Below the pieces are notes generated by a model. The model saw only the letters and a program-made list of their open reading frames with translations. It did not search any database and was not told where the DNA came from. A stretch of 45,569 nucleotides of DNA from positions 1-45,569 of the IMG/VR virus record IMGVR_UViG_3300020455_000025. One strand, 5' to 3'. The stretch is from a virus. Below are positions 1 through 45,569 of the stretch, one piece after another. The position numbers were made by a program, and so were the translations under genes. Each line of letters opens with the position of its first letter. The stretch's first letter is position 1.

Positions 1-98
1 AGGTCAAGGTGTTACCTCCATGTTTAACTTTGGAAAAGGGTACGGAATAATCCTCGGAGTTTTGGCTGGGTTAGAGATGCCGATTAACTTAGTGAACC
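1..98. repeat. Left copy of the terminal overlap
   Basis: These bases match 45472-45569 at 94 of 98 positions. The differences fall at positions 4, 10, 16 and 89. The first three are silent in the RuvC-like reading frame and the fourth exchanges Leu for Ile. This shows that the sequence closes into a circle or is circularly permuted. The codon-compatible differences look like population variants joined in one assembly rather than random errors. Confidence 0.93.
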
Positions 99-277
99 CT
101 ACAACTTGGCAGACTTACTTAAAAGTTCAAAGAGGAAAAGACGGATCGAGAGAAAGAGCTTGCCAGCTACTACCAAATTATTCGCAATATTATGCCAGAA
201 AAAAAGATGATGGTAGATCGGATGCTTCTTTAATCGCTTACTATGGCATTTCTTTTGCCGATAGTGTAGGGTTATAA
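2..277 (+). CDS. RuvC-like Holliday junction resolvase, C-terminal part
   Basis: This is the 3' part of a gene that starts at 45275; joined across the circle it encodes about 157 residues, the usual size for phage RuvC-like nucleases. These enzymes cut four-way DNA junctions, resolving recombination and replication intermediates before packaging. The piece here carries the last acidic motif, DGRSDASLIAYYG, whose Asp (about residue 140 of the joined protein) completes the RNase H-fold metal site begun by Asp8 and Glu60 in the other piece. The reading frame is open from base 2, so the break is due to window linearisation and not mutation. A PD-(D/E)XK nuclease gene follows 30 bases downstream, fitting a recombination and replication operon. 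Assignment rests on motifs, order and length. Confidence 0.85.
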   Translation, partial: GQGVTSMFNFGKGYGIILGVLAGLEMPINLVNPTTWQTYLKVQRGKDGSRERACQLLPNYSQYYARKKDDGRSDASLIAYYGISFADSVGL

Positions 278-307
278 GACCAACAAGAAACAAACAGAGC
301 AGACAAA

Positions 308-1135
308 ATGGTAAATTTAAACAGAAACGGATTCCAAGCACATAACCTAAAGCACGTTAGTGTGTCCCAAATAAACAAGTTTAGGGAAGCTCCAGACTCT
401 TGGTTATGCCAGTATTTAGGAGGAGCAAAGTTTCCTTTTGGCTGGGCGGCAATACAAGGAGTTGCCGTTGAGTCTGGTGTCGAATGGGCATTATTCAATA
501 ATAAGCCTATTAAAGATGCTCAGAGAGTTGCAGTAGAGCAAATGCGATCTCAAGCAAAATTTCAAAAGAATATTGCAGAAAATTTAGAAAAGCGAGAGCC
601 GATAGTCGAAAGAATGGTCAAAGTTGCTTTGGAGCAGTTAGAACCTCTCGGAATTCCGCAAAAACCCCCAAAGGGATCTCGGCAACATCAAATAAACATC
701 CCAGTACGATTTGCTGATGGAGAGAATGGAACAATAAACTGCATGGGGTATCTCGATTTCTACTATCCAGAAGAGAATATTATCGTGGATCTCAAGACAA
801 CCTCAAAAGCACCTAGCAGATGGTCTTTATCTCATGGAATACAAGCTTCTGTATATCAGAAAGCCGTTCATGTTCTTAGAGGATCAGAGCATGAGATTAA
901 TAGACCTCAAGTTAAATTTTTATATGTATTAACTCGAAAAACTGACCCTTGGATATGGCTGGAAATGGAAGATCCAGACTACTACTTGGGTAGTTTTAAA
1001 AAAACAATAACTCAGATGGAAAAGTTACTGCGATTGTCAGACGATAAGCAAGTCCTCATAGATGCCATACCTCACAACCCAGATAGCTTTTATTGGAATG
1101 ATGCCCAAGAAATCCGTCAGAAATTTTACGGCTAG
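308..1135 (+). CDS. PD-(D/E)XK exonuclease (RecB/Cas4-like)
   Basis: A 275-residue nuclease of the PD-(D/E)XK superfamily. The core is visible as GYLDFYY followed by IIVDLKTT (about residues 140-165), giving the metal-binding Asp and the D-x-K pair, then the QASVYQKA helix, the Gln/Tyr motif usual in RecB and Cas4-like phage exonucleases. Such enzymes resect DNA ends for recombination or replication. An N-terminal segment, VSVSQINKFREAP, matches the start typical of this group, where the helix packs on the nuclease core. The gene lies between the RuvC-like resolvase and a possible SSB protein, which supports a recombination role. Cas4 relatives carry cysteine clusters, and none is seen here, so a plain exonuclease is more likely. 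Confidence 0.8.
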   Translation: MVNLNRNGFQAHNLKHVSVSQINKFREAPDSWLCQYLGGAKFPFGWAAIQGVAVESGVEWALFNNKPIKDAQRVAVEQMRSQAKFQKNIAENLEKREPIVERMVKVALEQLEPLGIPQKPPKGSRQHQINIPVRFADGENGTINCMGYLDFYYPEENIIVDLKTTSKAPSRWSLSHGIQASVYQKAVHVLRGSEHEINRPQVKFLYVLTRKTDPWIWLEMEDPDYYLGSFKKTITQMEKLLRLSDDKQVLIDAIPHNPDSFYWNDAQEIRQKFYG

Positions 1136-1145
1136 GAGGTCACTA

Positions 1146-1457
1146 ATTGAAACTGAACCAGACCTTACCTATCGGGATAAGCACCAAACACTTTGGTACA
1201 ATGTCCTCTATCAAGCCGTTATCGACTCTGGAAACCTCGAAAACACAAATCCAACGAGAAGAAAGCAAGCAAAAGAAGCTATCAAATGGATTTTCGAGAG
1301 CCGAAAAGATTTTGAAACTGTCTGTGATCTGTCGGAATTTGATCCAGATGCTTTCAGAAATCGAGCCAAGAAATACATCAAAGCTCGATACTCTGCCGAA
1401 CTCCTCGGCTCGGTGTTCGCCACTCACCGAATTAAAAAGTTGTGGCGAAATAAATAA
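1146..1457 (+). CDS. Hypothetical protein, probable ATT start
   Basis: A protein of about 104 residues that I do not recognise. The frame looks genuine: it has a balanced, charged and aromatic composition (for example YRDKHQTLWYNVLYQAV) unlike the Ser/Thr/Lys-rich overlapping frame. The start is unusual. A near-perfect Shine-Dalgarno AGGAGGT lies at 1134-1140, right on the previous stop codon, but the codon at proper spacing in this frame is ATT at 1146. A TTG at 1147 sits in the wrong frame. In-frame ATGs exist only upstream (1062, 1098, 1101), inside the nuclease gene and without such a site. Either ATT initiates, or a sequencing error hides an ATG. It lies in the early replication operon and may be a small accessory factor; helix-rich, soluble. 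Confidence 0.55.
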   Translation: METEPDLTYRDKHQTLWYNVLYQAVIDSGNLENTNPTRRKQAKEAIKWIFESRKDFETVCDLSEFDPDAFRNRAKKYIKARYSAELLGSVFATHRIKKLWRNK

Positions 1458-1473
1458 ATCTTAGGAGATTATA

Positions 1474-2115
1474 ATGCCTTTAAATATGTTAAATAGTGGT
1501 GGTGGTAATGCGTTTATCCGTTATTCAATCGAAGATGACGAGTGGTTGAAGTCCTCTCAAGAGGGAGCAATGCTGAAGATCGAAGATGAAGAGCTGGCAA
1601 ACCCAATGCACGTTGATATTCAAAATGTTCAGATGGGTTGGTTAAAGCTTGCCAATGGAAGAGATTGGATTCCTTGGGAAGATAACAATCCAATGAAAAA
1701 AGACAAAAATGGGGAATTAATATCACCTCAACCAGATGAGTCTTATAAGCAAGGTTTCACTTTAATGCTTTATAGCAAAAAAGTTTTTGTTGATGAAAAT
1801 GGAGGTGAGCCTTTAAGAGAATTATGCACTAGCCAAGTGGGTATGCTGGAATTCATAAAAGATCTTTATAATGGTCTTGAAGATCAGTTCAAAGCTAATG
1901 ATGGGAAATCAGCAATAATTAAGATTACTGGTACTGAAAAGGTTTCCATAGGAAAGGGTAAAACCCGAATTCCTCAATATGAGTTTCTTAAATGGGCAGA
2001 TAGTCCATTTGATAACGAACAAGCTACTGAAACTGCTCCAGTAGTGAGTACCGCCAAAGAGGATGTTGTTGTCGCAAAAGCCTCTTCTGATGACGTTAAT
2101 TTTGACGAAATCTAA
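1474..2115 (+). CDS. Possible single-stranded DNA-binding protein
   Basis: A 213-residue soluble protein with a good ribosome site (TAGGAGA) eight bases before its ATG. The C-terminal end is acidic and finishes in DDVNFDEI, like the acidic tails that phage and bacterial SSB proteins use to recruit partners. Before it, a segment around residues 150-175 (KITGTEKVSIGKGKTRIPQY) is basic and beta-rich, which would suit an OB-type DNA-binding surface. The position between a PD-(D/E)XK nuclease and the PrimPol-helicase is where many phages keep their SSB. No catalytic motif is visible. The SSB call is inference from tail, context and size; a recombination mediator is an alternative. Confidence 0.45.
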   Translation: MPLNMLNSGGGNAFIRYSIEDDEWLKSSQEGAMLKIEDEELANPMHVDIQNVQMGWLKLANGRDWIPWEDNNPMKKDKNGELISPQPDESYKQGFTLMLYSKKVFVDENGGEPLRELCTSQVGMLEFIKDLYNGLEDQFKANDGKSAIIKITGTEKVSIGKGKTRIPQYEFLKWADSPFDNEQATETAPVVSTAKEDVVVAKASSDDVNFDEI

Positions 2116-2126
2116 GGTGGTTTACT

Positions 2127-2164
2127 AGGGAGGGGGTTTTTTACCTTTTCCTCCTCCCTTTTTT
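2127..2164 (+). terminator. Intrinsic terminator before the PrimPol gene
   Basis: AGGGAGGGGG at 2127-2136 pairs with CCTCCTCCCT at 2150-2159, giving ten pairs with one G-U wobble, and is followed by a run of six T. It sits in the 63-base gap between the SSB-like gene and the PrimPol gene, so it probably attenuates rather than ends the early transcript, letting upstream proteins be made in excess over the primase-helicase. Confidence 0.7.
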
Positions 2165-2178
2165 AAAAGGGCAGTTAA

Positions 2179-4359
2179 ATGGAAAAAACAAAATACGAAT
2201 GGGCAAAGTATTGGGCAGATAAAGGGTTCAGCGTAATACCAGTCCACAAGGTTGACGAAAATGGGGTGTGCAGTTGCTCGGCAGGTAGGGATTGTGCTTC
2301 TCCTGGAAAACATCCAGCTAAGTCAAAATGGAAACAATATCAAGAAAAGAAAGCTGATGTTGACACACTATATATGTGGTTTGAGGGTCGGTTTAAAGAC
2401 TATAATATGGGTGTCGTTACTGGGAAGATCAGCAACAATATATTTGCCGTTGATGTAGATATTGGCGAGGGAAAGTTTGGGCAAGAGAGCTTTCACGATC
2501 TCCAGATGGCTAATGATGATCTGCCAGAAACATTAGAACAAATTACCGGATCTGGAGGTCGGCATTATTTCTATAAAGCAACAGACGATCAAGAAATTCA
2601 TACTGGTGCAAACACTCTTGGCGAGGGAATAGATACAAGAGGAGAGGGGGGATTTGTTGTTGTTGCTCCCAGTAATCATAAATCTGGTGGCAAATACATT
2701 GTCCATCCAGACGATAATATTATTGAAGATAGTCCAGATTGGCTCAAAGAATTATCACTAGCCAGTCTTTTCCGAACAAACGGAATAAACGGATCTGCCA
2801 TGAAATCTGGAATAACCGATAAATGGGGAGATCTCATAGATGGTCGAGAGTCCTATATGGTGCAACTCATACTCGGAACGATCCGAACATGGTACACACA
2901 AAAAGGCATACTGCCGACTGTCCAAGAGCTTGTCGAAGATGCCTACCCAACTTATGAACGTAAAGCGAGATCCAGAGGAATGTCTCTTGATGAAGATGGT
3001 CGAGGATTAAAGCTATTTCAATGGAAAGCTAGTTATCAGTTAAAACGAGCAAAGAACAACGAACTTAAAATACTTCAAGGTGTTGTTGCTGGCTCTGAGA
3101 ATTCGTCACAGATAAATGAAACTTCATTTTTGTCTAAACCACAAAACTCTGTGACGGATGCTGAGAGGGGGATTACTGCTACTGCTCTGCCCAATCCCCC
3201 TTTCTGTATAAAAGATTGGGGAGTTAGTCGGTTTCGTGGCAAAGCTCCAGAACAAGAATGGCTAATCGAAAACATACTACCTAGAAAAATTCCAGGACTT
3301 ATTGCGGCAATCGGAGGGCTGGGTAAGTCTTTTATAATGCTTGATCTGGCTATGAAAGTAGCTGGAGGAGATCAAGGGATGCACCAAGAAACGGCTTTGG
3401 GAGGGAAAGTTGTCCATAATGGAAAGGTCGTTTTTCTTGGTGCTGAAGATAGTGCAAACAGTATTCATAGAAGAATAGAGAATATCGCTGGTGTTAATCT
3501 TTTGGAAAGAGCAAACGGAAATCTGTTTGTCGTTCCTATGCCAGATGCTGGAGGTGTTGTTCCGTTTATTCAAAACTCTTTAGGGCAATATAGCGTTACT
3601 GACTATTACCAGAATTTACGAGAGCAACTAATCGCCTTAGGTGATGTTGCTCTCGTAATAATAGATCCATTACAAGCCTTTGCTCATGCCGATATAAATA
3701 CTGACCCTGCCGCTGGACAATTCTTTTGGTCATTGATGGCTGAATTATGTGCCGTTACTGGAGCAAGTGTTCTGGTTGCTCACCACATGAGGAAAGAGGG
3801 TACGTTCAGCATCAAGAAGTCAATACAAGCCAGAGAGTCCATTAGAGGAACTACGGCTCTCGTAGATGGTGCTAGATGGGTCTATGGACTCTGGCAAATG
3901 CCAGAAAGTGACGAGATCGTGGTTGCTCAGAAAATGGATTTCGAAGCTGGATCTGGAAATTGTGTCATGGGTGGGATCGTAAAAGTAAATGACTCAGCCG
4001 ATAATTCAACTAGAGCCTTTGTCCGAAATGAAGCTGGTCTGCTCGTAGATCGAACAATGGAAATAGATCATATCCTAGTAGCATCAGCAAAACTCGATAA
4101 ATCCCAAACTTCAGCAATATTTGAGGAGATAACTAGACGTTGGGGTACTGATGAACCTTTCGCTATGGCTCTCAATACTACCAGATCTCTTCAAGCATAC
4201 ATGATTAAGGAATATGGGATGCCGAAACGATCAGCCAGAGGTTACATCCAAGCATGGTCGGATCAGAAATTTATCGAAAACGTAGTCCACACAGCAAAAA
4301 CAAAAACAAAAGGAATTCGTGTGGTTCGTACACCAGATCAACCAACATGGGGAAATTGA
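2179..4359 (+). CDS. PrimPol-helicase (bifunctional primase/polymerase plus RepA-like ATPase)
   Basis: A 726-residue replication protein with two parts. Residues about 5-190 form an archaeo-eukaryotic type primase/polymerase domain of the Prim-Pol group: metal-binding DVD at 92-94, SGGRH at about 125-129, and the trailing IDTRG and VVAPSNHKSGG segments. Residues about 355-600 form a RecA-type hexameric helicase like plasmid RepA/AAA_25: Walker A GGLGKS at 379-384, Walker B ALVIIDPLQ, and the sensor VAHHMRKEG. Such fusions prime and unwind phage or plasmid origins, and some can extend primers as polymerases. The C-terminal stretch may carry a winged helix for origin binding. No separate DNA polymerase was recognised, so host polymerase or this PrimPol must do synthesis. 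An array of short repeats lies about 640 bases downstream. Confidence 0.9.
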   Translation: MEKTKYEWAKYWADKGFSVIPVHKVDENGVCSCSAGRDCASPGKHPAKSKWKQYQEKKADVDTLYMWFEGRFKDYNMGVVTGKISNNIFAVDVDIGEGKFGQESFHDLQMANDDLPETLEQITGSGGRHYFYKATDDQEIHTGANTLGEGIDTRGEGGFVVVAPSNHKSGGKYIVHPDDNIIEDSPDWLKELSLASLFRTNGINGSAMKSGITDKWGDLIDGRESYMVQLILGTIRTWYTQKGILPTVQELVEDAYPTYERKARSRGMSLDEDGRGLKLFQWKASYQLKRAKNNELKILQGVVAGSENSSQINETSFLSKPQNSVTDAERGITATALPNPPFCIKDWGVSRFRGKAPEQEWLIENILPRKIPGLIAAIGGLGKSFIMLDLAMKVAGGDQGMHQETALGGKVVHNGKVVFLGAEDSANSIHRRIENIAGVNLLERANGNLFVVPMPDAGGVVPFIQNSLGQYSVTDYYQNLREQLIALGDVALVIIDPLQAFAHADINTDPAAGQFFWSLMAELCAVTGASVLVAHHMRKEGTFSIKKSIQARESIRGTTALVDGARWVYGLWQMPESDEIVVAQKMDFEAGSGNCVMGGIVKVNDSADNSTRAFVRNEAGLLVDRTMEIDHILVASAKLDKSQTSAIFEEITRRWGTDEPFAMALNTTRSLQAYMIKEYGMPKRSARGYIQAWSDQKFIENVVHTAKTKTKGIRVVRTPDQPTWGN

Positions 4360-4361
4360 GC

Positions 4362-4565
4362 ATGGCAGAAAACGAAATATTTAAACTCAAACGATACCGA
4401 ACAACGATATATGAGCATACCTGTGTTCGTTGTGGTGACGTTATCAACCTTAGTTCTGGATCTCGAAAGGGTCACAAAACGAAAGAGGGCAATATCTGTA
4501 CTTCTTGCAAAAGAAAAAAGCTGCGGAAAGAAAATCCAACAGATTATGAGGGGACACCAGTATAA
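4362..4565 (+). CDS. Small zinc-finger protein
   Basis: A 67-residue basic protein starting two bases after the PrimPol stop codon. Two CxxC pairs, CVRCG (about residues 21-24) and CTSCK (about 47-50), are separated by 22 residues and should bind one zinc ion; the tail after them is Lys/Arg-rich (CKRKKLRKE). Proteins of this kind bind nucleic acid or regulate transcription in phage early operons. A longer in-frame start exists upstream inside the PrimPol gene, but that segment is low-complexity and the ATG at 4362 fits close operon packing. The exact target is unknown. Confidence 0.6.
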   Translation: MAENEIFKLKRYRTTIYEHTCVRCGDVINLSSGSRKGHKTKEGNICTSCKRKKLRKENPTDYEGTPV

Positions 4566-4767
4566 AGTGCTGAAGATAGTCACATACACCATGTATCTAA
4601 TTACAGTTACGGACATAGAGAACCCAGAGTTCGAGGTTCATAGGCTTGTATTTGATAACCAAAGGGATTGTGTACGTCTTGCAGAAGCCGTTAATCAGCT
4701 AAGAGATCCAATATCAACAAAGAAGAATTGTAGGAGTGTGCAGTCGTTTTATTACGATTTGCCGTAA
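4546..4767 (+). CDS. Small hypothetical protein
   Basis: An unrecognised protein of about 73 residues. Its composition is natural (MYLITVTDIENPEFEVH, then charged helices and a SFYYDLP end). I placed the start at ATG 4546, overlapping the zinc-finger gene by 20 bases; a GTG at 4567 or the ATG at 4591 is also possible, since no strong ribosome site singles one out. The next gene begins at the base after its stop, so it belongs to the same tightly packed early operon. No transmembrane segment or catalytic motif is visible. Confidence 0.5.
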   Translation: MRGHQYKVLKIVTYTMYLITVTDIENPEFEVHRLVFDNQRDCVRLAEAVNQLRDPISTKKNCRSVQSFYYDLP

Positions 4768-5082
4768 ATGAAAATGTCAATAAAAGATAAAATAGAACGC
4801 ATCAAAGAAGCTCTAACCTTGTGGGCATCACTCGATCTCAAGAATTTAGATGAAGAGTATGGAAAGGAGTCCGAAAGAGTACCTCTTGAACTGGGTCGTA
4901 AACGAAGAGCCTACCACCTCAAAGTCCTTAACGATTTTGAATACATAATCCAGCATCTAGGTATGACCGATATGTCACCAGAATGGCAAAATTACGTTAC
5001 TTCCGCCAGCGAAAGTAAAGGGGGGGAAGAGCCAAAAAGGGCGGAAGTGGAGGGGGTCAATGCCGAAAAAGGGCGGAAGTGA
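4768..5082 (+). CDS. Small charged hypothetical protein
   Basis: An unrecognised protein of 104 residues, highly charged and mostly helical (KDKIERIKEALTLWASLDL), starting directly after the preceding stop; ATG 4768 or ATG 4774 could serve. The last 25-30 residues (SKGGEEPKRAEVEGVNAEKG) are encoded by the first units of the GGCGGAAGT repeat array, so the C-terminal tail is partly a by-product of DNA repeats and is probably disordered. Placed beside the PrimPol gene and the repeats, it might assist replication initiation, but that is only context. Confidence 0.55.
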   Translation: MKMSIKDKIERIKEALTLWASLDLKNLDEEYGKESERVPLELGRKRRAYHLKVLNDFEYIIQHLGMTDMSPEWQNYVTSASESKGGEEPKRAEVEGVNAEKGRK

Positions 5083-5190
5083 AATGATATCAGCCTTAAA
5101 AATAGGCGGAAGTAAGCGAAAGTGGGCGGAAGTAAGGGCGAAAGTAAACCCCTTATACCCCTATACACTACTTTCGCTAGGGCGAAAAGT
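4999..5190. repeat. Iteron-like repeat array, candidate replication origin
   Basis: Four exact direct copies of GGCGGAAGT lie at 5040-5048, 5072-5080, 5105-5113 and 5125-5133, with an inverted copy at 4999-5007. Variants GCGAAAGT lie at 5009-5016, 5116-5123 and 5138-5145, inverted at 5170-5177, with GGCGAAAAGT at 5181-5190. From 5104 to 5145 the units follow each other every 10-12 bases, about one helical turn, so bound proteins would line up on one face. The array ends in an imperfect inverted repeat. It follows the PrimPol-helicase by about 640 bases and is flanked by AT-rich DNA. Iterons for an initiator are the best explanation; operators are the alternative. Confidence 0.6.
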
Positions 5191-5210
5191 GTAGTTATAG
5201 GAATATAAGA

Positions 5211-5429
5211 TTGGAAGCTCTGGCATTAATATTTTATTTGGAATCCATTAAGAACTTAGAAGCTGGGTACTATAAATGTTTCTGTATCATTAAGCAGATC
5301 CCTAGAGCTATGCCACAACCTCTGAATAGAACTGATAGATGGACTTGCGTAAAAAGAAACATTCTTTGCTTCAAAGGAAAGGAACTCGAAGATGATAAAG
5401 ACAAGGTATTCTCAGATGAACTTAAATAA
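5211..5429 (+). CDS. Small hypothetical protein, TTG start
   Basis: An unrecognised open frame of 72 residues reading from TTG at 5211, with a weak AGGA site before it; an in-frame ATG at about 5310 would give a shorter product. The N-terminal part is moderately hydrophobic (MEALALIFYLESIKNLEAGYY) with several cysteines, and the C-terminal part is charged. It begins just after the repeat array and overlaps the next gene by 38 bases. Coding is plausible but not certain; the stretch could instead be a leader for the following gene. Confidence 0.35.
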   Translation: MEALALIFYLESIKNLEAGYYKCFCIIKQIPRAMPQPLNRTDRWTCVKRNILCFKGKELEDDKDKVFSDELK

Positions 5430-5991
5430 TAGCTGGGATAAAAAGAAGTTGGCGAAAGATCGTAACGAAGTGGGACAAGCTACAGTTGACTCGCTAGAAG
5501 AATTTGCCTGGAGATTGCAACAAAGATGGGGAAGAGGAAAGCTACAACGTCTAGCATCTCCTCAATTAGCCGTTGCCTTTAAACAAGCTCAACAGAATTT
5601 CGAAAAGGCTTACCTAGAAGATGATGTGAAATATATGGTGCAAAAAGCGAATAACCTTATTCAAGGATGGGAAGCTTTAGAGAAATATGCCTATAAGAAT
5701 GGGCATAAGCCGAATGACGTTAAGATCTGGTATGCGATTGCTCCAATAGAATGTGATGCTTTTACCTATGCAATCGTTAAAGATCATTCCGATATGCAAT
5801 TTGTCGATAAAGAGTCAGCCGATAGAACTTACACATTAGACGAGATCGCAACCATAATTCATAAATTCGAAAAAAATAATTCAGCCGCCACCGATATTAA
5901 GGATCTCTTTGAGGGATCAGAAATTCAACCTAACGGAGATAAAGATGAAAAAGAAACAGAACTCCCCTTTGATGACGAAATCCCCTATTAG
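5392..5991 (+). CDS. Hypothetical early phage protein
   Basis: An unrecognised soluble protein of 199 residues (ATG 5392; ATG 5416 is a possible alternative). It has a basic, helical N-terminal third (LEEFAWRLQQRWGRGKLQRL) and a strongly acidic tail ending in ELPFDDEIPY. Basic body with acidic tail is seen in several DNA-metabolism accessory proteins, but no known motif can be named. It overlaps the following DUF6378-like gene by 47 bases, so the two are probably translated in a coupled way at the end of the early operon. Confidence 0.6.
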   Translation: MIKTRYSQMNLNNSWDKKKLAKDRNEVGQATVDSLEEFAWRLQQRWGRGKLQRLASPQLAVAFKQAQQNFEKAYLEDDVKYMVQKANNLIQGWEALEKYAYKNGHKPNDVKIWYAIAPIECDAFTYAIVKDHSDMQFVDKESADRTYTLDEIATIIHKFEKNNSAATDIKDLFEGSEIQPNGDKDEKETELPFDDEIPY

Positions 5992-6271
5992 AGCCGAAAT
6001 GCTCCAAGAGGTCGAGCAACTCATTTGTTCGGATAGGAATTCCTCCTATGGTGAGCCCTATGAGAATATGGATCGAACTGCTCAGATGTTGAGAGCCTAT
6101 TTCGGAAAGAGAGAGGGATATTCAATAAATTCTGTTGATGTTGCTATCTTTGGAATAATTCTGAAATTAGGCAGACTGGCTAATGATCCAGATCATTCAG
6201 ATAGTCTAAAAGATGTAGCTGGTTATTCAGCTATTGCTTTTGAATGTTCCAAAAAAAAACCCCAGTCCTAA
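5945..6271 (+). CDS. DUF6378-like phage protein
   Basis: A 108-residue protein resembling the DUF6378 family, small proteins common in phage early regions whose function is not established. The family pattern is visible: an N-terminal helix, then DRNSSYGEPYENMDRTA (about residues 32-48), then VDVAIFGIILKLGRLAND and a C-terminal DVAGYSAIAFEC helix. The repeated Asp/Glu and helical layout recalls all-alpha MazG-like nucleotide hydrolases, which is inference only. I chose ATG 5945 because GGAG lies six bases upstream; an ATG at 5909 is less well placed. The stop codon is embedded in a terminator, so this is the last gene of the rightward early unit. Confidence 0.7.
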   Translation: MKKKQNSPLMTKSPIRAEMLQEVEQLICSDRNSSYGEPYENMDRTAQMLRAYFGKREGYSINSVDVAIFGIILKLGRLANDPDHSDSLKDVAGYSAIAFECSKKKPQS

Positions 6272-6284
6272 AACTGAGGTTTTT
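6255..6284. terminator. Bidirectional terminator between convergent operons
   Basis: AAAAACCCCAGT at 6255-6266 pairs with ACTGAGGTTTTT at 6273-6284 (one C/A mismatch) around a six-base loop. It has a T run after the stem on the plus strand and, because of the A run, on the minus strand as well. It sits where the rightward early operon and the leftward accessory operon converge, and the loop contains the stop codon of the DUF6378-like gene. Confidence 0.85.
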
Positions 6285-6309
6285 CTCGGAATTTTTGAAA
6301 AATGGTTGC

Positions 6310-6606
6310 TCAAAATTTGTCTATAAATTTTAAGATCTCATTGAAATCATCAGTTTCTAATAACGTCATCTGATAATTTTCATCCATTTCATTATCATTT
6401 GTAATTTGAAACCTCTTCATATCTAAATCCTCTCTCTGGTATACATCTGGATGGTCAATGAAAATTTTTAGGTTCTTTTCATTAACTCTATAAGATGGGC
6501 AAAGATCGTTAGCATAACCAGTATATTCCCAGCCTTTAGGGAACGTCATGCCTTTTAGACATTGTTCGAAATATGGATCTCTAATTGATTTCATTTCAAA
6601 CTCCAT
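6310..6606 (-). CDS. Hypothetical protein, last gene of leftward operon
   Basis: An unrecognised acidic protein of 98 residues, rich in Asp, Glu, Tyr and Phe (DPYFEQCLKGMTFPKGWEY near the start). It is the most distal gene of the leftward accessory operon, overlapping the preceding gene by 11 bases and ending about 25 bases before the bidirectional terminator. No transmembrane segment, signal peptide or catalytic motif is visible. Its size and charge would suit a host-takeover or inhibitor protein, but that is speculation. Confidence 0.55.
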   Translation of the reverse strand: MEFEMKSIRDPYFEQCLKGMTFPKGWEYTGYANDLCPSYRVNEKNLKIFIDHPDVYQREDLDMKRFQITNDNEMDENYQMTLLETDDFNEILKFIDKF

Positions 6607-6799
6607 AATCAGTAGACGTTACGACATTGCAAATGCTGGTCGTGTAACAATCATCACGTTCACGATTTTTTGTATACTCAACGTGAGCATCATAATAACT
6701 TTCGTGAGTAGTCCAGCTATCGTAATATGAATCATTAGTCTTAAATGCTTCAAATCTCGGTTTTGTAAAAGTAGCAATAACTATAAAAAATTTTGTCAT
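6596..6799 (-). CDS. Small hypothetical protein
   Basis: An unrecognised protein of 67 residues. The start is firm: the minus strand reads AAGGAGGATATAAA directly before the ATG at 6799, one of the best ribosome sites in the window. The first dozen residues (MTKFFIVIATFTKP) are hydrophobic, then the chain is rich in Tyr, Ser, Thr and Asp with repeated SYYD motifs (DSYYDSWTTHESYYDAH), an internal near-repeat. It lies 12 bases after the methyltransferase-like gene. Confidence 0.55.
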   Translation of the reverse strand: MTKFFIVIATFTKPRFEAFKTNDSYYDSWTTHESYYDAHVEYTKNRERDDCYTTSICNVVTSTDYGV

Positions 6800-6811
6800 T
6801 TTATATCCTCC

Positions 6812-7477
6812 TTAAAAGTTTAATTCAAGTTGACCCATAGGCTTATCGGTCATAAATTTTGTCCATTGATTAGCCATAGCGTTTGCTATGCCCTCATAGA
6901 ACTTTGATCGAATTTTCCATCTATCTTTTGATGGAGCTACTTTGTGACATTCATCTCTTGCAGATGTTCCGTCCAGCGTTCCAGTTGGCTCAAGATTGGG
7001 TAGATTTCTAAGCCACAAACAAGTTCTTTTTTTCACATTGTCTGAACCATTTTCGTCTGTTCCAAATTGCCAAGGCTGGACACTTTGACTGAAATGCTGG
7101 TAGTTTTTTATTCTGGATTTTGCGTACTTGTGCATAACTGGATTTTCGACTGCAACAAAAGGGATGTCTGCGTTCCAGAGATCAGAAAATAAAGAACAAC
7201 CCTCTTCCAGATCTTGCCACATATCTTCCTTAGTTTTATTCGGTGGTGCTTTATGTAACCATCTCACACCACTATTACATAAACGAGTACAGGGAGGATG
7301 AGCAACAATAAGCATGTCCCAGCCCATCTTTATAACATCTCTTACATCTGAAACAATATGCCTATTACTTGGCTTATCACTAGGCAATAAATCGCAACTC
7401 CAAGTATCATGTCCCAATTTTAAAAATGCTTCTCGAACAATGCCAGAAGTCTCACAACCTATAAGTATTTTAGCCAT
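6812..7477 (-). CDS. Phage DNA cytosine methyltransferase-like protein
   Basis: A 221-residue class I SAM-dependent methyltransferase of the phage C5-cytosine type. The SAM-binding loop is CETSGIVREAF near the N-terminus, followed by WSCDLLPS; the catalytic Cys is in AHPPCTRLCNSG, and AVENPVMHKYA supplies the glutamate motif (ENP). The target-recognition region between the ENP motif and the C-terminus is short, as in this phage family and unlike full Dcm enzymes. It probably methylates phage DNA to evade host restriction, though some members may act on other substrates. Start: ATG 7477 shares its A with the stop of the preceding 47-residue gene (TGATG), implying coupled translation; a TTG one codon earlier is unlikely. 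Confidence 0.75.
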   Translation of the reverse strand: MAKILIGCETSGIVREAFLKLGHDTWSCDLLPSDKPSNRHIVSDVRDVIKMGWDMLIVAHPPCTRLCNSGVRWLHKAPPNKTKEDMWQDLEEGCSLFSDLWNADIPFVAVENPVMHKYAKSRIKNYQHFSQSVQPWQFGTDENGSDNVKKRTCLWLRNLPNLEPTGTLDGTSARDECHKVAPSKDRWKIRSKFYEGIANAMANQWTKFMTDKPMGQLELNF

Positions 7478-7620
7478 CAAGCATCCTCCTCTTCACTAAC
7501 CAGATCCAAAAGCTTTTGCAGATTTGGTTTTATTGCTTCAAAATAATTTCTCTCGTCACCAAGTTCGACTGAAAGCCACAAAATAAATTGTTTCAAATCT
7601 TTTAGTTCATTCTTATCCAT
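7477..7620 (-). CDS. 47-residue acidic micro-gene
   Basis: A short gene beginning MDKNELKDLKQF and ending LVSEEEDA, unrecognised. It is probably real: GGGAG lies eight bases before the ATG, its start overlaps the end of the tiny membrane gene by 8 bases, and its TGA overlaps the ATG of the methyltransferase-like gene by one base. The protein is acidic and helical with regular Leu spacing (FILWLSVELGDERNYF), and could be a small partner or inhibitor of the methyltransferase, which is inference from coupling only. Confidence 0.6.
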   Translation of the reverse strand: MDKNELKDLKQFILWLSVELGDERNYFEAIKPNLQKLLDLVSEEEDA

Positions 7621-7693
7621 GAATTGCCACTCCCATGCTAAAGATGAAATAACAAAAGAAAATTGCTCCAGCGAGTATAAGTAAGTTGCTCAT
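7613..7693 (-). CDS. 26-residue single-span membrane peptide
   Basis: A tiny gene that is almost entirely one hydrophobic helix (SNLLILAGAIFFCYFIF near the start, ending MGVAIHG). Its ATG overlaps the stop of the preceding gene in an ATGA arrangement, GAGGG lies 7 bases upstream, and its end overlaps the next start by 8 bases, so it sits exactly in an otherwise unexplained gap in a chain of coupled genes. It would insert in the inner membrane; small phage membrane peptides can modulate host membrane enzymes or lysis. Function unknown. Confidence 0.5.
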   Translation of the reverse strand: MSNLLILAGAIFFCYFIFSMGVAIHG

Positions 7694-8130
7694 TTTGATC
7701 CCTCATAACTTTCCGCTAATCGTTTCTTCAATTCTTCTTTGGCTATCGCAACATATTCATCAAAAACAGATGATGCAGTTTCATCAATTTCCTCTAAGAA
7801 ATTCTGGAATTCGTCTACTACCATATTTTGGAGCTTATGCTCGGCTTGTTCTTCCAGCTCCTCCTCAGTCGGCTTACCGAATTTTTTTTCGATCAGCTCA
7901 AAATTTGGAGTCCAAACTGAATGGTAATCAGCATCAATTTCGTCAAGCTCTGTTACATCTCCCCATTGCCATGTGTTCTCCTTTTCCTCAAATTCTCCGT
8001 TTGATCCCTCTTCAATGAAATATTCAATTATTTGCTGGTCGGTCATCCATTTTGGGAATTTATAAACTGCTTGAAACATTTGCTCAGACGTTGCATCTAT
8101 AGAAACAATTTTTAAATCTTCATCATTCAT
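7690..8130 (-). CDS. Acidic hypothetical protein
   Basis: An unrecognised soluble protein of 146 residues with very high Glu and Asp content, notably KPTEEELEEQAEH and FLEEIDETASSVFDEY, likely helical and perhaps coiled-coil in the second half. The ATG at 8130 follows AAAAAGGTAAAGATT on the minus strand, a leader shared almost word for word with other genes of this operon. It is the first gene downstream of hammerhead element A, whose predicted cut would give this message a new 5' end about 64 bases before the start. The stop overlaps the start of the small membrane peptide gene. Confidence 0.6.
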   Translation of the reverse strand: MNDEDLKIVSIDATSEQMFQAVYKFPKWMTDQQIIEYFIEEGSNGEFEEKENTWQWGDVTELDEIDADYHSVWTPNFELIEKKFGKPTEEELEEQAEHKLQNMVVDEFQNFLEEIDETASSVFDEYVAIAKEELKKRLAESYEGSK

Positions 8131-8147
8131 AATCTTTACCTTTTTAT

Positions 8148-8238
8148 TGCAATGGTGTCTGCCATCATCAGTTGTAGATCGCCACGATCCACAAGACCAG
8201 CCAGATCCGAGAGATCTCGCTGGTTTCGGCTTTATGCA
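8148..8238 (-). ncRNA. Type II hammerhead ribozyme, copy A
   Basis: The minus-strand transcript has all parts of a hammerhead. Reading 5' to 3': stem II strand GCC, core GAAA, stem III (CCAGC with GCUGG, extended by AGAUC with GAUCU), cleavage triplet GUC, stem I (UUGUGGAUC, loop GUGGC, GAUCUACAA), core CUGAUGA, one extra U, and stem II strand GGC. An outer helix UGCAU/AUUGCA extends stem II. Stems I and III are closed and stem II open, so it is type II. The predicted cut lies between 8195 and 8194. It fills the 101-base gap between two genes and includes the stop codon of the upstream gene. The extra U after the core is the one departure from consensus. Confidence 0.85.
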
Positions 8239-8651
8239 GTTTCATCAAGTATTAGATTGTCTAAGGGTATAAATTCGTGGAATGTAGATTTTACAATTCC
8301 AGAAATACTGGTTTTAAATTCATTCAGTACACACCAGCGATCATTCTTAAAGAGGTAGCAATATTCGATAAAAGCATGATCCTTAAACTCTTCTAAATAT
8401 TCCTTACTGCTGGGAAATTTCTTAAACTTGGTGTTTTCATTTCTCCAAGTATTATAAAATCGACTGTCCTGTGTGGTTTGTCCTAGAAACGAGCAATCAT
8501 TGTGCTGGATTAGGTCAATCGCTAAATACTCAGTTTTGTAGTAGTTGTTTAATAACCTCCCATTGTGGGCTAAATATCCGTCACTATGACAATAAATTGA
8601 GATCACAGAATTATCTTGCAACTGAACTCCTATTTCAGATCTTGTACTCAT
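8232..8651 (-). CDS. Conserved phage protein of the MSTRS type
   Basis: A 139-residue protein whose N-terminal end, MSTRSEIGVQLQDNSVISIY followed by CHSDGYLAHNGRLL, matches a family of small proteins widespread in phages and some bacteria that begin with MSTRS and carry a YCHxDGY segment. Their function is not known. The conserved Cys-His-Asp cluster could bind metal or form an active site, which is inference. The gene lies between the two hammerhead elements: element B would cut just before it and element A just after it, so ribozyme action would release it as a monocistronic message. Its leader AAAAGGTAAAATT resembles those of its neighbours. Confidence 0.65.
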   Translation of the reverse strand: MSTRSEIGVQLQDNSVISIYCHSDGYLAHNGRLLNNYYKTEYLAIDLIQHNDCSFLGQTTQDSRFYNTWRNENTKFKKFPSSKEYLEEFKDHAFIEYCYLFKNDRWCVLNEFKTSISGIVKSTFHEFIPLDNLILDETA

Positions 8652-8672
8652 AATTTTACCTTTTCATTTTGA

Positions 8673-8760
8673 GCAAATGGGTCTGCCATCATCAGTTATC
8701 TATCCCCACGATAGATAAGACCAGCAACCCTCTAAAGGGCGCTGGTTTCGGCTTATTTGC
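8673..8760 (-). ncRNA. Type II hammerhead ribozyme, copy B
   Basis: Same architecture as copy A with different helices. The core GAAA and CUGAUGA and the triplet GUC are identical. Stem I is UUAUCUAUC/GAUAGAUAA (nine perfect pairs, loop GUGGG). Stem III is CCAGC/GCUGG plus CCCU/AGGG with loop UUAG. Stem II is GCC/GGC, extended by GCAAAU/AUUUGC. The same extra U follows CUGAUGA. The loop GUGGG can pair with CCCAU in the stem II internal loop, matching the known need for a loop-loop contact. The predicted cut is between 8719 and 8718. The 5' strand of the outer helix contains the stop codon of the upstream gene. Confidence 0.88.
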
Positions 8761-9025
8761 GGTCTGAATAACCTCTTGAAACAATCATCCATGCAGAGAT
8801 TAATTGATTAGGGGAATATTGATCTAGAATTGCCCTACAATTTAGATCTAGGAGATAGCAGTTTCTTTCTTCTAAATTTTGTCGCACCATAGTATCGACA
8901 ATATTAAGAGCTTCTTTCCAGTCCATGCTCGGATCAACCAGCGAGGTGTTCGCTGGTCGATCATTGTTGATCTTATAATCATACATAGAATTCACCAGAA
9001 TTTTCTGAAAGATATGGTTTTTCAT
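8753..9025 (-). CDS. Hypothetical protein
   Basis: An unrecognised protein of 90 residues. It begins inside the previous gene (47-base overlap) and ends at the hammerhead element B, whose first stem uses its last codons and stop. The sequence is mixed and helical (DWKEALNIVDTMVRQNLEERN), with no signal or membrane segment. An internal Met (VNSMYDYKINND) would give a start nearer the end of the overlap, so the first 13 residues are uncertain. Confidence 0.5.
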   Translation of the reverse strand: MKNHIFQKILVNSMYDYKINNDRPANTSLVDPSMDWKEALNIVDTMVRQNLEERNCYLLDLNCRAILDQYSPNQLISAWMIVSRGYSDRK

Positions 9026-9413
9026 TAATAGAAATAATCTTTCTTTCCAGCATAAGCTGGAGAGTGTTTCTATCGCCTATCCAAGAGATATTTCTTTTAA
9101 TTCCCTCAATACTCCACAAACAAGATCTACTGTCTCCACTATTTTCATCCAGACCAATAACCAGAGATTTTCCAGCAATAGGAGATCCAGTCGCTTTATT
9201 AAAAAAGAAATATTGTTCCTCTTTGAATAATCCCTCTCCATCACAATAAATATCATGAGTGTGGATATCATCCCCAAGTCTTAAAGGGATAAAGGGTGCA
9301 GTTTCAAAATTACTGCATCCTAATTCTGCATATATAGAATTTAGATCGTGAGCTTTAACAAAGACCTCTTTCAGTCTTTTAGCTTTTGGATCAATTAATA
9401 TTGTTCTAATCAT
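8979..9413 (-). CDS. DUF3846-like protein
   Basis: A 144-residue protein that resembles the DUF3846 type of small phage and bacterial proteins: it opens MIRTILIDPKAKRLKEV, continues with a NSIYAELGC helix, then CDGEGLFKEEQYFFF and the SPIAGKSLVIGLDE strand that closes the fold. Function is unknown for the family. The C-terminal 50 residues (GIKRNISWIGDRNTLQLMLERK) go beyond the usual domain. A leader AAAGAAAGGTAAAAA directly precedes the ATG at 9413, like other genes of this operon. Confidence 0.6.
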   Translation of the reverse strand: MIRTILIDPKAKRLKEVFVKAHDLNSIYAELGCSNFETAPFIPLRLGDDIHTHDIYCDGEGLFKEEQYFFFNKATGSPIAGKSLVIGLDENSGDSRSCLWSIEGIKRNISWIGDRNTLQLMLERKIISINEKPYLSENSGEFYV

Positions 9414-9426
9414 TTTTTACCTTTCT

Positions 9427-9774
9427 TTAAATTAATTGGAGTTGACCTTTTAGAGGAGTTTCTTTCTTAATCTCCTCTTCAAGATCTCTCGGTAGTAATG
9501 GGATTTTCTGCGTGTCTTTGGCTTGGTTTAAAAGCTCTATTACTTTACTTCCTCCATGCCTTTTAATTACGTCAGCAGACTGCATTTTTTCGAGGTATAA
9601 ATCCCATTGTGGTTTAGTCCATCTAGCTCTCTGACCATATCCAGTCGCTAAATAAACCCATTTTCTGCCGATCATGGCAAAAAATACTCTATGATCTCCT
9701 CCGAGTGGTTTAGGGCAATAATGTGCAATATAACACTCGGCATTGATCCATTTGTTTCCAGCTGGTCTAGGCAT
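9427..9774 (-). CDS. Hypothetical basic protein
   Basis: An unrecognised protein of 115 residues. The N-terminal two thirds are aromatic and basic (NAECYIAHYCPKPLGGDHRVFF, then IGRKWVYLATGYGQRARW), suggesting a small beta-rich nucleic-acid or ligand-binding fold; the C-terminal third is charged and helical. The ATG shares a base with the stop of the preceding membrane-protein gene (TAATG), so the two are translated together. There are no catalytic signatures I can name. Confidence 0.55.
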   Translation of the reverse strand: MPRPAGNKWINAECYIAHYCPKPLGGDHRVFFAMIGRKWVYLATGYGQRARWTKPQWDLYLEKMQSADVIKRHGGSKVIELLNQAKDTQKIPLLPRDLEEEIKKETPLKGQLQLI

Positions 9775-9986
9775 TAGTAGTTATTCCTAACTCTGAGATC
9801 TTCAGCAATCATTACGATTACAAATCCCAAGAAAAGAGATCCAAAAGCACAAGTCATAAGACCAAAAGCATTAAAGAGATTTGCTGGATCTAATGAAAGA
9901 AAAAGACTGGAGCAAAAGCAAACCATTGATAAAGCACCAAAAGTTAAACCTATCCCAGCAGTTGTATGAAATATAATTTTATTCAT
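9774..9986 (-). CDS. Small two-span membrane protein
   Basis: A 70-residue protein with two hydrophobic segments (about residues 8-30 and 37-60: TAGIGLTFGALSMVCFC and LMTCAFGSLFLGFVIVMIA) joined by a short loop, and a basic C-terminal end (EDLRVRNNY). It is the first gene of the leftward operon, behind a sigma-70-like promoter and a CAAAGGTAAAAATA leader. Two-span topology is compatible with an inner-membrane host-modifying or superinfection-exclusion protein, but it lies far from the lysis cassette and I would not call it a holin. Confidence 0.6.
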   Translation of the reverse strand: MNKIIFHTTAGIGLTFGALSMVCFCSSLFLSLDPANLFNAFGLMTCAFGSLFLGFVIVMIAEDLRVRNNY

Positions 9987-10031
9987 TATTTTTACCTTTG
10001 TTTGTTAATGTATGATCTTGCGATCAACACA

Positions 10032-10059
10032 AGTATACTGCCAAACTGTCCGTATTCAA
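10032..10059 (-). promoter_or_regulatory. Sigma-70-like promoter for the leftward operon
   Basis: On the minus strand TTGAAT (10059-10054) and TATACT (10037-10032) are separated by 16 bases, close to the sigma-70 consensus. They lie about 45-70 bases upstream of the first leftward gene, in the divergent gap opposite the small terminase gene. It is the only good candidate for transcribing the 3.7-kb leftward operon that contains the hammerheads. Confidence 0.5.
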
Positions 10060-10132
10060 GCTTTTTAATAATTATGTTAGAATTCTGCTCAGAAATAAAA
10101 AATCCAGGTGGAAATAGGAAAAGAGCTGCATA

Positions 10133-10576
10133 ATGGAATTGACCAGAAAAAGATCTTTAAGTGACCAGCAACAGTTATTTATTGATTACCTTGTAAAAGA
10201 AAACAAAAATCCAACAGAGAGTGCAAGGTTATCTGGATATGCACATCCAAAACAGTCAGCCTATATACTTACTCGCAATCCCTCGGTTTTAGCTGGTATT
10301 CGGCTATCAAGACAAACTGTTTACCAAACAGATCTGTCCAGTTTGGCAGTAAATACACTCAGATCCGTGATGAATGATCCAGATGCACCAGCATCAGCGA
10401 AAGTATCAGCAAGTCGAACAGTCCTCGAACTCGCTGGAGATCTCGGAAAAGATAAAGAGAATAGTCTGGAGGGGAAATCGCTGGGAGAAATGACATCCGA
10501 AGAGCTAGGATCTATTATAGATCGTTATGAGGATGAGAAAAGCACACTAGCAAAAGACATAACACCAGCAGAATAA
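10133..10576 (+). CDS. Terminase small subunit
   Basis: A 147-residue protein with the layout of phage small terminases: an N-terminal helix-turn-helix region (SDQQQLFIDYLVKENKNPTE then SARLSGYAHPKQSAYIL) that binds the packaging site, a central helical oligomerisation region (SSLAVNTLRSVMNDPDAPAS), and an acidic C-terminal segment that would contact the large subunit. It recognises phage DNA and starts packaging into procapsids. The ribosome site is AGGAAAAGAG. Unusually it is separated from the large terminase gene by about 8.8 kb of tail-fibre and lysis genes. The structured gap directly downstream may hold the packaging site. Confidence 0.75.
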   Translation: MELTRKRSLSDQQQLFIDYLVKENKNPTESARLSGYAHPKQSAYILTRNPSVLAGIRLSRQTVYQTDLSSLAVNTLRSVMNDPDAPASAKVSASRTVLELAGDLGKDKENSLEGKSLGEMTSEELGSIIDRYEDEKSTLAKDITPAE

Positions 10577-10838
10577 CGCAGATAATAAGAATAAAGCATA
10601 TAAATAAGGTGTTGAAGTAGTTTATATAGGACTATTTAGGCACGAAACCCCTTATTTTTATAATAAATAGCAGAAAATCCGACCCACCCCCTAGGGTGTT
10701 CCCGATCACCCAGGCATTTCTATCAACCCTAGCCGTACTAATTTTTCGGAAAACTCAACTTTTCGGGTGTTGGTTAGTTGATAGATGCGACAAACAAGTA
10801 TATAATGTCAACAGAAATATTTAGCAATCGAGGAGAGT
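10577..10838 (+). other. Structured intergenic region, possible packaging site
   Basis: This 262-base gap has no convincing gene. It contains the palindrome CCCTAGGG at 10689-10696 inside a CACCC/GGGTG hairpin (10685-10698), a further CACCC at about 10707-10711 that could pair with the same GGGTG, two copies of a TTTTCGG word near 10743-10765, and the promoter at 10778-10806. Its place next to the small terminase gene makes a cos or pac site plausible, which is inference. Confidence 0.4.
10778..10806 (+). promoter_or_regulatory. Sigma-70 promoter for the tail-fibre block
   Basis: TTGATA at 10778-10783 and TATAAT at 10801-10806 are separated by 17 bases, a near-perfect host promoter, about 33 bases before the fibre gene. 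The same promoter, with only two changes in the spacer, recurs at 23037-23065. Confidence 0.85.
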
Positions 10839-13283
10839 ATGGCTCAACCGAGAACTTACACTAGGCAGTACAACTTCAATGATTTCCAAACAACAAGTCC
10901 AGCGAATCCTCTTCCTGGGAATCAAGTTGACGGAGAACTGAACAAGGTAAAACTGACCTTAGACGATCTGAATACCAATATAGCGAAAATCCAGCAAGAT
11001 GATGGCAAGATAAAGAACCAAGCAGTTCACAAGGATAGCTTTGATGCTGGTGCTTTAGCTTTGATGAATACTGGTTCATATACTGTAAAAGGAGATTGGG
11101 TTACATCAACCTCGTATTCCGTTGGTGATTTAGTTGATTATAATGGTGCGACTTACGTTGCAACGTCAGCACATACCTCATCTTCTGCCTTTCAGACCGA
11201 CTTAACTGCAAATAAATGGATTTTGATAGCCAATGCTGGAATAGCGAGTACGGCTTCAGCAGTAAATAAGTTTGAGGGAACTGGATCGCAGACTGCGTTC
11301 ACTCTTTCATACACTTATACTTCAAATACGGATGTTTTGGTTTTCGTAAACGGAGCTTTAAAGAATCCAGGAGATGATTACTCAATATCGGGTACAACAT
11401 TAACCTTTGTTACTGCTCCTAGTACACCAGCCGTATCGGGCAATGAGAATGTTATTATTTGGGGTGCATCTGTTGTTGCTCAAGCCGCCAAAGAAGCGGC
11501 AGAAACGGCTAAGACTAATGCTCAAGGGTTTGCAAATGAAGCTGATAATTGGGCTAGAAAAACGAATGGTCTTGTTGAATCCACCGATTATTCTTCAAAA
11601 GCTTATGCGATTGGGGGTACTGGAGTTGATACGGCATCTGGATCGGCAAAGGATTGGGCAACCAAGACTTCTGGAACAGTAGGGAACACAAGCGAATATT
11701 CAGCAAAATATTATGCAACTAATGCGAATGTTGGGACAGTAGCGACCAATATTGCGAATGTTAATATTGTTGCTGGGTTAAATAGTGAGGTAACTGCCGT
11801 TTCTGGTAAGGCAACAGAAATTGGTCTTTTAGGTCAATCCACACCTATTGCAAATATGGCATTGTTGGGAACGTCTACTGTAGTTGGTCACATGGCAAGC
11901 TTGAATGGGACTAATGTTATCACTCACATGGCGAATTTAAATGGAAGTGGTGTTATTGCGAATATTGGTACTGTAGCTGGACAAACAACCCAGCTTGGAT
12001 TACTCGGTACAAGTGATGCAGTTGCCGATATGAATTTATTAGCAACATCAGCAAATATTACATCCATGTCGAACCTCGGCACGACTGCGAATGTAACGGC
12101 AATGGGTAATCTCGGTACAACGACTAATGTTACGAATATGGCTAACTTAAATGCTAGTGGTGTTATTACGAACATGGCGAACCTAAATGCGAGTGGAGTT
12201 ATTGCGAATATTGGGACTACGGCTGGAATAAGTGGTGAAATTGCTACTGTAGCTGGGATAAGTTCGGCAATTTCGAATGTTTCTGGGATTTCTTCGGCAA
12301 TTTCGACAGTAAATACGAATATTGCGAAAGTCCAGGCAACGGCAAATGATTTATTAGAAGCGACCTCGGAAATAGACACAGTAGCAAACTCGATTGCTAA
12401 TGTGGATGCGGTTGGAGGAGCTATTTCAAATGTTAATACAGTTGCGACCAACATTACTGGAGTCAACTCTTTTGCTGATAGATATAGAGTGCAAGCTGGA
12501 GTTCCAAGCAGTAGCAATGACGTAGGTGATCTCGTATTTGATACGTCAGCCAATACCTTGAAAGTTTTTGGGAGTAGTGGGTTTCAAAATGCTGGTTCGT
12601 CTGTAAACGGAACGTCTGCTCGATTTACTTATAATATATCTGGTACTCCTACGAGTGTTACCGGAAGTGATGCTAATGGTAATACTCTTGCTTATGATGC
12701 TGGATTTATTGACGTATATTTAAATGGTGTAAAGCAAGTAAATGCCACAGACGTAACAGTTACAAGTGGTGACACAGTTACTTTTGCTTCTGCTCTTGCG
12801 AATGGTGATGTAGTAGACATAGTTGGGTTTGGTACATTTAATGTTGCTTCAATCAATGCCTCTAATGTTAATGCTGGCACACTACCTAACGCAAGATTAA
12901 GTTCTGTACCTAATTCAGCATTGGCAAACTCTGCAATTACGATAAACGGATCGGCAATTTCTCTTGGAGGTAGTGTTACTGTTGAGACAGATTTCACATG
13001 GGAGTCCAAGACCTCTGCTTTTAATGCCGCCATTTCAAAAGGGTATTTTGTTGATACGACTGGAGGAGCAGTTACGGCTACTTTACCAGCGAGTCCTACG
13101 GCTGGAGATACGATTAGATTTATAGATCTGAGTGCTACTTTTGATAGCAATAATCTTACAGTTGCGAGGAATGGAAAGAAGATCCAGGGGGATGCAAGTG
13201 ACATGACTGTAGCAACAGAGAGGGCTGGTTTTGCCTTGGTTTTTTCTGGTGACACTCAAGGCTGGTTGATGATGGAGAAATAA
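10839..13283 (+). CDS. Tail fibre protein
   Basis: An 814-residue fibre. The N-terminal 50 residues (AQPRTYTRQYNFNDFQTTSP) resemble the part that anchors T7-type fibres to the virion. Residues about 85-130 (WVTSTSYSVGDLVDYNGATY) look like a small chitin/carbohydrate-binding beta module. Residues about 285-560 consist of imperfect repeats built on IANVN, MANLNxSGVI and TVAGISS, which should form a trimeric beta shaft. The tail end (LPASPTAGDTIRFIDLSATF) looks like the C-terminal beta domain of many phage fibres. The protein should bind a host surface glycan. The ribosome site is GAGGAGAG. Fine-scale DNA repeats of GCGAATATTG and similar words make this gene prone to recombination. Confidence 0.85.
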   Translation: MAQPRTYTRQYNFNDFQTTSPANPLPGNQVDGELNKVKLTLDDLNTNIAKIQQDDGKIKNQAVHKDSFDAGALALMNTGSYTVKGDWVTSTSYSVGDLVDYNGATYVATSAHTSSSAFQTDLTANKWILIANAGIASTASAVNKFEGTGSQTAFTLSYTYTSNTDVLVFVNGALKNPGDDYSISGTTLTFVTAPSTPAVSGNENVIIWGASVVAQAAKEAAETAKTNAQGFANEADNWARKTNGLVESTDYSSKAYAIGGTGVDTASGSAKDWATKTSGTVGNTSEYSAKYYATNANVGTVATNIANVNIVAGLNSEVTAVSGKATEIGLLGQSTPIANMALLGTSTVVGHMASLNGTNVITHMANLNGSGVIANIGTVAGQTTQLGLLGTSDAVADMNLLATSANITSMSNLGTTANVTAMGNLGTTTNVTNMANLNASGVITNMANLNASGVIANIGTTAGISGEIATVAGISSAISNVSGISSAISTVNTNIAKVQATANDLLEATSEIDTVANSIANVDAVGGAISNVNTVATNITGVNSFADRYRVQAGVPSSSNDVGDLVFDTSANTLKVFGSSGFQNAGSSVNGTSARFTYNISGTPTSVTGSDANGNTLAYDAGFIDVYLNGVKQVNATDVTVTSGDTVTFASALANGDVVDIVGFGTFNVASINASNVNAGTLPNARLSSVPNSALANSAITINGSAISLGGSVTVETDFTWESKTSAFNAAISKGYFVDTTGGAVTATLPASPTAGDTIRFIDLSATFDSNNLTVARNGKKIQGDASDMTVATERAGFALVFSGDTQGWLMMEK

Positions 13284-13284
13284 T

Positions 13285-13944
13285 ATGAGTACTTACGAAG
13301 CAAATAGATATAATTTTACTGGTGCATCTCTTACAAACCTTGTTGCTATTGATGTAGGAACTATTTTGACTTGGGGTAATAGTACCTTGCCCTCTGGCTA
13401 TTTAAATTGTGATGGGACTGCCGTATCGAGGTCAACATATTCGGCTTTGTTTGCCGTTATCTCGACAGACTATGGTGTTGGAAATGGCTCAAGTACATTT
13501 AATCTGCCAGATTTACAAGATAAAGTTCCAATAGGAGTGAGTGGTTCTAAAGCCGTAGCATCAACTGGAGGTGCGGCAACTGTAACCCCAACTGGTTCTA
13601 TAACAATAAACGCATTAACCCCAGCTGGTACTGTTGGTGGTAGTACTGGAAGCCATACTCTGACAACTGCTCAACTGCCCTCTCATACTCATCCAGAAGA
13701 TCATGGACTGCAATACGGAGATTTTGGTTTTGGACAACAGTCAGCTTATGTAAATCCATTAGGCAATTATTATAATGCTAACCCAAATTGGGCAACTCAA
13801 AGTACTGGAAGTGGTAATTCTCATAGCCACTCTATGAGTGCAACCTTTTCTGGTAATGCGGTGACACCTACTGGCACAACAAGTATTAATGCCGTTTCAA
13901 CCTTGCAACCTTATATAGCAATCAAATTTATGATTAAGGCTTGA
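13285..13944 (+). CDS. Tail collar domain protein
   Basis: A 219-residue protein with the phage tail collar fold. Residues about 28-85 hold the family signature: GTILTWGNSTLPSGYLNCDG, then SALFAVIST and STFNLPDLQDKVPIG. A glycine/threonine-rich middle and the paired histidine segments LPSHTHPEDH and NSHSHSMSA follow, and the chain ends in LQPYIAIKFMIK, the usual closing strand. The HxH pairs in such proteins often bind metal ions along the fibre axis, as in T4 short fibres. It starts one base after the fibre stop and is probably a second adhesin or the fibre tip. Confidence 0.85.
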   Translation: MSTYEANRYNFTGASLTNLVAIDVGTILTWGNSTLPSGYLNCDGTAVSRSTYSALFAVISTDYGVGNGSSTFNLPDLQDKVPIGVSGSKAVASTGGAATVTPTGSITINALTPAGTVGGSTGSHTLTTAQLPSHTHPEDHGLQYGDFGFGQQSAYVNPLGNYYNANPNWATQSTGSGNSHSHSMSATFSGNAVTPTGTTSINAVSTLQPYIAIKFMIKA

Positions 13945-13950
13945 TAAATA

Positions 13951-14649
13951 ATGATATTTAATAAGACAAAACTGTCAGATGTAAAATGGACAATTCTTCA
14001 TGCAGAAAAATTCCCACAAGGAATATTTAATAACATTGAAAAATATGACAAACAAATACTACAAACTAAATGTCCAGCAGTAACAAGTATTTATAATAGA
14101 CTTTATACAGTTAATTCTTTCTTAGATGTTGACCTTGAATTTGGTTTAAAAAAAGAAGAACCATACCTAAATTATAAATTTACTGACCAACATCCCTCAA
14201 CAAAAGCACTACATAATTTAATTAATCAATCATTAAATCTAAAGCATGAAGATAATTCAAGATTAGAGCTGCAAATTCAAAGTCCTTATGCTTTTGTTAC
14301 TGATGATAAAGACATAGAAGTTGTTTCAACTCCTCCAAATCTTGAGCATGAAAATTGTGTGTATATTCCTGGGGGATTTAAACCTCATTCTTGGATTAGA
14401 CCATTACATTCATCATTCGCAATAAAAAATATTAATAAACAAGCAACAATTAAATTACGTTTTGATAAACCTTTTTTAACTTTCTTTTTCAACACATCAG
14501 TAAATCTTGGTTATGTTGAAGCTACTGAAGAAATGAAGTCTTATAGTAACAGTATATTCACTCTCCTAAATTACAGAAAAAAAATAGAGAGCTTTTGTAT
14601 GAATGTAATCAGTAGACGACCAGCTAAATTTTTAGAACATAGGAAATAA
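13951..14649 (+). CDS. Unknown protein in the tail module
   Basis: A 232-residue protein I do not recognise by name. It is more AT-rich than the flanking fibre genes, with many Lys, Asn and Ile codons of the AAA/AAT/ATT type, suggesting separate origin. The centre (NCVYIPGGFKPHSWIRPLHS) and the following strands are compatible with a cupin-like or jelly-roll fold, but no metal-binding set is clear. Proteins of similar style occur among structural genes of marine phages. It lies between a collar protein and a tail-assembly-chaperone-like protein, so a tail-associated role is likely. Confidence 0.5.
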   Translation: MIFNKTKLSDVKWTILHAEKFPQGIFNNIEKYDKQILQTKCPAVTSIYNRLYTVNSFLDVDLEFGLKKEEPYLNYKFTDQHPSTKALHNLINQSLNLKHEDNSRLELQIQSPYAFVTDDKDIEVVSTPPNLEHENCVYIPGGFKPHSWIRPLHSSFAIKNINKQATIKLRFDKPFLTFFFNTSVNLGYVEATEEMKSYSNSIFTLLNYRKKIESFCMNVISRRPAKFLEHRK

Positions 14650-14650
14650 A

Positions 14651-15145
14651 ATGGCTCATTACTCATTTGTAAAACCAGATAGAATAATTGTAAAAGATGG
14701 TATTGCGTATCAAATGCCCTCAGATGATGTATGGCTAAATGATTATACATCTATTCATGCTATTCAAATTAATGATACTTCTGGTGAAGTAGAACCAGTA
14801 TCGGGCGATAATCGTTCTGCTACTTCAGATGAAATAAAAGCAGTTACAGATAAATGGACTGCTCTGAAATCAGCAGATGACAAAGCCAAACTTGATGCAG
14901 AAGAAGCATGGCTAAATAATTGGGTGAGAGTAAGACAAGTGCGTACTTTGTTATTATCGGAAACTGATTGGACTGTTATGTCCGATAGTCCTTTAGATGA
15001 TAGTAAAAAAACAGAATACATAAATTATCGAAAAAGTTTACGAGATATTCCCTCAACATATTCTGGCAATAATGCGAAAGATATTACCTTTTCTGAGGGC
15101 AATGTATCAGTAAGCGGTACAAAAAAAATAAGTAAACCATCATAA
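14651..15145 (+). CDS. Tail assembly chaperone-like protein
   Basis: A 164-residue protein. The part around residues 95-135 carries the pattern of phage tail-fibre assembly chaperones: VRVRQVRTLLLSETDWTVMS, DSPLDDSK, then YRKSLRDIP (R-x-LL-x-x-TDW, SPL and YR-x-x-LRDIP). These chaperones help neighbouring fibres to fold and attach. The N-terminal 80 residues look like a separate beta domain that may mix with fibre ends. It starts one base after the preceding gene ends. Confidence 0.7.
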   Translation: MAHYSFVKPDRIIVKDGIAYQMPSDDVWLNDYTSIHAIQINDTSGEVEPVSGDNRSATSDEIKAVTDKWTALKSADDKAKLDAEEAWLNNWVRVRQVRTLLLSETDWTVMSDSPLDDSKKTEYINYRKSLRDIPSTYSGNNAKDITFSEGNVSVSGTKKISKPS

Positions 15146-15155
15146 GAGAAAGCAA

Positions 15156-15215
15156 ATGAGTACAAAATATGAAATAAATAAACACGAATATGTAACTGCG
15201 GAGAAAGCAAGATGA
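15156..15215 (+). CDS. 19-residue leader reading frame
   Basis: ATG at 15156 opens a short frame beginning MSTKYEINKHEYV whose TGA overlaps the ATG of the S74 fibre gene (ATGA at 15212). It could be a small leader that couples translation, as no other sequence explains this gap. Coding is unproven; the only support is position and the overlap. Confidence 0.25.
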   Translation: MSTKYEINKHEYVTAEKAR

Positions 15216-16165
15216 CCAAAGCAAGGGACTTAGCAAACATAATTACTGGTGGATTTACAGAAGCCGACATACCAAATTTACCGGCATCTAAAATAACTTC
15301 GGGAACTTTTGCTAATGCAAGATTATCTTCTGGAATATCAGATACCAATGTCTTGGTTGCAAATGCAAATGTAGCTGACAACGATTTTCTTAGAATAGAT
15401 GGAACTTCTGTTGAAGGAAGAACTGCTGGAGAAACATTAACTGATATTGGTGCATCTCCTACTGCTGGAAGTTCAAGTATTGTTACAACTGGTGCTTTAG
15501 ATGCTGGCTCAATAACGAGTGGCTTTGGTAGTATTGATACTGGATCTTCTACTATTACCACTACTGGTGCTATTACTGGTGGCTCTCTTGTAGCAGACAA
15601 CATAACAATAGATGGCACAGAGATTGATTTAAGTTCTGGTGATTTAACACTTGATGTAGCAGGAGACATTATTCTTGATGCTGATGGTGGCGATGTAAAA
15701 ATAAATGATGCTGGTACTGCACGAATGCACATAATCACGAGTGCAAGTGAAACTGCATTTTTCAATCAAACATCAGATTCGGATATAAAGTTTAAAGGAG
15801 ATGATGGTGGCTCTACTATAACTGCACTTACACTTGATATGTCTGAAGCTGGTGCGGCTACATTCAACAATAACGTAACTGCTTATTCTGATGAAAGATT
15901 AAAGTCTAACATTGAAACTCTTGATGGCGGATTGTCAAAGATACTGAGCATGAGAGGTGTGACGTATACTAGGGATGAAAAAGATAATATTGGTGTAATC
16001 GCACAAGAAGTTGAAAAAGTTTTACCACAGATTGTTTTGACTGCTGATGATGAAATGGGAACTAAGTCAGTCGATTACAGTAGAATAACTGCGGTGCTAA
16101 TTGAAGCAGTAAAAGAATTAACTAAGAGAGTAGAAGAATTGGAAAATAATGCCAGTAGCAAGTAG
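15212..16165 (+). CDS. Tail fibre with self-cleaving S74 chaperone domain
   Basis: A 317-residue fibre. The N-terminal part (MTKARDLANIITGGFTEADI then LPASKITSGTF) is a common opening of marine phage fibres, followed by beta-rich Ser/Thr/Gly repeats. The C-terminal part from about residue 225 is an intramolecular chaperone of the endosialidase (Peptidase S74) type: YSDERLKSNIETL contains the Ser and Lys used for self-cleavage, followed by VTYTRDEKDNIGVIAQEVEK and the closing coiled helix (VDYSRITAVLIEAVKEL). The chaperone trimerises the fibre then cuts itself off. The gene overlaps the next by 17 bases. Confidence 0.88.
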   Translation: MTKARDLANIITGGFTEADIPNLPASKITSGTFANARLSSGISDTNVLVANANVADNDFLRIDGTSVEGRTAGETLTDIGASPTAGSSSIVTTGALDAGSITSGFGSIDTGSSTITTTGAITGGSLVADNITIDGTEIDLSSGDLTLDVAGDIILDADGGDVKINDAGTARMHIITSASETAFFNQTSDSDIKFKGDDGGSTITALTLDMSEAGAATFNNNVTAYSDERLKSNIETLDGGLSKILSMRGVTYTRDEKDNIGVIAQEVEKVLPQIVLTADDEMGTKSVDYSRITAVLIEAVKELTKRVEELENNASSK

Positions 16166-17249
16166 TGGAGCTATTAGTTTAAACGACTTTCATGTTGAAG
16201 CTGGGGGGAGTTCTGGCTCAAACTGTAGTATAAATGATGCTGATATTAGAGATTTAATTAGTAAATCTTCTGGAGCAACTATGGCATTTAACGAATGGTA
16301 TGGTGCAACTGCTGTAACATATATAGGTGCAACTGGTGGCACTACTTCAACTTCTGGAAATTATAAGTTTCATACGTTTAATTCTTCTGGAACATTTCAA
16401 ATTACACAAACAGCAGATGGTGCTTCTACCACAGTTGACTACTTAGTCATAGGTGGTGGAGGTGGTGGTATGAGGTCTGGCATGAATAACAGACCATCTG
16501 GAGGTGGCGGTGCTGGTGGCTATCGAAGTGGTACATTTACTGGTAGCACACAAAGTATTTCTGTCACTATTGGAGCTGGCGGTGTTGGTGGTGGTACGTT
16601 TAATTATGGTTATGGTACTTATTGGGGACCAACTTATACTGGGAATGGTGGAGGTGGTGGAGCTACTGGTAATGATACTATTACTGGAAGTCCATTAAGC
16701 ATAACCTCTATTGGTGGCGGTTGTGGTGGATATCGTCAGACTGGCACAGTGTATATTGGTGGTGGTCAAAACACTGCTAAGGGTGGTCATGGCGGTAATG
16801 GTGGCTCTGGTGGTGGCGGTGCTTCTTGGACTTATACCAGTGCTGGCGGTGGAAACTACAAAGAAAGTATGCCAGTTGGTAGTCCTACAAGTGTACCCAG
16901 TCAAGGTAACAATGGCGGTACTGGTGGTGGTAATGCCGACTTTGCTGGAGGAGGAGGAGGTGCTGGTGGTACTGGTGGTTCTGCTACAACTTCTGGTCCA
17001 GCTGGTTCTGGTGGTTCTGGTTCATCATCTGGAAACGCATCTGGTGGAACAACTCGTGCTGGAGGAGGTGGAGGTTCTGCCTATAATGGTGGTAGCTCTG
17101 GTGGCTCTGGTGGAGGTGGTTCTGGTAGCAATGGAAGTCCAGGTTCTGGTTCAGCTAATACTGGCGGTGGCGGAGGCGGAGGTGCTGGATATAATGGAAG
17201 TAGTGGTGGTTCTGGTATTGTAATATTCAGATATCAATATGCGGGATAA
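16149..17249 (+). CDS. Glycine-rich tail fibre adhesin
   Basis: A 366-residue protein. The N-terminal 50 residues (SSGAISLNDFHVEAGG, SINDADIRDLISKSSGATM, FNEWYGA) form the attachment-type domain seen in many phage fibres. A short beta part with DYLVIGGGGGG follows, then about 230 residues of long Gly runs with Ser, Asn and Thr, ending in a hydrophobic GIVIFRYQYAG strand. Gly-rich polyglycine-II bundles form the receptor-binding tips of some T4-like fibre adhesins, so this is probably a host-range determinant. The GGTGG-rich DNA makes strong overlapping open frames; these are shadows. Confidence 0.8.
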   Translation: MPVASSGAISLNDFHVEAGGSSGSNCSINDADIRDLISKSSGATMAFNEWYGATAVTYIGATGGTTSTSGNYKFHTFNSSGTFQITQTADGASTTVDYLVIGGGGGGMRSGMNNRPSGGGGAGGYRSGTFTGSTQSISVTIGAGGVGGGTFNYGYGTYWGPTYTGNGGGGGATGNDTITGSPLSITSIGGGCGGYRQTGTVYIGGGQNTAKGGHGGNGGSGGGGASWTYTSAGGGNYKESMPVGSPTSVPSQGNNGGTGGGNADFAGGGGGAGGTGGSATTSGPAGSGGSGSSSGNASGGTTRAGGGGGSAYNGGSSGGSGGGGSGSNGSPGSGSANTGGGGGGGAGYNGSSGGSGIVIFRYQYAG

Positions 17250-17253
17250 TTAA

Positions 17254-17682
17254 ATGGGACATTGGGCTGAGATAGATGAAAACAATATAGTGCAACGTGT
17301 GATTGTTATTAAAGAAGCAGAGCTAGATACTGGTAATTGGGGTGATAAATCTGCATGGGTAAAGACAAGTTATAATACCAAAAATGGTAAACACTATGCA
17401 CCACACATAAATCAAAATTTTACACAAGAAAGTGCAGACCAAAGTAAAGCGATAGGATATAGATTTGCAACAAGGGGAATGTACTATGATACAACTCATA
17501 AAGCATTTTATTTTAAATCACCACACGCAAGCTGGACACTTAACACTAATACGTTTGATTACGAGCCACCAATAACACATGCAGAACTTACAGAAGAAGA
17601 GATAGAAGCTGGTAAGTGGTACTCGTGGAATGAGAGTGCTTATCAAGCTGACAATACAAAAGGGTGGGTTTTAAATGAGTAA
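17254..17682 (+). CDS. Marine phage structural protein, tail-associated
   Basis: A 142-residue protein starting MGHWAEIDENNIVQRVIVI and continuing to SAWVKTSYNTKNGKHY, the pattern of a small protein common in the fibre and baseplate region of marine phages. It ends with WNESAYQADNTKGWVL. The function is not defined; it may bind a fibre or the tail tip. It overlaps the downstream short coiled-coil gene by 8 bases, linking tail and lysis modules. Confidence 0.6.
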   Translation: MGHWAEIDENNIVQRVIVIKEAELDTGNWGDKSAWVKTSYNTKNGKHYAPHINQNFTQESADQSKAIGYRFATRGMYYDTTHKAFYFKSPHASWTLNTNTFDYEPPITHAELTEEEIEAGKWYSWNESAYQADNTKGWVLNE

Positions 17683-17836
17683 AGCATTGGAATCGAGAAT
17701 AGTTAAATTGGAAACTGAAAACCATATTCAATATAAGGAGATCTTTTTTCGCTTAAAGAGAATTGAACTCATTGGCTTGGGTGGAATAACGGCAGTTATA
17801 GGGTTGCTGGTTAATGTTTTGGTGATGATTTACTGA
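17675..17836 (+). CDS. XhlA-like holin-associated membrane protein
   Basis: A 53-residue protein with the layout of the haemolysin XhlA family: a charged N-terminal coiled coil (SRIVKLETENHIQYKEIFFR) and one C-terminal transmembrane helix (LGGITAVIGLLVNVLVMIY). XhlA proteins work with holins or on their own in the membrane to let the endolysin out. It overlaps the preceding gene by 8 bases and heads a run of membrane proteins that ends in a peptidase endolysin, which supports a lysis role. Confidence 0.6.
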   Translation: MSKALESRIVKLETENHIQYKEIFFRLKRIELIGLGGITAVIGLLVNVLVMIY

Positions 17837-17888
17837 TGATTTGGAGGATTAGAATAATGGGAGGTCAACTTATGCAAAGGGGATTGTT

Positions 17889-18353
17889 ATGTTGGCAGAG
17901 ATGGCGGCTTTCAATGCCGCTTTCGCAGTTGTTAAGCAGACTGTTCAGAATTCTGGAGATCTTATTAAATGTGCAAAGCAGATCGGAGAGATCGTTGGTG
18001 TTAAAGCCGATCTTGAACACAAGGTTAACAGAAGAAAGTCGGGATTTTTAGCGAATTTGAGTGGAAAAACGGCAAATGAATTTGAGGAGTTTCAAGCATT
18101 AGAAGAGGTTAAAGAAGCCGAGGAACATCTAAAGACACTAATGATATGGACTGGTAGACCTGGATTATGGGCAGACTGGCAAAGATTTCAAGCAGAAGCG
18201 AGAAAACAACGGATTAAAGAGAGAGAAGAACTTGAAAAACGCAGACAACAATTCCTTAAATACTTCGGCTACTTTGTCGGAGCGACAACTTTTGTGGTTG
18301 GTTTTATCTTTCTTATTATCTGGATCAGATACTTACAAGGGACGTTACAATGA
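17889..18353 (+). CDS. Coiled-coil protein with C-terminal membrane anchor
   Basis: A 154-residue protein with helical N-terminal part (AAFNAAFAVVKQTVQNSGD), a charged coiled coil (about residues 70-125: WQRFQAEARKQRIKEREELE) and one C-terminal transmembrane helix (FVGATTFVVGFIFLIIWI). It belongs to a kind of protein often found beside lysis genes of marine short-tailed phages but with no known function. A spanin or holin partner is possible, though inner-membrane spanins usually have the membrane helix at the N-terminus. The start follows AAAGGGG at good spacing. It overlaps the next gene by 4 bases. Confidence 0.65.
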   Translation: MLAEMAAFNAAFAVVKQTVQNSGDLIKCAKQIGEIVGVKADLEHKVNRRKSGFLANLSGKTANEFEEFQALEEVKEAEEHLKTLMIWTGRPGLWADWQRFQAEARKQRIKEREELEKRRQQFLKYFGYFVGATTFVVGFIFLIIWIRYLQGTLQ

Positions 18354-18574
18354 CACCAGAAACACTTGATAAATGGCTCATAGTTCCCCGATTGATGATG
18401 ATTCTAATGTCTTGTGTTTACATCAGATCTGTAGAGTGGGCATTAAGTCAGCCAGATCTCACAACACAACAAGCAAGTCTTATATCAGTTATAACTGGAG
18501 CTATGACTGGAAGTTTAGCCTTGTTTCTTAACAAAGAGTCAAAAGGAGGTAGCAATGATAACACAACTACTTAG
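18350..18574 (+). CDS. Small two-span membrane protein, holin candidate
   Basis: A 74-residue protein with two hydrophobic spans: about residues 9-28 (LIVPRLMMILMSCVYIRSV) and 40-62 (QASLISVITGAMTGSLALFL), followed by a polar tail. Its ATG overlaps the previous stop (ATGA) and its end overlaps the next gene by 20 bases. Size, topology and place beside a 3TM holin and an endolysin fit a holin or antiholin; the sequence does not decide between them. Confidence 0.6.
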   Translation: MTPETLDKWLIVPRLMMILMSCVYIRSVEWALSQPDLTTQQASLISVITGAMTGSLALFLNKESKGGSNDNTTT

Positions 18575-18908
18575 TTCTGTTGTTGGATTAGGCACAAGCT
18601 TTTTAGATTCAAAAGCTGAAATCCAGAAAGCAAAAGCCACCAAAGAACAAAAGATTGCCGAGGGTACGGCTAACTGGGAAGTGATGGCAATGGATGCTTC
18701 TAAGTCATCTTGGAAAGACGAAATCTGGACTGCTTTGTTTGTTTTATTAATAATTCTAAATTTTTTGCCCTTTTGGGGAATACAAGAACACATGGCTAGA
18801 GGTTGGGAAAATTTAGAGAAAACTCCAGACTTTATAAAATACGGAATGTACGCAAGTATTGCCGCCAGTTTCGGACTCAGATCATTTAGCAAATTAAGGA
18901 AAAAATAA
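18555..18908 (+). CDS. Holin of the GTA_holin_3TM type
   Basis: A 117-residue protein like the holins of gene transfer agents and marine phages. An amphipathic N-terminal part (LLSSVVGLGTSFLDSKAEI) is followed by KDEIWTALFVLLIILNFLPF, a region PDFIKYGMYASIAASFGLRS and a basic tail FSKLRKK. The family forms membrane pores through which endolysin reaches the peptidoglycan. The ribosome site is AGGAGGT (in the end of the preceding gene). Its last base is the first base of the endolysin ATG, so the two are coupled. Confidence 0.75.
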   Translation: MITQLLSSVVGLGTSFLDSKAEIQKAKATKEQKIAEGTANWEVMAMDASKSSWKDEIWTALFVLLIILNFLPFWGIQEHMARGWENLEKTPDFIKYGMYASIAASFGLRSFSKLRKK

Positions 18909-19378
18909 TGGCATTTAAACTATCACAAAGAAGTTTTCAGAAATTAGCTGGAGTAGACGAAAGACTCCAGGAAGCAGTTAAGATAGCCATACAGCATACG
19001 AAAATCGACTTCGGAGTGATTTGTGGGATGAGGTCGGAATCCGAGCAACGAGCCTTGTATGAAAAAGGAGCTTCGAAAACCTTAAAATCTCGTCACTTAG
19101 AGGGTAAAGCAGTAGATCTAATGGCTTATATTCAGCTAGAGGATGGTTCTTCAAGAGCATCTTGGGAAGTAAAAGTTTATGATGAAATCTGTGATGCAAT
19201 GAAGATAGGAGCTACAGAAGTTGGTGTACCGATCCGTTGGGGTTCGGCATGGCATATAAAGAATATCTGTGATTTTAACGGAACTGGCGAGCAGATGATG
19301 AACGAGTATATTGACACTAGACGAGCAGTTCAAAAACGTCCATTTATCGATTGCCCACATTTTGAGATCTATGAATAA
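18908..19378 (+). CDS. M15-family peptidase endolysin
   Basis: A 156-residue peptidoglycan peptidase of the M15/VanY type, as used by T5-like phages. The zinc ligands are visible: SRHLEGKAVDLMAY gives His and Asp (about residues 60 and 67), and DCPHFEIYE at the end gives the third, a His. The preceding GMRSESEQRALYEKGASK is the usual substrate-side helix. It cuts peptide stems and so lyses the cell. There is no signal peptide, so it relies on the holin-like genes directly upstream. The stop codon overlaps the beginning of the large terminase gene. Confidence 0.85.
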   Translation: MAFKLSQRSFQKLAGVDERLQEAVKIAIQHTKIDFGVICGMRSESEQRALYEKGASKTLKSRHLEGKAVDLMAYIQLEDGSSRASWEVKVYDEICDAMKIGATEVGVPIRWGSAWHIKNICDFNGTGEQMMNEYIDTRRAVQKRPFIDCPHFEIYE

Positions 19379-20951
19379 GAACGCAAAATTAATAGAGCTT
19401 GAGAAAAAGCTTTCTGCCGCAAAGCGACAAAAGAGTGCTTTGGAGTGCCGAACTGATTTTCTAAAGTTTGTTAAGTACACAATGCCAGATCCAGACGATC
19501 CAGATAACCTGGAGCTATCTATGTTTAAAGATGCAAAGCATCATAGAGCTTTGGCAAAGGTGCTGGAAAAGGTCGAGAAAGGGCATATTCCGAGGTTAAT
19601 AGTGTCCATGCCACCTCGTCACGGCAAATCAGAGCTTGTTTCAAGACGTTTTGTTCCTTGGTTGCAAGGTAAAGATAGTTATAGGAACGTAATCTTCGCT
19701 ACTTATAACGAGGATTTCGCCAAGGACTTTGGTGCTGATGTCCGAAATATTATGACAACCCCTCAATACGCACAGATATTTCCTAAGTTTAGCTTTAGAA
19801 AGGGTGGAGCATCAAAGTCCAGAATTCAGAATGGAAGTGGAGGAATGTCCGTTTTTGTTGGTAGAGGAGGTTCAATAACTGGTCGTGGAGGTGATTTTGT
19901 GATCCTAGATGACCCTATTAAAGATAGTTTAGAAGCTAATTCTCCTACTCTTCGAGAACAATTATGGCAATGGTTTACTCAAGTTCTAATGACACGTTTA
20001 ATGACTGCAAGTGCATCCATAGTAATTGTTCAGACTAGATGGCATGAAGATGATCTAGTGGGTCGATTAACAGATCCTACAAACCCTCATTACACAAAAG
20101 AAGAAGCTGCAAAATGGAAGATTATCAACCTCCCAGCATTGGCTGGAGAGGATGATCCTCTTGGTAGAAAAGAGGGCGAATTACTGTGGGAAGAAAGATT
20201 TGATATGGAGTTTATGATTGCCCAAAGGCGATTAGATCCAAGAGGATTTCATGCTTTGTATCAAGGTCAACCTACACCAGAGGACGGAGATCTGTTTCAG
20301 AGATCAGATTTAGTTTTCTATGATAAAGACGAATTACCTGCCGATCTGAGAGTTTATGTAGCTTCCGATCATGCCGTTGGAGTAGATAAGACCCGAAATG
20401 ATGCAACGTGTTTGCTGGTTGTCGGAGTGGATATGCAAGATGATATTTACCTTTTGGATTGCTGGTGGGAAAAAAGACCTACGGATAAGGTGGTAAATGC
20501 AATGTTAGCAATAATGAAGAAGTGGAAACCTCTTATTTGGTGGGCAGAAAAAGGTCATATTAGTAAAGCTATTGCACCTTTTTTAAGAAAGAGAATGGCA
20601 GAAGAGAAAACATATTGCCGAATAGAAGAAGTAACCCCAATCCATAATAAGGTTCAGAGATCCCAGTCAATCATGGGTCGAATGGCTATGAAAAAGGTTA
20701 AATTACCTAAACATTCGGTTTGGACACAAAAAGCCGTAGATGAATTATTAAAGTTTCCAAACACTAGGCATGATGATTTTGTTGATGCTTTAGCTTGGAT
20801 CGGAATGGGATTAGCAAGACTAACCTCTCCTGGAGGAGTAATTAAAAGAGAAGATCCTACACCAAAGGTAGGAACTTTAGCATGGGTAAAATGGGATTCA
20901 ATGCAGAGAGATAGAGCTGATAGAGTCCACAACACAAGTGGAGGTTGGTAA
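19371..20951 (+). CDS. Terminase large subunit
   Basis: A 526-residue packaging motor. The ATPase part has Walker A MPPRHGKSE (about residue 80-88), an adenine-side segment IFATYNEDFAKDF, and Walker B DFVILDDP (about 175-182), with VQTRWHEDD as coupling motif. The RNase H-like nuclease part begins at about 330 with ASDHAVGVDKTRNDAT, whose Asp residues bind metal, and ends with RHDDFVDALAW. It translocates DNA into the procapsid and cuts it. ATG 19371 is preferred: it overlaps the endolysin end by 8 bases and avoids the implausible longer start inside that gene. The stop shares its last A with the portal start. Confidence 0.93.
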   Translation: MNKNAKLIELEKKLSAAKRQKSALECRTDFLKFVKYTMPDPDDPDNLELSMFKDAKHHRALAKVLEKVEKGHIPRLIVSMPPRHGKSELVSRRFVPWLQGKDSYRNVIFATYNEDFAKDFGADVRNIMTTPQYAQIFPKFSFRKGGASKSRIQNGSGGMSVFVGRGGSITGRGGDFVILDDPIKDSLEANSPTLREQLWQWFTQVLMTRLMTASASIVIVQTRWHEDDLVGRLTDPTNPHYTKEEAAKWKIINLPALAGEDDPLGRKEGELLWEERFDMEFMIAQRRLDPRGFHALYQGQPTPEDGDLFQRSDLVFYDKDELPADLRVYVASDHAVGVDKTRNDATCLLVVGVDMQDDIYLLDCWWEKRPTDKVVNAMLAIMKKWKPLIWWAEKGHISKAIAPFLRKRMAEEKTYCRIEEVTPIHNKVQRSQSIMGRMAMKKVKLPKHSVWTQKAVDELLKFPNTRHDDFVDALAWIGMGLARLTSPGGVIKREDPTPKVGTLAWVKWDSMQRDRADRVHNTSGGW

Positions 20952-23023
20952 TGGCAGAAGATGACAATATAGAAAAAGAATTATCCATTGAGGTAATAGA
21001 AGAAGAGAAGAAAGATCCTACGGCAAGAAGAAAAGCCTTAGTTTCTCAATGGCAGTACAAAGTTAAATCAGCCAGAAGCTATCACAAAAACTCATTTGAT
21101 AAGATGCGTAGAGATATGGATTGTGCATTAAATGGTTTTGATGACAAAGCTTGGTCAGAAGATAAGTATGTAGCCAATATTCTTCAACGTCATGTTCAAC
21201 AGAGAACTGCATCATTATATGCTAAGAACCCAGTTGCCGTAGCAAAAAGAAGAGAAAGGCTGGATTATGAGATATGGGACGGAGATGAACAGACCTTAAT
21301 GATGGCATATCAAGCTTCAGAAATGGCTTCAAAACAACAATTACCAGTACCTCCAGAAGCTAGTGCAATTATTCAAGATTACACAAATACGAAAAATAAC
21401 AGAAAAATGTTGGATAATGTTGCAAAAACATTAGAGCAACTTTTTGATTATTTTATGAAAGAGCAACAACCGACCTTTAAATCTCAGATGAAAGGGCTGG
21501 TAAGAAGAGTTATAACTACTGGGATTGGTTTTGTGAAAGTCAATTTTCAGAGGGAAATGGATAGAACTCCAGAGGTTTCAGCAAAATTAGCTGATATACA
21601 AACTAGACTGGATTACCTAAGACGGATCTCAAAACAAGCGGCAAAAGGGGATATTCAGCAAGACGATCCAGAGATTGAAGCTCTAATGCTATCAATGGAA
21701 GCCTTGATGGAAGAGCCAATGATGACTTTAAGAGAGGGATTGGTTTTTGATTTCCCGGAGTCCAATAGCATAATAGTAGACCCAATGTGCAGACAAATGA
21801 GAGGATTTGTTGGTGCAAGCTGGATTGCCCATGAAATGTATCTAACAACTGATGAAGTGTATGAGATTTATGATGTAGATCTTAAAGATCAGCATAGAAG
21901 TTATGATATGAAAGGAATACTCAAGTCAGAAAACGATCCTTACAAGCAGAATGTTTCTTATGATGAATCAAATATGGAAAATTCTGAGGGATTGGTGCAA
22001 ATTCACGAAATTTACGATAAAAAGTCTGGATTGCAGTATTGCATAGCTGATGGTTATGAGGATTTTCTCAGAGAACCTATGTCACCAGATGTAAGAGTTG
22101 AAAGCTTTTTCCCAATATTTGCCCTGGCATTTAATGAAGTTGAGCATAAGGATCATCTATATCCTCCCTCAGACATTCATTTATTATTGCCAATGCAACA
22201 TGAATACAATCGAGCAAGGCAAGGATTAAGAGAGCATAGAAGAGCTAATAGACCTAAATATGCAACTCCTGCTGGGGTTTTGGAGCAAGAAGATAAGGAA
22301 AAGCTGGCTACTCACCCAGCTAATGCCGTTATTGAACTACAAGCTTTGGCGGCTGGACAGAAAGTTAATGATGTTATTCAGCCAGTAGGACAGATCGGAA
22401 TAGACCCCAATTTGTACGAGGTGAGGACTATCTTTGATGATATTCAGCTCGTAGTTGGAGCTCAAGAAGCTCAATTTGGAGGAGTTTCAAAAGCTACGGC
22501 TACTGAAACCAGTATTGCTGAGAGTGCCAGAATGTCGAGTTTGGGAGCTAATGTTGATGATCTGGATAGCTTTATGTCGGAGATCGCAAGGGCATCTGGT
22601 CAAGTAATGTTAGCTGAAATGTCTATCGAAGAGGTTAAGAAGATAGTTGGTGCTGGTGCAGTTTGGGCTGATCTTAGTCGTGAAGATATTATGGAAGAGA
22701 TATTCCTAGAGATTGAAGCTGGATCAACTGGAAAACCGAATAGGGCGGCAGAATTGGCAAATATCGAAAGAATTATGCCGTTTTTATTACAAATTCCAGG
22801 AATAGATCCAAAATGGTTAGCAAAAGAACTGCTGAAACGTCTTGATGATAATTTAGATCTTGCTTCAGCATTTGCAGAGAAAATTCCATCCATTGTAGCT
22901 ATGAATAACTTACAAGGACAAGGAACTGGTGATCCAGCCTTACAAGGAACACCACAAGGAGGTGCAGATAATGCTCCTCGACAACTTCCCCCAGGTGGTA
23001 CTCCACCGATAGGGAATATTTAG
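20951..23023 (+). CDS. Portal protein (P22-like podovirus type)
   Basis: A 690-residue protein with composition and order of a podovirus portal: directly after the large terminase and before scaffold and capsid. The N-terminal region (about residues 25-75: QWKVKSARSYHKNSFDKM, then WSEDKYVANILQRHVQQRTA) is the familiar start of these portals, the centre has long helices and the wing (FDFPESNSIIVDPMCRQMRG), and the end is a Pro/Gly/Gln-rich barrel-side tail (GTPQGGADNAPRQLPPGGTP). Twelve copies form the DNA gate. The ATG at 20951 overlaps the terminase stop by one base. Confidence 0.88.
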   Translation: MAEDDNIEKELSIEVIEEEKKDPTARRKALVSQWQYKVKSARSYHKNSFDKMRRDMDCALNGFDDKAWSEDKYVANILQRHVQQRTASLYAKNPVAVAKRRERLDYEIWDGDEQTLMMAYQASEMASKQQLPVPPEASAIIQDYTNTKNNRKMLDNVAKTLEQLFDYFMKEQQPTFKSQMKGLVRRVITTGIGFVKVNFQREMDRTPEVSAKLADIQTRLDYLRRISKQAAKGDIQQDDPEIEALMLSMEALMEEPMMTLREGLVFDFPESNSIIVDPMCRQMRGFVGASWIAHEMYLTTDEVYEIYDVDLKDQHRSYDMKGILKSENDPYKQNVSYDESNMENSEGLVQIHEIYDKKSGLQYCIADGYEDFLREPMSPDVRVESFFPIFALAFNEVEHKDHLYPPSDIHLLLPMQHEYNRARQGLREHRRANRPKYATPAGVLEQEDKEKLATHPANAVIELQALAAGQKVNDVIQPVGQIGIDPNLYEVRTIFDDIQLVVGAQEAQFGGVSKATATETSIAESARMSSLGANVDDLDSFMSEIARASGQVMLAEMSIEEVKKIVGAGAVWADLSREDIMEEIFLEIEAGSTGKPNRAAELANIERIMPFLLQIPGIDPKWLAKELLKRLDDNLDLASAFAEKIPSIVAMNNLQGQGTGDPALQGTPQGGADNAPRQLPPGGTPPIGNI

Positions 23024-23036
23024 TATGTCTATCATG

Positions 23037-23065
23037 TTGATAGATTCGATAAACAAGTATATAAT
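23037..23065 (+). promoter_or_regulatory. Sigma-70 promoter for the capsid block
   Basis: TTGATA at 23037-23042 and TATAAT at 23060-23065 with a 17-base spacer, 33 bases before the scaffold start. The block from GTTGATAGAT through TATAAT differs from that at 10778-10806 at only two positions. It should give strong expression of scaffold and major capsid protein. Confidence 0.87.
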
Positions 23066-23097
23066 ACTCAACAAGTTATTTGAGAAAGGACGAACAA

Positions 23098-24099
23098 ATG
23101 GCAGATATAGCCGAAGAATTAGATCCGTCCACTAATTCTGAAAACCAGGACGATCAACAGACGGAATCGTCATCCGTTGAAAGCGAAACAGAAGAGGAAC
23201 TATTAGCAGTTATCGAAAATGCTATTGATCCTCAGACGGAAACGGAATCGCAATCCGAAGATGAGGTGAAAGATGGTAATCAAGAAGAGCAAAGCGAAGC
23301 CGAAACCAAAGCAGAAGAAAGTTCAGAAGAACCCCAAAGTTCAGAAGAAAGTTCCAATGAAGAGGAAGAAGCAAAGTTACCCCCTTTCCATAATCACCCT
23401 CGTTTTAAGCAAGTTACTAAGGAGCGAAAAGAAGCTTTGGAGCAACTCGATTTGGCTAAGAAAGATCAAGAAGAATACCAAAAGATTACTGGATTTCTTA
23501 CGAAGAACAATCTCTCTGCTGATGAAGCGGCTCAAGGTTTTCAAATAATGGCATTAATGAAGTCCAATCCCGAAGAAGCTATTAAGGCTCTTGAGCCTTA
23601 TATGAGTCAACTTCAGACTGTGACTGGACAAGTTTTGCCAGATGATATTCGTGAAAAAGTAGAACAAGGCTATATGGACGAGGATATTGGAAAGGATCTA
23701 TCTGTTGCTAAAGCTGAAAATGAAAGATTAAAAAAGCAAATTCAATCTTTTGGTCAGCAACAACAAGTAGAAGCACAGAATAAGAATTTAAATTCTTTAG
23801 CTAATGCGGTGATGGAGTGGGAGAAGAAAACTGTTCAGACTGATCCAGATTATAAAGCCCTCGAAAATGAAGTAAATGATCGTGTAAGGGTCATGGTAAT
23901 GGAAAAGGGTCAACCTCAGACTAATGAACAAGCAATTTCTATAGCAGAAGAAGCTTATAAAGAGGTCAAAGGTAGACACGGATCAAGAGCCAAAAACCCA
24001 ATAAAAGCGACTCAAGGTGGAAAACTAGGTGGAACTCCTATGCCAGAACCAAAGTCTTTAAATGATGTTATTGACATGGTTCTTAGTAGTTCTTCCTAA
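23098..24099 (+). CDS. Capsid scaffolding protein
   Basis: A 333-residue protein between portal and major capsid protein. The first 95 residues are extremely acidic (runs of Glu/Ser/Gln such as SSSVESETEEELLAVIE), then a KLPPFHNHPRFKQVTKERKE segment, then long helices with coiled-coil pattern (about 100-250) and a basic C-terminal region (VKGRHGSRAKNPIKATQGGK) that would touch the capsid protein. This is typical of podovirus scaffolds, which organise the procapsid and leave before DNA entry. The ATG at 23098 is preceded by GAAAGGA; an upstream TTG is less likely. Confidence 0.85.
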   Translation: MADIAEELDPSTNSENQDDQQTESSSVESETEEELLAVIENAIDPQTETESQSEDEVKDGNQEEQSEAETKAEESSEEPQSSEESSNEEEEAKLPPFHNHPRFKQVTKERKEALEQLDLAKKDQEEYQKITGFLTKNNLSADEAAQGFQIMALMKSNPEEAIKALEPYMSQLQTVTGQVLPDDIREKVEQGYMDEDIGKDLSVAKAENERLKKQIQSFGQQQQVEAQNKNLNSLANAVMEWEKKTVQTDPDYKALENEVNDRVRVMVMEKGQPQTNEQAISIAEEAYKEVKGRHGSRAKNPIKATQGGKLGGTPMPEPKSLNDVIDMVLSSSS

Positions 24100-24114
24100 A
24101 TAATGGAGTAAAAA

Positions 24115-25167
24115 ATGGCATTTTCATCAGCCGAGTTAGCAAACATAGCTAACGCATCTCTTGACTATTATATAGACAAGGGCAACGTACACTCTCAAAC
24201 TTTAGGCGATAAGCCTTTGCTAAAAATGTTAGATGGCAAAGCAAAATCTTTTCCTGGTGGTAAAGCGGACTTATCTGTTGCAGTTAAAGGAGTTTACACA
24301 ACATCCGTAGCTGGTTATACGCATAACGATACTGTATCTTATGCAAATCCAGCCAACATCCAGAGGGCGGCATATGCTTGGAAAGAGCATCATGCTGGTA
24401 TCTCAGTAACCTTAACCGAACTTAAAAAGGACGGCATAAGTGTTACGGATAGCACAACCTCTTCTGGAACTTCTAATCATAGTGGTCGAGATAAGACTGT
24501 TTTGGTAAATCTATTCCAAGACAAGCTCGAAGATATGATGGAAGGTTATTCCAGGGGTATGAACACTCTTCTTTATGGAGATGGTTCTGGTGATGCAAAA
24601 GCCCTCGCTGGAATTAGATCAATCATTGTTGATAACCCAGCCGCTTCTGGTACTACAGTCGGTGGTCTATCAACTGTATCTAATACTTGGTGGAGAAACA
24701 GAGCAAGTGTCGCTATTGCAAATACTGCTGGAGGTCAAGAATTAACTGATCTTCTGCATACTGAAATGCGACAGTTAAGGCGATATGGTGGTAATCCAGA
24801 TATTGCCGTTTGTGGATCTGATTTTTTAGATAGATTGGCAACTGAGTTAAAGAACAAGGGTAATTATACTCAAACTGGTTGGGCTGGTTCTAATGATGTC
24901 TCCGTTGGAGAAATCAGATATGGCGGTCTAACATTTAAGTATGACCCAGCTTTAGATGATTTAACGATTTCTGGTAAAAATCCAGATAAGAGATGTTACA
25001 TCATAGATTCATCAAAATTGTGTATGTATTACATGACTGGAGAGAAGATGAAAAGACACTCACCAGCAAGACCAGCAACACAGTATGTGATGTATCGAGC
25101 AATCACCACAACGGCAAGTTTAGCGGCACATCAGCTAAATTGTCATGGTGTTTATGAGATCGCTTAA
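24115..25167 (+). CDS. Major capsid protein (HK97 fold)
   Basis: A 350-residue protein directly after the scaffold, of the size and order of podovirus capsid proteins with the HK97 fold. It opens with an amphipathic arm (SSAELANIANASLDYYID), has an E-loop-like extension (residues about 40-110, GGKADLSVAVKGVYTTSVAG), a spine helix with EMRQLRRYGG (about 215-225) and a C-terminal beta part ending LNCHGVYEIA. There is no obvious N-terminal prohead protease site. It should be the most abundant virion protein, and its gene is followed by strong RNA hairpins. Confidence 0.88.
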   Translation: MAFSSAELANIANASLDYYIDKGNVHSQTLGDKPLLKMLDGKAKSFPGGKADLSVAVKGVYTTSVAGYTHNDTVSYANPANIQRAAYAWKEHHAGISVTLTELKKDGISVTDSTTSSGTSNHSGRDKTVLVNLFQDKLEDMMEGYSRGMNTLLYGDGSGDAKALAGIRSIIVDNPAASGTTVGGLSTVSNTWWRNRASVAIANTAGGQELTDLLHTEMRQLRRYGGNPDIAVCGSDFLDRLATELKNKGNYTQTGWAGSNDVSVGEIRYGGLTFKYDPALDDLTISGKNPDKRCYIIDSSKLCMYYMTGEKMKRHSPARPATQYVMYRAITTTASLAAHQLNCHGVYEIA

Positions 25168-25170
25168 TCT

Positions 25171-25281
25171 CATAGTTCTTCCCATGGAGAAGAGGTCTTT
25201 TCTAGTTTTTTCAGCCTCTTCTCCTAACTATGGGGTTTTCTCGGTGAGTTAGGCATTTGCAGTCCTCAGACAGAAAACCCC
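25171..25281 (+). promoter_or_regulatory. Tandem strong hairpins after the capsid gene
   Basis: Hairpin 1 has a perfect ten-pair stem GGAGAAGAGG (25186-25195) with CCTCTTCTCC (25215-25224), and an outer helix CATAGTT (25171-25177) with AACTATG (25226-25232). Hairpin 2 follows without a gap: GGGGTTTTCT (25232-25241) pairs perfectly with AGAAAACCCC (25272-25281), with an inner TGAG/CTCA. Neither is followed by a T run, so they are not ordinary terminators. They may protect the 3' end of capsid mRNA or slow polymerase before the tail genes. Confidence 0.75.
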
Positions 25282-25301
25282 ACCATTTTAGGAGATTAAA
25301 G

Positions 25302-25337
25302 ATGGCGAAAAAAAAGATAAAGCGAGGGGGATATTAA
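25302..25337 (+). CDS. 11-residue basic peptide frame (MAKKKIKRGGY)
   Basis: A very short frame with an excellent ribosome site (TAGGAGATTAAAG before the ATG), located between the tandem hairpins and the next gene. The product MAKKKIKRGGY is strongly basic. Its last codons and stop form the 5' arm and loop of a hairpin at 25324-25346, so ribosomes reading it would open that hairpin. It might be a virion or RNA-binding peptide, or a leader that controls the following gene. Confidence 0.4.
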   Translation: MAKKKIKRGGY

Positions 25338-25346
25338 ATCCCTCTC
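25324..25346 (+). terminator. Hairpin overlapping the micro-peptide end
   Basis: GAGGGGGAT (25324-25332) pairs with ATCCCTCTC (25338-25346), nine pairs with one G-U, loop ATTAA containing the stop codon of the 11-residue frame. A short TTTT follows six bases later, so termination could be partial and depend on translation. Confidence 0.4.
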
Positions 25347-25367
25347 TCCATTTTATAGGAGGTAATA

Positions 25368-25802
25368 ATGGAAATTTGTAATTGTACGTTAGCTATTGAT
25401 GGTGATGTTAGGGCAACCATACAGAAACCTTATGTATCAATCGCTGAAATTGTTGTTTTGCAACATCTACATGGAGGGGATGCTGTAAACAATATTAAGG
25501 TAGTGGATATTTCTCGAAAAACAGATGATGAAGAAAGAGATCATTTAGGGAAAATTTATAAAGATGGGAAAATTATCGAAATTTTTACCCAATATGGGAA
25601 ACTTCCTCATTCTTTAAAGGATGCCAGGATTAATGATGTTTTGCTTGATCCAGTTTGGCTGAATGATGGGAAACCGAGTCCACATTCTAAAAAACCAGTT
25701 AAAGAGAAAAAAACCACTCAAACAAGAGCAAGAAACGATAAAGGTCATTACATAGCTGATGATCCAAATACACCAGAAAATGAAGCATTTGTAGAGGAAT
25801 AA
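25368..25802 (+). CDS. Hypothetical protein after the capsid gene
   Basis: An unrecognised soluble protein of 144 residues with the ribosome site AGGAGGT. The N-terminal 75 residues form a compact alpha/beta part (TIQKPYVSIAEIVVLQHLHG, then NNIKVVDISRKTDDE); the C-terminal 45 are basic then acidic and likely disordered (KKPVKEKKTTQTRARND, ending PENEAFVEE). Its place between capsid and adaptor genes suggests a virion or assembly protein, such as a head decoration or neck factor, but no motif proves this. Confidence 0.55.
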   Translation: MEICNCTLAIDGDVRATIQKPYVSIAEIVVLQHLHGGDAVNNIKVVDISRKTDDEERDHLGKIYKDGKIIEIFTQYGKLPHSLKDARINDVLLDPVWLNDGKPSPHSKKPVKEKKTTQTRARNDKGHYIADDPNTPENEAFVEE

Positions 25803-25804
25803 GA

Positions 25805-26515
25805 ATGGCAAGAGGTACTTCTTTAGGTACGTTAATAACCGATCTTCGAGCAGAAGTAGGACACTCGTTACAACCTAGTCTTGGTAAAGCAACCAGAGAT
25901 GTTTTGATAAATACACTCCAGAGAGAGCAAAGACGTTTGTGGGATGATTATGATTGGAGCTTTTTAAAGGTTAAAAGAGATATAACCATTAGTGCTGGTC
26001 AAAGATATTATGATTTGCCAAGTGATATCGTGTTCGAGAGAGTTAAGCGAGTAGAGTATAAACATGGGGATGTTTGGGATAAATTACACTATGGCATTGG
26101 TGCTAACGAATATAATCAATGGGATAGTGATAAGGATGTTCGTTCATCCCCATTAAAGAAGTATGATAATTATGAAAATAATCAGATAGAATTTTATCCA
26201 GTACCAGCAAATAATAGTGCTTCGGATGGTAAGGACTCAGTTAGAATATACGGAATAAGAAACCTTAGTCCTCTTATTGCTGAATCTGATACGGCTGATT
26301 TAGACGATCAGTTAATTGTTTTGTTTTCTGCGGCAACAATTTTGCAAAGACAGAAACAGAATGATGCCCAACAAAAGTTGGCTCAAGCTACTGCTCATTA
26401 TGCCCGATTAAAGGCAAGAAATTCAAAATCAGAAACATTTATTATTGGAGGTGGAGAGCCAGAAGGCTTATACAGACCAGCCGAACCTCCATTAATAGCT
26501 AATACAAGCAGTTAA
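25805..26515 (+). CDS. Head-tail adaptor (gp4/gp11-like)
   Basis: A 236-residue protein with features of podovirus adaptors, the proteins that join the portal to the tail tube: helical N-terminal part (LGTLITDLRAEVGHSLQPSL, NTLQREQRRLWDDYDW), then a beta part beginning ISAGQRYYDLPSDIVFERVK, and a C-terminal helical bundle (QQKLAQATAHYARLKARNS). The order, capsid then adaptor then tail-tube protein, matches T7 and P22 relatives. It starts two bases after the previous gene. Confidence 0.75.
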   Translation: MARGTSLGTLITDLRAEVGHSLQPSLGKATRDVLINTLQREQRRLWDDYDWSFLKVKRDITISAGQRYYDLPSDIVFERVKRVEYKHGDVWDKLHYGIGANEYNQWDSDKDVRSSPLKKYDNYENNQIEFYPVPANNSASDGKDSVRIYGIRNLSPLIAESDTADLDDQLIVLFSAATILQRQKQNDAQQKLAQATAHYARLKARNSKSETFIIGGGEPEGLYRPAEPPLIANTSS

Positions 26516-26525
26516 GAGGTGATAA

Positions 26526-28598
26526 ATGCCATACATTCTTGTAGAGGACTTTAGAAACGGACTCGATTCAAGACGTATGAACGTCACTTCTACTCCAGGA
26601 TCGCTGGTTACTCTTACAAATGCCCATGTTACAAGAGGAGGAGAGATTGAAAAACGCAATGCTTTTGTTGATCTCGCTGACTTGCCATCAAATACAACTG
26701 GCTTGGCGGCAGGTGGAGGTCAGATATACGTTTTTGGTAGCGTTGCTTCTAGCTCTGTCACTTTTGCTAGTGGTACACCGAGTAATATCAACTATGTAAG
26801 ACTTCAGCACCCCTCTGGAGAAGCTTTAACAGAGGTTCTATCAGTCGATTTCTTTAATGGTAAGGTCTATGCCTCTGGTAGATTTGCAGATGGTAGGATC
26901 TATCATTATTATGATGGGACTAGGATTACAGACTGGTTTGATGGTCGAGCAAGAAATCAGTTTCAAGTAACTGGGGGATCTTTAGGAGGAACAAGTGCTA
27001 CTGGATCTTTTCAAGTAACTGGAGGAACATCCGTTTCTGGAAATATCCTTAGAACTTTAACTGTTAATAACGTCAGTATAATGAACACAACTGTTCAGCA
27101 TACTGGGAGCAACAATACTACGGCAACGGCAGTTAAAAATGCTATAAATGCCTATACCAGTACAAGTGGATATACGGCTACAGTATCGACAAATACTGTC
27201 ACTATTACTGCTCCCTCTCATGGAATTTCTTATAACAACTATCAAATTGTGGTGGGTTTAGATGGATTATTTACTGTTGGAGCTATTAATCATTTATCTG
27301 GGGGGATTGATAACGCTATTACTAATATCACAGTAGATGGTGTGTCGATTATCTCTTCTCAAGTAGCTTGGAACACCTCGCATACTAATACGGCAAATCT
27401 TGTAGCAACGGCAATAAATGACTCTGCTAGTTCGCCAGAATATGAAGCAACTGCCGTTAATCAATATGTGAATATAATATCAAAAACCTCTGGAACATCC
27501 TTTAATAACAAGGCAGTTGTCATAACTGTTTCCGGTAACGTAACTACTGCATTTCAGCCGACAAGTCAGAATTTTTTAGATGGAGGAGCAAATGCTAGTG
27601 CTTCATCAACCTATACTCCTGGAAGTTTTATTCGACCAGTAAAGACAAAGATGTATTCCTTGTCGGACTCATTACTGCATTATTCTAGTGTAAACGATCC
27701 GACTGATTGGAATACTGGGTCTACTGGAGCTGGTTTTATTAACCTCCAAAACCATGCTAGAGGATCAGAAGATCTGAAAGCAGTAGCAAACTATTTTAGT
27801 AATATAGCAGTTTTGGCAGAACAAGCCGTTCAGATCTGGTTTGTAGATGCAGACGAAACAAAGAACCAACAAGTCCAAGTACTGAACAATACTGGAACTA
27901 TTGCTCCAGATAGTGTTGTTGAATTTGGAGATAATGATGTTTTTTATCTCTCAAATTCTGGAATTAGGAGCTTGAGAGCAAGAGATTCTTCTAATGCCGC
28001 CTTTGTAGGAGATATCGGAAATCCGATAGATGATCTAATTGTTGCCGATATTCAAGCTAATATTCTTAATGCAAGAAAGGGAACGGCTATCCATGAGCCT
28101 AGAGATGGGCGATATTTACTGGCAATCGGTAGTAAAATATATGTTTTTAGTTATTTCCCAAGTTCAAAGGTTAGTGCTTGGAGTATTTATGAGCCAGGAT
28201 TTACTGTCGATAAATGGGCTTATGATGGGACACAAATCCTCGCAAGAAGTGGTAATAAGCTTTATTCCTTGGGTGGAGCTAACGGAACTACCTATGATAA
28301 CTCTACTGTGACTGTTCAAATGCCTTTTCTGGATGCTGGTAGACCAGCTACTTTCAAGGATTTTCAGTCAATGGACATTACTTGTGAAAACACTTGGAAT
28401 GTTTCTGTTGCTACAGATCCCCAAGATATAACAGTCTTACAAGATGTTGGGACAGTAGCGAATACAACTTATGCTCAAGGAAGAGCATCAATCGTAGGTT
28501 ATTCAACTCATATTGCACCTCGATTAACGTGTTCCAAAACTGGATCGGCAAAGATCGGTAATTTGGCTATTCATTTTAATGAAAGTGAGTCTGGATAA
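26526..28598 (+). CDS. Tail tube/hub protein (T7 gp12 or P22 gp10-like)
   Basis: A 690-residue beta-rich protein in the place of the tail tubular protein B or the P22 hub. The opening LVEDFRNGLDSRRMNVTSTP and TRGGEIEKRNAFVDL is the usual start of this family. Residues about 155-360 contain two imperfect copies of a Val/Thr/Asn-rich insert (FQVTGGSLGGTSATGSFQVT and similar), which may be surface beta domains. The C-terminal half has the propeller-like features IWFVDADETKNQQVQVLNN and FYLSNSGIRSLRARDSS. Its stop overlaps the start of the next gene by one base. Confidence 0.78.
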   Translation: MPYILVEDFRNGLDSRRMNVTSTPGSLVTLTNAHVTRGGEIEKRNAFVDLADLPSNTTGLAAGGGQIYVFGSVASSSVTFASGTPSNINYVRLQHPSGEALTEVLSVDFFNGKVYASGRFADGRIYHYYDGTRITDWFDGRARNQFQVTGGSLGGTSATGSFQVTGGTSVSGNILRTLTVNNVSIMNTTVQHTGSNNTTATAVKNAINAYTSTSGYTATVSTNTVTITAPSHGISYNNYQIVVGLDGLFTVGAINHLSGGIDNAITNITVDGVSIISSQVAWNTSHTNTANLVATAINDSASSPEYEATAVNQYVNIISKTSGTSFNNKAVVITVSGNVTTAFQPTSQNFLDGGANASASSTYTPGSFIRPVKTKMYSLSDSLLHYSSVNDPTDWNTGSTGAGFINLQNHARGSEDLKAVANYFSNIAVLAEQAVQIWFVDADETKNQQVQVLNNTGTIAPDSVVEFGDNDVFYLSNSGIRSLRARDSSNAAFVGDIGNPIDDLIVADIQANILNARKGTAIHEPRDGRYLLAIGSKIYVFSYFPSSKVSAWSIYEPGFTVDKWAYDGTQILARSGNKLYSLGGANGTTYDNSTVTVQMPFLDAGRPATFKDFQSMDITCENTWNVSVATDPQDITVLQDVGTVANTTYAQGRASIVGYSTHIAPRLTCSKTGSAKIGNLAIHFNESESG

Positions 28599-29107
28599 TG
28601 TTTAGAAAAGCATCATCACAAGACGTTCATTATGTCGCTATGAACATGAGAAGCCGAGATTATGATGAAATTTCTTGCGTTACATGGGCAGAGGATCGAA
28701 CTCAACTGGCAACTTTTCTTACCAGAGGTCTAAATGAGCATGATAATGTCTACTGTTTTTATCAAGAAGATCCGATTGCTATATTATCTTACATCCCAAT
28801 AAGACCTGGGGTTTGGAATTTAGGTATGTTTGCAACTGATAAGATTAAAAAAGTCGGTGGCTTTCTGACAAAGACTGTAATTCGAGATATAATACCAGCA
28901 TTAGATAATGCAAAAGCACACCGAGTTGAGTGTCAGTCAATAGAGGGATATGAGCAAGTGCATAAATGGTTGGAGTTCATAGGTTTGAGAAAAGAAAAGA
29001 TAATCCCGAAATATGGTCGAAATAAGGAAAATTTTTATACCTTTGCATATGTTCGGGAAGATCAGAAACCTGGAAGTTTAAAATGGCATAGAGGAGAGAT
29101 AGTCTAA
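28598..29107 (+). CDS. GNAT-like protein, T7 gp13-like
   Basis: A 169-residue protein with the layout of small acetyltransferase-fold proteins (GNAT): an N-terminal helix (ASSQDVHYVAMNMRSRDYDE), strand DPIAILSYIPIRPGVWNLGM, then helix and strand pairs (AHRVECQSIEGYEQVHKWL) and a C-terminal YGRNKENFYTFAYVR. The canonical acetyl-CoA loop is not clear, so it may be structural. In T7-like phages gp13 occupies this place after the tail tube gene. It starts on the last base of the tube gene and overlaps the next by one. Confidence 0.6.
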   Translation: MFRKASSQDVHYVAMNMRSRDYDEISCVTWAEDRTQLATFLTRGLNEHDNVYCFYQEDPIAILSYIPIRPGVWNLGMFATDKIKKVGGFLTKTVIRDIIPALDNAKAHRVECQSIEGYEQVHKWLEFIGLRKEKIIPKYGRNKENFYTFAYVREDQKPGSLKWHRGEIV

Positions 29108-29718
29108 TGTGTTTTGGTGATGGTGGTGCTGGTGCAATGAGAGATGAAGCTTCTCGACAGAGAGCTGAAGAAGAAGCACGACAAGGTAGAATTAGAACTG
29201 GAAGAAAGAAGATAGACGATACTTTCTCTAGTTTTGATGATAAATTTTATGATAAACGCAGACAATCTTATTTAGATTATGCTAACCCTCAATTAGATGA
29301 CCAATACAAAAAAGCAGTAAGCGAACTCACGTTAGCTCTAGCTCGCAACAGTCTATCTAATAGCTCTGTTGCGGCTAGGAAAAATGCTGAACTACAGAAA
29401 CAACAAGGAATACAAGCTAGAGCCGTTGCAGATAAAGCTAGAGAGTATGAAACTGGAACTAGAAGTGCAGTAAATATGGCTAAATCTGATCTCAATACCC
29501 AAAATATGTCATTAGCTGATCCTACATTAATAGGGCAAAGTGCTGCAAATCGTGCGATTGCTTTAACGGATTTACCAGCTTATTCGCCATTAGGAAATTT
29601 ATTTGCTAATGCTACGGCTGGATTAGCAACACAGATGGACTTAGAAAGAAGAGATAAAAACAGATATAATCTAAGTGGCTTATTTGGATCATCAGACTCG
29701 TCAAAGGTGGTAAGTTAG
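29107..29718 (+). CDS. Internal virion protein
   Basis: A 203-residue helical protein starting MCFGDGGAGAMRDEASRQRA, an opening typical of internal virion proteins of marine podoviruses. The centre has heptad-rich helices (FYDKRRQSYLDYANPQLDD, NAELQKQQGIQARAVADKA), and the end is SSDSSKVVS. It looks like a paralogue of the 395-residue protein at 30213-31400 (shared FxDxFY..SY....NP.LD..Y..AV pattern and the S-KVV/I end). Such proteins leave the capsid first and help to form the ejection channel. Confidence 0.6.
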   Translation: MCFGDGGAGAMRDEASRQRAEEEARQGRIRTGRKKIDDTFSSFDDKFYDKRRQSYLDYANPQLDDQYKKAVSELTLALARNSLSNSSVAARKNAELQKQQGIQARAVADKAREYETGTRSAVNMAKSDLNTQNMSLADPTLIGQSAANRAIALTDLPAYSPLGNLFANATAGLATQMDLERRDKNRYNLSGLFGSSDSSKVVS

Positions 29719-30213
29719 ATGATTGAGGAAAGACTAATACCTAAGACTAAATACCCATATCCTCACCTTTATATGGCAGTCGGGGAAGTGGTAAAGCTTA
29801 TGATGTGCAGTCCAGCTCATAGGCATTACACAATGGAACACGTTGATAGGTTAGTCCTCCCAGCATTAATTAAAAGTAAGTGCCAAGTTTTCTATGACAA
29901 GGAAGATGGCGATATGATTGGGTTTATTAGCTATACATTTTTGAGATCCGAGAGGGAATATATGTTTCTGGATCGGCAAGGGTTGATAGATTGGGACGAT
30001 TGGGAAACCAAACCAGCAGACGGCAATTTATGGGTAATGGATGTTATTGCTCCTTTCGGTGGAGCTAAAAAAATGTGCAGACAAACGGCAAAACAAGTTT
30101 CTGAGGAATTTCCAGGACGAAGAGTATTTTTTAGAAGATCACTTCAGAATGACCGAATTAGTAGTGTGGTTTTAAAAAACAAGAGGATTATAGAAAGCGA
30201 GGGAATACACTAA
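29719..30213 (+). CDS. HlyC-like toxin-activating lysine acyltransferase
   Basis: A 164-residue protein resembling HlyC/RtxC, enzymes that put fatty acyl groups on lysines of RTX toxins. The matching features are an early His region (MCSPAHRHYTMEHVDR), LVLPALIKSKCQVFYDKEDG, DMIGFISYTFLRSERE and GNLWVMDVIAPFGGAKKM, the last being the family's characteristic LW-x-x-D-x-x-APFGG block. In HlyC the catalytic His and Asp lie in the equivalent early and later segments. No RTX toxin is in the window; the likely substrate is a virion protein, perhaps the neighbouring internal proteins. It lies between two related internal virion genes. Confidence 0.78.
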   Translation: MIEERLIPKTKYPYPHLYMAVGEVVKLMMCSPAHRHYTMEHVDRLVLPALIKSKCQVFYDKEDGDMIGFISYTFLRSEREYMFLDRQGLIDWDDWETKPADGNLWVMDVIAPFGGAKKMCRQTAKQVSEEFPGRRVFFRRSLQNDRISSVVLKNKRIIESEGIH

Positions 30214-31400
30214 TGAGTTCAGATAGTTCACCAACTCAAACATACGGCTCAACTCAAGAACAACAACAAAACCAATCTGATGCCGTTGAGCAACTGCAAA
30301 GAAAAACTACGCAAGAAGAAAAAGATAGAGAAGCTTTGAAGTCTGCTAATGCCGTTGACAGATTTATCGCAAATAGAAATCCCTTTAGTCCAGATGGATT
30401 TGTTTCAAGAATAAATAGAAACCATAGAAATAATATGATGGAAGCTATTGCACAAGGGGGAGAACCTATTTTTGATAACGCTGGTCAAATACAAGGAGTA
30501 CAAACACCAGTAAAAGGTTTATTTGGATTGGATCAATTTGAATATGTTGGAAACCCCGATTACAACATTAATGCTGGTTATGATCAAAACGTAGGAAATG
30601 TTGGTGGGAATTATGGTCAAGTCTTAGGAGCTGGAGCAGATACACCGACTGCCTTATCTATTGCTAATACACCAGCCGAATTAGATGCTTATTATGGTCG
30701 AGGAGCTTATGATCCTAGTAGGACTGGTGGTGGATCTCCATCAATGCCTATGTCTGAATTAGACCAAGCAAGATCAGCAAGAGCTGATGCTTTAAGGAAT
30801 AAGCAATCAGAATTGGCTACTGCTTTTGGTTCATTTACTGATGATTACTATAATGATCTTGGAACAAGCTATTCAGAATTTAACACTCCTCTTCTTGATA
30901 CGGCTTATGATGATGCCGTTAGAGGTATTTGGGACGGATTTAAAGGTGCTGGGTTAATGACTTCTCAAGGTCTTAATACTCAGATGGCGAATTTAGATGC
31001 CCAAAAAGCCATTGAACAGCAAAGATTAAAAGACTCGGCAAGCACTTATGCTATGGATCAAAGAGGTCAGATAGATAAAGAACGAACAAAACTGGGTGAG
31101 CAATTATCAGCATTAGCTGGTGGAGCAACGGATATTGACTCTATAAATCAACAAACAAATGCTATTACGAATTTTGATGTTGCTGGGAAAATAAATAAAT
31201 TAAAGAGTCCTAATGTTAAATCCAGCATGGACTTTTTCTCAGATTTTAACAAAGTTGCTGATAGTTCTACAGATCCTACGGCAACATTTACAAATACTCC
31301 TAGTCAAACCTCTCAATCAATGATGGGTGTAAAAAACCCTTATGAGAGCCTAGGAATACAAACCCCTTATTCTGGAAGTTCAACAAAGGTGATAACATAA
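30213..31400 (+). CDS. Internal virion protein, long paralogue
   Basis: A 395-residue protein. The N-terminal part is Gln/Ser/Asn-rich (STQEQQQNQSDAVEQLQRK), the middle (about 80-160) is Gly/Asn/Tyr-rich, and residues 185-290 (FTDDYYNDLGTSYSEFNTP, LDTAYDDAVRGIWDGF) repeat the pattern of the 203-residue protein at 29107-29718, including the C-terminal SSTKVIT. It probably belongs to the ejected core with the neighbouring proteins. Starts and stops overlap on both sides by one base. Confidence 0.6.
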   Translation: MSSDSSPTQTYGSTQEQQQNQSDAVEQLQRKTTQEEKDREALKSANAVDRFIANRNPFSPDGFVSRINRNHRNNMMEAIAQGGEPIFDNAGQIQGVQTPVKGLFGLDQFEYVGNPDYNINAGYDQNVGNVGGNYGQVLGAGADTPTALSIANTPAELDAYYGRGAYDPSRTGGGSPSMPMSELDQARSARADALRNKQSELATAFGSFTDDYYNDLGTSYSEFNTPLLDTAYDDAVRGIWDGFKGAGLMTSQGLNTQMANLDAQKAIEQQRLKDSASTYAMDQRGQIDKERTKLGEQLSALAGGATDIDSINQQTNAITNFDVAGKINKLKSPNVKSSMDFFSDFNKVADSSTDPTATFTNTPSQTSQSMMGVKNPYESLGIQTPYSGSSTKVIT

Positions 31401-31996
31401 TGTGTGATCCAATTTCAATAGCAAGTGTGGCGGCTCAAGGAGTCGGTGCTATGATGCAAGCAAATGCTGGTAGACAAAGAGATGAAGCGAGAAAAGGCTA
31501 CATTGATGCTGACCAGCAAAGACGACTGGCGAACGAGAATGAAGCTAGAACGGCAATAGACAAAACAACTGGAATGTTTGGTCAAGATAAGTTCGGTTCT
31601 GGAATGAATAACGAAACTACTCGTTTGGCTGGTTTGTATGATGATGCGACCAATAGAAATAAAATGTCTACACTTCCGACTGGTGGAGGTGTTCCTCAGT
31701 TAATTGCCGATACGAATAAAATGGAAATGGATAAAGTTCTTGCTGACACAATTAAGCAAAATCAAAATTTGGCAAAACTTAATGCTTTTGGTGATTTTCT
31801 ATCTAATCAAGTCAACCCACAGATGAATGAAAGTGCTTTGACCTCTCAGATGATGGGTCATTTTATTCGAGGTAATGCTAATGCTCTTGAGACCGAATTA
31901 GATGCGGCAAACCGAAAAGCATACAGTCCTATGGCTCAAGTATTGATGGCTGGAGGTCAAGTTGGAACAAATTACGGATTAATGAAACCGAAGTAA
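31400..31996 (+). CDS. Internal virion protein, gp14-like
   Basis: A 198-residue protein with the MCDPISIASVAAQGVGAMMQ opening, the mark of many podovirus internal core proteins (gp14 type), followed by an Ala/Gln/Arg-rich helical region and a C-terminal MAQVLMAGGQVGTNYGLM. The N-terminal helix is hydrophobic enough to insert into the outer membrane during ejection. Its start overlaps the stop of the previous gene by one base. Confidence 0.62.
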   Translation: MCDPISIASVAAQGVGAMMQANAGRQRDEARKGYIDADQQRRLANENEARTAIDKTTGMFGQDKFGSGMNNETTRLAGLYDDATNRNKMSTLPTGGGVPQLIADTNKMEMDKVLADTIKQNQNLAKLNAFGDFLSNQVNPQMNESALTSQMMGHFIRGNANALETELDAANRKAYSPMAQVLMAGGQVGTNYGLMKPK

Positions 31997-32009
31997 AAGG
32001 CTCAATAAT

Positions 32010-33770
32010 ATGGCAACACGATATAACCCCTATGCAATGGATGCAAATTTATCGGCAGGTATAAGTAATCTTACGAAAGCCTTAATAGGATCTGCCTCAG
32101 ATGATGCGGCAATAGCAAGAGGTAAAGCAAGTATGGCTTCTGCTGGTGCTAGTAATGCTTTAACTCGATTACGAAATGAGCAAACCAAAGGAGAAGCACA
32201 AAAAACTAAATTAGCAGAAGCGTTTAACCAATATGGAGATGCTATTGTAAATGATCCAGAAGCCGTGAAAAGGTTAGCTGGGCTTGTTCTTCCTATGAGT
32301 GAATATGTCGAGAAAGATGTAAGTTTTGATGATCCATTAATTTCTAAAGGTCAAGGCGTAAGTCCAGGAATGGCAAGTGCTATAATGGGTGATATTAGTA
32401 AAAAGATTCCTTATAAGGGTGAAGCACCAATTAATTATAGCGAAGAAGCGTTAAAAGGAATTGTTGGTTCAATGTTTGGTAATGAACCCAGCAACATGAA
32501 CCAAGCTACTGCTGGTTGGGGTAATATTCAAGAGATGGCGAAGAATAAGCTTATTGAGAATTTAGTTCTTGATAGTGATCAATCAAAAGATCGCATGGCA
32601 TACATTTTAAGTGGTAAGTCACCTGGACAGTTTTTCGATAAAGGATCGGCAAAGGAATTTGCAGAGTTAACATCTCAAACCAAAAAGGAAGTTCAAGAAA
32701 TAAAAGAAACGGGTTTAACCTCAAGGCACGTTAAAGGTTTAGAAAATAATATTACCCTAGAAAAGATAAGAGAATTGGGCAAAGGAAAAAGACAAGAGAG
32801 TCAACTTTTAAATGAAAAATATATAGCTAATGAAGAGATCAAACATAAATCTAAAGTTTCAAAGATGGAACTTGCCTTAAAAGAAGAAATGTCAAGGCTG
32901 AAAATTGACCAAGAAAATGCAACTAAGAAGCTTATTGCAGAAAAGAAATTAGAACAAAAAACCGCAAATGACCAAAAGAAACTAGAGCTTGAAAAAGAGA
33001 TTGCAGAAATTAAAGAAGCAAACAGAGTCAAGATTGCAAAAATGACAGATTCCACTAAGAGGTGGGAGTTTAAGAATAGAACACTTACTGCAACGTATGA
33101 CGAAGTTCTTATTGTTAGCGAGGAATATGCCCTTGAGAAAGGCATAGCAAAGCAAACTGAGGGCAGATACAAAGGATTGTATACAATTGATGGTGGGCAA
33201 GATCCGTCTAAGAAGATGGTTAAACTAAACGCAAATCAAACAGTATATATGTCGGAAGAATTGGCAAATGATTTTGGAATTGATGTAAATGAACAAGGGC
33301 AATTTAAAGCCGAGGGTATAACCACTAAAGATCCAACTAAAGACTCTCAGATAGCATTTGATAAATTTGCTGAACAATTCCAAAACGATATTGAAGTATT
33401 TACCACAGAGGGTGAGCTACCTAACAATCATGTTATGGGTCAAATGAGGACTATTTTTTATGATAGTGCAAAAAGCTTAATGGAAAGCTCAAATATATCT
33501 TGGGCTGATGCTTATAACCAAGTAAAGGGTAAAATGCTTACTGGAACTACTGAGATTGGTGGAGGAGTGCTGTCATCTGGAGAATTTGTACCTAATTTCA
33601 TACTCGACTCTGCAATAGCAATGGAATTGGCTGGACAGTTTACTGCTCAAAAACAAGGAGCATTTGTAAAGAATTTATCACAAAGATACAAATATAACGA
33701 AGATGTTATAGAGGGTATTATAAAATATATTGCGAATGAGAGTGTACGCAGACAAACAAGTGGTTACTAA
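32010..33770 (+). CDS. Internal virion protein with long coiled coil
   Basis: A 586-residue protein starting ATRYNPYAMDANLSAGISNL. Residues about 215-345 form a Lys/Glu-rich coiled coil (KMELALKEEMSRLKIDQENA, KKLELEKEIAEIKEANRVK). The C-terminal part is helical, with many Gln and Phe. Position before the giant protein, and length, match the gp15-type core protein of T7-like phages that lines the ejection channel. No enzymatic motif is visible. Two bases separate it from the next gene. Confidence 0.58.
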   Translation: MATRYNPYAMDANLSAGISNLTKALIGSASDDAAIARGKASMASAGASNALTRLRNEQTKGEAQKTKLAEAFNQYGDAIVNDPEAVKRLAGLVLPMSEYVEKDVSFDDPLISKGQGVSPGMASAIMGDISKKIPYKGEAPINYSEEALKGIVGSMFGNEPSNMNQATAGWGNIQEMAKNKLIENLVLDSDQSKDRMAYILSGKSPGQFFDKGSAKEFAELTSQTKKEVQEIKETGLTSRHVKGLENNITLEKIRELGKGKRQESQLLNEKYIANEEIKHKSKVSKMELALKEEMSRLKIDQENATKKLIAEKKLEQKTANDQKKLELEKEIAEIKEANRVKIAKMTDSTKRWEFKNRTLTATYDEVLIVSEEYALEKGIAKQTEGRYKGLYTIDGGQDPSKKMVKLNANQTVYMSEELANDFGIDVNEQGQFKAEGITTKDPTKDSQIAFDKFAEQFQNDIEVFTTEGELPNNHVMGQMRTIFYDSAKSLMESSNISWADAYNQVKGKMLTGTTEIGGGVLSSGEFVPNFILDSAIAMELAGQFTAQKQGAFVKNLSQRYKYNEDVIEGIIKYIANESVRRQTSGY

Positions 33771-33772
33771 AA

Positions 33773-36700
33773 ATGGACGGAAACTTTGGTCTATTTGATG
33801 ATACAGAAGATGAAGAACCTAAAAAGAAAGAAACTGTTTCTACTAATCCCTTAGACTTTGGTTTGTTTTCAACTGATGAACCAGTACAAGACACTAATCA
33901 AAAGAATAATGCCATAGACAGTTCTTTTGGGTTATTTGATGGTGCTGAACCAGTTGTAGATCCTAATGTTGAAGTTACAGAACCTAATGTCGAGGGTACA
34001 GATACCAATGCAGAGGTTACAGATCCAGTATTAGACCCAACAATAAACGCAACTTCTGAGGTCAAAAATGAGGTGGTTCAAGATGATCTGTCGGGGGATC
34101 TAGGCAGTCCTCCAAATGCTGGTGGAGAAATACCCTCCCTTTCTTCACAACTGGATTCCTCGGCAGAGTCCAATAGTCTTGTCGAGAGATTAAATAAGGA
34201 TAAAGGGGAAGTCCGAAACACACTAAAGCCTTATACCTCTACTTTTGATGCTGGTGTTCAATCCACTACTTTCCTGGAGAATGAGCTTGCAAATATTAAG
34301 CAAGACCAAGAAAAGCGTGATGAAAAGGCAAGAATAACTAAGGAATCCAAAGAAGCTGAAGAAAGACTAAAGGCAAATTTCAAGACAATCCTCGAAAGCT
34401 CAGATCCAAAAGCATTAGAAATGAGGGAAAAACTATTTACCAAAAAGAACCCTAGTTGGACAGAAGTTACGAAAGGAAAAGATGGAAATTGGTATTACAC
34501 CCCTAAAAAATGGTCAATACATTGGGGAGTACAAAATCCAGTAAAGATCTCAGAATTAGAAGCGGCAATGCTAATTCACGAAGCAAATACCTTTAAAGCA
34601 TCAAACTTTGCATTAAACAGAGGTTGGGGAAATCTAAAGCAAGCTACTAATGTCATGGGTTATTCATTAGGATTTAAAGATCCAGACGAATTTTTTAAGC
34701 GAATGTCTGAGTTAAACAGAGTTTATCCTCTAGCTCCAAAGAAAATACGAGATGGATTAAAGGAAATACAAGAAGCAGAGGGTTGGGCAGAAGCATTTAA
34801 AGCCATTGTACGAAATCCTCAAGCTACAGTATCGGTGGTTGGTGAATCTCTTGTTACGTCATCACCAACTATTGCGGCTTTTATTGCTGGTACTCTTGTC
34901 ACAAGAAATCAATGGGGAGGTGCGGCATTAGCATCTCCAGTTGCTTTTGCAACAGAATATGCCCTAACTATTAAAGGCGAGATAGATGCTCTTGACATAA
35001 ATTTAGATAATGACGAGGACATTAAAGCCTTAATGCAGAACGAAGAATTTTGGAGAAAAGCTAGGGCAAAAGGTATTGCCAGAGGTATTCCTATAGCCAT
35101 ATTTGATGCTTTATCAATGGGATTAGCTGGAAAGCTTGTAGCTCCAGCATTAAGAAAAGGCTGGAAGAAAGTAGCCGTAGCATCTGGTGTAGAAGCATTA
35201 ATTCAAGGTGGATTTGGTTCTTTGGGTGAAGCTGGTGCTGAAGTTGGTGAAATGGGGATAGGTCAAAGAGATTGGTGGGATTTTGGAGAGGGAGATATTC
35301 TTTTAGAGGGTGGTGCTGAAATTATCCCAGGAATGGGTGAAATGGCAGTAAATCTATCGCAAACGAACCAAAAAGTAAGAGAAGCACAAGCAGAAAAAGA
35401 ATATGAACTGGAAATACAAAAGCTGGCTAGTCAATTATCCAATCCAGAGATCCTTGCAGAAGTTGATCCGAGTAAGGTCTTAATAGCCGAAAGATTAGAA
35501 AAGGTTGCTCAAGAAGAAAAAAATGCTTCACAACAAATTAACGAAAATATCGAAAAAAAGAAAAAAGCTCAAGAAGCAACCCCTTTAAAGATTGATAGTC
35601 CTCAAGCCATTCCACCAGATAAAGAGATAGGATTTAGTTTAAATACTCTTACTGGAAACAAAGAAGAGGAGCAAACACAGACTCCAGGAGGAGAGAAAAG
35701 CTATAAAACAGAGTTTGTATTAGTCGATATAAGGCAATTAAAACAAGCTAAAGGCGAACTACAACCTAGAAATAGAGCTACTAAAGAGTCCAAGATATTA
35801 GCAATTCAGAGAGCCAATGAGCAGACCTTTAATGCCAAGAGATTAATGGATAGTCCTACAACTGGGGACGGATCGCCAATCATTGCCAAAGACGGAACAA
35901 TTATTTCTGGAAACGGCAGAGTTTTGACTATGGCAGAGGTATATGACTCCCAAGATAATGCTTTAACTAACTATCAAACTGAGCTGGAAACTTTCCTTAC
36001 AAACAAAATAGCAAAAGACCTAAAAGTTGCTCCTACAGATCCCAAGGTAAAGGAAGATGTAGCCAAGCTTTTGAACAACTATGAACAACCCATTCTGGTT
36101 AGACGATTAACAGATCCTAATATGACTGTAGAAAATCTATCTGAAATGGCAGATCTCTCGAACAGATCCGAACAAGCCGTTATGTCTGTTACTGAGAGTG
36201 CAAGCAGAGATGCTAAAGCAATGGGAGAGGATATTACCAGACTTTATACTGGAGGAGAGATAACAAGTGTAGAGAATAGAGCTTTTGTTCAAGCTTTTGT
36301 AAATAGAGTTGTTACGAAAGCAGAACAAGGTGAGTTTACAAAGAACGGACAACTAACCAATCAAGCAGTAAACCGAATGAAGAGTGCTATTTTAGCAAGT
36401 GCTTTTAGTGATGTTGATGTTTTAACAACTATGCTGGAGAGTCCAGATAACAATATTAAGGCATTAACTAACGCATTAGTATCTGTTGCACCGAAATTCA
36501 CTCAACTAAAATCAAAGATAGATCAAGGAAATATCAAGCCAGAATTTGATATAACAACTGATATTACTAATACGGCTCAAGTTATATCTGAACTTAGAAA
36601 CCAAGGAATAAAGCCAAGCGAATACTTTGCCCAGCAAGATGCTTTTACTGACCAAGATCCCATGATCGAAGCTCTTATTAAGGCATTTTACAATGATGAA

Positions 36701-39700
36701 TTGACCAGAGCAAATTCTCAGCAATTTATGGAAACTGTGTTAAACTATTATATTGAAGAAACAGAAAACGTAGGGCAACAGAACCAGCTATTTGCAGATG
36801 AAGTATCACCCAAGAAGGTTGTCGAGGGTGCTAGAAGAAGAACAGTAAAGGAGAAAAAAGGTGAACCAGAAGAACAAGGCAAGCTCTTTGGAGAAGAGAA
36901 AGGCAATGAGCCAAGCACTCAAGAGGGCGGCAAACAAGTTTCAGAACCAGTCAGCAAGGGAGGGAGCAATGATACTGGATCGGTCAATAAAGGGGGTACA
37001 AAAACCCAACAAAAAGACCTAAAGGGCGAATTTCCACAACCAAATGAATATAATGTATACAACTCTGAAGATGTAAAGCCAGAAAATATAATCGAAACAA
37101 AAATACCTGGATCTGGTTATGGATATGCTAGGCTTGAAGCATTAGAGATTGCTCCAGGTAAATGGGTTGGAGCTTATGGCATACAGGTTGGTTCTACTGA
37201 GGGATCGCATGGTGGATTACAAAGCACACCAATCTTTAATTCAAGAAATGAAGCAATAAAAGATCAAATAAATAAAAATCAAGACCACTTACAAGAAAAA
37301 ATAACTGATACTGCTACTCTTAAAAAACAAAGAATAGCATTAAAGAAATTCTTTGATAAAACGTTAAACGAAATTAAAGGGCAAGCTACTGAGTATAACC
37401 AATGGCAAAAACTTTCAAATGAAGAAACTGTTTCAGAAAAAGGTGTAGTTACTGGATTAGTTACTGAACCAGAAGTAAATGATTTTATCCATGCAGAATT
37501 AAAAAAACTTCTTCCAGAGGGATTTGCTTCAGCTTTTTTTATTGAACTATTAGAGCTTGGAACAAGAACAACAGATTTTAAGGAGGGGTTTTATGATAAA
37601 TTTGATTCCTCTGGTTTCACTCAATCTAGTTTACAAATACTAGAAAGAACTCCTTTTAAAAATGATGGCAAAAATACTGTCCAGCGAACAAGAAGAAGAA
37701 AAGCAAAATTATTTATACCACCAGAAAGAAATGACAAAATTGCTCCAGTTGACGTAAAATTTGATAAAAATCCTCGAAAAGATGATCTTATTAAAAGAAT
37801 ACAAAGCTTCTTAGATGATCCAAAAACTTTTGATGAGAAAACGAAAAAAGATGTGGAATATAAGGTAGATGTAAGAAAAGGATTGCATGAGATAAATAAA
37901 AAACTAGATGCAATGGGGTTTGTCGAAGCTATTGACGAAGCCCAAAGAACTAAGTTAATAAATGAAGAGAACAAGCAAAAAGGGATAGATTTTGATGCCG
38001 ACACCACTACCAGGAAAATCGGAAAAGTTGATACCGAGATGGATAAGGGAGGGCTTGAGTCCACCCAAGAACCAAAAGAGAAAAAAGAAAGAAAAGAGGG
38101 AAGCACCAGAGGAACAAAAAAAGGAAGAATAACTGCCAAGGAGATGCAAACTCTAAGGCAATCTGTTTTCCATCAAGCCTTTACTGATGCTGGTAAAGAC
38201 CCAGCAGTAATGGTTAATGAAGAACCAAAAAGACAGTTTAAGGTTTTATCTGATTTAGTTAAAGAGAAGTTTGGATTTAAGTACGTTGCGAAAGGCGAGG
38301 TATCTTATACTGCCGTTCAGTCTTTATTAGATGCTTACAGAAACCTACAATTCATGTCCCATGTTCTCGGACTTCCGAATGAGAAGATGAGCTTAGACGG
38401 AGAAATTGGACTAGCATTACCCTCTAAAGCAACCAGATATAATGCCGCATATATTTCAGCTAACATGGGAGTAGAGGGTGTAAAAGCTAAAATTCAAGAT
38501 GCTGGTATACAAGAAATACCAGTCATTGTTATGCCAGAAAGAAGCAATAGTTTTGCCCATGAATGGGGTCATGCTTTTGATTATCACTTACTAAAGAGAT
38601 ACGGAACAGACTGGTCAAAAGGAATTACCGGAAGAATAAGAACAAATTTAGAGGGCAATGAAAAGCCTTGGCTAGACTCAGCACCTAAGAGTGTTCAAGA
38701 AACAATGGCTGATTTAATCAATGCCATGTTTTTTGATAAAGCTGAATTTGCTGCAAAAGTTATGGAATTAGAACAAAAAATAATTCAGACAAAGAAGTGG
38801 GAAACAAAGACTGGGAAATCAACACAGAAACTAGCAGACCTTGAGCAACAACTAAAGAGGGTGCTTGAGGGAAGTACCAGAAGTAAAATTGGAAAGAGCC
38901 AATATAGAAAAGATGCTGAGAATTTTGCTTCAGCATTTAATTCAGATCCTAATTACTGGACACGACCAACTGAGATGTTTGCCAGAGTATTTGAAGCTTA
39001 TGTTGCCAATAAGGTTGAGAATATAGAGGGAACAACAGAGTTTATTAGTAAATCTGATCCAGCTTACAAGATGACAATAGAGGAGGTCGAGGGAGCTGAT
39101 GCTCGATTAGCCTTAACCTATCCGAATGACCAAGACAGAAGAAATATGTTTCTGGCTATGGATCGGTTAATGGAAGCAATTAGAGCCGATCATTGGACTG
39201 GTGTTCAAGGAGCTAATAGACCAGAAGATAAGAATATGGTTGATGCTAGACTTGATTTCTATGGTCAGCTAAATGAGGGAGCAAGTAAGAGCAAATTAAA
39301 GAACATTATATCTGACGAAAAATTAGCTTGGCGAATGAACAAAGCCGAAAAGGAACGTAGAAGCGATAGACCAAGGGAATATAACGAAGGTATTTTGACG
39401 AATACATGGCACAAAACAGAAGATTATGTATTTAAGAATATCCTTTATTCAAAGAGAGGTGTTCTATTTGCCATATCTCGGAGAAACAGAAATAACCCCG
39501 AAATTCATAAGATTGTCGAAGATATTATTTCAAGAGTAGCAACAGATCCAGGAGGAACAAGAGTAACCTTTAAAAATGGTGTTTATGAGGAAGCCGTTAG
39601 AACAAATACTCGAAGATTTGCTACTGAGCTAAAAAACATTTTAAGGAGAAACAAGCTTAATCTCCTAAGTAAACAACAAATGAAAGATCTTAGGCTGGTA

Positions 39701-42169
39701 TTAACTGGTAATGCAGAGTCCGTTCAAAACATTCCTCAAAATATTATTGATGGTGCGGCAGAAATTAGAATTAAGATCCTCAACCCAGTTTATGATTATG
39801 CTCGACAAAATAACCTCCCACTAACCTATCTGGAAGATGGAAGCTATATGCCGAGGGTGTTGGATATGGCTCTTTTTGAATATAAGCAAAAAGAATTTCT
39901 ATTTGGTGATGGTACTAGAGAAAATCCCTCCATTAAAAAGGGAGCATACGGACTCTATCACGAAGTTATTTATAAGAATGAAGTCGGACAACTGGATATT
40001 GGTAGCCGACAACAACAAATGGAAATGTATAGAATAATGGCTGATAACAGACCAGTTAGCCGAGAACGAGTAAGAATGGGTGGTCAGATAAACGGCAAAA
40101 TGATGAATGATGCTGGGAAGTTTGCAGAGGGTAGTGTAACTGCACAAGACGTTCAAGGCGATATAAGAAGCTTTGCTAACTTAGTTCCAACAATTTATTC
40201 AAAAGAATTAGCTTTAAAAAAAGCTCAAGAAAATCCAAAAGATAACGCAAAGCAAATTGAAAAATTAGAAAAAGAAATAGCTGAATTGGATCAGCAACTA
40301 GAAGAGATCCATGAGGGTATTTATACAATGTTGCAACCAGCATTTTCTTGGGTAGCTAGTCAAGATTGGGTTAGTCGAATAAGAGAGCAACAAGGCAATG
40401 ATATTGAAGCCCACTCCTCAACGAATAAATTTATGAAACAAAGAAAGCTCCCTAAAGAAGCCGATACGTTTATGATTGATTTCTATACTGATCCTATAGA
40501 AGCTTTATCAACCTATATTCCCTCGGTAGTTCGTAAGGTCGAGCAAGAGAATAGGTTTGGATCTCGTTTAATTCCGAAAGGTCAGCCAAAGAAAAATCAA
40601 GAGGGTAAAAATATAGATTACCTGGAGCATCAGTTAAATAAAGCTCTGGAACTTGGGTTAAATCCAAATGATAAAATAATGATAAAGGATAATATTGATG
40701 TAATATTAGGTCGTTCCACTCCGATTAGAAACCGAAAATTCAAGCAAACATCTGACTTCATATACACAATGGGTACAATGTCGTTGCTGGGAAGAGCCGT
40801 AATGTCATCTGTTGCTGAACCTTTAACGATAGGTATTAAGACTGGAAGTTCTAAGGATGCTTTAAAGAATTTGGCTTTCTTACTAGATGAGGGATTATCT
40901 GGTCTTACCAGCAAGGAAAGAACACAATATTTTAGGCAATTAGCAAACATTCTTGGAGTAGTAGACGATCCAGAAGTTGGGGAAATGGTTTCTAATCGTC
41001 TAGGAGGAACACTTCAAGACAGTCCTACAATGACTAAATGGTTAAGCCGATACTTTGTTAATACGAAATTACAAGGTTTAACTAATGCTCAAAGACGTAG
41101 TTCCATGAGAGTTTTCCTGCAATATTTTGTTGAATTATCAAAAGAATATAAAGATACAAATACGTCTGATAAGAAAATGAAACAGATTAGGAATGTCTTT
41201 CAAGATCTAGGAATTACTGGACAAGATCTCGACCAGTTCACAAGTTTTATGCTGGAGTCCAGAGAGCAAGACCCAAATCAAGTAAGAGCTGGTTTTAAAG
41301 CACCAGCATTAGAAGATGTAATAGGTAAGTCTGGAGAGCTAAGTGATATGGGTAAATTATTATCCATAGCGATTAATAGAGCCGTTAGTGAAACAATCCA
41401 AGATCCTATGATCGTGGATCGCCCAAAGTATGCAGAACACCCATTAGGTCGATTTGTTTATGGTATTACGTCTTTCACAAGAGCCTATACAAGAAACGTA
41501 CTCATAGCATCAGTCAATAGAGTTAATAGAGAGTATAAAACCAATGGTGCAGTTTCAGCAACAACAATGGCATCATTACATATCATGCCACAATTTGCCT
41601 TATTATACGCTGGGCATTTTGCCGTTTCTACTGCCAGAGAAGCTATGTTTAATGGTGATGAATGGGAAAGACAAAAAGAAAACGATAATTTATTTCCTTG
41701 GTTAATGGAAGTTGCTTGGACTAGAGCTGGATTCTTTGGTGCATTAGATCCGATTTATCAAGCCTTTCGATCTCTTAAATATGAAGCCGATATTAAAAAC
41801 CTATTTGCTGGAGCTCAAGCTGGGTTTCTTGCCAATGCAGTTGATAGAATAATAACGATCTTTGGTCAGAAGAATTCCCCAAATACATTAACGGCTGAAT
41901 ATAATGCCGTTAGAGGGTTTATGGACACTATTGGATCTGGGTTAATATCCTTGATAGCGGCAACTACTCCTGGAAATATTGCTGGGACAATAGCTGGTTC
42001 TCTAGCATTTTTTGGTACATCTTCTGGTTTTAAGAAATGGGTTTCCAGAAAATTTGTAGAAACAGTTTATGGAGATGAGCTTGAGATCGGTGGAAAGAAG
42101 TCGAGTAAGAAGAGTGGACAAAAACAAATTGGATCTGGTGGGTCAAAGCAACGTCAGATCGGAAATTAA
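33773..42169 (+). CDS. Giant polyvalent virion protein with zincin domain
   Basis: At 2798 residues this is the largest gene and has the style of ejected polyvalent proteins. FGLF motifs stand at 5-8, 29-32 and 52-55, about 23 residues apart. Residues about 350-490 hold hydrophobic stretches (PTIAAFIAGTLVT, GIPIAIFDALSMGLAG) that may span membrane. Residues about 645-720 resemble a ParB-like (DdrB-type) domain: FVLVDIRQLKQAKGELQPRN and IIAKDGTIISGNGRV. HEWGHAFD at 1596-1603 is a zinc metalloprotease motif. The region near 2555 (HPLGRFVYGITSFTRAYTRN) resembles the LPD38 domain at the end of such proteins. It probably replaces T7 gp16 and carries enzymes into the cell. Confidence 0.8.
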   Translation: MDGNFGLFDDTEDEEPKKKETVSTNPLDFGLFSTDEPVQDTNQKNNAIDSSFGLFDGAEPVVDPNVEVTEPNVEGTDTNAEVTDPVLDPTINATSEVKNEVVQDDLSGDLGSPPNAGGEIPSLSSQLDSSAESNSLVERLNKDKGEVRNTLKPYTSTFDAGVQSTTFLENELANIKQDQEKRDEKARITKESKEAEERLKANFKTILESSDPKALEMREKLFTKKNPSWTEVTKGKDGNWYYTPKKWSIHWGVQNPVKISELEAAMLIHEANTFKASNFALNRGWGNLKQATNVMGYSLGFKDPDEFFKRMSELNRVYPLAPKKIRDGLKEIQEAEGWAEAFKAIVRNPQATVSVVGESLVTSSPTIAAFIAGTLVTRNQWGGAALASPVAFATEYALTIKGEIDALDINLDNDEDIKALMQNEEFWRKARAKGIARGIPIAIFDALSMGLAGKLVAPALRKGWKKVAVASGVEALIQGGFGSLGEAGAEVGEMGIGQRDWWDFGEGDILLEGGAEIIPGMGEMAVNLSQTNQKVREAQAEKEYELEIQKLASQLSNPEILAEVDPSKVLIAERLEKVAQEEKNASQQINENIEKKKKAQEATPLKIDSPQAIPPDKEIGFSLNTLTGNKEEEQTQTPGGEKSYKTEFVLVDIRQLKQAKGELQPRNRATKESKILAIQRANEQTFNAKRLMDSPTTGDGSPIIAKDGTIISGNGRVLTMAEVYDSQDNALTNYQTELETFLTNKIAKDLKVAPTDPKVKEDVAKLLNNYEQPILVRRLTDPNMTVENLSEMADLSNRSEQAVMSVTESASRDAKAMGEDITRLYTGGEITSVENRAFVQAFVNRVVTKAEQGEFTKNGQLTNQAVNRMKSAILASAFSDVDVLTTMLESPDNNIKALTNALVSVAPKFTQLKSKIDQGNIKPEFDITTDITNTAQVISELRNQGIKPSEYFAQQDAFTDQDPMIEALIKAFYNDELTRANSQQFMETVLNYYIEETENVGQQNQLFADEVSPKKVVEGARRRTVKEKKGEPEEQGKLFGEEKGNEPSTQEGGKQVSEPVSKGGSNDTGSVNKGGTKTQQKDLKGEFPQPNEYNVYNSEDVKPENIIETKIPGSGYGYARLEALEIAPGKWVGAYGIQVGSTEGSHGGLQSTPIFNSRNEAIKDQINKNQDHLQEKITDTATLKKQRIALKKFFDKTLNEIKGQATEYNQWQKLSNEETVSEKGVVTGLVTEPEVNDFIHAELKKLLPEGFASAFFIELLELGTRTTDFKEGFYDKFDSSGFTQSSLQILERTPFKNDGKNTVQRTRRRKAKLFIPPERNDKIAPVDVKFDKNPRKDDLIKRIQSFLDDPKTFDEKTKKDVEYKVDVRKGLHEINKKLDAMGFVEAIDEAQRTKLINEENKQKGIDFDADTTTRKIGKVDTEMDKGGLESTQEPKEKKERKEGSTRGTKKGRITAKEMQTLRQSVFHQAFTDAGKDPAVMVNEEPKRQFKVLSDLVKEKFGFKYVAKGEVSYTAVQSLLDAYRNLQFMSHVLGLPNEKMSLDGEIGLALPSKATRYNAAYISANMGVEGVKAKIQDAGIQEIPVIVMPERSNSFAHEWGHAFDYHLLKRYGTDWSKGITGRIRTNLEGNEKPWLDSAPKSVQETMADLINAMFFDKAEFAAKVMELEQKIIQTKKWETKTGKSTQKLADLEQQLKRVLEGSTRSKIGKSQYRKDAENFASAFNSDPNYWTRPTEMFARVFEAYVANKVENIEGTTEFISKSDPAYKMTIEEVEGADARLALTYPNDQDRRNMFLAMDRLMEAIRADHWTGVQGANRPEDKNMVDARLDFYGQLNEGASKSKLKNIISDEKLAWRMNKAEKERRSDRPREYNEGILTNTWHKTEDYVFKNILYSKRGVLFAISRRNRNNPEIHKIVEDIISRVATDPGGTRVTFKNGVYEEAVRTNTRRFATELKNILRRNKLNLLSKQQMKDLRLVLTGNAESVQNIPQNIIDGAAEIRIKILNPVYDYARQNNLPLTYLEDGSYMPRVLDMALFEYKQKEFLFGDGTRENPSIKKGAYGLYHEVIYKNEVGQLDIGSRQQQMEMYRIMADNRPVSRERVRMGGQINGKMMNDAGKFAEGSVTAQDVQGDIRSFANLVPTIYSKELALKKAQENPKDNAKQIEKLEKEIAELDQQLEEIHEGIYTMLQPAFSWVASQDWVSRIREQQGNDIEAHSSTNKFMKQRKLPKEADTFMIDFYTDPIEALSTYIPSVVRKVEQENRFGSRLIPKGQPKKNQEGKNIDYLEHQLNKALELGLNPNDKIMIKDNIDVILGRSTPIRNRKFKQTSDFIYTMGTMSLLGRAVMSSVAEPLTIGIKTGSSKDALKNLAFLLDEGLSGLTSKERTQYFRQLANILGVVDDPEVGEMVSNRLGGTLQDSPTMTKWLSRYFVNTKLQGLTNAQRRSSMRVFLQYFVELSKEYKDTNTSDKKMKQIRNVFQDLGITGQDLDQFTSFMLESREQDPNQVRAGFKAPALEDVIGKSGELSDMGKLLSIAINRAVSETIQDPMIVDRPKYAEHPLGRFVYGITSFTRAYTRNVLIASVNRVNREYKTNGAVSATTMASLHIMPQFALLYAGHFAVSTAREAMFNGDEWERQKENDNLFPWLMEVAWTRAGFFGALDPIYQAFRSLKYEADIKNLFAGAQAGFLANAVDRIITIFGQKNSPNTLTAEYNAVRGFMDTIGSGLISLIAATTPGNIAGTIAGSLAFFGTSSGFKKWVSRKFVETVYGDELEIGGKKSSKKSGQKQIGSGGSKQRQIGN

Positions 42170-42296
42170 TTGAAAAACAAATAAACCTATACATCTTTTG
42201 GATCGTAATGAGTTGTTGGTTTTTAACAAACCCTTATGCCGCCATTGACCTATCGTTTGATTTGTATTATTACTTTTTTTCAGAGGGTGAGTGAAA

Positions 42297-42517
42297 AACG
42301 CAAGTTAAACGCAACGATAAATCTAAGTTATTGATTGTGTTAGTCTATTTTGAGTTTTGATAGTTCATCACCCACCAAAATCCGGAATGTTTGGTAGTGT
42401 CGATCGACAACCAGACAAAGGGTTTAAGGGGTTTCAGCGATTTTTGTAGGGTACTGTGTAGGTCAGCCAACAACGCAAAATGCGTTTTATAGGCTCAAAA
42501 ACGCAAATAAAACGCAA
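42297..42517. other. Candidate attP with paired integrase arm sites
   Basis: AACGCAA occurs directly at 42297, 42308, 42472, 42500 and 42511, with an inverted AACGCA at 42481-42486. Two pairs are spaced by exactly 11 bases and flank a core of about 160 bases, the arrangement of arm-type integrase sites. The core holds the palindrome TGTCGATCGACA at 42398-42409, embedded in a longer imperfect inverted repeat (TGGT...ACCA). It adjoins the 3' end of the integrase gene. The crossover core itself cannot be fixed from one sequence. The rest of 42170-42542 has no gene. Confidence 0.5.
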
Positions 42518-42542
42518 AATATTTGTAGATCAACAAAACCTA

Positions 42543-43622
42543 TTAATCTACAACAGAACGAAGATAATCTGGTGTAAGATGAATGTAATGTTTTCTTATA
42601 GTTTCTGGATCATCAGCAACATATTCAGCAACCTTTTCAATTTGGTGTCCATCCATAACTTTTCTGGTAATCCAAGTATGCCGTAGAACATGAGGTGATA
42701 ATCCTGGAATATCTAATTTATGAGCAACGACTGATACGTTGTAATGAATATCAGTTTTTGAATCACAAACATATTCTGATGTTCTTTCATGTTTTATCAT
42801 TTCGAGAAAAGATCTTAAATTTTTACTCATAGGAATTGCTGGTCGTTTTTTAATAGTTTGATTTCTTCCTCTAGGATTAAATTGGATCAAGTTAAGGTCT
42901 AAATCTACTTGATCCCATTTTAATTCTAGTATGGCAGTTTTTCTTTGTGCCGTTTCCATAGCTAACATTAAAAATCTCGAAACTTTAGAAATTCTATTTG
43001 ATTGTTTTCTATAACCACCTTGATAATGAAATTTATTAGTAGCTGGGTTTATGCAAAAATCATTTAATTTTTCTATTTCTTCTGTTGTCAAAACTCGATC
43101 TCTTGATGGAGCTGGAGGAGGGAGGTCAATATAAGGAATGATCTCTCTTTTTACTCGTCTTTCTTTTGGTTCAACTCTATCTGCCATAAAGTTAAAACAA
43201 GCTCTCAGCTTTTGTAATTCATGCCTAGTAGTTGCTGGAGAGCATTTACCTTTTCCAATTTCAAAAGTATGCTCTCTTATTGTTCTATATTCCCTTGAAT
43301 GTTCTCTAGTAACCTCGCTTACTCTTTTCTTACCAAAATAAGCTTTTAGGTTATTCACTACAGAGGGGTATCTATTCTCGGACAACATTTGACCTTTGAT
43401 CCATTGCTCGAACCAAAGATCCAAACAAACCGCAACAAACGGATCAGAACTAATTACATTATCTTTTTGGTATTCATAGAGCCAACCAGAAAATTTCTTC
43501 TCTGCTTTTTGTAAATCTCCCGTCCCAAGGCTCTGTCTTTGTCCTCTTCCGTTTTTATGATAAAAGACGTAGTAAGTGTCTGAGAGTAATCCGATCCGTG
43601 GTGGCTTTTTAGGTTTAGGCAT
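42543..43622 (-). CDS. Tyrosine-family integrase
   Basis: A 359-residue site-specific recombinase. The N-terminal region (YYVFYHKNGRGQRQSLGTGD) is a DNA-binding arm/core type start, residues about 65-150 form the SAM-like core-binding domain, and the catalytic domain has METAQRKTAILELKW (first Arg), KKRPAIPM (Lys), SPHVLRHTW (His-x-x-Arg with the following His) and the nucleophile in IRKHYIHL (Tyr near the end). It integrates and excises the phage genome. Leftward, following the excisionase gene, with which it overlaps by 169 bases. The presence of this enzyme with CI-like and Cro-like genes shows a temperate phage. Confidence 0.92.
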   Translation of the reverse strand: MPKPKKPPRIGLLSDTYYVFYHKNGRGQRQSLGTGDLQKAEKKFSGWLYEYQKDNVISSDPFVAVCLDLWFEQWIKGQMLSENRYPSVVNNLKAYFGKKRVSEVTREHSREYRTIREHTFEIGKGKCSPATTRHELQKLRACFNFMADRVEPKERRVKREIIPYIDLPPPAPSRDRVLTTEEIEKLNDFCINPATNKFHYQGGYRKQSNRISKVSRFLMLAMETAQRKTAILELKWDQVDLDLNLIQFNPRGRNQTIKKRPAIPMSKNLRSFLEMIKHERTSEYVCDSKTDIHYNVSVVAHKLDIPGLSPHVLRHTWITRKVMDGHQIEKVAEYVADDPETIRKHYIHLTPDYLRSVVD

Positions 43623-43780
43623 TTCCGTTTCTCCAAATATAATTTTACTGCTACGAGAGGTATTCTTACTCGATTTTCTACCTTATATGTAGGTAATGTC
43701 CCCTTGAGTCTGAGCCGTGTGATCGTTTTAATCGACACTTTGAGCATAGAACTAACTTCCTTTTGCGTTAATAACTGCAT
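43454..43780 (-). CDS. Excisionase-like helix-turn-helix protein
   Basis: A 108-residue protein. The N-terminal 52 residues (LLTQKEVSSMLKVSIKTITR, then PTYKVENRVRIPLVAV) form a MerR/Xis-like winged helix with the recognition helix and wing. The C-terminal 55 residues are read from DNA that also encodes the integrase start in another frame and are unlike any family, so the functional protein may be only the first half. It would bind attachment-site DNA and steer recombination to excision, or repress int. An overlap of 169 bases with int is unusually long. Confidence 0.6.
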   Translation of the reverse strand: MQLLTQKEVSSMLKVSIKTITRLRLKGTLPTYKVENRVRIPLVAVKLYLEKRKCLNLKSHHGSDYSQTLTTSFIIKTEEDKDRALGREIYKKQRRNFLVGSMNTKKIM

Positions 43781-43784
43781 AAAG

Positions 43785-44204
43785 TTAGTCTGTCTCGTTG
43801 AGGATTTTCATTACTGCGATAGCCTTTTCACTATCTATTTTCATATTAATGGTCAGCCACATCTTGTTGCTTTCATCATTTACTTGCTTTAGCTGGAATA
43901 TCGGTTCTTCCAAAGCGGCAGAATTAGCTTCATAATTCGGATATAATTCTTCTGGCTTTACGTCAAACAATAGAGCTAATCTATCTAAATTTCCAGGAGT
44001 AGGTACTGATTTACCCCGAATATAAGTAGAAATACTATCTCTTCCCATTTCTGCTTTTTTTGCAAGATCAGACTGATTCCAACCTTTTTCGTGCATTAAT
44101 TTAAATAACCTTTTACCAAATTCTGATTTCCTAATCACTCTTTGAGATAGGTCAACAGTACCATCTTTGCTCTTACCAGCACGATATGTAATATTATCTC
44201 CCAT
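43785..44204 (-). CDS. CI-like repressor (XRE family)
   Basis: A 139-residue protein with a helix-turn-helix at about residues 30-85 (FGKRLFKLMHEKGWNQSDLA, KAEMGRDSISTYIRGKSVPT, LDRLALLFDVKPEELYP), the XRE/CI pattern. The C-terminal part (IFQLKQVNDESNKMWLTINM) has no Ser-Lys LexA protease, so it is induced by another route or uses a short dimerisation tail. It should bind operators in the divergent gap and repress the Cro-like gene and the early operon. It stands first in the leftward lysogeny operon. Confidence 0.8.
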   Translation of the reverse strand: MGDNITYRAGKSKDGTVDLSQRVIRKSEFGKRLFKLMHEKGWNQSDLAKKAEMGRDSISTYIRGKSVPTPGNLDRLALLFDVKPEELYPNYEANSAALEEPIFQLKQVNDESNKMWLTINMKIDSEKAIAVMKILNETD

Positions 44205-44395
44205 GATCTTTTCTTTCTTCCTAGTTTTAAAATTTAAGTTTTAAGTTTTGCGGTTTTGTTGACCAACACCAAACCACAATACTGAATAAATGTCTACAGA
44301 AAAATTGTATGCACCATAAGAGGTTGCAGAAAAAAAAGTAGTAAAGTTTAAAAATAATACTTTCTTTTATTTTTTTTCTGGCTTAGTGTAGGAGT
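44205..44395. promoter_or_regulatory. Divergent control region between repressor and Cro-like genes
   Basis: A 191-base AT-rich region with no gene. It holds tandem TTTAAGTTTTAAGTTTT (near 44227-44245), an inverted AAAGT...ACTTT pair (about 44344-44362) that could be an operator, and a weak rightward promoter (TTGCAG 44324-44329, TTTAAA 44347-44352). No clean pair of sigma-70 boxes is obvious on the leftward side. Confidence 0.5.
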
Positions 44396-44399
44396 ATGT

Positions 44400-44441
44400 A
44401 TGGCAATTCTGCCTACATATTTTCGAAAGAAAAGTATATGA
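44400..44441 (+). CDS. 13-residue leader frame (MAILPTYFRKKSI)
   Basis: TAGGAG lies at 44389-44394, five bases before the ATG at 44400. The 13-codon frame ends in TGA overlapping the ATG of the Cro-like gene (ATGA at 44438). The good ribosome site belongs to this leader and not to the Cro-like gene, whose translation is therefore probably coupled to it. An alternative ATG at 44396 is too close to the site. Confidence 0.4.
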   Translation: MAILPTYFRKKSI

Positions 44442-44662
44442 ATATCGAGTTAGATGCCAAAAAAATGGTTCGTGATTTTGGTGGAATGACATCTACTGCT
44501 AGATTACTGACGGAAGCTGGAGTAACTATTACTAGAGATGCAGTTGATAAATGGCGAAGAGCCAAGAGAATTCCCTCCCCTCATTTGTTAAGCCTTGCTT
44601 TGATAGCCAAGGATCGAGGTCAGCGATTTGATGTTTATGATTATATCATAAGGAAAAAATAA
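44438..44662 (+). CDS. Cro-like DNA-binding protein
   Basis: A 74-residue protein with a compact helix-turn-helix: VRDFGGMTSTARLLTEAGVT, then TRDAVDKWRRAKRIPSPHLL. The FGG...A..L pattern followed by V-x-x-W-x-x-x-x-x-IP is common in phage Cro/CI-type repressors. It lies just downstream of the divergent control region facing the CI-like gene, so it is the natural lytic counterpart. ATG 44438 is preferred because the domain begins here and its A overlaps the leader stop; a start at 44396 would add 14 residues and has a badly spaced ribosome site. Confidence 0.65.
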   Translation: MNIELDAKKMVRDFGGMTSTARLLTEAGVTITRDAVDKWRRAKRIPSPHLLSLALIAKDRGQRFDVYDYIIRKK

Positions 44663-44672
44663 AGGTGGAGAG

Positions 44673-45278
44673 ATGGAAGATAATTCAAAAGGTAAATTTA
44701 CAAAACTGAGAGGTTTATCTAACAAAGATAATAACTCATCAGTAAAAAGCAGATTAAGTAATATTAAACAAACTAATCAACCAACGGCATCCCCAGAAGA
44801 TTGTCCCGAATGTGGAAGCAGTCAAGTAAAGGGTAGAAGATTTAATTTAAAAAAGAGATCGGTGGGTAATACTTCACCACCGAATGTAGATCCAGCCGAA
44901 TACGAAAATGTTATATGCGTTAATGTTTCACGCAAAGACAAGAGAGCCGCAGAACTGCATTTAGAACTAGACGATTTAGAAGAAGATTTTAAAACAGTTG
45001 AGCCTTGGTCAATAAGAAAACAACATTTGATGCAAATATTAGCATCTTATATTACATACACACCTAGAAGATCTGGCTATAAATACCGCAAAATGCAAGA
45101 CGTTGCAGAGAGAGCCTTGAGAATATTTTTTATTCATAGTGATGAACGTGGTGTCTATTTAAAATACAAAGAGATATATCAGACAGAAAGTCCAGATCTT
45201 CAAATGAAGATGAAAAAGCTAAACAAGACAATGTTAGCAGTTGGAGATGTCATAATGGGTAGGAAGAAATCTAAATGA
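44673..45278 (+). CDS. Early zinc-ribbon-like hypothetical protein
   Basis: An unrecognised basic protein of 201 residues. CPECGSSQVKGRRF at about residues 44-57 forms one CxxC knuckle; the second pair is incomplete (a single Cys in NVICVNVSRKD), so zinc binding is uncertain. The rest is helical and basic (IRKQHLMQILASYITYTPRR). It follows the Cro-like gene and overlaps the RuvC-like start by 4 bases (ATGA), so it is the first gene of the replication/recombination operon and may be a regulator or replication accessory factor. Confidence 0.6.
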   Translation: MEDNSKGKFTKLRGLSNKDNNSSVKSRLSNIKQTNQPTASPEDCPECGSSQVKGRRFNLKKRSVGNTSPPNVDPAEYENVICVNVSRKDKRAAELHLELDDLEEDFKTVEPWSIRKQHLMQILASYITYTPRRSGYKYRKMQDVAERALRIFFIHSDERGVYLKYKEIYQTESPDLQMKMKKLNKTMLAVGDVIMGRKKSK

Positions 45279-45569
45279 GCCAAGTATGGGGTATAGATCC
45301 TGGAAATAATGGAGCATTAGTAATGTTCGACTCTGACGAGGGAGTTTTGAATATTCACGATATGCCGTTGATGGATGTTAAGGGGAAAAAAGTTATTTCC
45401 CCTAACCTCGTCACAGAGATCTTAAAGCAACACCATTGTCCAGCATTTATTGAGAGAGTTCATGCTATGCCAGGACAAGGCGTTACATCCATGTTTAACT
45501 TTGGAAAAGGGTACGGAATAATCCTCGGAGTTTTGGCTGGGTTAGAGATGCCGATTAACATAGTGAACC
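45275..45569 (+). CDS. RuvC-like Holliday junction resolvase, N-terminal part
   Basis: The first 98 codons of the gene that continues at base 2 after circular closure. MSQVWGIDPGNNGALVMF carries the catalytic Asp8 and the glycine turn of the RNase H fold, and AFIERVHAMPGQG carries Glu60 and the conserved loop. The gene starts inside the preceding stop (ATGA). It is cut by the window end and not by a natural stop. Function as described for the C-terminal part: resolving branched DNA. Confidence 0.87.
   Translation, partial: MSQVWGIDPGNNGALVMFDSDEGVLNIHDMPLMDVKGKKVISPNLVTEILKQHHCPAFIERVHAMPGQGVTSMFNFGKGYGIILGVLAGLEMPINIVN
45472..45569. repeat. Right copy of the terminal overlap
   Basis: Matches 1-98 at 94 of 98 positions. 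Closing the circle by merging the two copies leaves a genome of 45471 bases with an intact RuvC-like gene. Confidence 0.93.

Follow-up and report, generated by a model that had tools for sequence, protein, structure and literature searches.

Gene arrangement around the hammerhead copies

The window, i.e. the whole 45,569-nt stretch of the IMG/VR virus record IMGVR_UViG_3300020455_000025, contained an operon on the minus strand that ran leftward from approximately position 9986 to a probable intrinsic terminator (6290–6245, minus strand; fold z −4.5, T9 tract). A promoter-like site upstream of the operon (10032–10059, minus strand) was a weak candidate, such sites being no commoner than in shuffles. 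No DNA resembling this accessory region was found among 50,697 phage records. Elsewhere in the window, the structural region ended in one open reading frame of 2798 aa (33773–42169).

Two type II hammerhead elements were located on the minus strand between co-oriented genes of this operon. In the direction of reading, a DUF3846 gene (8979–9413) was followed by a 90-aa gene (8753–9025, minus strand), the hammerhead copy B (8673–8760, minus strand, including its outer helix), a 139-aa gene of phrog_1987, a family whose function is not known (8232–8651, minus strand), the hammerhead copy A together with the upstream stop codon TAA (8152–8234, minus strand; TAA at 8234–8232), and a 146-aa gene with no family match (7690–8130, minus strand). 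The DUF3846 gene overlapped the 90-aa gene at 8979–9025; on the related viral contig L022 this overlap was four bases (12003–12006). Each hammerhead copy began at the stop codon of the preceding gene. The ribosome-binding leader AAAAGG and the ATG of the gene downstream of copy B were located at 8649–8664 (minus strand), and a near-identical leader with AAAAGG followed copy A. The initial annotation had let copy B fill the whole gap between its neighbours; it filled most of it, and approximately 20 nt (8672–8652) were left for the leader.

Identification of two type II hammerheads

Copy B (8752–8678, minus strand) scored 41.6 bits against the Rfam type II model RF02276 with permissive filters, exceeding the gathering score of 37, and thus passed the database check proposed for it at the outset. 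Copy A (8230–8152) scored 49 bits with default filters. With the fast filters of Rfam, only copy A was reported in the window; since these filters miss copy B, a permissive search was needed for it. A second covariance model (R1), built from an alignment of 50 other viral type II hammerheads with the window copies left out, gave 51.2 bits (E = 4.9e-13) for copy B and 51.7 bits (E = 3.5e-13) for copy A. No third copy was detected in the window with R1, the next match scoring 15 bits. Copy A lay 522 nt downstream of copy B, and the two were 81% identical over 53 nt, with the same stem II strands (GCC/GGC) and the same cores.

A motif scan found two hammerheads on the minus strand of the window versus zero in 9.1 Mb of shuffled window sequence (200 shuffles). 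Together with the E-values of R1, this ruled out a chance motif. Hammerheads are simple motifs, and some consensus-like sequences are inactive (PMC3088659), so a chance or dead look-alike was weighed; given the empty shuffles, the two copies in one operon and the conservation at the orthologous position described below, we consider it highly improbable. On the combined evidence of RF02276, R1, covariation and orthologous position, copy B is identified as a type II hammerhead that lacks none of its parts and lies between two phage genes, as first claimed.

Secondary structure of copy B

The minus-strand letters of copy B (8760–8673) read GCAAAUAA-GCC-GAAACCAGC...GCUGGUC-UUAUCUAUC-GUGGG up to and including loop I and, after the loop, GAUAGAUAA-CUGAUGA-U-GGC-AGACCCAUUUGC. 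The order GAAA, stem III, GUC, stem I, CUGAUGA corresponds to a hammerhead in which stem II is open and each of stems I and III ends in a loop. The core (C3 U4 G5 A6 N7 G8 A9, G12 A13 A14, the pair A15.1–U16.1, and H17) was complete in both copies, with H17 being C. In copy B, the letters G12 A13 A14 A15.1 (GAAA) occupied 8746–8749 and CUGAUGA occupied 8689–8695. All three helices around the core were present, and the core-adjacent pairs were intact, as judged by the fold and by covariation in stems I and III.

Stem II was formed by GCC (8750–8752) and its partner GGC (8687–8685), and the TAA stop codon of the upstream gene (8753–8755) abutted it, inside the element as the initial annotation had placed it. 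An outer helix with the arms GCAAAU (8760–8755) and AUUUGC (8678–8673) was also present. The description of stem III as a closed two-part hairpin was borne out (8746–8720, including the closing pair A15.1–U16.1): it consisted of ACCAGC/GCUGGU and GCCC/GGGU, and was supported by the fold and by covariation in relatives. Stem I (8696–8718) carried the loop GUGGG, and its arms (8718–8710 and 8704–8696) formed nine pairs, all Watson–Crick, as had been noted. The predicted cut lies between C17 (8719), which directly follows the 3' arm of stem III, and U1.1 (8718); the corresponding site in copy A is predicted at 8195/8194.

Two features had been absent from the initial annotation. The first was a pseudoknot between UGGG of loop I (8708–8705) and the tail CCCA (8678–8681), with four pairs by sequence; the outer helix uses one of these bases in its last pair, so that the two compete. 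This interaction is found in the majority of the type II class and was weaker in copy A (UGG/CCA). The second was an extra U (8688) between A9 and G10.1. The parts therefore occurred in the required order, all on the minus strand, whereas the exact spacing that had been claimed did not hold. Hammerheads usually, though not obligatorily, have stem II directly after A9, and copy B departs from this by its one U.

The free-energy minimum of the copy B stretch consisted of exactly the annotated helices (−32 kcal/mol, z −2.8). When a longer precursor was folded by energy, the stem II strands preferred other pairings.

The extra nucleotide after A9

The plus-strand hammerhead of chrysanthemum chlorotic mottle viroid (CChMVd) likewise has one added nucleotide between A9 and G10.1. 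It is active with an extra A at that place, and replacing the A with U sped cleavage 3–4-fold (PMC3705267). The insertion in copy B is therefore compatible with activity and not disqualifying. The two differ in setting: the CChMVd hammerhead sits in a circular viroid RNA, and copy B in a predicted phage mRNA (PMC3705267).

Among the matches listed, the extra U was the commonest form in elements with a GCC/GGC stem II (151 of 167), a figure biased by the second search pattern, which demanded the extra U. It was uncommon in elements with a GGC/GCC stem II, where 52 of the matches listed had no extra nucleotide and 7 had a U. The first search pattern, which did not demand the extra U, gave the same stem II-dependent trend.

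Conservation in related phages

The viral contigs L022 and L119 had orthologues of both the DUF3846 gene and the 90-aa gene, and two more contigs, L154 and L155, came from a profile search. This profile of three sequences was necessary for the latter two; searches with the single proteins encoded at 8232–8651 and 8979–9413 found no relatives. On all four other viral contigs found with the 90-aa gene (L022, L119, L154 and L155), its stop codon was directly followed by a hammerhead, while the 90-aa proteins were just 57–59% identical across contigs. As L153 (the L119 contig), L154 and L155 were near-identical, they count as one case, and the conservation spans three lineages including that of the window. 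Conservation of this position across phages whose proteins are ~58% identical is new here.

All nine pairs of stem I were kept in copy A, copy B, L022 and L119, with two-sided changes at six positions. Related phages thus had the paired stems, the lack of which the initial annotation would have taken against the ribozyme. The outer helix measured 6 bp at the orthologous site of L022 and 9 bp at that of L119. As a part of the whole class it was rejected, because among AT-rich upstream flanks the pairing did not exceed that of shuffled sequence, the observed value being reached by 171 of 500 shuffles; a weak excess was restricted to the window-like group (6 of 500).

The gene after the 90-aa gene and its hammerhead differed among the window, L022 and L119 lineages. 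On L022, a phrog_1987 homologue was present without a hammerhead after it. These patterns are most simply explained if copy B is the older of the two at its junction, with a gain of copy A in the window lineage or its loss from L022. No hammerhead was found in the terminase relatives Rhizobium phage RHph_N65 and Microcystis phage Mae-Yong1326-1, nor at the phrog_1987 homologue loci examined in cyanophage S-SSM5 and Vibrio phage phi-Grn1. One and the same type II hammerhead, flanked by identical sequence, was present in two rumen metagenome-assembled genomes named Selenomonas and Mailhella (L158 and L159); a single phage contig may have been binned into both.

Position of viral type II hammerheads between genes

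The viral loci were collected with pattern searches and included related sequences, so the counts given here do not represent independent events. Among the matches listed, 129 unique elements had sufficiently long flanks, and 89 of these (69%) combined a stop codon at stem II with a Shine–Dalgarno sequence and start codon downstream. The same test was passed by 1 of 129 on the antisense strand and by 2.8% of random positions, controls that preserve composition and not every feature of intergenic DNA. The order of stop codon, ribozyme, ribosome-binding site and start codon is thereby quantified with controls as a rule of the class, which is also new. Counted separately among the matches listed, the upstream stop was located at −12 to +8 of stem II in 97 of 129 elements, mostly at −5 to −2 (−3 in copy B), and the Shine–Dalgarno sequence and start within 80 nt downstream in 117 of 129; in the median, the cut lay 25 nt after the stop and 58 nt before the ATG.

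Pairing was also maintained across the class. Watson–Crick pairs made up 98% of stem III versus 64% in shuffles, and 90% of stem I versus 33%, in 139 viral elements among the matches listed. In the same 139 elements, again among the matches listed, the pseudoknot run between loop I and the tail was 4.40 versus 3.35 in shuffles, and 0 of 300 shuffles reached 4.40. The downstream proteins among the matches listed fell into 84 clusters among 125, and the element is therefore no part of one gene family.

At least two elements were present in 45 of 131 loci among the matches listed, never on mixed strands, at a gene-sized median spacing of 668 nt. Copies were more alike within a contig than between contigs. 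This likeness, of which the 81% identity of copies A and B over 53 nt is one instance, and the different genes that follow the same upstream gene and hammerhead in the window, L022 and L119, would also be expected if the elements were mainly recombination boundaries for swapping gene cassettes, with self-cleavage a tolerated side effect. We regard this as improbable, since two-sided compensatory changes keep the fold despite sequence drift, something that DNA homology, if selected for, would not require, and since the copies of multi-copy loci all lie on one strand and fall between its stop and start codons.

Visual inspection also picked out candidate type I hammerheads (CUGAUGAGGC..GAGCCGAAACCAGC..GCUGGUC) just upstream of genes on the viral contigs L007, L009, L013, L015, L017, L019 and L027. 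With fast filters, these (L007, L009 and the others) scored below every Rfam gathering score.

Proposed role in processing of the operon transcript

The structure, its covariation and its conserved position from stop codon to ribosome-binding site were observed directly. From them we propose, with a probability of roughly 0.7, that copies A and B are functional type II hammerheads that split a leftward polycistronic RNA and release a single-gene mRNA; cleavage, the single transcript and the effect on stability are predictions of this proposal. Copies A and B, which flank a single gene, would be transcribed within one polycistronic RNA. Copy B would fold with hairpins I and III closed and a short stem II, held by the pseudoknot of loop I and tail, and would cut its own backbone at 8719/8718, and copy A would do the same at 8195/8194.

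The middle product would be a 524-nt monocistronic mRNA (8718–8195) for the 139-aa protein. Its ends would also suit circularisation, either by religation through a hybrid hammerhead made of the 3' half of copy B and the 5' half of copy A or by an RtcB-type ligase joining the 5'-OH to the cyclic phosphate. The identical stem II strands and cores of the two copies and the end chemistry fit such an RNA. It is nevertheless very improbable: the two halves would be held by three base pairs and the pseudoknot and no more, and a search by Perreault et al. for splicing or circularisation of tandem sets was negative (PMC3088659).

If the RNA is released as a single-gene mRNA, the upstream product would retain its stop codon, and its 3' end would be the stem III hairpin, bearing a 2',3'-cyclic phosphate. 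Because the stop abuts stem II, a ribosome terminating there would sit on the GCCGAAAC strand and prevent folding before its departure. Cleavage might then be gated by translation termination and its rate set by translation of the upstream gene, which we consider unlikely; the tight spacing of stop codon and stem II could be mere compactness of the phage genome.

The downstream product would begin with a 5'-OH at the stem I hairpin, 67 nt ahead of the start codon, and would retain the ribosome-binding site. In Bacillus, the 5'-OH end of the glmS ribozyme cleavage product marks the RNA for decay. The hammerheads could likewise cut to a negative purpose, the 5'-OH marking the downstream message for decay and thereby lowering or timing the expression of small genes. 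Such a purpose is consistent with the same anatomy, with a 5'-OH at each element and with the many unrelated small genes that the elements precede, and is rather unlikely, because an intact ribosome-binding site and start directly follow the element (117 of 129 among the matches listed) and cleavage would leave a stable hairpin at the 5' end, usually protective in Gram-negative hosts, which may not be those of this phage. Under the proposed release of single-gene mRNAs, the hairpin at each new end suggests protection from exonucleases, and the likely use would be uncoupled stability and expression of adjacent small genes.

Comparison with known ribozymes

The initial annotation had presented a processing site in a phage accessory operon as a distinct role. 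This novelty was unsupported: in 2011, type II hammerheads flanking single prophage genes were proposed to process RNA to single-gene mRNAs (PMC3088659). Copy B shares with the type II set of RF02276 and Perreault et al. 2011 the open stem II, the closed stems I and III, the core and the pseudoknot, and with the prophage members also the location, the tandem copies flanking single genes and the proposed processing (PMC3088659). It differs in the extra U between A9 and G10.1, in the outer helix beyond stem II in the window lineage, and in lying in a phage accessory region without similar DNA in the phage records searched.

For phage-type hammerheads in tandem, cleavage is known both in vitro and in E. 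coli; 4 of 18 consensus-conforming hammerheads were inactive in the tests of 2011 (PMC3088659). The triple hammerhead at ardA of Agrobacterium tumefaciens resembles the window in placing several hammerheads around small phage genes; its cleavage was demonstrated in vitro and in E. coli, and that of the window copies is predicted (PMC3088659). The genes are also different, the flanked gene of the window belonging to phrog_1987 in an operon with a DUF3846 gene. HHphage of haloviruses HF1/HF2 is likewise located just upstream of a phage gene start, and a 5' end of the HF1/HF2 transcript was mapped to within 3 nt of the hammerhead cut; unlike the window copies, it has a variant core with insertions near C3 and an archaeal host (PMC3088659). 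Theta ribozymes of gut phages are also self-cleaving ribozymes inside phage transcripts, but have an HDV-like fold and adjoin tRNA genes (PMC10879173).

Hammerheads in Streptomyces phages of the R4 group

Streptomyces phage R4 (NC_019414, 40000–51071; L164) contained nine type II hammerheads above the Rfam cut-off, all on one strand. In the R4 group, a large number of consecutive gene junctions within one region had such elements, always on one strand. Other loci placed with this group were L145, L095 and L112 and, on the basis of their number of matches, L103, L098, L132, L133, L038, L049, L055, L072 and L101. In the literature searched, whose coverage was incomplete, nothing was found on hammerhead ribozymes together with Streptomyces phages. 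As R4 is a cultured phage with nine elements in one region, their role is directly testable there, and this side finding may matter more than copy B. Three of the nine R4 hammerheads lay inside the tiny annotated coding sequences gp60.1, gp67.1 and gp75.1, which are probably not genes.
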